Below, in pieces: positions 1 to 41,382 of a DNA stretch of 41,382 bases. Below the pieces are notes generated by a model. It saw only the letters and a program-made list of their open reading frames with translations. It was not told the origin of the DNA and did no database searches. How positions within the stretch are numbered: position 1 is the stretch's first letter; each line of letters starts with the position of its first letter. Source of the stretch: an uncultured Bacteroidota bacterium (lineage in GTDB: Bacteria > Bacteroidota > Bacteroidia > Flavobacteriales > Flavobacteriaceae); NCBI GenBank assembly GCA_937136025.1, contig CAKZOC010000169.1, positions 1 to 41,382 of the forward strand. The letters run 5' to 3'. The position numbers were made by a program, and so were the translations under genes.

Positions 1-477
1 TCCGCGGCGGGCGATCTTCCCCAATGGAAGACGCCGTATGCCTCATTCACCCTGATTTGCGGTAAGGCTTTTGGGAAAGAGTCCCCGGTACCCCATTACT
101 CCGAGTTGTTTCTGCTGGAGGTAAAAACCGGGGTGAAGGCAGACCTGAATTTGGCGGAAGGGGTTCAGGGAGAAATTGGCATAGTCGTGATCAGCGGCTC
201 GGTTCAGGCCTGCGCCACTGAGATTCCCGTGGGGAGTATTCTGTATTCCAAGGCGGGTGAGACCTGTAAGATTGCGTGTGGGGCCAATACCCATCTCATG
301 GTCTTCGGAGGGCAACCCCTGCCGGAAGAACGTTTTATCCATTGGAATTTTGTAGCCTCGGAGCGCTCAACAATTGAAGCCGCCCGTCAGGCGTGGAAAG
401 ACGAAACATTTCCAATGATGGCAGGGGAGAAGAGCTATATCCCATTGCCAGAATCGAAATCTCCATTGAAAAATTAA
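1..477 (+). CDS. Pirin family protein, C-terminal part (5' end outside window)
   Basis: The reading frame is open from the first base and ends at 477, so this is the C-terminal 158 residues of a longer protein. The visible part has the pattern of a pirin C-terminal cupin: a segment ending in PVPHYSELFLLEV, a beta-rich stretch, then MVFGGQPLPEERFIHWNFV and a C-terminal helix with RQAWKDE. Pirins are two-cupin, metal-binding proteins; some have quercetinase activity. The metal-binding residues lie in the missing N-terminal cupin, so activity cannot be judged. The TTG at 106 is an internal codon, not a start. Confidence 0.75.
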   Translation, partial: SAAGDLPQWKTPYASFTLICGKAFGKESPVPHYSELFLLEVKTGVKADLNLAEGVQGEIGIVVISGSVQACATEIPVGSILYSKAGETCKIACGANTHLMVFGGQPLPEERFIHWNFVASERSTIEAARQAWKDETFPMMAGEKSYIPLPESKSPLKN

Positions 478-551
478 TAGGAAAGGAGTACTTTCGTCTG
501 ACCTTTCCGGTGTCCTTGCCGGCGTTTGAACGACTCGGTTAATTCCCGGAA

Positions 552-1253
552 ATGGAAGGGCGCGTGAATTTGAAATTAATGAGATCCTTTCAAGTTTTTA
601 AAGTTTTATGTGTTGTGCTGCTTACTGCCGGAATATTCGGTTGTAGTAGTGTGAAACCTGTAATTGTAGAGCGCCCGATTACTTTTGGTCCCGACCGGGA
701 GGCCCTCACAATTTCGTATTTGAACACACGGTATGACCTTTCTGCGACGTCCCCGGCCATTACACCACGGATGATTGTGTTGCACTGGACGGCCATACCC
801 ACCCTCGAAGGCTCACTGGAGGCTTTCCAGCCCGAACGACTTCCCTCCGCCCGGGGCGATATTCAGGGTGGCGGGGCGTTGAATGTTTCGGCCCATTATT
901 TGATTGACCGGGATGGGACGATTTATCACTTGCTCCCCGATACAATTATGGCACGGCATACCATCGGATTAAACCACTGCGCCATTGGAATTGAAAATGT
1001 CGGGGGAACCGCAGATACCCCGCTGACCGCGGAACAAGAGGAGGCCAACACGCGCCTGGTGCGTGCACTGGTCAAAACCTACCCTATAGAGTATCTGATC
1101 GGACATTATGAGTACACCGCTTTTGAGGGACATCCCTTATGGCTTGAAAAAGACAGCGGGTATCGGACGACGAAAACCGATCCCGGAGAAGCATTCATGC
1201 GAAAAATTCGCGAGAACCTGAAAGACCTATCCTTTAAACCTGTTCCAGAATAG
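552..1253 (+). CDS. N-acetylmuramoyl-L-alanine amidase, AmpD-like lipoprotein
   Basis: Amidase_2 family: a zinc enzyme cutting the bond between N-acetylmuramic acid and L-alanine in peptidoglycan. The Zn ligands appear to be His78 in VLHWTA, the His of IGHYEY and the Asp of KTDPGEAF, in the usual order. The N-terminus is a lipoprotein signal (hydrophobic VVLLTAGIFG, then Cys31), so it should be membrane anchored and face the periplasm. The first ATG is at 552; the ATG at 579 (residue 10) would give a tighter signal peptide and is an equal candidate. The M14 peptidase gene starts 5 bases after its stop, so the two are probably co-transcribed and may act together on wall peptides. Confidence 0.85.
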   Translation: MEGRVNLKLMRSFQVFKVLCVVLLTAGIFGCSSVKPVIVERPITFGPDREALTISYLNTRYDLSATSPAITPRMIVLHWTAIPTLEGSLEAFQPERLPSARGDIQGGGALNVSAHYLIDRDGTIYHLLPDTIMARHTIGLNHCAIGIENVGGTADTPLTAEQEEANTRLVRALVKTYPIEYLIGHYEYTAFEGHPLWLEKDSGYRTTKTDPGEAFMRKIRENLKDLSFKPVPE

Positions 1254-1258
1254 TTGCT

Positions 1259-2728
1259 ATGATCCATAAACCCTTTGCATTTTTGTTGACCCTGACGATG
1301 TGCTTTGCCCTGCAGGGCCAAACTGAGGACTTCACTTCCAGTCTGTATGAAACCTATGACAAGTACAAGGAAAAAAGCCTCGATAAACGCCGTTTAAAAC
1401 ATAGGGATATACAACCCCTGATCGATGCAAAAGGGCTTGTTGCCGGCTTTGAAGTTCACACTGTGGGGCGATCAATTGAAGGCCGACCGCTGCGTCTGAT
1501 CAGCATTGGTAAAGGAGATACAGATGTTTTTCTTTGGTCCCAGATGCACGGGAACGAACCTACAGCAACTCAGGCTATTTTCGATATCCTGAATTTTCTG
1601 GCCTCCGCGGACCAGGGAACCGAAAAACGCGCCATCCTGGAATCTGTGCGATTGCATTTTCTACCCATGCTTAACCCGGACGGGGCCGAAGTCTTTGCCC
1701 GTCAGAACGCTTTGGGAATCGACATCAATCGGGATGCATTACGCCTTCAATCTCCTGAAGGACGAACGCTAAAGGGAGTAAGGGACAGCCTGGAGGCCGA
1801 GTTCGGATTTAACCTTCACGATCAGAGCACGTATTACAATGCCGAAAGGACGCCAAAACCAGCTACAATTTCCTATCTGGCACCGGCCTACAATTACGAA
1901 AAGGAGATCAACACCGTACGGGCCAACGCCATGAAAGTGATCGGGTATATGAATGGAATCCTCCAGAAATATGCGCCCGGGCAGGTCGGGAAGTACAACG
2001 ACGATTTTGAGCCGAGGGCTTTTGGCGATAATATCCAAAAATGGGGGACAAGTGCTATCCTCATTGAGTCGGGTGGGTATCCGGAAGACGTGGAGAAGCA
2101 GGAAATTCGTAAACTGAACTACGTCTCCATTCTCTCGGCCATCTATACCATAGCTACGGGATCTTATGAAAAAATGACTCTCGAAGGTTATGAGTCCATT
2201 CCCGAAAACGACCGCAAACTTTTCGATTTGAAAATAGAAGGCGTTACGTATCCGCTTTTAGGACAGGAGTACCTGATGGATATCGGGATCCACAGACCGG
2301 AGGTGGATGATGCCTCACATGCCGATTTCTGGTACAGCAGCAGGGTGGTGGACCTGGGAGATCTCTCCACCTATTACGGATATCAGACCCTCGATGCAAC
2401 AGGATATCGCCTGGAGGAGGCAAAGGTGTATCCCGAGGTCTTACCCGACATGAAAGCCGTCGATAATCTGGACTTCTGGACCCTGCTTAAAGAAGGGGTG
2501 GCTTATGTTCGGGTGGCCGACCTTCCTAAAGAATTCATCAATTCACCCTACCCTGTACATTTGATATCCACATCGTATAAACCCGCCGAATTACGTCTCG
2601 GTATCGGGATGAATCCCACTTTTATCCTCTCCAAAGCCGGTGGGCCGAAATACGCGGTGGTCAATGGATTCCTCTATAATCTTTCTACCCGGGAGGGGAG
2701 TGGAAAAAACAGTATGATCTACCGCTGA
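1259..2728 (+). CDS. Secreted M14-family zinc carboxypeptidase
   Basis: 489 residues with an N-terminal signal peptide (FAFLLTLTMCFALQG). The M14 signature is present: HxxE zinc ligands at His97 and Glu100 in SQMHGNEPTA, NPDGAEVF and INRDA for substrate carboxylate and Arg contacts, the third zinc ligand in FNLHDQ, and a likely catalytic Glu in AILIESGGYP. Family knowledge: these enzymes remove C-terminal residues from peptides or, in some groups, cleave peptidoglycan stem peptides. A C-terminal part of about 180 residues follows the catalytic domain and was not recognised. It sits 5 bases after the amidase gene, which favours a shared envelope role, but the substrate is not evident. Confidence 0.85.
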   Translation: MIHKPFAFLLTLTMCFALQGQTEDFTSSLYETYDKYKEKSLDKRRLKHRDIQPLIDAKGLVAGFEVHTVGRSIEGRPLRLISIGKGDTDVFLWSQMHGNEPTATQAIFDILNFLASADQGTEKRAILESVRLHFLPMLNPDGAEVFARQNALGIDINRDALRLQSPEGRTLKGVRDSLEAEFGFNLHDQSTYYNAERTPKPATISYLAPAYNYEKEINTVRANAMKVIGYMNGILQKYAPGQVGKYNDDFEPRAFGDNIQKWGTSAILIESGGYPEDVEKQEIRKLNYVSILSAIYTIATGSYEKMTLEGYESIPENDRKLFDLKIEGVTYPLLGQEYLMDIGIHRPEVDDASHADFWYSSRVVDLGDLSTYYGYQTLDATGYRLEEAKVYPEVLPDMKAVDNLDFWTLLKEGVAYVRVADLPKEFINSPYPVHLISTSYKPAELRLGIGMNPTFILSKAGGPKYAVVNGFLYNLSTREGSGKNSMIYR

Positions 2729-2740
2729 AACCGTTTGTTA

Positions 2741-3850
2741 TTACTCGCAACCCCCTGTAAATCCACTGGCATCAAACTGGGTTTGCACAGCTCCCTGCTG
2801 GCTGCCGCGGAGGACCTGTATCACCAGGTTATTTTCACCACTGCCGTCGCGTTTCGGGCTGCAATACTCAAAGAGATAGAAGCTGTTGGCCCGCTCGGAT
2901 ACTTTTTGAGATAACTGGTTGAAAGTCGTTTCGAGTTCCTCTTTGTTTCCCGCAAAAACGCTAAAAGTTTTCCCTACCGATTCCAGGATCTGCGTGTCGA
3001 TTTCGGTGCCGAGGCCGATGGTGAAAAACGAAATATTGGAATCGGCATCTGCCACCTTGTCGAGGGCATCCTTTTCCCGATAACGCGAGGCCTGGTCTGT
3101 TCCGTCGGTAAAAAGGACCACCGAAGCTGCTCCTATGGTGCTTTTCTCCATACTTTCTTCCAAAAGGGCCTCGGCCACATCCGTACTCTTAATTACGGCT
3201 CCGTAAAGATCCGTGGAGGGGTCGCTGCTGATATCTGTGGTGATGCCGTCAATGGCCTCCAAAAGCGCTTCACGAGAAGGCGTCAGGGGCTCCAATTCAT
3301 GCAGTTCGTCCTGTCCGTCAAACCAATAGATCGCCATCTGAAAGGAGTCGGATTGCGGATTGTCCATGACGTTATTGATAAAGCTGCTCGAAGCGGACTT
3401 TAATTCGGATAAACTCGAACTCAGGACGCTGTTACTCAGGTCAAGAATTAAAAGGGTGTGATTCGTAAAGACTTGAGAATTAGGTGAAATCCGGGCCTGA
3501 GACTCCGAAGGGGAAATCGTTTTGAAACAATCATCATTGCGGCCTTGTTCATAAATCGTAAACTGGTTGGCGGTCAGGCCGGCCACAGGATTTCCCGTAA
3601 TATCGGTAACCCTGAAAAACACGGACACTTTTCCGGGCAGGGTAGTGAATTCATCCTGAATGGAGAGCAACAATTCATTGCTTCCCAAATCGATACATTC
3701 ATCCACACTCTGACCCAGCCCCAGGTCGCTGTCCAGATTCGGATTGAACTGGACGTCGTCATCAGAATTTCCGCAGGAAACCGCTAAAGAAAAAGCAGTC
3801 AAAACACTTATGGATAAAAGTGCTCTTTTGAAATAAGTCATCATTTTCAT
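2741..3850 (-). CDS. VWA-domain lipoprotein
   Basis: 369 residues. The signal peptide ends in SLAVSC with lipobox Cys26, followed by an acidic tether. After a beta-rich domain (about 55-115), a von Willebrand A domain begins near residue 130: MIDAS motif DLSNS at 137-141 and VVLFTDGT further on. This predicts a divalent-metal, protein-binding domain on the cell surface or in the periplasm. Start: ATGs at residues 1, 3 and 4 are all possible. It converges with the M14 gene (12 bases apart) and is divergent from the iorA-like gene. No partner is evident. Confidence 0.8.
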   Translation of the reverse strand: MKMMTYFKRALLSISVLTAFSLAVSCGNSDDDVQFNPNLDSDLGLGQSVDECIDLGSNELLLSIQDEFTTLPGKVSVFFRVTDITGNPVAGLTANQFTIYEQGRNDDCFKTISPSESQARISPNSQVFTNHTLLILDLSNSVLSSSLSELKSASSSFINNVMDNPQSDSFQMAIYWFDGQDELHELEPLTPSREALLEAIDGITTDISSDPSTDLYGAVIKSTDVAEALLEESMEKSTIGAASVVLFTDGTDQASRYREKDALDKVADADSNISFFTIGLGTEIDTQILESVGKTFSVFAGNKEELETTFNQLSQKVSERANSFYLFEYCSPKRDGSGENNLVIQVLRGSQQGAVQTQFDASGFTGGCE

Positions 3851-4043
3851 GGTATTGTTCGTTTGAAGGAAAACGGCCTTTTCAGAATCCTAGTATCCCC
3901 CGCGAATAAAATTCGGAATGATGAAAAAGAGAGATCCAATTCCCGACTTCCCGGGTTGTTTCCAACAATTTCCTGTTAAATTCACCGGGCATCCCTTAAA
4001 TTTTGGTATTTTTAAGCGTAGTCACGTGTCAAAAAATCAATCC

Positions 4044-4508
4044 ATGCCAAATTATTCGATTAAGGTTAACGGGAAATCCCATTCAGTAGAAGTGAGTGCA
4101 GACACCCCTTTGCTCTGGGTTCTAAGAGATCATCTGGACCTCGCCGGGACCAAATACGGTTGCGGAATTGCGCTATGCGGCACCTGCACGGTGCATGTAA
4201 ACGGCAGCCCTGTCCGGAGTTGCGTAATGCCTATTGGGCAGGTTGGAGACGGGGAAATCAAGACCATAGAAGGCCTTTCTGAAGACGGATCCCACCCGTT
4301 GCAGAAAGCCTGGAAAACGGTTGATGTGCCGCAATGCGGATATTGCCAGGCGGGGCAGATCATGTCGGCCGCCGCTTTGCTCGAGTCCAATCCGAATCCT
4401 TCCGAAGCGGAAATCAAGGAAGCGATGAACGGAAATATTTGCCGGTGTGCATCTTACCAAAGGATTCACGAGGCTGTCGCCCTGGCCGCCCGCGAATCAC
4501 AATCCTGA
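4044..4508 (+). CDS. [2Fe-2S] subunit of a molybdenum hydroxylase (IorA-like)
   Basis: 154 residues with two [2Fe-2S] sites typical of the xanthine-oxidase family small subunit: a plant-ferredoxin-type cluster with Cys40, 45, 48 and 60 (CGIALCGTC) and an all-helical cluster with Cys98, 101, 133 and 135 (CGYC, CRC). It carries electrons from the Mo centre of the next gene. The frame is open back to 3918, but homologues begin near [10 protein letters not shown], so the ATG at 4044 is chosen; a GTG at 4026 is an alternative. IorB-like follows after 44 bases and no FAD subunit gene is present, as in two-subunit isoquinoline-1-oxidoreductase and aldehyde dehydrogenase types that pass electrons to cytochromes. 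The substrate is unknown. Confidence 0.9.
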
Positions 4509-4552
4509 GGGGTTGAGAACAAATAAACAAAAAGACTTAAACAGACTCTGAA

Positions 4553-6724
4553 ATGTCACATAACAAGAACGAACAGCGCTTTAGCAGAAGGGGTTTTATG
4601 AAGGCCACTTCCCTGGCCGGAGGAGGACTCCTGATAGGTTTTACCTTCTTTGAATCCTGTAAACCCGGTGCGGAACCCGCCTTAGATCTGGCAGAACTGA
4701 ACTACAACGATTTTAATGCCTTTATAAAAATCGCAGATAACGGAGCCGTGACTATTTTTTCTCCAAATCCGGAAATCGGGCAAGGGGTTAAAACGTCAAT
4801 GCCCATGATCATTGCTGAAGAATTAGACGTAGACTGGAAAGATGTACATGTTGTTCAGGCTCCCCTGGATTCTAAAAATTATACACGCCAGGTGGCCGGT
4901 GGCAGTCAGTCCATCCGTCACGGTTGGGAACCCCTGCGGCAAACCGGGGCCACGGCCCGTCAGATGCTGGTCAATGCGGCAGCGGCCAGGTGGGGTGTTG
5001 ACGCCTCAGAGTGTAGCTCAAGTAGAGGGGTGATTACCAATGCCAAAGGGGAAACACTGACTTACGGCGATGTCGTAAATGAGGCAGCGGGTATGGAAAT
5101 CCCTGAAGATGTAAAACTGAAACCGGTATCTGAGTTCCATATTATAGGACAGGAAATTGGCAATGTGGATATCGATGAAATTGTGACAGGTAAACCCTTG
5201 TTTGGGTTGGACTACAAAAAAGAGGGCATGTATTACGCCTGCGTGGCCCGACCACCTGCCTTCGGACAAACGCTCGATTCCTTTGACGATTCAGAGGCCC
5301 GCGCAATATCCGGGGTAAAGGAGGTGGTTCGCTTCGGCGATAAGGTAGCCGTCCTGGCTACGGATACCTGGACTGCCATGAAGGGAAAAAAAGCCTTGAA
5401 GCTTTCCTGGAAATCAGACACATCCCTGGAAAGTACAGCAGAACATCATAAAATCTTAACGGGCCTTTTGGATGGGAATTCGTTTGAAACCCTGAGAAAG
5501 GACGGGGATGTCAAAAAAGCTTTTTCCAAAGCGGATTTTGTATTGGAGCGCACCTATGAGTCTCCGTTTCTTCCGCATAATTGCATGGAACCCATGAACT
5601 TTTTCGCCGAGGTGACTCCGGAGAAGATTCATCTGGTCGGGCCGATTCAAACCCCGGAGGGTACGGCAAATCGCATTGCTGAAGTATTGGAACGGGACGT
5701 CGCAGACATTCATCTGGAAATGACCCGACAGGGGGGTGGATTCGGAAGGCGGTTGTACGGCGATTTTGCCATTGAGGCCGCTGAAATTTCGAATCTGACC
5801 CAAAAACCGGTTCAAGTGGTTTTTTCACGAGAGGACGATATGGCCGATGGTATTTACCGTCCGGCGATTAAATACCGGATTGCGGCCAGTGTGAAAGATG
5901 GTGCCATTACAGGATACCATTTGAAAGAGGCCTCTATAAATTCTAATATGTATGGCCTGATCCCCAACTTTTTCCCTGCGGGAGCCCTGGAGAATTATCA
6001 GGTGGATGTCGCCAAATTCGACAGTAAAATAACTACAGGGGCCTGGAGGGCACCTTATACCAACTTCCTCGCTTTTGCTGAGCAGACTTTCTTCGATGAG
6101 TTGGCGGAGCTTATGGAGACAGACCGCATTCAGTTGCGACTGGATTTGCTGGACAACGTTAAGGGTACCACAGATGACCGTATTCAATACTCCCCGGAGC
6201 GGATGCAGAAGGTCATTCGGACTGCGGTTGAAAAATCGGGATGGGGAAGTGCGCCTGATGGGGTCTACCAGGGTTTTTCGGCCTATTATTGTCATAACAG
6301 CCATGTGGCCGAAGTGGCCGAAGTTGTGATGGAAGGAGGGCAGCCCGTCGTAAAACGCGTTGTTTGTGTGGTGGACTGCGGAATTGTGGTAAACCCGCTG
6401 GGAGCCCGGAATCAGGTTGAAGGAGGTGTGATTGATGGAATTGGCCATGCCATGTATGGAGATTTTGCGTTTGAAGACGGAGCACCTGAGAATCTGAATT
6501 TTGATGGGTACCGTCTGATTCGCATCAAAGAGATTCCCCGTGTGGAAACGCATTTCATTAAGAATACCGAATCTCCAACCGGATTGGGTGAACCAGCCCT
6601 CCCACCTGCGGGAGCAGCAGTGGCCAATGCCATCAAGGCCGCCACAGGAAAACGCCTATACAATCAACCCTTTATCAAAGAACTGAAGGACTTGCAAATT
6701 CCCAAAAAAGAAATTATCGGATAA
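4553..6724 (+). CDS. Tat-exported molybdopterin-binding hydroxylase large subunit (IorB-like)
   Basis: 723 residues. The N-terminus has a twin-arginine signal (RFSRRGFMK, residues 9-17) and a hydrophobic stretch ending in FFESC36, so it is exported folded, possibly with lipid on Cys36. Mo-cofactor binding elements include GGGFGRRLYGDFA and GAWRAPYTNFLAFAEQ, and the family's catalytic Glu is Glu680 in GLGEPALPP. Known relatives (isoquinoline 1-oxidoreductase beta, membrane aldehyde dehydrogenases) hydroxylate N-heterocycles or aldehydes with the cytosine dinucleotide cofactor. The active-site loop shows this is not CO dehydrogenase. moaD starts one base after its stop, so the enzyme is made together with its cofactor pathway. 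The substrate cannot be assigned. Confidence 0.88.
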   Translation: MSHNKNEQRFSRRGFMKATSLAGGGLLIGFTFFESCKPGAEPALDLAELNYNDFNAFIKIADNGAVTIFSPNPEIGQGVKTSMPMIIAEELDVDWKDVHVVQAPLDSKNYTRQVAGGSQSIRHGWEPLRQTGATARQMLVNAAAARWGVDASECSSSRGVITNAKGETLTYGDVVNEAAGMEIPEDVKLKPVSEFHIIGQEIGNVDIDEIVTGKPLFGLDYKKEGMYYACVARPPAFGQTLDSFDDSEARAISGVKEVVRFGDKVAVLATDTWTAMKGKKALKLSWKSDTSLESTAEHHKILTGLLDGNSFETLRKDGDVKKAFSKADFVLERTYESPFLPHNCMEPMNFFAEVTPEKIHLVGPIQTPEGTANRIAEVLERDVADIHLEMTRQGGGFGRRLYGDFAIEAAEISNLTQKPVQVVFSREDDMADGIYRPAIKYRIAASVKDGAITGYHLKEASINSNMYGLIPNFFPAGALENYQVDVAKFDSKITTGAWRAPYTNFLAFAEQTFFDELAELMETDRIQLRLDLLDNVKGTTDDRIQYSPERMQKVIRTAVEKSGWGSAPDGVYQGFSAYYCHNSHVAEVAEVVMEGGQPVVKRVVCVVDCGIVVNPLGARNQVEGGVIDGIGHAMYGDFAFEDGAPENLNFDGYRLIRIKEIPRVETHFIKNTESPTGLGEPALPPAGAAVANAIKAATGKRLYNQPFIKELKDLQIPKKEIIG

Positions 6725-6725
6725 T

Positions 6726-6971
6726 ATGACGGTACTGTTATTTGGAGTGACCAGAGACATTGTTGGGTCCGGGAGCCTGGAGATACCTGCCTCCGAAGCC
6801 AAAGGACTTAAAACCGTTGAGGATTTAAAAACACACCTGAAAAAGGGGTATCCCGGATTAAAGGATTTGAGCTCTCTGGCTATTGCAGTGAATCAATCCT
6901 ATGCCTCAGAGGGGGACCCTATTCAGGATACAGATGAAATTGCTTTGATTCCTCCGGTAAGCGGAGGATAG
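6726..6971 (+). CDS. moaD: Molybdopterin synthase sulfur carrier subunit MoaD
   Basis: 81 residues, ubiquitin-like, ending in the diagnostic Gly-Gly (IPPVSGG). The C-terminal Gly is adenylated by MoeB and thiocarboxylated, then donates sulfur to cyclic pyranopterin monophosphate within molybdopterin synthase. It follows the IorB-like stop by one base and precedes moaA by 15 bases, so it lies inside the operon. The partner MoaE is not in the window. Confidence 0.9.
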   Translation: MTVLLFGVTRDIVGSGSLEIPASEAKGLKTVEDLKTHLKKGYPGLKDLSSLAIAVNQSYASEGDPIQDTDEIALIPPVSGG

Positions 6972-6986
6972 ATAGAAAGAAGAACT

Positions 6987-7970
6987 ATGTTGATAGATAA
7001 TCACAACCGGGTCATTAATTATGTGCGCCTTGCCGTAACGGACCGGTGCAACCTCAGGTGCAACTATTGCATGCCCGAAGAAGGTATCGCCTTTTCCGAT
7101 AGTAAATCCCTTTTAAGCATAGATGAAATGAAGCGTCTTTGCAACATTCTGGTGGGGCAGGGGGTGGATAAAATCCGGATTACAGGGGGAGAACCCTTCG
7201 TTCGAAAGGATTTAATGAAGCTCCTGGCGTATATCACGAAGCTGGAAGGCTTGAAGGAAGTGTCCATTACCACCAATGCCACGCTGATCGGACCTCATAT
7301 AGAACAGTTGGAGGATTTTGGTATAAACAGCATTAACGTTAGCCTGGATGCCATTACCCCTGAGACTTTTCATAGGATCACCCGCAGGGACCAGTTTGAA
7401 TTGGTGCGCGAAAACCTGATGCGCCTCATCGAGTCGGAGATAGCGGTGCGCATTAACTTCATCGTACTGGAGGGACAGAATGAGGAAGACATTTATGAAA
7501 TGCTGGAATTTCAAAGAAAGCATGATGTTCGGGTCCGTTTCCTTGAAGAAATGCCCTTCAATGGGGGAAGTCGCAATTTTCGCAACCTGAATTGGAACCA
7601 CCGCAAAATTCTGGAACACATCCGCGGACGGTATCCGGATTTTGAAAAACTACCCGCCCCACTGACCTCTACTTCGGTCAACTATAAAATTCCCGGGCAT
7701 ACCGGCTCTTTCGGGATAATTCCTTCGTTTAGCAGGACGTTTTGCGGGAGTTGTAACCGTTTGCGCGTTACGGCCACCGGCGATCTTATTACCTGTCTAT
7801 ATGGGAAGCCGGTGGCGAACCTTCGCACCACTCTCAGGTCTGGCCTGCATGATTCCTTTGTAGAGGAGGCCCTAGTACGGGCTGTGGGCTCGAGGGCCAA
7901 AGATGGTTTTGAGGCCCAGGAGCAATTCGGACCTATTTTTGGAAGTTCCATGACCTCCATTGGAGGCTAA
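6987..7970 (+). CDS. moaA: GTP 3',8-cyclase MoaA
   Basis: 327-residue radical SAM enzyme for the first step of molybdenum cofactor synthesis: GTP to 3',8-cyclo-GTP, which MoaC then turns into cPMP. Visible: the N-terminal CxxxCxxC cluster motif (CNLRCNYC), the SAM-binding ITGGEP, the second cluster Cys residues in FCGSCNRLR and the later TC, and the conserved C-terminal SIGG needed in the active site. The length fits the family. MoaC, its obligate partner, is not in the window. Confidence 0.95.
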   Translation: MLIDNHNRVINYVRLAVTDRCNLRCNYCMPEEGIAFSDSKSLLSIDEMKRLCNILVGQGVDKIRITGGEPFVRKDLMKLLAYITKLEGLKEVSITTNATLIGPHIEQLEDFGINSINVSLDAITPETFHRITRRDQFELVRENLMRLIESEIAVRINFIVLEGQNEEDIYEMLEFQRKHDVRVRFLEEMPFNGGSRNFRNLNWNHRKILEHIRGRYPDFEKLPAPLTSTSVNYKIPGHTGSFGIIPSFSRTFCGSCNRLRVTATGDLITCLYGKPVANLRTTLRSGLHDSFVEEALVRAVGSRAKDGFEAQEQFGPIFGSSMTSIGG

Positions 7971-7986
7971 TCTGCAAAGTGGCTAT

Positions 7987-8583
7987 ATGTTTCAAGGCAA
8001 TGATATAATGGGCTTGGTACTGGCCGGTGGCCAGAGCAGACGGATGGGTACCGATAAGGGGAAACTCAAGTATCATAACAAACCGCAGCGGGAGTACCTG
8101 TACGACCAAATGAAACCCCTTTGTTCCCGGGTCTTTCTCAGCATTCGCCCTGAACAACAAACCGAAATTCCCAGGGAACTGGACTGTATTGTGGATGAAA
8201 ACCAGTACAAGGGACCTTTCAATGGCTTGCTTTCTGCCCATCACGCCTTTCCTGAGGTGGCCTGGCTGGTCGTGGCATGCGACCTGCCCTTTGTTAACCA
8301 GAAGGTCCTGAAATACCTCGTGGATCGGAGGGATCCCACGGCAATGGCAACGGCCTTTGCCACACACAAAACTAAATTGCCCGAACCCCTCGCAGCTATT
8401 TGGGAGCCCCGGGGCCTCAAAACGGCAGAATCTTACATGCAAACCGCTCAGAGTAGTTGTCCGCGCAAATTCCTGATCAATGAGGATACATTCCTGGTTT
8501 TTCCGGAAGATGATCTCTGGCTGGCGAATGCAAACGAACCTGAGGAATACGAGAATATCCTTACCGAATTGAATTCAAAATGA
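7987..8583 (+). CDS. mobA: Molybdenum cofactor guanylyltransferase-like protein MobA
   Basis: About 198 residues of the MobA nucleotidyltransferase family, with the nucleotide-binding motif LVLAGGQSRRMGTDKG near the N-terminus and VACDLPF for metal and pterin contact. The GG in LAGG is typical of GTP-using MobA, in contrast to the LTAG of the second transferase at 22044. An in-frame ATG at 7960 overlaps moaA, but the ATG at 7987 puts the start close to the conserved motif and leaves 16 bases after moaA. It overlaps the next gene by 4 bases (ATGA). The likely product is a guanine dinucleotide cofactor; nucleotide specificity is inferred from this motif only. Confidence 0.82.
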   Translation: MFQGNDIMGLVLAGGQSRRMGTDKGKLKYHNKPQREYLYDQMKPLCSRVFLSIRPEQQTEIPRELDCIVDENQYKGPFNGLLSAHHAFPEVAWLVVACDLPFVNQKVLKYLVDRRDPTAMATAFATHKTKLPEPLAAIWEPRGLKTAESYMQTAQSSCPRKFLINEDTFLVFPEDDLWLANANEPEEYENILTELNSK

Positions 8584-9653
8584 ACCTGAACCGATACGAT
8601 CGACAAATCCGATTAACGGGTTTTGGAACCAGGGGGCAGGAGTTGTTGGGCAACGCCCGGATCCTTGTTGTGGGCGCGGGAGGACTCGGGGTTCCCGTCT
8701 GTCAGTACCTCAATGCCATGGGAGTGGGTACCCTGGGCATCGTAGACGGGGATAGTATTGAAGAATCGAACTTACATCGACAACCTGCCTACGGCCCTTC
8801 CGATAATGGCCAGGCCAAAATTTCCGTTCTGGGACGAAAACTGAAGGAACAGAATCCCGGGACAAATATTGAATTGCATCAGACCTTCCTGGAGCCTTCC
8901 AATGCGATGGCATTATTGGAAAATTATGATTTGGTCGTGGATGCCACCGATCGCATACCTACCCGTTACCTTTTGGACGATGCCTGTGTAATCCGGCGAA
9001 TCCCATGGATCTATGGGGCCCTGCACGGGTTTGAAGGACAACTCAGTGTTTTCAATTATCAGGGAGGCCCTACATATCGCTGCCTGTTTCCACAAATCCC
9101 GAAGCCCGGAGAAATTCCGGATTGTAACCAATTGGGAACCCTGGGTGTTTTGCCCGGAGTAATCGGAAGCCTTCAGGCCCTGGAAGCTGTAAAAGTAATC
9201 TGCGGACTCGGGGAAATATTATCCGGAAAACTTCTGTTGTTCAATGCCCTCGATCACCAGTCCAGGCAGGTGTGTTTTCAAAAGGACATAAGCCAGGAAA
9301 TCAGGAAGATCCGAGATGATTCCCATTATTCCGCCGGCCTGTGCGATACAGGAGGGGGCATACCTATGGTCGATTACCTGAAGTTGAACGAAGCAGGAAA
9401 ATCGCATCTGCTGGTGGATGTGCGTGAACCCGAAGAGTTTAATGCCTATCATCTGCCGCATGCTGTGAACTTTCCTCTGATGGAACTTGAAAAGAATCTG
9501 ACTGAAATGGACAAGTCCGCAGAGGTTTATCTTATTTGCCATTCCGGGAGCAGAAGTGCTCAGGCCTACAGAAAATTAGAAGGGAAATTGCAGTCCGCTT
9601 CCCTGAAATGGATACAGGGGGGCGTTAGAGACCTCCAAGCCGAAACTTCCTGA
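8580..9653 (+). CDS. moeB: Molybdopterin-synthase adenylyltransferase with C-terminal rhodanese domain (MoeB/MoeZ type)
   Basis: 357 residues. The N-terminal E1-like domain has the nucleotide loop GAGGLGVP and the NLHRQ arginine-finger segment, and adenylates the MoaD C-terminus. The C-terminal rhodanese domain (about 265-355) has the active loop CHSGSRS with Cys320, expected to carry the persulfide that makes the MoaD thiocarboxylate. Such fusions (MOCS3, MoeZ) combine activation and sulfur transfer. The zinc CxxC pairs of E. coli MoeB are not seen: the first site reads TYRC and no second CxxC follows. Its start overlaps the mobA stop (ATGA), so the two are translationally coupled. ThiS could be another client. 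Confidence 0.88.
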   Translation: MNLNRYDRQIRLTGFGTRGQELLGNARILVVGAGGLGVPVCQYLNAMGVGTLGIVDGDSIEESNLHRQPAYGPSDNGQAKISVLGRKLKEQNPGTNIELHQTFLEPSNAMALLENYDLVVDATDRIPTRYLLDDACVIRRIPWIYGALHGFEGQLSVFNYQGGPTYRCLFPQIPKPGEIPDCNQLGTLGVLPGVIGSLQALEAVKVICGLGEILSGKLLLFNALDHQSRQVCFQKDISQEIRKIRDDSHYSAGLCDTGGGIPMVDYLKLNEAGKSHLLVDVREPEEFNAYHLPHAVNFPLMELEKNLTEMDKSAEVYLICHSGSRSAQAYRKLEGKLQSASLKWIQGGVRDLQAETS

Positions 9654-9684
9654 TTTTTGTAACCTTCTTATAACCTTGTATATC

Positions 9685-10176
9685 CTAAGGTCTGCTGCCC
9701 TCCTCTGAGGGTACGGTGGAGCGGACTACCTGAGGCTGTTGCCTGCCAAAACGGACGAAGCGATAAAAGTATTTGAAATTCCCGTTGTACCATATGGAGA
9801 AGAAAAAGGCGGTGTATATGATCCAATCGGGCAGAAGGGCAGTGTCGAAATACGTCTTCAGCACTAAAAAACCCATCGCAACAGTGGCTATACCCAGGGC
9901 TATCCATGTCCTTCTTCCCCTTTGATTAAAGAGGATCAAGGCAATAATAATTACACCAAGCAGGGGTTTCGCATGGATCAAAATGGGGACCAATTGCTCA
10001 TTTTCAACATCGAAGAACAGTGCCATAGCACTCAAATACCCGGCGAAACACAACGGGCATTTTGGAAGCAGGATCAGCAACATTGTGGAAAGCAAAGACA
10101 TCGAACCGCCGGCACCGCCGGGTTTTTTATGGGAGGTAGTCTTTGTTTTACAGCAGTTGGATTTGACGGCTTCCAT
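9685..10176 (-). CDS. Four-helix membrane protein with Cys motifs (MerC-like)
   Basis: 163 residues. The N-terminus is hydrophilic with a Cys pair (SNCCKTK, Cys8-Cys9), then four hydrophobic segments at about 26-55, 68-84, 90-110 and 114-131. The first contains KCPLC (Cys40, Cys43). A CxxC inside the first helix of a small four-helix protein resembles the MerC mercury transporter family, but similarity outside this is not obvious to me. It starts 9 bases after the moeA stop on the same strand, so it is probably co-transcribed with a Mo-cofactor gene. A metal-handling role is inferred; copper for CO dehydrogenase is one possibility. Confidence 0.6.
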   Translation of the reverse strand: MEAVKSNCCKTKTTSHKKPGGAGGSMSLLSTMLLILLPKCPLCFAGYLSAMALFFDVENEQLVPILIHAKPLLGVIIIALILFNQRGRRTWIALGIATVAMGFLVLKTYFDTALLPDWIIYTAFFFSIWYNGNFKYFYRFVRFGRQQPQVVRSTVPSEEGSRP

Positions 10177-10185
10177 TCAGGATTT

Positions 10186-11400
10186 TTAAAAAATATCCCT
10201 ATAAGGTACAAAAAGATATACTTCACCTTGTTTGAACTCACTTTTATTTTGAGGCAAAACCAAAAAGCCATCCGTCTTGACCAGATTGGCGAAGTCTCCG
10301 GAGCCATTGCCCGATATAGGATCCGCCTGAAGGGTGCCATCGGGGTTACTTTCCAGACGGGCCTCCAAAAAATACACCAGGTCGGGGGTAAAGGTGATGT
10401 CATTCTTAAGGGATACATACATAGGTGTAATATCCAGTCCGAGGGATTTATACAACCAGAACCTCAGATATATATAAACGCAGACAAAGGATGAGACCGG
10501 GTTGCCGGGAAGGGCAAATATCTTTTTCCCCTCTTTGCTGGTTCCAAACCAAAAAGGTTTTCCCGGTCGCTGTTGAATTTTGTGGAAATGCTTTTCTATC
10601 TGCAAGGTTTCCAGGACATCCGGGAGGTAGTCAAATTTCCCTTTAGACACCCCTCCTGTGAAAATGAAAAGATCGTAATCCTCCAGTAACCCGGCGATGA
10701 TCTCCAACATCTGTTGCCGGTCATCCGGTAAATGCCTTAGGTCTGCAGGTATTCCCCAGGTCTTGAGCGTACTCTGAATGCCATAGATATTCGATCTTCG
10801 AATCTGATGCAGTTCTGGGGTTTGATGCACATCTACCAACTCATCTCCGGTGGAAATGATTACGGCCCTCGGCATTTTTTTTACCCTGAGAACAGATTTT
10901 CCCACGGCCGCGGCGATATTGATTTCGGCACTTGAGAGTTGCTTTCCCTTTTGAACGATTACGCTCCCGCGTGCCCGATCTATTCCTTTAAAATGTATAT
11001 TTTGGCGGGGTTTCACAGAGATGGGCATGACCCGCGCTTTCCCATCGGCGATCTCCAGATCCTCATACCGTATTACGGTATCTGTTTGAGCCGGCATAAT
11101 AGCACCGGTCATTACTTCAATACAATTCTGGGAATTCTGCAGGGTTTTTTTTGGGGTCCCGGCCGGTGCCACAGCCTCAATGGGAAATTCCCGTTGCCCA
11201 TTCTCAAAAGCTTCATAGGAAAGACTGATTCCGTCCATGGTGACCCGATCGAATGGGGGGAAATCCCGGTCTGCCAGAAGATCCTCAGCAAGGTGTGCCC
11301 CAATACAGGCATTCAGGGGCCTTTCTTCATCCGGGAAATCGTTGGAATGGTCAGCCAGAATTGAAAGGGCCTTTTCGTATTTGATAAAAACATTTTCCAT
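10186..11400 (-). CDS. moeA: Molybdopterin molybdenumtransferase MoeA
   Basis: 404 residues. MoeA inserts molybdate into adenylated molybdopterin. Motifs in order: RVTMDGIS, VMTGAIMPAQTDTVIRYED, RQNIHFKGIDRARG, VIISTGDEL, FTGGVSKGKFD, RPGKPFWFG and ALPGNPVSSF, all matching the family. The frame runs up to 11445, but the extension crosses a 12-base homopolymer and homologues start near MENVFIKYEKAL, so the start at 11400 is preferred. It faces away from the XdhC-like gene (shared 220-base promoter region) and is followed by the membrane protein. The MogA adenylyltransferase is not in the window. Confidence 0.93.
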   Translation of the reverse strand: MENVFIKYEKALSILADHSNDFPDEERPLNACIGAHLAEDLLADRDFPPFDRVTMDGISLSYEAFENGQREFPIEAVAPAGTPKKTLQNSQNCIEVMTGAIMPAQTDTVIRYEDLEIADGKARVMPISVKPRQNIHFKGIDRARGSVIVQKGKQLSSAEINIAAAVGKSVLRVKKMPRAVIISTGDELVDVHQTPELHQIRRSNIYGIQSTLKTWGIPADLRHLPDDRQQMLEIIAGLLEDYDLFIFTGGVSKGKFDYLPDVLETLQIEKHFHKIQQRPGKPFWFGTSKEGKKIFALPGNPVSSFVCVYIYLRFWLYKSLGLDITPMYVSLKNDITFTPDLVYFLEARLESNPDGTLQADPISGNGSGDFANLVKTDGFLVLPQNKSEFKQGEVYLFVPYRDIF

Positions 11401-11621
11401 GCAACCTGCTTTTTTTTTTTTGGAATAAGGTCTGAAATCCGGCATCCGGAAAACCCAAACCTTTGTTAAAGGATTTAGGCGTATCCAAGATACCTATTAA
11501 TTTAGAGATTTGACTTTCAGGTCTAAAGAATACAAGGATCGGACTCGAGTCACAGATGCAGCACGACAGGTCAGTAAGAGAATGTTTCAGGACCCCGGAG
11601 CTAAATTTAAGATACCCTATT

Positions 11622-12728
11622 ATGAAAGAGATAAAATCGATCTTACAACTTTACAATGCGCTGAAAAGCTCAGACGAAAAGTGTGCCATTGCCCAGGTAG
11701 TGCGCGTAGAGGAGTCGTCCTACCGAAGGGAGGGTGCACGGATGATTGTTTTTGAGTCCGGTGTTTTTGAAGGGGGAATAAGTGGCGGGTGTCTCGAAGG
11801 GGATGCACTGCAAAGATCACAGATTGCCATTTTAAAACAAGAGCCCTCCATAGTAACCTATGATACGTCAAAGGAAAAGGAAATCGGGGTAGGACTGGGA
11901 TGCAATGGGATCATCGATGTTTTGATCTCCCCCATTTCTGAAGAATCCCCAATGATGAATATGCTTCAGAAATGCCTGTCTGAAAGGGGAGCGCATGTGA
12001 TTGCCACTGTAACTGCACTTATCGGAAATTGGGACTCGGTTTCTTTGGGGCAAAGTTTTTATTACGATGCAAAGAGTTCCACGCTGGACAATTGTCCCGA
12101 CCGGGATCTAAAGGATTTCATTCAAAAGAAAATCGCAGAGGTACAGGAGAACAAGAAATCGAGGACGTATACTTTTGAAGCCGGGGAAAAAAAGGCGTCT
12201 GTATTTATCGAGCTGATTCCCCCGGCCTTTCACCTGGCGATCTATGGAGATAACTACGATGTATACCCCTTGCTTGAAATGGCACAGGTGATGGACTGGG
12301 AAGTAAGCCTGGTGGGCAATATTCAAAAATTGAAAAAGGAAAAATTACAGTCGGTGGCACACCTCTACCCAAAAGACTTGGAACCCAGGCCGGACATCGA
12401 TTCCCGAACAGCCATTATCCTGATGGCCCATGACTATAAGACAGATATCACAAACCTGCTGCAACTTATTAAAAGTCCTGCACCCTATATCGCTTCCCTG
12501 GGGCCGAGAAAGCGGTTCGAAAAAATGGTAGCAGAGTTCAAATCCAGGGGGGTGGAGTTTTCGCCCGGCGAGCAGGATCGGATTTTTGCACCTTGTGGTC
12601 TTGAAATCGGAGCCAATACACCGGAGGAGATTGCCACCAGTATTTTCGCAGAGATCCTGAGTGTTTTTGCGGGAAAAAAAGGAGGAATGCTCCGGAAAAA
12701 AAGCGGGCCTATACACGAGAGGGTGTAA
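11622..12728 (+). CDS. XdhC/CoxI-family molybdenum enzyme maturation protein
   Basis: 368 residues. The N-terminal XdhC domain has AQVVRVEESSYRREGARM, GGISGGCLEGDAL and VGLGCNGIIDVLI. The C-terminal part (from about 190) has a Rossmann-like segment and ends with EIGANTPEEIATSIFAEIL, as in full-length XdhC/CoxI proteins. XdhC binds the Mo cofactor, supports exchange of its terminal oxo for sulfur, and hands it to xanthine-dehydrogenase-type apoenzymes. The start at 11622 is taken at MKEIKSILQL; the longer frame from 11556 lacks family-like sequence. It may serve the IorAB-like enzyme, while the CoxF-like protein at 20957 serves CO dehydrogenase; this division of labour is inference. Confidence 0.85.
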   Translation: MKEIKSILQLYNALKSSDEKCAIAQVVRVEESSYRREGARMIVFESGVFEGGISGGCLEGDALQRSQIAILKQEPSIVTYDTSKEKEIGVGLGCNGIIDVLISPISEESPMMNMLQKCLSERGAHVIATVTALIGNWDSVSLGQSFYYDAKSSTLDNCPDRDLKDFIQKKIAEVQENKKSRTYTFEAGEKKASVFIELIPPAFHLAIYGDNYDVYPLLEMAQVMDWEVSLVGNIQKLKKEKLQSVAHLYPKDLEPRPDIDSRTAIILMAHDYKTDITNLLQLIKSPAPYIASLGPRKRFEKMVAEFKSRGVEFSPGEQDRIFAPCGLEIGANTPEEIATSIFAEILSVFAGKKGGMLRKKSGPIHERV

Positions 12729-12737
12729 GCCCCCAAA

Positions 12738-13088
12738 TTAATTGAACCAGACCGCGTATTTTTTTCTCCTGAGTTCAAGGGCAAGCGTCCTTTCCATCTT
12801 CAGGGCCTCGTCCCGTGTTTTGAGCGGCTGGACATGATTGTAAAGACTGGGCCTTAAATACATGCCGTATTTACGAACGATACCGGAGGAGAGGTTATGA
12901 CCTTTAGTATTGACATAACCACGCTTGTGTTGCTCGAACCGCGTTTTCGGGGTCTTGCTGGTCATCCCTACATAAAGGCACTGTAAAACCCCATTGAATT
13001 GCGGGTTGGCTTCCCGAAATTTTTTGTTTTCCGTATAAACCCTTTTGGACAGTTCAATGACATAAACCCTGTAGGTGGCTCTGGGCAT
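12738..13088 (-). CDS. Small GIY-YIG-like nuclease-domain protein
   Basis: 116 residues. It resembles a GIY-YIG fold: VYVIEL as the first strand, CLYVGMT as the second, then TRFEQHKRG with the conserved Arg and His region, and a helix with EALKMERTLALELR that could hold the Glu. The first signature is degenerate (VYV in place of GIY), so nuclease activity is uncertain. Similar proteins occur in many flavobacteria, often under misleading names. It ends 9 bases from the XdhC stop (convergent), and nothing links it to Mo metabolism. Confidence 0.6.
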   Translation of the reverse strand: MPRATYRVYVIELSKRVYTENKKFREANPQFNGVLQCLYVGMTSKTPKTRFEQHKRGYVNTKGHNLSSGIVRKYGMYLRPSLYNHVQPLKTRDEALKMERTLALELRRKKYAVWFN

Positions 13089-13193
13089 ACTCGTTTAGAT
13101 TTTGCAGGACGTCTGGATAGGTATCCTCAGACAGCATTAAAAAATGACTGTTATTCCAAAAGGGGATACTGCGCTAAAAAAACGATTGTAGTA

Positions 13194-14375
13194 TTACAAT
13201 TTTTCCCTGCGTTCCCACATTATATTGCTTTCTCGTTGTTCAGCTACAATGGTCGAAATGAGTTTTATCGCCTTTTCAATATCAGCCTCTGTGGTGTAAC
13301 GTCCAATACTCAACCGAATAGACGCGTAAGCCAAACTTCGCTCTATCCCCATAGACAAAAGTACGTGGGAGGGCGCTACGGAAGCCGAATTGCAGGCCGA
13401 TCCGTTGGATACCGCAATTCTCCTGCCCAAAGCCGTCAGCAGGGAGGCGCCATCCACATAGGGAAACGAAAAATGAGAGGTATTGGGCAATCGCTGTGTA
13501 TGATTGTTGTTAGAAACGGCAAGTTCGATACCAGATAAACCCGTGTCCAATCGGTCCCTCAGGCTTTGTAGTCGAAGGGATTCGTCCTTAAGGATATCAT
13601 CGGCTTGTTGTATGGCCTTGGCCAGCCCGACGATTAAAGGCGTATTTATAGTTCCTCCCCGCTGACCTTTCTGTTGTCCTCCCCCCTGGATAAAACTGGG
13701 AAGTGCATTGTAATCTGAATTATGCTTCGCATAGATGAGCCCTATACCTTTGGGAGCATATACCTTGTGGCCTGAAAAGCAGGCAAAATCAACAAGGTCC
13801 AGCAATCCCCTCAGATCTGCCTTGCCCAGGACCTGGGTAGTATCTGAAAATAAAAGGGAACCATTGGCCCGGGCCAGTTCCGAAATCTCTTCCAGGGGCT
13901 GTATAATCCCTGTTTCATTATTGGCGTACATTATAGATACCAGGACGGTCTCCGGGCGCAGGGCTTCCGCGAATTCATCCGTGCAAATCAAACCGTCGGA
14001 ATTCACATCGAGGTAGGTGACCTCAACCCCATCGGCTTCTAAAAAAGCACAAGTGTCCAGCACCGCTTTATGCTCTGCTTTGGTTGTAATGATATGATTC
14101 CCCTTTTCTCTGTTCTTTCTCACAACTCCCTTCAGAATCGTGTTAATGCTCTCGGTGGCCCCGGAGGTAAAGATGAGCGCGTTTGCTTCAACAGCAAGAA
14201 TTTCCGCTATGGCTGTCCGGGCATCTTCCACGGCACTTCGGGCCAGCCACCCAAAAGGATGGTGGCTGCTTGAGGGATTGCCAAAATGGTCCTTAAAATA
14301 AGGCAACATGGCATCGATTACCTCAGTAGAGCACGGAGTAGTTGCATTGTAGTCAAAATAAAGCTGGGAGTACAT
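13194..14375 (-). CDS. Cysteine desulfurase, NifS/IscS family
   Basis: 393 residues. PLP-dependent fold I enzyme releasing sulfur from cysteine as an enzyme-bound persulfide. Motifs: YFDYNATTP at the N-terminus, TSGATESIN, AEHKAVL, MYANNETGIIQP, the PLP lysine in SGHKVYAPKG, GGGQQKGQRGGTIN, and the catalytic Cys in SNGSACNSASVAPSHVL. The long Cys loop with SACNS is IscS/NifS-like (group I). It is transcribed away from coxM across a shared 204-base intergenic region. Given this place, it may feed sulfur to CoxD-dependent formation of the Mo-S-Cu centre or to the MoeB rhodanese domain; a general Fe-S role is equally possible. Confidence 0.9.
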   Translation of the reverse strand: MYSQLYFDYNATTPCSTEVIDAMLPYFKDHFGNPSSSHHPFGWLARSAVEDARTAIAEILAVEANALIFTSGATESINTILKGVVRKNREKGNHIITTKAEHKAVLDTCAFLEADGVEVTYLDVNSDGLICTDEFAEALRPETVLVSIMYANNETGIIQPLEEISELARANGSLLFSDTTQVLGKADLRGLLDLVDFACFSGHKVYAPKGIGLIYAKHNSDYNALPSFIQGGGQQKGQRGGTINTPLIVGLAKAIQQADDILKDESLRLQSLRDRLDTGLSGIELAVSNNNHTQRLPNTSHFSFPYVDGASLLTALGRRIAVSNGSACNSASVAPSHVLLSMGIERSLAYASIRLSIGRYTTEADIEKAIKLISTIVAEQRESNIMWERREKL

Positions 14376-14515
14376 TTAAAGATACCGGGTATTGCCTGAG
14401 AGATAAAAGTAATGATTAAAACAAAAACAGACTGCTTTTTACAATCAGCGGAGAACTAAAACCAAATGAGAAAATCATAAATATTTATTAAATCACCAAT
14501 AATACAGCCCTTAGA

Positions 14516-14546
14516 TTGCGATGGCCGAAATTAAACCATATATTTA
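14516..14546 (+). promoter_or_regulatory. Putative cox operon promoter (Bacteroidota type)
   Basis: TTG at 14516-14518, a 20-base spacer and TATATTTA at 14539-14546, one mismatch from the Bacteroidota -7 consensus TAnnTTTG. This would start transcription near 14553, some 27 bases before the coxM ATG at 14580, and rules out the in-frame ATG at 14547 as a start. AT-rich DNA surrounds it; no clear operator was seen. Confidence 0.4.
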
Positions 14547-14579
14547 ATGTTCACTTCGTATTTTAATTCTAAGAATATT

Positions 14580-15449
14580 ATGATTCCAGCCAATTCCACC
14601 TATCACAAGGCAACATCCCTGGAAGATGCTATCGCCTTGGTACAATCTCTGGGTGAGGAAGCGAAATTCATGTCTGGGGGGCACAGCTTACTTCCCATGA
14701 TGAAACTTCGTTTTGCCACCCCAGAACACATTATTGATATCAGTAAAATCGAAGGACTGTCCTTTATTAAGGAGGAGGGGGATTTACTGAAAATCGGAGC
14801 TATGACCACCCAAACGGAGATGGAATATTCCGATTTACTTCGTTCTAAGTACCCTATTTTTTCAGACGCTGTTAAACTGACTGCAGACCCCTCTGTTCGG
14901 AATGTAGGAACCCTGGGAGGTAATATCGCCCACGGGGATGCCGCTAACGATCAGCCAGCCCTGATGCTGGCCATGCGTGCCACAGTGATTGCTCATGGGG
15001 CAGAGGGGCGAAGATCTATTCCTATAGATGACTTCTTTCACGGGTTCTATATGACTGCCCTGGAACCAGCGGATATCCTGGTGGAGATCCATATCCCGAA
15101 AGCGAGCAAGCACAGTGGGGGAGCCTACCATAAAGTGGAACGCAAAGTGGGGGATTATGCCACAGCCGGGGTTGCTGTCTATCTCGAGCTTGATGACGAC
15201 GGTATGTGCAGGGAAATAGGAATTGCCCTTACCAACGTAAGCGCTGTGCCCATGCGGGTCGAACGTGCAGAAGAAATGCTTCGGGGCAAGAAAATTACCG
15301 ACGAGCTGATTGATCAGGTAGGCGTAGTCGCTAGTGAAGACTGTGAACCGACATCAGACTTAAGAGGTTCTGAAGCCTACAAAAGATCTTTGGTTAATAC
15401 GATCACAAAAAGAATGTTGAATAAAGCTTTGGAAAGAGCAAGACAGTAA
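14580..15449 (+). CDS. coxM: Aerobic CO dehydrogenase medium (FAD) subunit CoxM
   Basis: 289 residues. It binds FAD and passes electrons from the iron-sulfur subunit towards the quinone pool. The two FAD pyrophosphate motifs lie exactly where known for Oligotropha CoxM: SGGHS at 32-36 and TLGGN at 111-115, the latter inside GTLGGNIAHGDAAND. The start at 14580 (MIPANSTYHKATSLEDAI) matches family N-termini and gives this numbering; the longer frame from 14547 is rejected. coxS follows after 12 bases. M-S-L gene order is the form I arrangement. Confidence 0.95.
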   Translation: MIPANSTYHKATSLEDAIALVQSLGEEAKFMSGGHSLLPMMKLRFATPEHIIDISKIEGLSFIKEEGDLLKIGAMTTQTEMEYSDLLRSKYPIFSDAVKLTADPSVRNVGTLGGNIAHGDAANDQPALMLAMRATVIAHGAEGRRSIPIDDFFHGFYMTALEPADILVEIHIPKASKHSGGAYHKVERKVGDYATAGVAVYLELDDDGMCREIGIALTNVSAVPMRVERAEEMLRGKKITDELIDQVGVVASEDCEPTSDLRGSEAYKRSLVNTITKRMLNKALERARQ

Positions 15450-15461
15450 AAAAATTTAAAT

Positions 15462-15950
15462 ATGAAACACGAAATCACACTCACGATAAATGGCCAGAGC
15501 GTTACCGCAGAGGTGGATTCCCGTCTGCTCTTAATACATTTTATCCGGGAACAATTAGATTTAACAGGCACGCATATTGGTTGCGACACCAGTAACTGCG
15601 GAGCCTGTACAATTTTGTTGAACGGAATGTCTGTTAAGTCCTGTACCTATCTGGCAGTTCGGGCAGATGGGGCTGAAATCACGACCATTGAAGGTCTCGC
15701 AGCTGAGGGCACAAACCATCCCCTTCAGAAAGGGTTCCACGACCAGCATGGCCTTCATTGTGGATTTTGTACGCCCGGGATGATTATGCGTTCCGTCGAT
15801 TTACTTAAAAACAATCCCGATCCTACAGAAGAAGAGATTCGCTGGGGGATCTCTGGAAATCTGTGCAGGTGTACCGGATACAATAATATTGTAAAATCCA
15901 TACAGCAGGCGGCCAAGGAAATGCAACAAGAAAAGGAAACCACAGTCTAA
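15462..15950 (+). CDS. coxS: Aerobic CO dehydrogenase small [2Fe-2S] subunit CoxS
   Basis: 162 residues with two [2Fe-2S] clusters: Cys41, 46, 49 and 61 ([10 protein letters not shown]) for the ferredoxin-like domain, and Cys100, 103, 135 and 137 (CGFC, CRC) for the helical domain. The text [18 protein letters not shown] is close to known CoxS proteins. It conducts electrons from the Mo-Cu site of CoxL to the FAD of CoxM. It lies 12 bases after coxM and 20 bases before coxL. Confidence 0.96.
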
Positions 15951-15970
15951 CCTCAAGAAATCAAGATATT

Positions 15971-18328
15971 ATGTTTAAATGTAAAACATCAGCGGAGGTA
16001 GGCGGAATGGGTCACTCTGTGAAGCGAAAAGAAGATGCCCGCTTTTTACACGGTAAAGGAAATTACGTAGATGACGTGAAACTGCCCGGGATGTTGACCA
16101 TGGTGATGGTACGCAGCCCCTATGCCTATGCGAAAATAAAGAGTATTAATAAGGAGAAAGCTTTGGCGATTCCAGGGGTTTTGGCTGTCATTACCGGGGA
16201 AGACCTGGCGCAGTACAACCTGCACTGGATGCCCACCCTGCTTTCTGACACCCAAATGGTTTTGCCTACAGATACCGTTATGCATCAGGCGCAGGAGGTA
16301 TGCGCTGTTATTGCGACAGACAGGTATATCGCTGTGGATGGCGCCGAGGCGGTTGATGTACAATATGAGCCCATGGATGCCATTGTAGATCCTTTTAAAG
16401 CACTGGATGAAGGCGCTCCTTTATTGCGCCCCGATAAGGACGGGCAAAAGGACAACCAGATTTACCACTGGGAACGCGGCGATAGAGGGAAGACAGATGA
16501 AGTGATTGCCAATGCGGATGTAGTCGTCAAGGAGCGCATCCATCTTCCCAGAATTCATGTGGCCTCTATCGAAACCTGTGGTTGTGTGGCATCTTATGAT
16601 AAGGATACGGAAAAACTGGTTGTTTATCTCACGACCCAGGCACCCCATGCCATTCGTACCATAGTTGCCCTGGTAGCAGGGCACGTCGGGCTATCCGAGG
16701 AGAAAATACGGATCATTTCCCCCGATATTGGAGGTGGCTTTGGAGGTAAGGTCCCTGTTTATCCGGCCTATGTCGTAGCTATTGCAGCGACCTTCCTGAT
16801 CGGTAAGCCCGTAAAATGGATTGAGGATCGCTCAGAGAATCTGGTCAACGGGTTTGCCCGTGACTACCACATGGACTGTGAATTGGCTGCCACCAAGGAT
16901 GGCAAAATTCAGGCCTTTAAGGTTTCGACCCTCGCAGACCATGGATATACCGATTCTTCTGCAAACCCCTCTAAATATCCCACGGGTATGTTCTCCATCT
17001 GTACGGGTTCTTATGATTATGAACACGCCTTTGCGGAATTGGATGCTGTGTATACGAACAAGGCACCAGGAGGAGTGGCTTACCGCTGTTCTTTCAGGGT
17101 GACTGAAGCCGTACACGCCATTGAGCGTATGGTAGATAAACTGGCCGCTAAAATTGGCAAAGATCCGGCCCTGATAAGATTGGAGAATTTTATCAAAAAA
17201 GATCAATTCCCATATGCATCCCCTCTGGGTTGGAGCTACGATAGCGGAGATTATGAAGCGACCCTTAAAAAGGCCATGGAGATGATCGGCTATGAAGACT
17301 ATAAAAAGGAACAGGTTGAAAAACGGAAGCAGGGCAAACTCATGGGTATCGGCATTTCCACTTTCACGGAAGTTGTGGGTGCAGGACCTTCCAAGGATTT
17401 TGACATCCTGGGCATTGCCATGTTCGATAGTGCTGAGATCCGCGTTCACCCCACAGGTAAAGCCCTGGCCCGGTTCGGGACTAAATCACAGGGGCAGGGA
17501 CACGAAACTACGTATGCCCAAATCCTGGCAGAGGAACTTGGTATCCCCTATACGGATATAGAGATCGATGAAGGGGATACGGATACAGCGCCCTATGGCC
17601 TTGGGACCTATGCCAGCCGGAGTACACCAACAGCAGGAGCTGCCGCTGCCATAGCAGCCCGTAAGCTAAGGGATAAAGGGAAGAAAATAGCCGCCTACCT
17701 GCTCGAAGTCAGCGAAGAAGACATCGAATGGGAAGTGGGCAAATACTTTGTTAAAGGAGCTCCCGAAAAATCGAAGACCATTCAGGAAGTCGTCTTTGCG
17801 GCTTATACCAACATTCCCCCGGGAATGGAACCTGGTTTTGAAGCCACCCATTATTACGATCCACCAAACCTGACCTTTCCCAACGGGGCTTATATCTGCG
17901 TTGTTGAAGTGGAAAAAGAGACAGGGGCTATTGATGTGAAGCGATTTGTGGCCATCGATGACTGTGGTAATATCATCAATCCCATGATTGTCGAAGGACA
18001 GGTACACGGAGGGCTCACCCAGGGGATTGCCCCGGCTATGTACGAGGGGATAGAGTACGATGAACAAGGAAACGTCTTAAATGGGACCTTTATGGATTAC
18101 CTTGTTCCTACAGCGGTGGAATCGCCGCATTGGGAAACCGGACATACGATTACGCCTTCTCCCCACCACCCATTGGGAGCTAAAGGTGTGGCAGAATCCC
18201 CAACAGTAGGGGCACCTCCTGCCATAGCCAATGCTATAATCGACGCCCTGGCGCCTCTTGGAATCGAACATTTGGACATTCCAATTACACCCGCCAAAGT
18301 GTGGGAAGCGATTCAGGCGCATTCTTAA
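15971..18328 (+). CDS. coxL: Aerobic CO dehydrogenase large subunit CoxL, form I
   Basis: 785 residues; carries the Mo-S-Cu centre that oxidises CO to CO2. The form I signature AYRCSFR is at 370-376, with Cys373 as the expected Cu ligand (form II proteins have AYRGAGR here). Other features: GKGNYVDDVKLPGM near the N-terminus, Gln223 in TTQAPHAIRT near the Mo, PDIGGGFGGKV, KSQGQGHETTYAQI, GLGTYASRSTPTAGAA, and catalytic Glu742 in GAKGVAESP. The residue before that Glu is Ala, where the family usually has Gly (GVGESP). No signal peptide, so cytoplasmic. Length is slightly below the 809 of Oligotropha CoxL, mostly at the N-terminus and in one loop. Form I assignment is secure from motif, gene order and the maturation genes. 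Confidence 0.97.
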   Translation: MFKCKTSAEVGGMGHSVKRKEDARFLHGKGNYVDDVKLPGMLTMVMVRSPYAYAKIKSINKEKALAIPGVLAVITGEDLAQYNLHWMPTLLSDTQMVLPTDTVMHQAQEVCAVIATDRYIAVDGAEAVDVQYEPMDAIVDPFKALDEGAPLLRPDKDGQKDNQIYHWERGDRGKTDEVIANADVVVKERIHLPRIHVASIETCGCVASYDKDTEKLVVYLTTQAPHAIRTIVALVAGHVGLSEEKIRIISPDIGGGFGGKVPVYPAYVVAIAATFLIGKPVKWIEDRSENLVNGFARDYHMDCELAATKDGKIQAFKVSTLADHGYTDSSANPSKYPTGMFSICTGSYDYEHAFAELDAVYTNKAPGGVAYRCSFRVTEAVHAIERMVDKLAAKIGKDPALIRLENFIKKDQFPYASPLGWSYDSGDYEATLKKAMEMIGYEDYKKEQVEKRKQGKLMGIGISTFTEVVGAGPSKDFDILGIAMFDSAEIRVHPTGKALARFGTKSQGQGHETTYAQILAEELGIPYTDIEIDEGDTDTAPYGLGTYASRSTPTAGAAAAIAARKLRDKGKKIAAYLLEVSEEDIEWEVGKYFVKGAPEKSKTIQEVVFAAYTNIPPGMEPGFEATHYYDPPNLTFPNGAYICVVEVEKETGAIDVKRFVAIDDCGNIINPMIVEGQVHGGLTQGIAPAMYEGIEYDEQGNVLNGTFMDYLVPTAVESPHWETGHTITPSPHHPLGAKGVAESPTVGAPPAIANAIIDALAPLGIEHLDIPITPAKVWEAIQAHS

Positions 18329-18338
18329 AATTTCAGAC

Positions 18339-18372
18339 CCCCGAAAATTGGATTTTCCCCCTTTTTTCGGGG
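18339..18372 (+). other. Intercistronic hairpin between coxL and coxG
   Basis: CCCCGAAAA at 18339-18347 pairs with TTTTCGGGG at 18364-18372 (9 bp) around a 16-base loop. There is no run of T after the stem, so it is more likely an mRNA-stabilising or processing element, or a partial attenuator, than a full terminator. It would separate the structural coxMSL message from the downstream maturation genes. Confidence 0.5.
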
Positions 18373-18398
18373 CGTCTTAACCAGGAATAAAAAATGAT

Positions 18399-18869
18399 AT
18401 GAAAGCACAGTTAGAAAAATCTTTTGAAGTCCCCCAATCCGGAGCATTGGTATGGGATCACCTGATCGATCCGAACAAGGTTATGGATTGCGTCCCCGGA
18501 GTATCGATTGACGAGAAGGTTGGGGATAATCACTATAAAGGTAAGGTAGGCATGAAATTCGGACCTATTGGGGCCAAGTATGATGCCGATATCTTTTACG
18601 ATGAAGTGGATGCCGACAACCGCAAAATCATACTCACCGGGAACGGTGTGGATGTAAAGGGCAACGGGAATGCCGAAATGACCATGACGATGAACATTAC
18701 CGATAGGGAAGACGGGGGTTCAAAACTCGATGCCATTATGGATGTTACCATCAATGGTAAAATTGCCCAGTTCGGATCCCGTCTCATTACGACGGTTTCG
18801 AACCAGTTATTCAAGCAGTTTGTGACTAACTTTTCTAAAAAGTTAGCCGAAGCTGAGGCTACCGCATAA
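18399..18869 (+). CDS. coxG: CoxG, SRPBCC-family CO dehydrogenase accessory protein
   Basis: 156 residues. It opens with LEKSFEVPQSGALVWDHLIDPNKVMDCVPGV, the CoxG version of the START/SRPBCC cavity fold, and continues with YKGKVGMKFGPIGAKYDADI and INGKIAQFGSRLI. CoxG is needed for membrane association of CO dehydrogenase in Oligotropha, and newer work on mycobacterial enzymes points to quinone delivery from the membrane. The C-terminal membrane-binding tail of longer CoxG proteins is absent here; the protein ends with a short helix. It sits between two hairpins, 70 bases after coxL and 72 before coxD. Confidence 0.92.
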   Translation: MKAQLEKSFEVPQSGALVWDHLIDPNKVMDCVPGVSIDEKVGDNHYKGKVGMKFGPIGAKYDADIFYDEVDADNRKIILTGNGVDVKGNGNAEMTMTMNITDREDGGSKLDAIMDVTINGKIAQFGSRLITTVSNQLFKQFVTNFSKKLAEAEATA

Positions 18870-18891
18870 ACAAAGTTTCCTTTGAAATCCA

Positions 18892-18919
18892 AAAGCTATG
18901 CCCGGAGGGGTGTAGCTTT
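18892..18919 (+). other. Intercistronic hairpin between coxG and coxD
   Basis: AAAGCTA at 18892-18898 pairs with TAGCTTT at 18913-18919, and CCC with GGG continues the stem inside, with a GGA loop. The sequence after it (GTCTTATT) is only mildly T-rich, so partial termination or RNA processing is more likely than a full stop. coxD starts 22 bases later from a TTG codon. Confidence 0.5.
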
Positions 18920-18941
18920 GTCTTATTAAAAAATTGTACTG

Positions 18942-19814
18942 TTGAATAAAGAAATTCAAGGGCTCATTGCTGATTTTTACGAGCAAGATTATATCCTGAA
19001 TCAGGCTTTGGCCACCTCAGTTTTCCTGCTGAACAATTTAGAGAAGCCCCTGCTTTTGGAAGGGGACCCGGGGGTTGGCAAAACCATGCTGGCCAGCGCG
19101 CTGGCGGCACATCTGAAAACGGATTTAATCCGCTTACAGTGTTACGAAGGTCTGGATGTAGGTACTACCATTTACGAATGGAATTATCAGAAACAATTGC
19201 TCCACATTAAATTATTTGAACAGGAAAAAGATAAACGCACACTGGGCGAAGAGATTTTCGGGATGGAATACGTGCTTAAAAGGCCGTTGTTGCGATCCAT
19301 AACCGCTGAAAAACCTGTGGTCCTGTTGATTGACGAAATTGACAGGGCAGATGAGGAATTCGAGGCTTTCCTTTTGGAATTATTATCTGATTTTCAGATC
19401 AGTATCCCGGAATTGGGGACCATAAAAGCGGTTACAAAACCGATGGTGATCCTGACTTCCAATCGCACCAGGGAGTTAAGTGACGCCCTCAGAAGGCGTT
19501 GTCTGTATCATTGGGTAGACTTCCCATCCAAGGCCATGGAAATAGATATTATTGCCCGGAAACTGCCTGATATCGATGAGCAGTTGGCGGCTCAGGTGGT
19601 GACTTTCATCCATAACCTGCGAAAGTCAAGTCTTAAGAAACCGCCGGGGATTGCCGAATCGCTGGACTGGGCAAAAACCCTTTTGCTATTGAATGCGGAA
19701 AACATCACAGATGAGATCGTGCAAAACACAGTGGGAAGTGTTCTCAAACACAAGGACGATATCGAATTTGTCAGGAACAAGTCGGTACAGGAGTTCTTAA
19801 TCCCCATAGATTAG
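18942..19814 (+). CDS. coxD: CoxD, MoxR-type AAA+ ATPase for CO dehydrogenase maturation
   Basis: 290 residues. Walker A is GDPGVGKT at 41-48, Walker B is VVLLIDE at 126-132, followed by RADEEFEAFLLELLSDFQI, sensor 1 in ILTSNRTRELSDALRRRC and the arginine finger region. CoxD is an AAA+ chaperone shown in Oligotropha to be required for placing sulfur on the Mo and so for the Mo-S-Cu centre. No ATG exists near the start: an in-frame stop at 18927 limits choices to TTG at 18942 (preferred) or other rare codons. It works with the VWA protein CoxE encoded 13 bases downstream, as MoxR-VWA pairs generally do. Confidence 0.93.
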   Translation: MNKEIQGLIADFYEQDYILNQALATSVFLLNNLEKPLLLEGDPGVGKTMLASALAAHLKTDLIRLQCYEGLDVGTTIYEWNYQKQLLHIKLFEQEKDKRTLGEEIFGMEYVLKRPLLRSITAEKPVVLLIDEIDRADEEFEAFLLELLSDFQISIPELGTIKAVTKPMVILTSNRTRELSDALRRRCLYHWVDFPSKAMEIDIIARKLPDIDEQLAAQVVTFIHNLRKSSLKKPPGIAESLDWAKTLLLLNAENITDEIVQNTVGSVLKHKDDIEFVRNKSVQEFLIPID

Positions 19815-19827
19815 TTGATATACTATT

Positions 19828-20964
19828 GTGGTCGAAGTAGACAAGACCTTTAGGGAGCGATTGATCGACTTTACATTTTATTGTAGGGAAAGACAATTTA
19901 TGTTGGGGCCCCAGGACACACGGGATGCTTTTGAAATTGCTGAACGGGGGTATTGGCTGGATCGCACTCTTTTTCAATACAGTTTAAAGGCTATATATTG
20001 CAAACGGAAGGAGCATTTTGATCGATTTGACGAAATGTTTGACCGATTCTGGAGTCGGTATTACGACGATAAACTCGAGGCGCGTAAAAAGACAGTCAAA
20101 CAGATCAAGAAAGAACCGGAGACGGACACCATAATCTTTTTGGGCGCTAAATTCAACAAGCCCAGAAAGGAAAAAGAAGAAAAAGAAGCCAAGCAGACCA
20201 AAGGGGCTAATGAAAATGTCCGTCTGCGCTTTACGGATTTCTCAAAGGTGGATGTCGCAGACCGGGAACGGTTAGAGGAATTGGCAGAAGAATTGTTTCA
20301 CCAGATGAGCATGCGTTTTAAAAGGCGATTGGAAGACGCAAACAAAGGAAGGATCGATATTCGTAAGACCATACGGCATAGTATCTCCAAGGGAGGCTTA
20401 ATGCTCGATTTGGCCCATCGGAAAAAGAGGAAGGAAAAGCGAAAAGTAGTTTTTATCCTGGATGTCAGCGGTTCAATGGACACGTATAGCTATTACCTGC
20501 TGCGATATGTAATGGTTTTGAAGAAATATTTCAGGGAACTGGAATTTTTTACCTTCAGCACTCATTTGACACATGTCACCCCCATGCTCAGAGCAAATAA
20601 TGAACTCCAGATTTTAAAAGACATCGGCAGTAATGTGCAAACCTGGTCCAGCGGGACCAAGATCGGAGAATCCCTGACGGAGTTTTTGTCCGGATATGGC
20701 AACAAGTTTCTAAGCCAAAAACACGTTGTAGTTATACTTAGCGACGGCTTGGAAACCGGCAGTGTTACCCAATTGAAGGAGGCCGTTGGAACGATCCGGA
20801 GAAAATGTAAGACGCTCATCTGGTTGAATCCGTTGAAGGGAATGAAGGACTATCAGCCGATACAGAAAGGGATTGTCAACGTAATGCCGCATCTGGATGC
20901 ATTTGAATCTGCACATAATCTGGATAGTTTACTGAAATTGGAAAAATTACTCATGGATGTTTAA
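19828..20964 (+). CDS. coxE: CoxE, VWA-domain partner of CoxD
   Basis: 378 residues. The N-terminal half is helical and highly charged (Lys/Glu-rich 85-130). The C-terminal VWA domain has the MIDAS motif DVSGS at 212-216 and VVVILSDGLETG. CoxE proteins work with the CoxD ATPase in activating CO dehydrogenase and are reported to be involved in copper loading. Start is GTG at 19828 (VEVDKTFRERLIDF), with no nearby ATG, so both maturation genes use weak starts. The stop overlaps the coxF start by 8 bases. Confidence 0.9.
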   Translation: MVEVDKTFRERLIDFTFYCRERQFMLGPQDTRDAFEIAERGYWLDRTLFQYSLKAIYCKRKEHFDRFDEMFDRFWSRYYDDKLEARKKTVKQIKKEPETDTIIFLGAKFNKPRKEKEEKEAKQTKGANENVRLRFTDFSKVDVADRERLEELAEELFHQMSMRFKRRLEDANKGRIDIRKTIRHSISKGGLMLDLAHRKKRKEKRKVVFILDVSGSMDTYSYYLLRYVMVLKKYFRELEFFTFSTHLTHVTPMLRANNELQILKDIGSNVQTWSSGTKIGESLTEFLSGYGNKFLSQKHVVVILSDGLETGSVTQLKEAVGTIRRKCKTLIWLNPLKGMKDYQPIQKGIVNVMPHLDAFESAHNLDSLLKLEKLLMDV

Positions 20965-21964
20965 CGAACTTACACTCAATATTGAGGCGCAATTGGCCAA
21001 AGGATCTGATTTTGCCATTGCCCAGGTGGTAGACCGAATGGCGCCCAGCTCCGGGAAAGTGGGGGATAAGGCCCTTATCCTGGAATCCGGAGAAATGATT
21101 GGCTGGGTCGGCGGAGGCTGCGTGCGCGGAATTGTAATCAAAGAGGCGCTCGATGTCATCAGAACCAAACGCTATAGAAGGGTTCGTATTTCCCCTGAAG
21201 GAGGATCACGGGAAACCGCAACCTATAAGGAATATGTTATGTCATGTCAAAGTAAAGGAACCGTGGAAATACTCATAGAGCCTATGATCGCCCAACCCGA
21301 GATTATTATTGCCGGTAAATCGAATATAGCCAGAAAGCTTGCTGCGTTGGCAGTTGCTGCTGATTTCAGAGTGAGCGTCCTGGCCATTGACGCAGATTCA
21401 CAAATGTTTCCAGGGGTGCACAAGGTGTACGATAAGATTGATTTTACCCACTTTAACAACCTGAGTAATACCTATATTATCGTTTCCACGAGGGGAGAAA
21501 ATGATGATCTTGCTGTCAAAAAAGCTTTGGAAACCCAGGCGGGATATGTCGGTTTTGTGGCCAGTACCAAAAAAGCGGCAGACCTCAGGACAACTCTGTC
21601 GAATGAAGGCCTGTCAGACGATGACATCGCCCGCTTGAAGAGCCCTGTAGGTTTGGATATCAATGCAAAACTGGCCAGTGAGGTTGCGATAAGTATCCTC
21701 GCAGAGGTAATTGATGATTTCCGGAACGGGCGGGAATCTGCAAAAACACATAAACAGCAGGCTCCATCTGAGGCCGCAATACCGGCGGAACCGACTGCCG
21801 GGGATACGTTTGCCGAAGAATACTATATAAATCCCGTATGTCAGGTTCCCGTTTCCAGGAAAAACCCCAAACACATTATCGAATACAAAGGAGAACTGGT
21901 CTATTTCTGCTGCGACGGCTGCAAGGTCAGTTTTGAGAAAAACCCGGGACAGTATATCAAGTAA
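20957..21964 (+). CDS. coxF: CoxF/XdhC-family maturation protein with C-terminal YHS domain
   Basis: 335 residues. The XdhC-type N-terminal domain has AIAQVVDRMAPSSGKVGDKA and WVGGGCVRGIVIKEA; a Rossmann-like domain follows (EIIIAGKSNIARKLAALA), ending in SPVGLDINAKLASEVAISILAEV. A Pro/Ala-rich linker (about 255-285) joins a YHS domain at 291-335 with NPVCQVPV and FCCDGCKVSFEKNP (Cys295, 318, 319, 322). YHS domains occur in copper ATPases and other metal proteins. The core family role is cofactor binding and transfer to CO dehydrogenase. The fusion suggests metal, perhaps copper, handling at the same step. It overlaps coxE by 8 bases. Confidence 0.9.
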   Translation: MFNELTLNIEAQLAKGSDFAIAQVVDRMAPSSGKVGDKALILESGEMIGWVGGGCVRGIVIKEALDVIRTKRYRRVRISPEGGSRETATYKEYVMSCQSKGTVEILIEPMIAQPEIIIAGKSNIARKLAALAVAADFRVSVLAIDADSQMFPGVHKVYDKIDFTHFNNLSNTYIIVSTRGENDDLAVKKALETQAGYVGFVASTKKAADLRTTLSNEGLSDDDIARLKSPVGLDINAKLASEVAISILAEVIDDFRNGRESAKTHKQQAPSEAAIPAEPTAGDTFAEEYYINPVCQVPVSRKNPKHIIEYKGELVYFCCDGCKVSFEKNPGQYIK

Positions 21965-22056
21965 TGGTGACCCCGGAAAACCTTTCAAAACTGGGAATTT
22001 TCCCCTATACAGGAACAAATGAAAATGAGATCCTGAAGTACTTATGGAAAAGGTAG
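21964..22056 (+). CDS. Possible 30-residue protein bridging coxF and mocA
   Basis: Its ATG shares a base with the coxF stop (TAATG), and its TAG lies 12 bases inside the mocA-like gene, whose ATG is at 22044. The peptide starts MVTPENLSKLGIF and ends NEILKYLWKR. There are no homologues I recognise. It may be a real small protein, or a leader whose translation carries ribosomes across the 79-base gap to mocA. No second member exists here to test conservation, so it stays tentative. Confidence 0.3.
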   Translation: MVTPENLSKLGIFPYTGTNENEILKYLWKR

Positions 22057-22667
22057 CAGCTTTAGTATTGACCGCTGGGGCTTCCCGTCGAATGGGAACA
22101 CCCAAGGCCCTTTTACCCTGGGGGCAGACTACGGTTATCCAGCATCTTCTGGATCAAATACGGCAGGCCGGATTGACAGAAACCCTTTTGGTAACGGGAG
22201 CGCATCACGACGCAATACAAGAGGCCCTGGCGGTTGAAGGAGTGGAAATATGCCTTCATCCGGCTTGGGAATTGGGTATGGGATCAACTATTTCCAGGGG
22301 GGTTCAGGAAGTGGAAGAACGGTTTTCAGATATTGATGCCATCCTTATTCTTTTGGTAGATCAACCCCGGATTACCCATGGCTATCTCAGGCGTGTTCTC
22401 GAGGCACACCAAAGCCAGCCGGACGTGATCATTGCCTCCGATTATGGTGATTTTGCAGGGGCCCCGGCGCTCTTTCCCAGAAATTTCTGGGAGGCTCTAA
22501 AACGTATTCCACCAACACAGGGGGCCCGGAAACTTATCGCATCGTACAGGGATAAATGCGTGATTCTGGACCCAGGAGGCGCCATTGTGGATATCGATAC
22601 CCCTGAGGCTTATAAAAAGGCTCTTTCTGTATATCTTTCGAATCAAACAAAGAATGTAAACCAATGA
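22044..22667 (+). CDS. mocA: Molybdenum cofactor cytidylyltransferase-like protein (MocA family)
   Basis: 207 residues, MobA-like NTP transferase fold with LVLTAGASRRMGTPKALLPWG at the N-terminus, VTGAHH, and ILLVDQPR as the metal and cofactor site. The TAG in place of LAGG, and the PKALLPW continuation, are typical of CTP-using MocA. CO dehydrogenase contains molybdopterin cytosine dinucleotide, so position in the cox operon supports this job. It ends with ATGA overlap into the amidohydrolase gene. Nucleotide use is inferred from motif and context. Confidence 0.87.
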   Translation: MEKVAALVLTAGASRRMGTPKALLPWGQTTVIQHLLDQIRQAGLTETLLVTGAHHDAIQEALAVEGVEICLHPAWELGMGSTISRGVQEVEERFSDIDAILILLVDQPRITHGYLRRVLEAHQSQPDVIIASDYGDFAGAPALFPRNFWEALKRIPPTQGARKLIASYRDKCVILDPGGAIVDIDTPEAYKKALSVYLSNQTKNVNQ

Positions 22668-23752
22668 CTAAATCGGTAAGCACATTTATTTTCCTGTCCT
22701 TTTTTCTGGGAAGCCTGCACGCTCAGGACCTGACCTTTGAAGAATACAACCCGGAGTCCACATTGGTGGTCCCTGAAAATCCGGTAACCCGGGCAAAATT
22801 CCCGGTTGTTGATGTCCACAGTCATCATTACAATATGCCGGAACAGGACCTCTCTGTTTTGGTACAGGCGATGGATACGCTGAATTTGGCGGTTCTGGTG
22901 AATCTCAGTGGGGGATCCGGGGAGAAAATAACGGGTGCCATGAAGAACATCCAAAATAATTATCCCAACCGTTTCCTACTTTTTGCCAATGTAGATTTCT
23001 CAGGAGTAGGGGACCCGGGCTGGGGTGCTCGGGCTGCGGCCCAACTCAAAGCGGATCATGCCAACGGAGCTGTGGGCTTAAAAATTTTTAAAAGTCTCGG
23101 ACTCCGCTACACCGATACTCAAGGGAACAGGATAGCCGTTGATGATCCCCGTTTAGATCCGGTTTGGGAGATGTGTGCTGCGTTGGGTATTCCCGTGCTC
23201 ATTCATGCCGCCGATCCCAAATCCTTTTGGGATCCTATGGATTCTGAGAACGAAAGATGGCTGGAATTGAAAACGCGGCCCCGACGCAAAAGAAGTGATA
23301 GCGATCCTGCCCCATGGGAACAGATTATTACCGAGCAACACAATCTTTTTCGCAAACATCCCAAAACGACCTTTATCAATGCGCATATGGGATGGTATGC
23401 TAACAACCTGGACAGACTTTCCGAACTGATGGAGGAATTCCCGAATATGTATGTGGGAATTGGAGCTATTATCGCGGAACTGGGGCGGCAACCCCGCCGT
23501 GCGAAAGCCTTTTTCACTGCCTATCAGGACCGCATTCTTTTTGGAAAAGACAGTTGGCAGCCTTCTGAATTTCCGACCTATTTCCGGGTTTTGGAAACTG
23601 CGGATGAATATTTCCCCTATCACAAGAAATACCATGCTTTTTGGGCCATGTACGGCCTGGACCTTCCGGACAGTATTCTGAAGAAAGTATACTACCAGAA
23701 TGCGCTAAAAATTGTACCTAACCTGGACCCCACCTTGTTCCCCCGGCCCTGA
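22664..23752 (+). CDS. Secreted amidohydrolase (Amidohydrolase_2 family)
   Basis: 362 residues. A signal peptide (FIFLSFFLGSLHAQ) is followed by a TIM-barrel metallohydrolase with VVDVHSHHYN (His52, His54), PVLIHAADPK, FINAHMGW and LFGKDSWQP supplying the further His and Asp ligands. Members act on carboxylic acids (decarboxylases) or lactones and amides; the substrate is not evident. Its ATG overlaps the mocA stop by 4 bases, so it is translationally coupled to the cox operon although it is exported. Relatives also occur outside cox clusters. A dependence on CO metabolism is unknown. Confidence 0.85.
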   Translation: MTKSVSTFIFLSFFLGSLHAQDLTFEEYNPESTLVVPENPVTRAKFPVVDVHSHHYNMPEQDLSVLVQAMDTLNLAVLVNLSGGSGEKITGAMKNIQNNYPNRFLLFANVDFSGVGDPGWGARAAAQLKADHANGAVGLKIFKSLGLRYTDTQGNRIAVDDPRLDPVWEMCAALGIPVLIHAADPKSFWDPMDSENERWLELKTRPRRKRSDSDPAPWEQIITEQHNLFRKHPKTTFINAHMGWYANNLDRLSELMEEFPNMYVGIGAIIAELGRQPRRAKAFFTAYQDRILFGKDSWQPSEFPTYFRVLETADEYFPYHKKYHAFWAMYGLDLPDSILKKVYYQNALKIVPNLDPTLFPRP

Positions 23753-23862
23753 GTTTACAACAATAGCCCCGATTTCATGGAAAAGCGAAGATTGCTAAGG
23801 CATCTGTGCACTAAACAAGTCTGAAATTCGTTTTAAGAGGAACCCCCAAAAATGGTATTCCG

Positions 23863-24660
23863 ATGAAAAACGTTTCTTGTTTTCAGATTTTTAAAACTTT
23901 GCTTTTTGTTTTTGTTGTCACAGGATTTCAGAGTTGCAGCAAAGATGCTGAAATGGACCTCAATTCTGAGGGCTCTGAATTATCCAAAGTTGAACTCAGG
24001 ACCATTCTAGAGACCGACGCGTATACGGGTCTCATGGATGAAGTTCTGATGGATCTCATCGAGAAAAACGGACCCGGTACCGCAAAGTTCGCAGATGAGA
24101 ATTGTTATGAGATAACCTATACGGATTCAGGTTTTCGGGCTGAATTCGGGAATTGTGTCCTGAATACGACTGAAAATGTCAATGGAGTTCTTGAAGTGAC
24201 CTATGCTGAAAGTGCGCAGAATACTTCCTTTACGGTCACCTATACAAACTTTTTTGTGGGCGCTGCTCAACTCAGTGGAACGCGTACGATTGGAATCCGT
24301 CAGTCGGGAGATACCCGTATCGATTTAGCCGTACAAAGTGATATGACCGTTGTCCTGCCAGAGGGTACTGTCCTGACGGAAAAGGGATCCAAGGTCCTGC
24401 AAATTCAACTCGGCAATTCCCTTGGAGATACAACTTATGCCTTAAGTGGCAGCTGGACGGTCTCTGACGGAACTGCGACCTACGAGGTGGATATTCGTGA
24501 GTCCCTCGAGGGAAATTTGGCATGTCCGTATGCGGTGCGCGGGTTGATGGATATCGAGAAGAACGGCCTGGAAATAGGTGTCGATTTTGGGGATGGCACA
24601 TGCGATAATGAAGTTATACTCGTCTATCCCAATGGAGCCCGTGACATTCTGGAACTATAA
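23863..24660 (+). CDS. Lipoprotein of unknown function
   Basis: 265 residues. The signal peptide is FKTLLFVFVVTGFQSC with the lipobox Cys followed by SKDAEMDLNSEG. The rest is beta-rich with repeated short Thr/Gly strands (TFTVTY-like patterns) and only four later Cys, two of them near CPYAVRG and GTCDNEV, which may form disulfides. I do not recognise a family. It stands alone, 110 bases after the amidohydrolase, and ends upstream of a terminator that could serve both strands. Confidence 0.65.
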   Translation: MKNVSCFQIFKTLLFVFVVTGFQSCSKDAEMDLNSEGSELSKVELRTILETDAYTGLMDEVLMDLIEKNGPGTAKFADENCYEITYTDSGFRAEFGNCVLNTTENVNGVLEVTYAESAQNTSFTVTYTNFFVGAAQLSGTRTIGIRQSGDTRIDLAVQSDMTVVLPEGTVLTEKGSKVLQIQLGNSLGDTTYALSGSWTVSDGTATYEVDIRESLEGNLACPYAVRGLMDIEKNGLEIGVDFGDGTCDNEVILVYPNGARDILEL

Positions 24661-24788
24661 GTATACCAAGTTGCCGGTGTTTAGCGTGTTGACAGCCGTA
24701 TAGCTCGGAACTATAGTTTTAGTGATTTCCCCAAACCGGGGGATCGCCGCCCTTTACCGCTCTGGTTGGGTGCCGTCCTGTAAAACGA

Positions 24789-24821
24789 AAATCCCGTAGG
24801 CGAGAGGCGCATACGGGATTT
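24789..24821. terminator. Strong bidirectional terminator
   Basis: AAATCCCGTA at 24789-24798 pairs perfectly with TACGGGATTT at 24812-24821 around a 13-base loop. T-rich DNA lies on both sides (ATTTTTG to the right, TCGTTTT when read leftwards). It would end the lipoprotein transcript from the left and the three small-protein genes from the right. Confidence 0.8.
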
Positions 24822-24862
24822 ATTTTTGAGTCCTGGATACTTTCATAAGTCGAATACTGAAT

Positions 24863-24976
24863 TCAATGAACGTAGTTCCGGTTTTCAGACCACCTTACGC
24901 GTTTACTATCCTTAAAATTAGAAAAGTAGTTGAACCTTCTGGACTCTGTCGGCGTGTGATTGATGTTTGTTCTCAT
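24863..24976 (-). CDS. Small basic protein, third of a tandem family (copy A)
   Basis: 37 residues, ATG at 24976, TGA ending at 24863. The peptide begins MRTNINHTPTES and contains the cores RRFNYFSNFK and SKRVRWSENRNYVH. Over the 25-residue C-terminal region it matches copy B at 22 positions, while codons differ widely (for example CGG AAC TAC GTT CAT against AGA AAC TAT GTA CAC). Protein-level conservation with drifted DNA is strong evidence that this is translated. It has 8 Arg/Lys and 6 aromatic residues, suggesting nucleic acid, ribosome or membrane binding. I do not recognise the family. It is the last gene of the set, 41 bases before the terminator. Confidence 0.75.
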   Translation of the reverse strand: MRTNINHTPTESRRFNYFSNFKDSKRVRWSENRNYVH

Positions 24977-25033
24977 GGCTGTTTCGTTTTTTGATGATGA
25001 TGGATGATTGTCGATTAATGATTGATGATGCAC

Positions 25034-25144
25034 TTAGTGTACATAGTTTCTCGATTCTGACCAGCGCACTCTTTTAGAGGACTTGAAGTTTGAGAAATAA
25101 GAAAAACGTCTGTGATCTGTGGGTGATGAATTGTGTGATTTCAT
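25034..25144 (-). CDS. Small basic protein, second of a tandem family (copy B)
   Basis: 36 residues, ATG at 25144, TAA ending at 25034. It begins MKSHNSSPTDH and has the cores RRFSYFSNFK and SKRVRWSESRNYVH. It differs from copy C at six bases, five of them synonymous and one giving Val for Ile at residue 35. The leader before the ATG (AATCAAAAACAAATCATC) is A-rich without a Shine-Dalgarno site, as is usual in Bacteroidota. It lies 49 bases after copy C and 57 before copy A, consistent with one transcript. Function unknown. Confidence 0.78.
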   Translation of the reverse strand: MKSHNSSPTDHRRFSYFSNFKSSKRVRWSESRNYVH

Positions 25145-25193
25145 GATGATTTGTTTTTGATTGATGAATGATGATTGCCGATTGAGAATGCGC

Positions 25194-25304
25194 TTAGTGT
25201 ATGTAGTTTCTCGATTCTGACCAGCGTACTCTTTTGGAGGACTTGAAGTTTGAGAAGTAAGAAAAACGTCTGTGATCTGTCGGTGATGAATTGTGTGATT
25301 TCAT
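25194..25304 (-). CDS. Small basic protein, first of a tandem family (copy C)
   Basis: 36 residues, ATG at 25304, TAA ending at 25194. Same start MKSHNSSPTDH and cores RRFSYFSNFK and SKRVRWSESRNYIH as copy B. Being first on the minus strand, it should hold the promoter side; the DNA between 25305 and 25565 is AT-rich and shared with the divergent SDR gene, but no clear promoter match was found for this strand. A different frame over the same DNA (25141-25401, 86 residues) is judged a shadow because it ignores the repeat unit. Function unknown. Confidence 0.78.
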   Translation of the reverse strand: MKSHNSSPTDHRRFSYFSNFKSSKRVRWSESRNYIH

Positions 25305-25565
25305 GATGATTTGTTTTTGATTGATGAATGAATATGGAACGATTGTTTCTTTTTAGCGAACCCTCTTTTGTTTCGGGTTTACATTGAATAAGACGACGCA
25401 TATTTTTAAATGTTACAGTACTATGTAATAAAAGGTACTATTTTAAACAATTTTTAACATTTGTTTCCCTTGAGACTCTTATGGCTCCTGCAGATGTGCA
25501 TATTCAATCCGTAAAGGGGGTAGGGCGGATTGTATATTATTAGAATTCTGCCTACATTCCGACCT

Positions 25566-26321
25566 ATGGAATTAAATGGGCAGCACATCCTGGTAACTGG
25601 GGCATCGCAGGGCATCGGCAGGGCCATTGCCCGGGAATTGATGGCACAGGGGGGGCGCGTGGTTGTACATTATAATACGAATGAAAAAGCAGCCGGGGAC
25701 CTCATTGCTGAATATCCCAACACACATTCGGCAATAGTGCAGGCCGATTTAGAAGATCCGGAAGCTGTCTCCCGCTTATTTCATTCAAGCCTCAAACTCA
25801 TAGGACATCTGGACGCCATTATTTTTAATGCAGGCGTATTTATTCCGCATCCCGTTGCGCAATCCACAAACGACTGGTACGGGATTTGGAAAAAGACACT
25901 ATCCATTAATCTGGATAGCGTCGGCCAGCTTACACAATTGGGAATTACGCATTTTAAACAAAAGGGTGGGGGACGTTTTATTTATATCGGCAGCAGGGCT
26001 GCTTTTCGTGGTGAGACCGCGGAGTACCTGGCTTATGCAGCCTCAAAGGGAGGAATCACCGCTCTGTCCAGATCGGTAGCCCGGTCTTTTGGAAAAGAGG
26101 GGATCACCTCCTTTGTTATTGCCCCTGGATTTACGCGTACCGCTATGGCTGAATCGTTCATCGCCAGCCATGGAGAAGCTTTACTTTTAGATGAGATTGC
26201 TTTGCCTGAGCTCACCCGTCCGTCGCATATTGCACCACTTATTGCTTTTATATGTGGAGGAAAGATGGATCACGCTACGGGAACAGTTATCGATTTTAAT
26301 GCGGGGAGTTATATGCATTAA
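25566..26321 (+). CDS. SDR-family oxidoreductase
   Basis: 251 residues from the ATG at 25566; the frame extends to 25530 but the family fold begins at MELNGQHILVTG. Classical short-chain dehydrogenase: cofactor loop TGASQGIG, NAGV, catalytic Ser in IYIGSRA and YxxxK in YAASK, then IAPGFTRTAMAE. An NAD(P)-dependent alcohol/ketone reaction is expected; its substrate is unknown. The gene stands alone, divergent from the small-protein genes. Confidence 0.88.
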   Translation: MELNGQHILVTGASQGIGRAIARELMAQGGRVVVHYNTNEKAAGDLIAEYPNTHSAIVQADLEDPEAVSRLFHSSLKLIGHLDAIIFNAGVFIPHPVAQSTNDWYGIWKKTLSINLDSVGQLTQLGITHFKQKGGGRFIYIGSRAAFRGETAEYLAYAASKGGITALSRSVARSFGKEGITSFVIAPGFTRTAMAESFIASHGEALLLDEIALPELTRPSHIAPLIAFICGGKMDHATGTVIDFNAGSYMH

Positions 26322-26376
26322 AGACCCGGAGCAGTAACGGTCCTCAATTCAATTGTTTAAACATTTGTTAAGGGAA

Positions 26377-26407
26377 TTGAACAAAATAAAGAGATGTTGT
26401 ATCTTTC
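26377..26407 (+). promoter_or_regulatory. Putative promoter for the small gene at 26561
   Basis: TTG at 26377-26379, a 20-base spacer and TATCTTTC at 26400-26407, one mismatch from TAnnTTTG. It uses the same spacing as the proposed cox promoter. It would give a leader of about 145 bases before the ATG at 26561, in which I see no clear structure or gene. Confidence 0.35.
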
Positions 26408-26560
26408 TCCAAAAGTTCTTTGATTCTTTAGACCGGATGTAATAATTTCCTTCTATCGCAAAAGCGCTCACAGCTGTTTTAAGGTGTAAGGAAAATCTGA
26501 AGACTCCGGTAACAGATTCTGGAGCGATTTTTGTTGAAACCTTATTTAAAACGGAAGACT

Positions 26561-26785
26561 ATGGAGTTACTACTGCAGAAAGCCGAGGAGTTTGAAAGCC
26601 GGAAATGGTCCAGAATCACGACAAGTGAACGCGTTCAGGCTTCCCGCGAATTAAAAGACCTGATCCTGGAGATCAATGAAGTATATAAGAAATCACGTGA
26701 TCAGCATTTAATGGAAGTGATGAAAAGATTAACAACCATTAAACAGAAAGTTGAAAAAAGACTGAAGATGCGGCTTGACGTGTAA
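26561..26785 (+). CDS. Small charged helical protein, unknown function
   Basis: 74 residues from the ATG at 26561 (MELLLQKAEEFESRKW); the frame reaches back to 26531 without an ATG. The composition is rich in Lys, Arg and Glu with regular Leu/Ile spacing (LKDLILEINEVY, MKRLTTIKQKVEKRL), predicting two or three amphipathic helices, perhaps a coiled coil. No family was recognised. A terminator follows within 30 bases. Confidence 0.6.
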   Translation: MELLLQKAEEFESRKWSRITTSERVQASRELKDLILEINEVYKKSRDQHLMEVMKRLTTIKQKVEKRLKMRLDV

Positions 26786-26812
26786 GTTCAGATCGGGAAA
26801 TAGATTGCTATG

Positions 26813-26848
26813 AAAAAAAAATACCGCCCAAAAAAGGCGGTATTTTTT
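26813..26848. terminator. Bidirectional terminator between convergent genes
   Basis: ATACCGCC at 26821-26828 pairs with GGCGGTAT at 26836-26843 around a 7-base A-rich loop. A run of 8 A precedes it and a run of T follows it, so it works in both directions for the small gene and the fasciclin gene. Confidence 0.9.
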
Positions 26849-26867
26849 ATGAATAAGAGGTAAAGAT

Positions 26868-27440
26868 TTATTGTGGAAGTGCCACAGCATCGATCACGTG
26901 AATCACACCGTTTGAAGCAGCGACATCCGTAGCTGTAACTTTGGCAGAATTCCCTTTGGCATCTGTAACCATAACGGCACCATCTACCAGGCTCAGGGTG
27001 AGGGATTGTCCATTAGCCGTTTTCACAGAAAATGCGTTGTTGTTGCTTTGAATCGCTTTCACAACGTCAGCAGCCATAAACTTTCCGGCAACTACGTGAT
27101 AGGTCAGCACATTTTTAAGCCCTTCTTTATTCTCAGGCTTTAAGAGGGTTTCCACCGTTCCGGCAGGAAGCTTTGCAAAGGCGTCATTGGTTGGGGCGAA
27201 AACCGTAAAAGGTCCGGCGCTTTCCAAAGTTCCCACGAGGTCTGCCGCAGCAACAGCAGTTACCAGGGTAGAGAATACTTCATTGCTGCTGGCTACACCA
27301 ACAATGGTAGGAGTTTGTACTTCAATACGAACGGGTTGATCCGCAGCTTCCGTTGCGGAAGTCATGTCACTCCCCTGAGCGTTCACTGCAGAGACGGCTC
27401 CCATAAGGGCCAGGAAAAGGGTTGATTTCAAAAATTTCAT
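26868..27440 (-). CDS. Secreted fasciclin (FAS1) domain protein
   Basis: 190 residues. Signal peptide [15 protein letters not shown], then one FAS1 domain: [18 protein letters not shown], the H1 motif [26 protein letters not shown], and the final [15 protein letters not shown]1 domains mediate adhesion to proteins or polysaccharides. It is followed by a strong terminator and preceded by a 237-base AT-rich divergent region. Confidence 0.93.
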
Positions 27441-27677
27441 TTGTAGTGTTTTAAGATTAGGTGACGAAAGTAGGCAATCAATCCAAGGCTGAGTATTAAA
27501 TATTGTTTAAAAATTTAATTAAATAGTTAAACATATTAAAATATTAGCCTTAATCGTGTGCATAACCGGTAGGGAAATGCCTTTTTTCTAAAAAGAATCA
27601 GATCTTTCAATAGATGCTCAATAAATAATACCTTTAGAAAAACAGATTCAGAATTTGTATTAAAAATATTGGACACT

Positions 27678-28727
27678 ATGAGCACCACTATAAAAGCCTA
27701 TGGAACACAGGCTGCAGACGCCAAACTCGAAAAAATGAGCATAGACCGGAGAACTCCGGGCAAACGCGATGTGCATATTGAAATTCTCTACTGCGGGGTT
27801 TGTCATAGCGACATACATACCGCGAGGAACGAATGGTTGAATTCCACTTATCCGGTAGTGCCCGGCCATGAGATTATCGGAAGAGTCCTGGAAGCAGGGT
27901 CCAGAGTCCGCCGCTTTAAAACCGGAGATTTGGTAGGCGTGGGTTGTATGGTGGACTCGTGTGGAGATTGTCACTCCTGCAAACGGGATCTGGAACAGTT
28001 CTGTGAAAAAGGCTGCACCTGGACCTATAACAGTCCGGAACCCCATTTTGGACGCACGTACGGAGGCTATTCTACACATATTGTGGTGGATCAGGATTTT
28101 GTGTTGAAAATTCCGGAAAACATAGATGTACGCGGAGCGGCCCCACTGCTCTGCGCAGGAATTACGACCTGGTCTCCTTTAAAGCACTGGAAGATCGGCC
28201 GAAAGGACCGGGTAGGGGTCGTAGGTTTGGGAGGTCTTGGACATATGGGTATTAAATTTGCCAACGCGCTTGGCGCACATGTGGTTATGATCACCCGTTC
28301 TCCTGAAAAAGCGAGTGATGCCGAGGCGCTGGGCGCTCATGAAGTCTTGATATCCACAGATGCCAAAGCGATGCAGGCGCAGGCAAATTCATTTGATTTT
28401 ATTCTCAATACCATTCCGGTAGGTCATGAGATGGATCCGTATATCGGACTCCTGAAAATTGATGCGACCATGGTTCTCGTAGGGGCGGTGGAACCCTTAA
28501 AACCCTTTCACGGTGGTGGGGTGATGATGGGGCGGAAACGCATAGCCGGCTCCCTGATCGGAGGTATTGCTGAAACCCAGGAGATGTTGGACTTCTGTGG
28601 GAAACACAACATCGTTTGCGATGTGGAAATGATCGGGATGCCGGAGATCAATGAGGCTTATGAACGGGTGGTGGCCTCAGATGTCAAATACCGTTTTGTC
28701 ATCGATATGCAATCCCTTAAAGAATAG
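27678..28727 (+). CDS. Zinc-dependent NADP alcohol/aldehyde dehydrogenase (YahK/cinnamyl alcohol type)
   Basis: 349 residues from the ATG at 27678; the TTG at 27669 is less likely. MDR family: catalytic zinc ligand Cys42 in YCGVCHSDIH and His in PGHEIIGR, structural zinc Cys set in SCGDCHSCKRDLEQFC, cofactor loop GVVGLGGLGHMG. E. coli YahK and plant cinnamyl alcohol dehydrogenases share this pattern and reduce a wide range of aldehydes with NADPH. Stands alone. A weak promoter-like pair is seen, TTTC at 27605-27608 and TACCTTTA at 27629-27636. Confidence 0.92.
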   Translation: MSTTIKAYGTQAADAKLEKMSIDRRTPGKRDVHIEILYCGVCHSDIHTARNEWLNSTYPVVPGHEIIGRVLEAGSRVRRFKTGDLVGVGCMVDSCGDCHSCKRDLEQFCEKGCTWTYNSPEPHFGRTYGGYSTHIVVDQDFVLKIPENIDVRGAAPLLCAGITTWSPLKHWKIGRKDRVGVVGLGGLGHMGIKFANALGAHVVMITRSPEKASDAEALGAHEVLISTDAKAMQAQANSFDFILNTIPVGHEMDPYIGLLKIDATMVLVGAVEPLKPFHGGGVMMGRKRIAGSLIGGIAETQEMLDFCGKHNIVCDVEMIGMPEINEAYERVVASDVKYRFVIDMQSLKE

Positions 28728-28903
28728 ATCCCTGAAATACTTAGCCCAGGCGTTTTTAGAGAATCCGGGCCCATCAGGGCGGGCGCCGGATCCCCGGAAA
28801 AAATAGGACCGAATTGCCGGTATGCACTGTTTACCTCTTTTCAGGTCTTTGAATAAGTAAGATGGGTGCAAATCCGGATTTAAAATTCAGTAATCACATT
28901 TGA

Positions 28904-30076
28904 ATGACCTTTATTGAAGCTCCCGTCTACCTCATTTTTGCCCTGTCCGTCGTACTATTTTTATCGGAATGGGCCAGTCGGAAACCCAGGTTTAAAGCCT
29001 TTGGCATTGCGCTTTTGGTCCTGGTCCTTGGTGCCGTTTTCTCCAATGTGGGACTGCTTCCCAGCCGGGCCAACCCCACTTATGACTTTATTTTTGAATA
29101 CGTCGCCCCGGCTTCCCTCTTCCTGATGCTTCTCGATGTCAACCTCACTCAACTCAAAAAAACCGGACTTCCCATCCTTATTCTTTTTCTTCTCGGAAGC
29201 CTGGGAACCGTACTGGGCGTCTTTATAGCTACCCTCGTTATTAAGGACGGTCCATTATTTGAAGGGCTCTATCCGGCTCTGGCCGGAATGCTGGCCGGCA
29301 CATACACCGGGGGAAGTATCAATTTTAATGCCGTGGCCCTTCACTACAGGGTGATGGATCAGGGCCTTGTTTATACCAGTGCTGTGGCTGCCGATAATGT
29401 GGTCACAACGCTGTGGTTTTTTGTGACCATTGCCGTTCCGGTTTTTCTGGGACGCTGGTTTCCCCTTAAAAAACTCAAACCCCGAAACCCGCCCGCAGGC
29501 GATTCCGTCGAACCGGGCAGCCTTGAAATGGTAGAGGACGACTCTGCGCGTTTAGACATTCAAAGTCTCTCCCTGTGGATTGGGTTGAGCGCTCTCGGAT
29601 TGCTGGGGACCGCCCTGCTGACTGATTTTTTTAAAACAAAAGGCTGGAATATCCCGGGTATGATTATCATAACGACCCTGGCATTGCTTCTCGCTCAAAT
29701 CCCCGTCATCCACCGCCAAAAAGGGAATATGTTCCTCGGGAGTTGGGGTGTTTATCTCTTTCTTGCCGTCGTAGGTGCTTTTTGTGATTTCAGCGCCCTG
29801 GGGGAAGCCGGAGCTCTGGCCATCCTACTGCTCGGCTTTATTGGAATAACCATGCTGGGGCATGGGCTGATTGTTTTTATAGGGTGCTATTTACTCAAGT
29901 ATGACTGGGATATGGCAGCCATAGCCTCCCAGGCAAACATAGGGGGAGGGACCACAGCAATGGCTCTGGCCAAGAATTTTGGGCGAAATGAACTCATACT
30001 CCCCTCCATCCTTATTGGCTCCCTCGGAAATGCCCTGGGGACCTACCTTGGATTTATGGTTGCGGGGCTGCTCTGA
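28904..30076 (+). CDS. DUF819 family membrane protein (YjcL-like)
   Basis: 390 residues with about ten membrane segments, a typical DUF819 layout: two halves each with a Gly-rich stretch (AGMLAGTYTGGSINFNAV in the first, ASQANIGGGTTAMALAK in the second), which suggests a two-fold transporter fold. A soluble loop of about 40 residues lies between them (180-220). Substrate unknown for the family. Before it, 28728-28903 holds no gene; a hairpin ATCCGG/CCGGAT at 28763-28791 lacks a T run. Confidence 0.82.
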   Translation: MTFIEAPVYLIFALSVVLFLSEWASRKPRFKAFGIALLVLVLGAVFSNVGLLPSRANPTYDFIFEYVAPASLFLMLLDVNLTQLKKTGLPILILFLLGSLGTVLGVFIATLVIKDGPLFEGLYPALAGMLAGTYTGGSINFNAVALHYRVMDQGLVYTSAVAADNVVTTLWFFVTIAVPVFLGRWFPLKKLKPRNPPAGDSVEPGSLEMVEDDSARLDIQSLSLWIGLSALGLLGTALLTDFFKTKGWNIPGMIIITTLALLLAQIPVIHRQKGNMFLGSWGVYLFLAVVGAFCDFSALGEAGALAILLLGFIGITMLGHGLIVFIGCYLLKYDWDMAAIASQANIGGGTTAMALAKNFGRNELILPSILIGSLGNALGTYLGFMVAGLL

Positions 30077-30137
30077 AGCCTGTTGATTTTCGTTCAGGAC
30101 TATATTTTTTTGAACGGGAATAACGTATTATTGCGAC

Positions 30138-31055
30138 ATGGAAAACCGCTCACAACTTCCACTTATTCTGGGGGCATTTTTTGCCATTTATGTGATCTGG
30201 GGTTCTACCTACCTGCTCAATAAAATTGCGGTGGCCCAGCTCGCCCCCTTTATGCTTGCAGGGGTCCGATTTCTGATCGCGGGTATTTTGATCTTTAGTA
30301 TCGCACTGGCTATGGGTAAGAGCCTTCGCATTACAAAACGCCAGTTTTACAATGTGACCCTGGCCGGATTTTTATTCCTAAGTTTCGGAAATGGCACAGT
30401 CGTATGGGCACTGAAGTATGTAGACAGCAATTTTGCCGCTCTGGAAATTTCGGCCCAACCCCTGGTCATCCTGCTGATGATGTGGCTTTTGCAGGGTAAA
30501 AAAATCCAACCCATGTCTTTGGTCGGTGTCGCCCTGGGAATTCTTGGGATTTATTTACTGATCAACCAAAACACCGTGGTGCAACAGGAGCACTCCCTGC
30601 TGGGGATTCTAATGATATTTTCGGCCATGCTCGCCTGGGGCTATGGCAGTTTGTTTGTGGGCAAAGCGGATCTTCCTTCCAATTATTTTGTCAATACAGG
30701 ATATCAAATGATCACAGGAGGCGTCATCCTGTGTTTCATGAGTTTTGCCTTCGGGGAAAAATGGCTCCCCTTTCCATACTGGCAGGCGGATACCTCCTGG
30801 GCCATGGTGCTCTTAATTGTGTTTGGCAGCATTGTGGCTTTTACGTCATTCAACTACCTGCTCAAAGTAGTTTCACCTGAAAAAGTAGCCACAAACACCT
30901 ATGTAAACCCAATCGTAGCCATGTTTTTAGGCTGGTATTTCCTGGATGAGTCCATTTCTGCCCAATCTATCACGGCTGCGATCATCTTACTGACCGGAGT
31001 GTATTTTATCAATTCAAAAAAGAAGATTGCCGGGCTACGTCGCTTTCGCAGATAG
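30138..31055 (+). CDS. EamA/DMT-family transporter
   Basis: 305 residues, ten predicted membrane helices in two EamA repeats. The first has YVIWGSTYLLNKIAV and APFMLAGVRFLIAG; the second has YLLKVVSPEKVATNTYVNPIVAMFLGW, both characteristic of drug/metabolite exporters of the RhaT/YedA type. The C-terminus is Arg/Lys-rich. The substrate is unknown. Confidence 0.9.
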   Translation: MENRSQLPLILGAFFAIYVIWGSTYLLNKIAVAQLAPFMLAGVRFLIAGILIFSIALAMGKSLRITKRQFYNVTLAGFLFLSFGNGTVVWALKYVDSNFAALEISAQPLVILLMMWLLQGKKIQPMSLVGVALGILGIYLLINQNTVVQQEHSLLGILMIFSAMLAWGYGSLFVGKADLPSNYFVNTGYQMITGGVILCFMSFAFGEKWLPFPYWQADTSWAMVLLIVFGSIVAFTSFNYLLKVVSPEKVATNTYVNPIVAMFLGWYFLDESISAQSITAAIILLTGVYFINSKKKIAGLRRFRR

Positions 31056-31146
31056 CAGGCGAAACGTTTCGGCCTAAAAATTGCTACCGTTGGGGAATGA
31101 TACATAAGACACTCGTGTATTAATTGTATTTTTAGGCAGTTAAAGA

Positions 31147-31872
31147 ATGGGTTTTCGAATGCATAAGGAGCGGTTACTTATACTTTTTTGTCTGTTCGTT
31201 CTGGTCAAAGGCAGAGCTCAGCAAGACTACAATGCCCTGAGCGAATCGATGGTTCGGGAGCAGCTGGAGGCGCGGGATATTACGGATACCCTGGTGCTGC
31301 AGGTTATGCGGTCGGTTCCCCGCCATGAATTTGTGCTTAAAGAATACAGGCCCTGGGCTTACAACGACCAGGCGCTGCCCATCGGGGAGGGGCAGACCAT
31401 CTCACAGCCCTATATTGTGGCGTATATGACGCAGACCCTTGGGGTGCAGGCCGGGGAACGGATCCTGGAAATAGGAACAGGCTCAGGATATCAGGCCGCC
31501 ATTCTCTCCGAACTTGGGGGGGAGGTCTATACGATAGAAATTGTCGAAACCCTGGGTTTAGAGGCTAAAAAGCGCCTGAATCGCCTGAAGTATAAAAATG
31601 TGAACGTCCGCATTGGAGACGGGTATAATGGATGGCCGGAGGCGGCCCCATTTGACGCTATTATGGTAACGGCCGGAGCCGAAGAACTTCCCGAGACACT
31701 CATGGAGCAACTCGCAGAAGGGGGGAGGATGGTTATTCCCATTGGTCCTCACGGGGGTGTACGCCAGCTGACCCTGATCACCCGCTCAAATGGAAAATTC
31801 AAATCTGAGAAACTGATGGCTGTCCGGTTTGTACCCTTTATCCGCCAGTCCGACAAACCCAAAAGGCCTTAG
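31147..31872 (+). CDS. pcm: Protein-L-isoaspartate O-methyltransferase, exported
   Basis: 241 residues. PIMT motifs: VPRHEFV, QTISQPYIVAYMTQ, the SAM loop LEIGTGSGYQAAIL, and PFDAIMVTAGAEELP with LAEGGRMVIPIG. It methylates isoaspartyl residues that arise in ageing proteins. The start has a hydrophobic signal (LLILFCLFVLVKGRAQ), so this version seems to be exported to the periplasm, although SAM is cytoplasmic; a retained membrane anchor is the alternative. Start at 31147, or the ATG at 31159. Confidence 0.87.
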   Translation: MGFRMHKERLLILFCLFVLVKGRAQQDYNALSESMVREQLEARDITDTLVLQVMRSVPRHEFVLKEYRPWAYNDQALPIGEGQTISQPYIVAYMTQTLGVQAGERILEIGTGSGYQAAILSELGGEVYTIEIVETLGLEAKKRLNRLKYKNVNVRIGDGYNGWPEAAPFDAIMVTAGAEELPETLMEQLAEGGRMVIPIGPHGGVRQLTLITRSNGKFKSEKLMAVRFVPFIRQSDKPKRP

Positions 31873-31930
31873 GCCCCTTTTAACAGTCTCTTAGCACAGA
31901 TACTCTCCCGATCCTTCGGCTGCCCGATTT

Positions 31931-31960
31931 TTTGCCCGTACATTTGCCCCCGTAATTTTG
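31931..31960 (+). promoter_or_regulatory. Bacteroidota-type promoter of the FKBP gene
   Basis: TTTG at 31931-31934, an 18-base spacer and TAATTTTG at 31953-31960, an exact match to TTTG / TAnnTTTG. Transcription would start near 31967, about 13 bases before the ATG at 31980. This is the clearest promoter in the window and supports the organism group. Confidence 0.65.
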
Positions 31961-31979
31961 TATAAATAAAAAGCACAAG

Positions 31980-32408
31980 ATGAGTAAAGTAAAGGAGAAC
32001 GACACCGTACGGGTACACTACACTGGAAAATTAACGACGGGAGAAGTTTTTGACAGTTCCCTGGAGCGCGAGCCGCTGGAAGTGGCACTCGGACAGGGCA
32101 GCCTGATTCCCGGTTTTGAGAAAGGGCTTCTCGACATGGCAGTCTCAGAAAAAAAGACGATCCAAATTCCTATGGAAGAGGCTTACGGCGAGGTCCAGAA
32201 AGAATTATTTCAGGAAATCGGCAAGGAGCAACTCCCTGCGGAAATAACCCCTGAAATCGGAATGGGATTAGTCGCCCGTGGAGAAGACGGGAGTGAACGG
32301 CAACTTCGGATTGCTGATGTGAAGGCCGATAGCATCGTTGTCGATGCCAATCACCCCCTGGCCGGACAGGATCTTGTTTTTGAACTTGAGCTCGTGGAGA
32401 TTAAATAA
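31980..32408 (+). CDS. FKBP-type peptidyl-prolyl isomerase, SlyD-like
   Basis: 142 residues. The FKBP half has VRVHYTGKLTTGEVFDSS and GSLIPGFEKGLLDM; an inserted IF domain at about 70-120 (EEAYGEVQKELFQEI onward) and the return strand NHPLAGQDLVFELELVEI make it SlyD-like. It catalyses proline isomerisation and acts as a folding chaperone. The His-rich metal-binding tail of E. coli SlyD is missing. Cytoplasmic. Ends 22 bases before a terminator. Confidence 0.92.
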   Translation: MSKVKENDTVRVHYTGKLTTGEVFDSSLEREPLEVALGQGSLIPGFEKGLLDMAVSEKKTIQIPMEEAYGEVQKELFQEIGKEQLPAEITPEIGMGLVARGEDGSERQLRIADVKADSIVVDANHPLAGQDLVFELELVEIK

Positions 32409-32430
32409 ATCTGCGTCTTAGCAGGTATAC

Positions 32431-32459
32431 AAGCCACCCTCTTTTGGGTGGCTTTTTTT
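32431..32459 (+). terminator. Rho-independent terminator after the FKBP gene
   Basis: AAGCCACCC at 32431-32439 pairs with GGGTGGCTT at 32446-32454, followed by a run of T to 32459. Confidence 0.93.
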
Positions 32460-32630
32460 ATTCCATCTAGAGGCTGAGCCTCAGGTATCACCCCTGTCGA
32501 ATGGATTCAGCCCGTACGTCCTGATCTGTCCTAAAGAACGGACCAGAACCGTTTTAACATCATTTTAAAGCCTTTCCACCATTTTTAAATTTCCTTTGTC
32601 TACTGATTCAAAATAAACGTTAAACAAGAA

Positions 32631-34991
32631 ATGCAAATACGCTCTAAAAATTTCCTGACTGTCCTGCTCATGCTCCTCGGGTCTGCCCTTTATGCACAAG
32701 TCACGACTTCCGTTTTTGGCAGGGTAGAGGATGAGCTGGGGGAACCCCTTATCGGAGCTTCCGTATTTTTGGAGGGCACCCAACTTGGTGCACAAACAGA
32801 TTTTGACGGCAGGTATGAAATAGTGGATGTCCCGCCGGGATCCTATAACCTGGTCGCCAGCTATTTGGGCTTTAAATCCCAGACGAAATTCAATATAATC
32901 ATTCGCTCCAAAGGGACGCCCGCCTATACTTTTATATTAGAGGCCACTTCTGAACAGCTGGAGGAAGTTGTGGTGTCAAATGAAAACGTAATTTCCAGGC
33001 CCCGGGAGACCCCGCTGTCGACCCAAACCCTTTCTGTTGTGGAAATCGCCACCTACCCGGGTAGCAATAACGACGTGGTGCAGGTCGCCCAGACGTTACC
33101 GGGCGTCTCGCCCTCTATCGGTGGGTTTCGCAATGATCTGATCATCCGCGGTGGGGCACCCAACGAAACGGTTTATTATCTGGATGGGATGGAAATTCCC
33201 AATATCAACCACTTCAGTACTCAGGGAAGTGCCGGGGGTCCGGTGGGGATGATCAATGTTTCGTTCATTGAAAATGTAACCCTATCCACATCTGCCTTCA
33301 ACGCCCGATATGACAATCCGCTCTCCGGGGCGTTACAATTTCAGCAGCGCCGGGGGAATTCACGAAACTTCGCCGGAAACTTCAGGGTCAGCGCCAGTGA
33401 GGCGGCCCTCACCCTGGAAGGCCCGCTCTTTAAAAAGGACGGTGAAACCGCTAAAACGACGTTTCTGGCTTCGGTCCGAAGGAGCTATTTGCAGTTTCTT
33501 TTTCAGGTGATTGGCCTGCCTTTCCGGCCGGATTACTGGGATTATCAGTTTAAGGTCGATCATGAGCTCGATGAATATAACACCATTACCCTTATGGGCC
33601 TGGGGTCTATTGACGATTTTACGGCGAGTCCACCGGATGAATTCGACCCGGAGCAGCAGGCCCAGTTGGAGCAGGCTCCCTTTATAGAGCAACGCACCAA
33701 TACTATAGGGGTGAGCTGGCGAAACCGCTTTAAAAGTGGAAAGGGCTATATGTTGACCACCCTGAGCAACAATACACTGGTCAACAACTTTACCCGATAC
33801 GAGAATCCGGTAGACGAAACCGGTGTTTTGTTTAACAATGACGCCACGGAGTCCGAGACCAAACTCCGCTATGAACTGACGCAGTTTTTCGGAGAATGGA
33901 AAGTGAGTTCAGGGGCCAATGTACAGTACTCGGACTACAGCAATGCCACTATCGATATTGTGAACAATGCGGCCTTTACAACAGAGATCGACTTTGCGAA
34001 ATACGGCCTGTTTGCGAACCTCACCCGTTCATTTTTAGATGAGACCCTCGATCTTTCCTTTGGCTTTCGGATGGATGATGACACCTTTACCACCCGCGAG
34101 AGTCTGCTCAGCACCTTTTCACCCCGGGTTTCCGCCTCCTATGAGTTTTCCCCGGATTGGCGGGTCAATGCTTCGTTGGGCCGATACTACAAGATACCGC
34201 CCTATACCATTCTCGGGTTCCGGAATAACGAAGGTGCGTTGATCAATCAGGATGCCGATTATACCCGTAGTGATCATTTTGTCTTAGGGCTGCAACATTA
34301 CTTTACGCCCGCCTCGAGTATTTCCCTGGAAGGTTTTTATAAGGTATACAGCGACTACCCCGTCTCCGTGCGCGATCGTGTGTCCCTTGCGAACAAAGGC
34401 GGGGGTTTTGAGGTCCTCGGTAGTGAACCTATTGAAACCATAGGGAAGGGGAGAAGCTATGGGGCAGAACTGCTCTTCCAGCAAAAACTGAGCAACAATT
34501 TTTACGGCATCTTTTCCTATACCTGGTTTTACAGTGAATTTACCGGATTTGATGCGGAACGTTACCTGCCTTCGGTCTGGGACAGCCGCCACCTGATCTC
34601 TTTCGTGGGAGGGTATAAGTTTGGCAGGAATTGGGAATTCAGTGCCCGATACCGGTTTGCAGGACGCACCCCTTTTGTCCCCACCGACCTGGAGGCAACC
34701 CTGGAAAATTACCCGGAAGTGATCCTCGATTATTCCCGCCTGGGCGAAGAAAAACTCGATATTTTCAGCCAGTTGGATGTCCGTCTGGATAAAAAATGGA
34801 ATTTCCAGAATTTTGCGTTTGATGTCTTTATCGAATTCCAGAATGTCCTCTCCCAGGATATCCCCAGTCCTCCGGAATATGGGCTGAACCGGGACATTAC
34901 CGGGGCGATCATCGATCCCCGTAGCCTGGTGGAAATCCCACCGGGGGAAGGGCAATTCATCCCGAGTTTGGGTATCGTTATTGATTTTTAG
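32631..34991 (+). CDS. TonB-dependent outer membrane receptor
   Basis: 786 residues. Signal peptide LTVLLMLLGSALYAQ; N-terminal carboxypeptidase-regulatory-like domain at about 25-110 (GRVEDELGEPLIGASVFLEG, GSYNLVASYLGF); plug domain at about 110-230 (VVQVAQTLPGVSPSIGGF, IIRGGAPNETVYYLDGMEIP); then a beta-barrel to the C-terminal aromatic IVIDF. It is not SusC-like and no SusD gene follows. Such receptors import siderophores, vitamins or oligomers using TonB energy; the substrate is not evident. Confidence 0.92.
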   Translation: MQIRSKNFLTVLLMLLGSALYAQVTTSVFGRVEDELGEPLIGASVFLEGTQLGAQTDFDGRYEIVDVPPGSYNLVASYLGFKSQTKFNIIIRSKGTPAYTFILEATSEQLEEVVVSNENVISRPRETPLSTQTLSVVEIATYPGSNNDVVQVAQTLPGVSPSIGGFRNDLIIRGGAPNETVYYLDGMEIPNINHFSTQGSAGGPVGMINVSFIENVTLSTSAFNARYDNPLSGALQFQQRRGNSRNFAGNFRVSASEAALTLEGPLFKKDGETAKTTFLASVRRSYLQFLFQVIGLPFRPDYWDYQFKVDHELDEYNTITLMGLGSIDDFTASPPDEFDPEQQAQLEQAPFIEQRTNTIGVSWRNRFKSGKGYMLTTLSNNTLVNNFTRYENPVDETGVLFNNDATESETKLRYELTQFFGEWKVSSGANVQYSDYSNATIDIVNNAAFTTEIDFAKYGLFANLTRSFLDETLDLSFGFRMDDDTFTTRESLLSTFSPRVSASYEFSPDWRVNASLGRYYKIPPYTILGFRNNEGALINQDADYTRSDHFVLGLQHYFTPASSISLEGFYKVYSDYPVSVRDRVSLANKGGGFEVLGSEPIETIGKGRSYGAELLFQQKLSNNFYGIFSYTWFYSEFTGFDAERYLPSVWDSRHLISFVGGYKFGRNWEFSARYRFAGRTPFVPTDLEATLENYPEVILDYSRLGEEKLDIFSQLDVRLDKKWNFQNFAFDVFIEFQNVLSQDIPSPPEYGLNRDITGAIIDPRSLVEIPPGEGQFIPSLGIVIDF

Positions 34992-35060
34992 CGGACTGAA
35001 TGTATGAATTGAACCGGCCCTAAGCACGTAAGTGGCCCTAAAATGCAAATTCCTAGTTAA

Positions 35061-35114
35061 ACCAGGCGTCTGGTGTCTTCAGTATTCTTAAGTTTGAACG
35101 TAAAACCAGACGCC
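35061..35114. promoter_or_regulatory. Candidate operator: repeated palindromic site around a promoter
   Basis: ACCAGGCGTCTGGT at 35061-35074 is a palindrome (5-bp arms ACCAG/CTGGT). Its right part, GGCGTCTGGT at 35065-35074, is repeated as an exact inverted copy ACCAGACGCC at 35105-35114. TAAGTTTG at 35089-35096, an exact -7 match, lies between, so the second site would sit at the transcription start, just before the ATG at 35119. This suggests a regulator bound at both sites. Confidence 0.5.
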
Positions 35115-35118
35115 ACCT

Positions 35119-36330
35119 ATGAAACACATTGGACCCAACTTAAGACTTTTGGCCACCGGGATTTGCTTCCTGGCCATATTTTCCTGTAAAGAATCAAAAA
35201 CTCCGGAGCAGAACGAAAACACTGCGGAATCCGCCAACACCAGTCAGGCAATGGATGTGGCCGCAGCAGGCCAGGGGAGTCTGCCGTTAGATCGACTCAA
35301 CCTGCCGGAAGGATTTGCAATAAGCACTTTTGCCGAAGGCGTCGACGATGCCCGGTCTATGGCGATAGGGGATAAGGGCACCCTTTTTGTCGGCACCCGG
35401 AAAGCCAATAAACTCTACGCTATTCAGGATCTGGACGGGGATTTTAAAGCAGACCGCACCCTTATACTGGATACGACCCTGATTGTCCCCAACGGGATTG
35501 CCTTTCGAAACGGCGATCTCTATGTCGCGGAGATCAATCGACTCTTGCGCTACCGGAATATTGAAGAGAATCTCGAGGCCCTGCCGGAACCTGAAATCAT
35601 ATATGAGGATTATCCCACGGAAGGCCACCATGGCTGGAAGTATATCGCCTTTGGCCCGGATGATAAATTATACGTTCCTGTAGGAGCGCCCTGCAATATT
35701 TGTGATTCCGCCCAGGTAGACAAGCGCTATGCCTCCATCACCCGGATGGACCCCGATGGCAGCAATCGGGAAGTTTACGCCAATGGTGTGCGGAATACGG
35801 TGGGCTTTACCTGGCACCCACAAACCGGGGAACTCTGGTTCACGGATAACGGAAGAGATATGATGGGGGACGATGTTCCGCCCTGTGAGCTGAACCGCGT
35901 TAGTGAAAGCGGGCAGCATTTTGGATATCCCTTCTGCCATGGTGGGACCATTGCGGACCCGGAATACGGGGACCAGCGACCCTGTTCGGAATTTGTACCC
36001 CCGGTACAGAATTTAGGCGCCCATGTCGCTCCGTTGGGCGTAAAGTTTTATACAGGCGAGATGTTTCCGGAGCAATACAAAGGACAGGCATTTATAGCCG
36101 AACACGGGTCCTGGAACCGCTCCTCTAAGGTGGGATACCGCATAACCCTTGTGAAACTCGATGGAAACAAAGCGGTGAGTTATACCCCATTTATCGATGG
36201 CTGGCTGGACGATGCCACCCAGGAAGCGTTCGGGAGACCCGTTGACCTCCTTTGGCTGGATGACGGCTCTATGCTTATTTCCGATGATTACGGAGATGCC
36301 ATTTACCGGGTTACGTATAACCCGTCCTAA
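35119..36330 (+). CDS. Sorbosone/glucose dehydrogenase-like beta-propeller lipoprotein
   Basis: 403 residues. Lipoprotein signal GICFLAIFSC, a polar Asn/Ala-rich linker to about 60, then a six-bladed beta-propeller: NLPEGFAISTFAEGVDDARSM, VPNGIAFRNGDLYVAEI, GHHGWKYIAFGPDDKLYVPVG, NTVGFTWHPQTGELWFTDNG and FIAEHGSWNRS. This is the pattern of PQQ-type sugar or sorbosone dehydrogenase relatives, which oxidise sugars in the periplasm. PQQ use cannot be proven here and no PQQ synthesis gene is nearby. It may be controlled by the palindrome just upstream. Confidence 0.85.
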   Translation: MKHIGPNLRLLATGICFLAIFSCKESKTPEQNENTAESANTSQAMDVAAAGQGSLPLDRLNLPEGFAISTFAEGVDDARSMAIGDKGTLFVGTRKANKLYAIQDLDGDFKADRTLILDTTLIVPNGIAFRNGDLYVAEINRLLRYRNIEENLEALPEPEIIYEDYPTEGHHGWKYIAFGPDDKLYVPVGAPCNICDSAQVDKRYASITRMDPDGSNREVYANGVRNTVGFTWHPQTGELWFTDNGRDMMGDDVPPCELNRVSESGQHFGYPFCHGGTIADPEYGDQRPCSEFVPPVQNLGAHVAPLGVKFYTGEMFPEQYKGQAFIAEHGSWNRSSKVGYRITLVKLDGNKAVSYTPFIDGWLDDATQEAFGRPVDLLWLDDGSMLISDDYGDAIYRVTYNPS

Positions 36331-36491
36331 GATTTCGTCCTCTGCGGTTTAGACCAGGCAGGAACCCTTTACGACAATAGTGCGTATAAAAATTACGGAC
36401 TATGGTAAAATGTCATGTTTTTGGTGCGGAGAGCCTCCTATATTTATAGCTGGACTCTTAACAATTTTCGCGAACCAAACGGACCTGACTT

Positions 36492-38606
36492 ATGAATGTA
36501 TTCGACGATAAACACATCAAAAATATTGTATTTGTAGGCGCTCACAACAGCGGCAAAACAACACTTACCGAAACCATGCTGTTCGAAGCCGGCCTGATCA
36601 ACCGCCGCGGAACAGTAGAAAATAAGACTACGGTTTCCGATTATAACGAGATTGAACAGGAGCGGGGGAGTTCGGTATTTGCCACCCCCCTGCACACCGA
36701 ATGGCGGAACTATAAGATTAATATCATAGACACTCCGGGGCTGGATGATTTCATAGGCGAGATCCTTTCGTCGATCCGAGTGGCCGATACGGTTGTAACG
36801 GTATTGAATGCCCAGCACGGGGTGGAGGTCGGCACAGAAATTATCTGGAATTATATCGACAGGTATAACAAGCCCACCCTCTTTGTGGTGAACCAGATAG
36901 ACCATGCGAATGCAGACTTCGAGGAAAGCTTCAATTCCATTAAGGGGCTGGTGGGCAATAATGCGGTGAAAGTACAGTATCCGCTTGTCGTGGATGGGGC
37001 TCAGTGCATTGTGGATGTACTCAAAATGAAAATGTACAAATTCGGACCGGAAGGAGGAAAGCCTGAAAAAATGCCCATTCCACAGGATCAGAAAGAACTG
37101 GCGGACCGCTTGCACAACGAGCTGGTTGAAAAAGCGGCAGAGAAAGATGAAGAACTTCTGGAGCTCTTTTTTGAAAAAGGAACCCTCTCGGAAGATGAAA
37201 TGCGACAGGGCATCCAAACCGGAATGCTGAACCACGAGCTCTTTCCGGTATTCTGCGTGTCTGCCCTTCAGGATATGGGAAGTGGCCGACTGATGGGCTT
37301 TATCGACAACGTAGCCCCGGCAGCCGCCGACCTCAAACCGGAACAAAGCGCAGAAGGAAAGGTGGTTGAACGAATAACCACTGCGCCGACAACCCTGTTT
37401 GTCTTTAAGACCGTACAGATGCCGAATCTCGGCAAGGTCACTTTTTTTAAGGTAGAATCGGGGGTGGTCCGGGCCAATGACAAGCTGGTCAATTCCCGGA
37501 ATGGGGAAACCGAAACCCTGAATCAGTTGTTTATTATGGACGGAAAGAACCGTTCCGCAGTAAATAAAATGGTGGTAGGGGATATAGGGGCCACCCTGAA
37601 ACTGAAATACACCGAGACCAATGACACCCTGCATCTGGAAAACAATCCTGTCACCATCCGGCCTGTGGTTTATCCCGAACCGCGTACCCAAAGGTCCGTT
37701 TCTGCCCTGCAGCAAAACGAAGAGGAAAAACTGACGGACGCCCTCCGGAAACTCCACAGCCAGGACCCCACCGTCACAATGGCCTATTCCAATGAACTTA
37801 AACAACAGATATTGGGTTGCCAGGGGGAATTGCATCTTTCGACCATTGATTGGATGCTCGAACATATCTATGGGGTGAAATCAGTCCTGGAGCCTCCTAA
37901 AATTGCCTACCGAGAGACGATAAAACGATCTGCTTCGGCCAATTACAGACATAAAAAACAATCCGGTGGTGCCGGGCAGTTTGCCCAGGTGCACCTCAAG
38001 ATTAGCCCCTGGCATGAGGGCATGCCGGAACCCGAAGGTTTTAATATCCGGGGTAAGGAGGAGATCGATCTGCCCTGGGGTGGAAAACTGGTGTTCTATA
38101 ATTGCATCGTCGGAGGGGTCATTGACCTTCGGTATCTGCCCTCCATCCGAAAGGGTATCATGGAGGTGATGGAGTCCGGGCCGCTGACGGGATCCTATAT
38201 TCGGGATGTCCGGGTGATGGTCTATGATGGTAAAATGCACACGGTGGATTCCAATGATATCTCCTTTAAGATTGCCGGGGCACACGCTTTTCGGGACGCC
38301 TTTTTAAATGCTGGGCCCAAGTTGCTTGAACCGATACGTGAGCTGACCATCAAGGTCCCGGAGGAAATGGTAGGCAATATCATGACGGACCTGCAGTCCC
38401 GACGCGCCATAATCCTGGGAATCGAAAGCCGCGACAATTATCAAATTTTAAGAAGTGTAATTCCCGAGGCGGAGCTCTATGACTATTCGACGAATTTGCG
38501 CTCTTTAACTCAGGGTAAGGCGACTTTTCATTCGGAATTTCACGCCTTTGAGCCCGTACCCCAGCATATTCAACAGGAATTGGTCAAAGAGTTGGAACCC
38601 GCCTGA
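36492..38606 (+). CDS. Elongation factor G paralogue (EF-G2 type)
   Basis: 704 residues with the EF-G domain order. G1 loop GAHNSGKT at 16-23, switch II DTPGLDDF at 80-87, and NQID in the base-recognition motif; domains II to V follow (RSVSALQQNEEEKLTDALRKL, GCQGELHLSTIDWML, IKKSGGAGQFAQVHL-like segment). Normal EF-G has DTPGHVDF; the His needed for GTP hydrolysis is Leu84 here, and RGITI of switch I is RGSSV. This fits the Bacteroidota EF-G2 group, reported in Bacteroides to work without GTP hydrolysis during starvation. It probably does not replace the main EF-G. A TATATTTA box lies at 36439-36446. Confidence 0.88.
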   Translation: MNVFDDKHIKNIVFVGAHNSGKTTLTETMLFEAGLINRRGTVENKTTVSDYNEIEQERGSSVFATPLHTEWRNYKINIIDTPGLDDFIGEILSSIRVADTVVTVLNAQHGVEVGTEIIWNYIDRYNKPTLFVVNQIDHANADFEESFNSIKGLVGNNAVKVQYPLVVDGAQCIVDVLKMKMYKFGPEGGKPEKMPIPQDQKELADRLHNELVEKAAEKDEELLELFFEKGTLSEDEMRQGIQTGMLNHELFPVFCVSALQDMGSGRLMGFIDNVAPAAADLKPEQSAEGKVVERITTAPTTLFVFKTVQMPNLGKVTFFKVESGVVRANDKLVNSRNGETETLNQLFIMDGKNRSAVNKMVVGDIGATLKLKYTETNDTLHLENNPVTIRPVVYPEPRTQRSVSALQQNEEEKLTDALRKLHSQDPTVTMAYSNELKQQILGCQGELHLSTIDWMLEHIYGVKSVLEPPKIAYRETIKRSASANYRHKKQSGGAGQFAQVHLKISPWHEGMPEPEGFNIRGKEEIDLPWGGKLVFYNCIVGGVIDLRYLPSIRKGIMEVMESGPLTGSYIRDVRVMVYDGKMHTVDSNDISFKIAGAHAFRDAFLNAGPKLLEPIRELTIKVPEEMVGNIMTDLQSRRAIILGIESRDNYQILRSVIPEAELYDYSTNLRSLTQGKATFHSEFHAFEPVPQHIQQELVKELEPA

Positions 38607-38634
38607 TTTTACAATGAACCTCTGAAGTTTATGA

Positions 38635-40590
38635 ATGTACAGCCCCTTGCCCGTGTATTGTAGAAGTCATCATCTTCTTTTCCTGCTGGGGGCAATTTCC
38701 TTAGGTTTTTCGCAAGGCAACCCGCCTTACCGGGCGGGGTTTGCGACGGTTCACCTGGTGGATTCTTCCCGAACCTATAAGCCCGGTACTACCCCTACGG
38801 ACCGATTACACTACAGACCCCTGGATCTGGATATCTGGTATCCTGCCACGGCGGACCCGGCTGAAACTCCCATGCTTTTTGAAGACTTGTTCAGGCTGCA
38901 TGAGGAACGGGCAAATGCCTACCAGGACGAAACCGATTACTCGGGGTACTCCGATGAGCTCATTTTATATCTGGCTGCAGGTTTTGGGTTGGAGGCCCTG
39001 GAAGGTAAGCAACTGCTCAAAAAGCAGATCAGCAGTTATTCGGAAGCACCTCCGGCTGCAGGTTCTTTTCCCCTGATCGTCTATATGGCCGGGTACAACG
39101 GAATGGGATGGGAGAGCTACCGACTTCTGGAACAATTGGCAGAAAATGGGTTCGTCGTCCTTTCTATTTCTTCTATTGGGGCCTACCCGGGGGATATGAC
39201 CAATAGCCTGCAAAACACCATGGAACAGGTCTACGATGCGGAATTTGCCCTTTCATTTATGGAGCAATCCGGTGATTTCCCGGCAGACACGGACCACAAG
39301 GGCCTTCTGGGTCTGAGCTGGGGTGGGATGAGTGGTATCCTGCTATTGGACCGCCACCCGGATTTTAAGGCCATGGCTTCCCTGGACGGCTCGGATACCT
39401 TCTATTACGGGGATACCGAACAAGATGATGCCTACCTGTCGGAAATTTATGCGGCCGGGGTGCTACATCCCGGGAAGACGCGGGCGGCCTTTCTGCATCT
39501 GGAAGCCGGAGACCGGTTGGATGAATTTACACCTACAGATGAATACTGTTATTACAAGAAAATCAGCAGCCCGGCTCACTATTTACGATTCCTGGAAAGC
39601 AGGCATGAAGATTTTGGCAGTATTGCCTGGGCTCTGGAAACTAATCCGGACGAGGTGGCCCTGTACGAAGAAATTCAGGGCGCAGTCCTCAGTTTTTTTC
39701 AGGAATATTTGAAAGAGGAGCCTGTTTTCCGGGCCCGGTATCAAAATATGCTTCAGCAGGAATCCATTACCGGGGAGCCCCTGGAATATGCGACGGAAGA
39801 ACGCGCTTCCCTGAGCGCCATAGGAAAGATCGTGGATATGAAAACCGGCGCCGCTTTGCCCTATGTAAACATAGGGCTCATCGGAAAGGAGATAGGCACG
39901 GTAAGTAATCGGAGCGGTGTTTTTGAGCTCGACCTGGCCGAGTCCCACCGCACCGATACGCTTCGGATCTCCATGGTGGGATACGAAAGTGCGGTCCTCC
40001 CGGTTAAAGCGTTACTTCAACCCAATACTGCGCGTACCATCCGGTTGAAAGAAGCGGTATCCGAGCTCGACGAAGTCGTCCTGACAGCCCGGGAATGGAA
40101 GCGGAAGACCCTTGGGAATAAAACAGAATCCAATGTGATCGGACATCTTTTTCACTACGACTATATGGGAAAAGAGATGGGCATACGGATGAATGTGGGA
40201 AAAAAACCCCATCTGGTGGATAATTTTAGCTTTCACGTATACCACAACCGTTTTAGCGGAAAGGTCTATTTCCGCTTGAATATCTATCGGCTGAAAGGAG
40301 GGAAGCCCCTGGACAACATTTTAAAAGAGAATATCATCATTGCGGTGGATCCCGGACAAACGGGTCGGATTTCTAAGGACTTGAGACCATATGATATCGT
40401 ACTCACCGAAGACGTATTGGTCACCCTGGAATGGATCGATGCAGAACGGGAGGTAAAACCAGAGGAAGCCCTGGCAGTTTCGGTGGGCGTGCTTACCGGA
40501 GGGACGTATGAGCGGAATTCCAAGGAAGCCAAAATGAAAAAAAGGCTCAGGGGTTTGGGGCTGGGGTATACTATGGATGTCAGGTACTAA
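38635..40590 (+). CDS. Secreted alpha/beta-hydrolase fused to a carboxypeptidase-regulatory-like domain
   Basis: 651 residues. Signal peptide HLLFLLGAISLGFSQ. Residues about 30-360 form an alpha/beta hydrolase resembling dienelactone hydrolase or PAF-acetylhydrolase: LDLDIWYPATA, FPLIVYMAGYNGMGWESY with the oxyanion region, and the nucleophile elbow GLSWGGMSG. Residues about 390-470 are a CarboxypepD_reg-like domain (GKIVDMKTGAALPYVNIGLIGKEIGTVSN). The last 170 residues are a beta-rich domain of unknown type. The first domain should be an esterase or amidase outside the cytoplasm. Starts 28 bases after the EF-G gene, possibly co-transcribed. Confidence 0.78.
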   Translation: MYSPLPVYCRSHHLLFLLGAISLGFSQGNPPYRAGFATVHLVDSSRTYKPGTTPTDRLHYRPLDLDIWYPATADPAETPMLFEDLFRLHEERANAYQDETDYSGYSDELILYLAAGFGLEALEGKQLLKKQISSYSEAPPAAGSFPLIVYMAGYNGMGWESYRLLEQLAENGFVVLSISSIGAYPGDMTNSLQNTMEQVYDAEFALSFMEQSGDFPADTDHKGLLGLSWGGMSGILLLDRHPDFKAMASLDGSDTFYYGDTEQDDAYLSEIYAAGVLHPGKTRAAFLHLEAGDRLDEFTPTDEYCYYKKISSPAHYLRFLESRHEDFGSIAWALETNPDEVALYEEIQGAVLSFFQEYLKEEPVFRARYQNMLQQESITGEPLEYATEERASLSAIGKIVDMKTGAALPYVNIGLIGKEIGTVSNRSGVFELDLAESHRTDTLRISMVGYESAVLPVKALLQPNTARTIRLKEAVSELDEVVLTAREWKRKTLGNKTESNVIGHLFHYDYMGKEMGIRMNVGKKPHLVDNFSFHVYHNRFSGKVYFRLNIYRLKGGKPLDNILKENIIIAVDPGQTGRISKDLRPYDIVLTEDVLVTLEWIDAEREVKPEEALAVSVGVLTGGTYERNSKEAKMKKRLRGLGLGYTMDVRY

Positions 40591-40707
40591 GGGCCTTGAA
40601 AAGGGCTGACTCCGCGATATAATGTTAAATAAATCAAATAAAAAACTGATTATTAAATTATTAGTACGATCTTTGCAGCTCAAATTAATTTTTAAAGTAG
40701 AGTAATT

Positions 40708-40899
40708 ATGAGTAAAGGAACAGTTAAGTTCTTCAACAACGCCAAAGGATTTGGTTTTATCACTGAAGAAGGTGTTGAAAAGGATCATTTTGTACACGTT
40801 ACCGGTTTAATTGATGAAATTCGCGAAGGTGACCAGGTTGAATTCGATTTAGAAGAAGGCCGAAAAGGGTTGAATGCCTTGAATGTAAGGGTCATCTAA
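40708..40899 (+). CDS. Cold-shock protein, CspA family
   Basis: 63 residues, a single cold-shock domain. RNP1 is KGFGFIT and RNP2 is DHFVHVTG, preceded by GTVKFFNNAKG. It binds single-stranded RNA and helps translation in the cold or during growth changes. Length and the ending KGLNALNVRVI are typical of flavobacteria. The leader contains CTTTGCAGCTCAAA at 40671-40684, shared with the next gene. A terminator follows. Confidence 0.95.
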   Translation: MSKGTVKFFNNAKGFGFITEEGVEKDHFVHVTGLIDEIREGDQVEFDLEEGRKGLNALNVRVI

Positions 40900-40921
40900 G
40901 ACATTATATTTTAAAGTTCTT

Positions 40922-40950
40922 AAAAGCCCGTCCAATGGATGGGCTTTTTT
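40922..40950 (+). terminator. Rho-independent terminator after the cold-shock gene
   Basis: AAAAGCCC at 40922-40929 pairs with GGGCTTTT at 40941-40948, extended inside by GTCC/GGAT around an AAT loop, and the run of T continues to 40950. Confidence 0.92.
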
Positions 40951-41010
40951 ATGGCCAAATCCTTCCGTAGTTGCCTATAATATCCTAACTTTTACAGCTC
41001 AAACACATTT

Positions 41011-41382
41011 ATGGCTAAATCACAACAAACCTTCAGTAAGCGCGAGAAGGAAAAAAAGCGTTTAAAAAAACGAGAAGAAAAACAAAAGAAAAAAGACGCC
41101 AGACGGGCTGAAGCTAAAGAAAGCGGGGGAGGGATCCCTTTTGCCTATGTGGATCAGGACGGGAACTTAACCGATACGCCACAGGATCCGTCTGAACGTG
41201 TTAAGGTTGATGCCGAAAGCATCTACCTTGGAATTCCCAAAAAAGAGGAAACCGACGAGGATCCCTTTGACCCCATCCGTAAGGGAAAAGTTTCTTTCTT
41301 TGACTATTCCAAAGGTTTTGGCTTTATTATCGATACGGTAACACAGGAGAAACATTTCTGTCACGTAAGCGGTTTGGTAGAC
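41011..41382 (+). CDS. Cold-shock-domain protein with basic N-terminal extension (3' end outside window)
   Basis: The ATG at 41011 opens a frame that runs off the window after 124 codons. Residues 1-35 are extremely Lys/Glu/Arg-rich (FSKREKEKKRLKKREEKQKK), a linker with IPFAYVDQDGNLTDTP follows, and a cold-shock domain begins near residue 90: KGKVSFFDYSKGFGFI and KHFCHVSGLVD. Such extended proteins are common in flavobacteria beside a cspA gene and may bind rRNA or ribosomes. The leader has CTTTTACAGCTCAAAC at 40989-41004. Confidence 0.88.
   Translation, partial: MAKSQQTFSKREKEKKRLKKREEKQKKKDARRAEAKESGGGIPFAYVDQDGNLTDTPQDPSERVKVDAESIYLGIPKKEETDEDPFDPIRKGKVSFFDYSKGFGFIIDTVTQEKHFCHVSGLVD

Follow-up and report, generated by a model that had tools for sequence, protein, structure and literature searches.

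Tandem genes at 24863-25304

The window, by which we mean the whole stretch of 41,382 nucleotides analysed here, from an uncultured member of the Flavobacteriaceae, carries three tandem open reading frames on the minus strand at 24863-25304, as claimed in a preliminary description made from the letters of the DNA. First in transcription is copy C (25194..25304, minus strand; 36 aa, MKSHNSSPTDHRRFSYFSNFKSSKRVRWSESRNYIH), followed by copy B (25034..25144, minus strand; 36 aa), which is one residue apart from C, and by copy A (24863..24976, minus strand; 37 aa, MRTNINHTPTESRRFNYFSNFKDSKRVRWSENRNYVH), which is last. The reading frame of copy A continues open upstream as far as a GTG at 25033, and its start was placed at the ATG of the 37-aa form on the strength of the alignment with relatives. 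A recount gave the same difference between B and C as before, six of 111 coding bases, five of them synonymous and one non-synonymous, and the 22 of 25 core residues said to be identical in copy A hold in the comparison with B (21 of 25 in that with C). The strong terminator reported at the end of the array was recovered as a hairpin and T-run 3' of copy A, on the minus strand at about 24780..24819, and a second method agrees. The array lies between a convergent lipoprotein-like gene (23863-24660, plus strand) and a divergent short-chain dehydrogenase gene (plus strand, end at 26321). The lipoprotein-like gene belongs to no Pfam family; genes related to it are found close to five other arrays (L032, L035, L048, L063 and L065).

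An ordinary annotation was expected to leave this DNA empty, and the curated family models do give no match to the array proteins. No family matching the tiny proteins was found in Pfam, NCBIfam or PADLOC, nor was any match found among PDB profiles (best E 0.7 and 1.7). PHROGs returned a single match, to a 28-aa protein of the kind described below, with an E of 0.27 that was taken as chance, and Rfam contained no RNA family matching the array DNA. An origin from phages or plasmids was considered and rejected, as a tblastn search with copy C gave nothing in phage and plasmid collections; the viral contigs gave 172 pattern matches with zero relatives among them.

The prediction that a tblastn search would find multicopy relatives was borne out within the family. 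Copy C matched 26 of 199 Flavobacteriaceae genomes at E<=0.1, and 22 were kept as firm after the weak matches in G033, G062, G093 and G116 (best E 0.03-0.07) were dropped. The same-genus genome G191 has a match in the corresponding stretch, and the genome to which the window belongs has no family matches beyond copies A, B and C. A short-pattern scan of named genomes gave 49 loci, including ones in Robiginitalea, Eudoraea, Maribacter, Muriicola, Pricia, Poritiphilus, Kriegella and Lutibacter. Across the phylum, 395 genomes were searched with a profile, at most 19 candidates being scored in each, and among the matches listed four genomes were hit, all of them Flavobacteriaceae. In total 87 loci yielded 190 copies, 180 of them distinct, and 136 of the distinct copies have 37 residues. 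Single copies account for 28 of the 85 distinct arrays, while 23 hold two copies, 29 three, four hold four and one holds five; the median period is 161 bases.

Selection on the protein, which the preliminary description had read from the three copies, is upheld by the wider set. Among 1007 equal-length pairs with 70-98% DNA identity, which are not independent of one another, 93 were unscorable and all 914 scored pairs had dN/dS <1, with a median of 0.16. Differences over the 1007 pairs numbered 6465, 5104 and 13650 at first, second and third codon positions, respectively. The region before 176 distinct starts is rich in adenine (81% at -13, 95% at -12, 90% at -11, 61% at -6 and 74% at -3) and a Shine-Dalgarno-like sequence was seen at one of them; these adenines match positions -3, -6, -12 and -13, which the consulted part of a study of Flavobacterium johnsoniae gives as positive determinants of translation (PMC6847099). 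Residue conservation spans most of the window-family protein.

These data bear on the possibility that the transcript itself is the product, as a structured or antisense RNA in which the reading frames are incidental. The short tandem units do resemble small-RNA repeats in layout, but codon-position bias, dN/dS and the start context of the reading frames all speak against an RNA product, as do the missing Rfam match and an ordinary folding energy (z -0.77, 20 shuffles), and we regard it as very improbable. Judged by sequence, the window array consists of real protein-coding genes, a polycistronic set encoding tiny basic proteins in tandem, which begins at the ECF-type promoter described below and is closed by the intrinsic terminator.

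Plain dosage of identical copies was also considered as a general rule and was ruled out by eight loci (seven named Eudoraea and one Flavobacteriaceae MAG) in which each of the three positions keeps its own sequence. Of 28 mixed arrays, 19 follow a rule by which Arg-ending copies come first and nine, namely those eight loci and L139, break it; this rule was likewise dropped.

An ECF-type promoter and its candidate sigma factor

On the minus strand at 25391..25423, 5' of copy C, lies an ECF-type promoter, TAGTACTGTAACA-N15-CGTCT, which is the sole exact site in its own genome; chance would provide 0.03 such sites in the window at <=3 mismatches. An alignment of 84 promoter sites places a conserved upstream element next to it (25424..25460, minus strand, limits approximate), some 40 bases long and made up of TGTTAAA-type repeats followed by TAC..T.TTATACA. 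Among 39 arrays or single copies of the window family, a loose pattern found the core promoter in 22, and a near-variant was recognised by eye in three more (L045 on the minus strand, L046 and L066). It is absent by pattern and by eye from the other 14 of the 39, 10 of which are single copies.

With <=2 mismatches, 107 of the 199 family genomes have the promoter, at 141 places in all, compared with about 25 for the reversed control. At <=1 mismatch, five genomes out of 395 sampled from the class have it, and all five are Flavobacteriaceae in a sample where 381 genomes belong to other families. The set of promoter sites with <=1 mismatch comprises 94 distinct sites, 67 of them exact, after L243, a cut-off repeat of the L160 site, was left out (95 listed, 68 exact). 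Reading frames of four tiny-protein families lie within 800 bases downstream of 84 of the 94 sites and 62 of the 67 exact ones, as counted with four profiles that were grown from single seeds on the same promoter regions. Three of the 10 distinct misses (L173, L276 and L280) have a tiny basic reading frame ending in W-x3-R-x-[YF]. At two further misses, L160 and L282, the exact array promoter precedes another kind of protein, which is longer and has acidic EIEE repeats.

The own genome encodes 16 sigma factors. Its looser core sites precede, besides other genes, one ECF sigma gene (L084/L215) matching the NCBIfam model NF058625, and this gene is the clear promoter match among the 16. Downstream of it follow a 141-aa protein with no Pfam match, presumed from its position to be the anti-sigma factor, two DUF4252 proteins and, by eye, an MscS-like protein. 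Another sigma gene of this genome, L224, has TGTAACC..CGTC near its start. The core promoter is present at 29 of 30 NF058625 sigma loci, the own one included, of which 15 were found by pattern and 14, with a TCGTCG variant, by eye; L214 has none. In the closed, single-contig genome G032 two of the three exact cores belong to arrays and the third to the NF058625 sigma gene, against one match in the reversed control. The exact core occurs 10 times in G000 (control 1) and seven times in G191 (control 0), before DUF2807-like and M16-like genes, as recognised by eye, and also before genes with no obvious link. The core sites noted before DUF2807-like and M16-peptidase-like genes in two Robiginitalea genomes are L310, L311, L293 and L077.

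Of 84 genomes that encode the NF058625 sigma factor, 29 have exact array promoters, as against none of 16 that lack it (p 0.005), many of the latter being small or incomplete. One-mismatch sites before a tiny reading frame occur in two genomes with no NF058625 sigma factor above the cut-off, G031 and the 81% complete G079. In G174 (L276 and G174:C1:71997-72500) a single tiny reading frame with an exact promoter is separated by some 10 kb from the NF058625 sigma gene. SigP of Porphyromonas gingivalis was set aside as a candidate, since its motif, as given in the consulted part of the report, is unlike the array promoter (PMC4800418).

The same tiny proteins might instead be driven by other ECF sigma factors, or by several. 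This would agree with a class of ECF promoters, described in F. psychrophilum and having CGT in the -10 box, for which, from the part of the study consulted, several sigma factors are possible (PMC9723704), and with the tiny reading frame of G031. The one non-array core site of G032, on the other hand, belongs to the NF058625 gene, and the distribution of exact sites among genomes with and without this factor also counts against other sigma factors, with the reservation on small genomes just given; we consider them rather unlikely. A second regulator acting together with NF058625 is likely, as the upstream element was not seen in 15 promoters of the sigma gene.

Among the closest known systems is the operon of the GFO_1088/PG0214-family sigma factor NF058625 with DUF4252 (NF058626, PF14060), whose sigma and DUF4252 proteins were both matched by models. 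It has the core TGTAACA-N15-CGTC in common with the arrays, but it contains no tiny proteins and its promoter lacks their extended upstream element. The EcfO-Reo regulon of Bacteroides and Phocaeicola, as outlined in the consulted parts of two reports, combines an ECF sigma factor with an anti-sigma factor in the response to outer-membrane stress (PMC13114119, PMC9308784). The likeness, drawn from these descriptions, lies in the pairing of an ECF sigma with an anti-sigma factor, here a presumed one. The two differ in that the anti-sigma factor of EcfO-Reo, by the same account, reaches the outer membrane and NigD lipoproteins belong to its regulon, whereas here there is a presumed anti-sigma factor of 141 aa. 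In F. psychrophilum the SM6 promoters are of ECF type with a CGT box at -10, and the targets named in the consulted part of the report are T9SS and Band-7 genes and one sigma/anti-sigma pair (PMC9723704). They are alike to the array promoters in their ECF type and CGT box, a likeness drawn from the description of the -10 box, and differ in that no tandem tiny proteins appear among the targets reported there.

Other tiny proteins and a shared C-terminal tail

The window family follows 21 of the promoter sites. A family of 28-aa proteins, like MRTLNNNQLTGTLQGTKSNQWNTKRRYR, follows 62, and one of 44-aa proteins, like MKTLVKISRRLDALTQQDLMCGKKIEDFQSYYSGIWKGTKRYAH, is last in line at 30 of these 62 and alone at two; the count obtained with the 44-aa profile is inflated because that profile also matches 28-aa reading frames. 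A rare 39-aa family with GFGWNTD was found at four sites. Reading frames of 38-40 aa with GFGWNTDxWYD were also observed before or inside arrays at L035, L051, L063, L065 and L161.

A C-terminal motif, W-x3-[RK]-x-[YFH], is carried by most distinct members: 45 of 51 in the window family, 94 of 95 among the 28-aa proteins and 28 of 33 among the 44-aa proteins. Its Trp lies 7-9 residues before the C-terminus in all carriers but one. The motif occurs in three of the four 39-aa proteins as well, yet 17-18 residues before the end. In a profile comparison (hhalign) of the window, 28-aa and 44-aa families the tails are in register, with an E of 3.7e-5 (probability 71%) for the 28-aa versus the 44-aa family and of 2.1e-4 (probability 46%) for the window versus the 44-aa family; the alignment of the window with the 28-aa family is weak (E 0.012, probability 3.7%). 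On sequence grounds, the window array represents one form within a broader set of tiny proteins that have this promoter and a W-x3-[RK]-x-[YF] tail in common. The earlier interpretation stands in its part on protein selection and is to be extended by what it had not included, namely the promoter, the upstream element, the other tiny-protein families and the shared tail.

The window and 28-aa families occur in 22 and 66 of the 199 genomes, respectively, the latter count including weak matches up to E 0.1, and one genome has both, a deficit of co-occurrence with a p of 0.0014 when phylogeny is ignored. At the level of sites, G056 (L281) has a window-family profile match downstream of 28-aa copies. 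That the two families replace each other behind one promoter suggests that they have one role.

Terminators were found 3' of 22 of the 39 window-family arrays, where 0.3 were expected, and of 19 of the 62 28-aa sites, for which the shuffle control gave 0 in one shuffle each. Clustering of the neighbour genes in 38 loci (39 arrays) revealed no constant neighbour. An operon partner was sought among the recurring neighbours and rejected, as these are variably ordered and oriented and resemble regional synteny. A gene of ExbD type (Pfam PF02472) lies 3' of 22 of the 62 28-aa sites (e.g. L147, L152 and L155), with no terminator found between array and ExbD at 17 of the 22, and of none of the 21 window-family sites. 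The 28-aa arrays followed by ExbD, often with no terminator between, may be units that do not stand alone.

The position of the tail, together with the ExbD genes, brings to mind leader or nascent-chain arrest peptides, in which the tail, lying 7-9 residues from the stop, would act in cis on the translating ribosome. A motif fixed near the stop in reading frames of 28-44 codons with differing N-termini would fit such a role, and so would the ExbD genes downstream of 28-aa loci, most of them with no intervening terminator found. Against cis action in the window family stand the terminators directly 3' of the window array and of 21 other array loci, the absence of ExbD from the window-family sites, the lack of a constant downstream gene and conservation over most of the protein length. 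Overall we hold arrest peptides to be improbable, though less clearly so for the 28-aa family. The terminators and the missing constant neighbour point instead to action in trans.

Leaderless multi-peptide bacteriocins likewise consist of tandem short cationic paralogues that have no leader. The array proteins, with a median net charge of +6 and no leader seen by eye, could by their tandem layout, short length and charge be cationic peptides secreted against competitors. The arrays, however, evolve slowly across genera, and the 38 loci with clustered neighbours have no constant one fit for a transporter or immunity gene, which makes a bacteriocin role most unlikely.

Proposed function and significance

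Small ribosome-associated stress proteins are short, basic and aromatic, and the array proteins are alike to them in composition but have no match in Pfam, NCBIfam or the PDB profiles. Binding to RNA, ribosomes or membranes, which had been proposed earlier, is a guess from composition that our results neither support nor exclude. The predicted structure, of low confidence (pLDDT 63.6, pTM 0.27), consists of two short helices at residues 9-17 and 25-34.

Taken together, the data lead us to the following model, which we consider somewhat favoured on what the genomes contain: the array would be an operon under ECF control whose tiny proteins act in trans and dock by their shared tail. Envelope stress is the probable condition under which the NF058625 ECF sigma factor, with a second regulator acting at the upstream element, would activate the array, and the transcript would run from the ECF-type promoter through C, B and A to the intrinsic terminator. 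The tiny proteins would then act in trans in the cytosol, where the conserved tail may dock onto one conserved partner. The ribosome or an RNA is a possible though doubtful candidate for this partner; the inner membrane or a membrane protein is a rather weak one, and a partner of some other kind about equally so, while the transcription machinery or the anti-sigma factor appears unlikely.

Small proteins driven by ECF sigma factors are a known kind. A search of the literature by titles and the beginnings of abstracts found no description of these tiny proteins or of the array promoter, and arrays of tiny proteins that share a tail and have an extended promoter are undescribed in the literature searched and the libraries scanned, although the array reading frames could stand unnamed in catalogues such as GMSC.

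A broader proposal, which we put forward tentatively and as somewhat short of an even chance, is a stress module common to the Flavobacteriaceae, in which an ECF sigma factor and a second regulator would control interchangeable tiny proteins, the tail would serve as a code for docking onto a single conserved target in the cytosol, possibly the ribosome, and the positions within an array would be specialised. Stress regulons of the Flavobacteriaceae are little described, and this group of tiny proteins lies outside the curated libraries searched; with the one shared genome counted once, 87 of the 199 sampled genomes hold such genes. The promoter signature, the candidate sigma factor and the near-invariant tail make their expression, regulation and partner directly testable.
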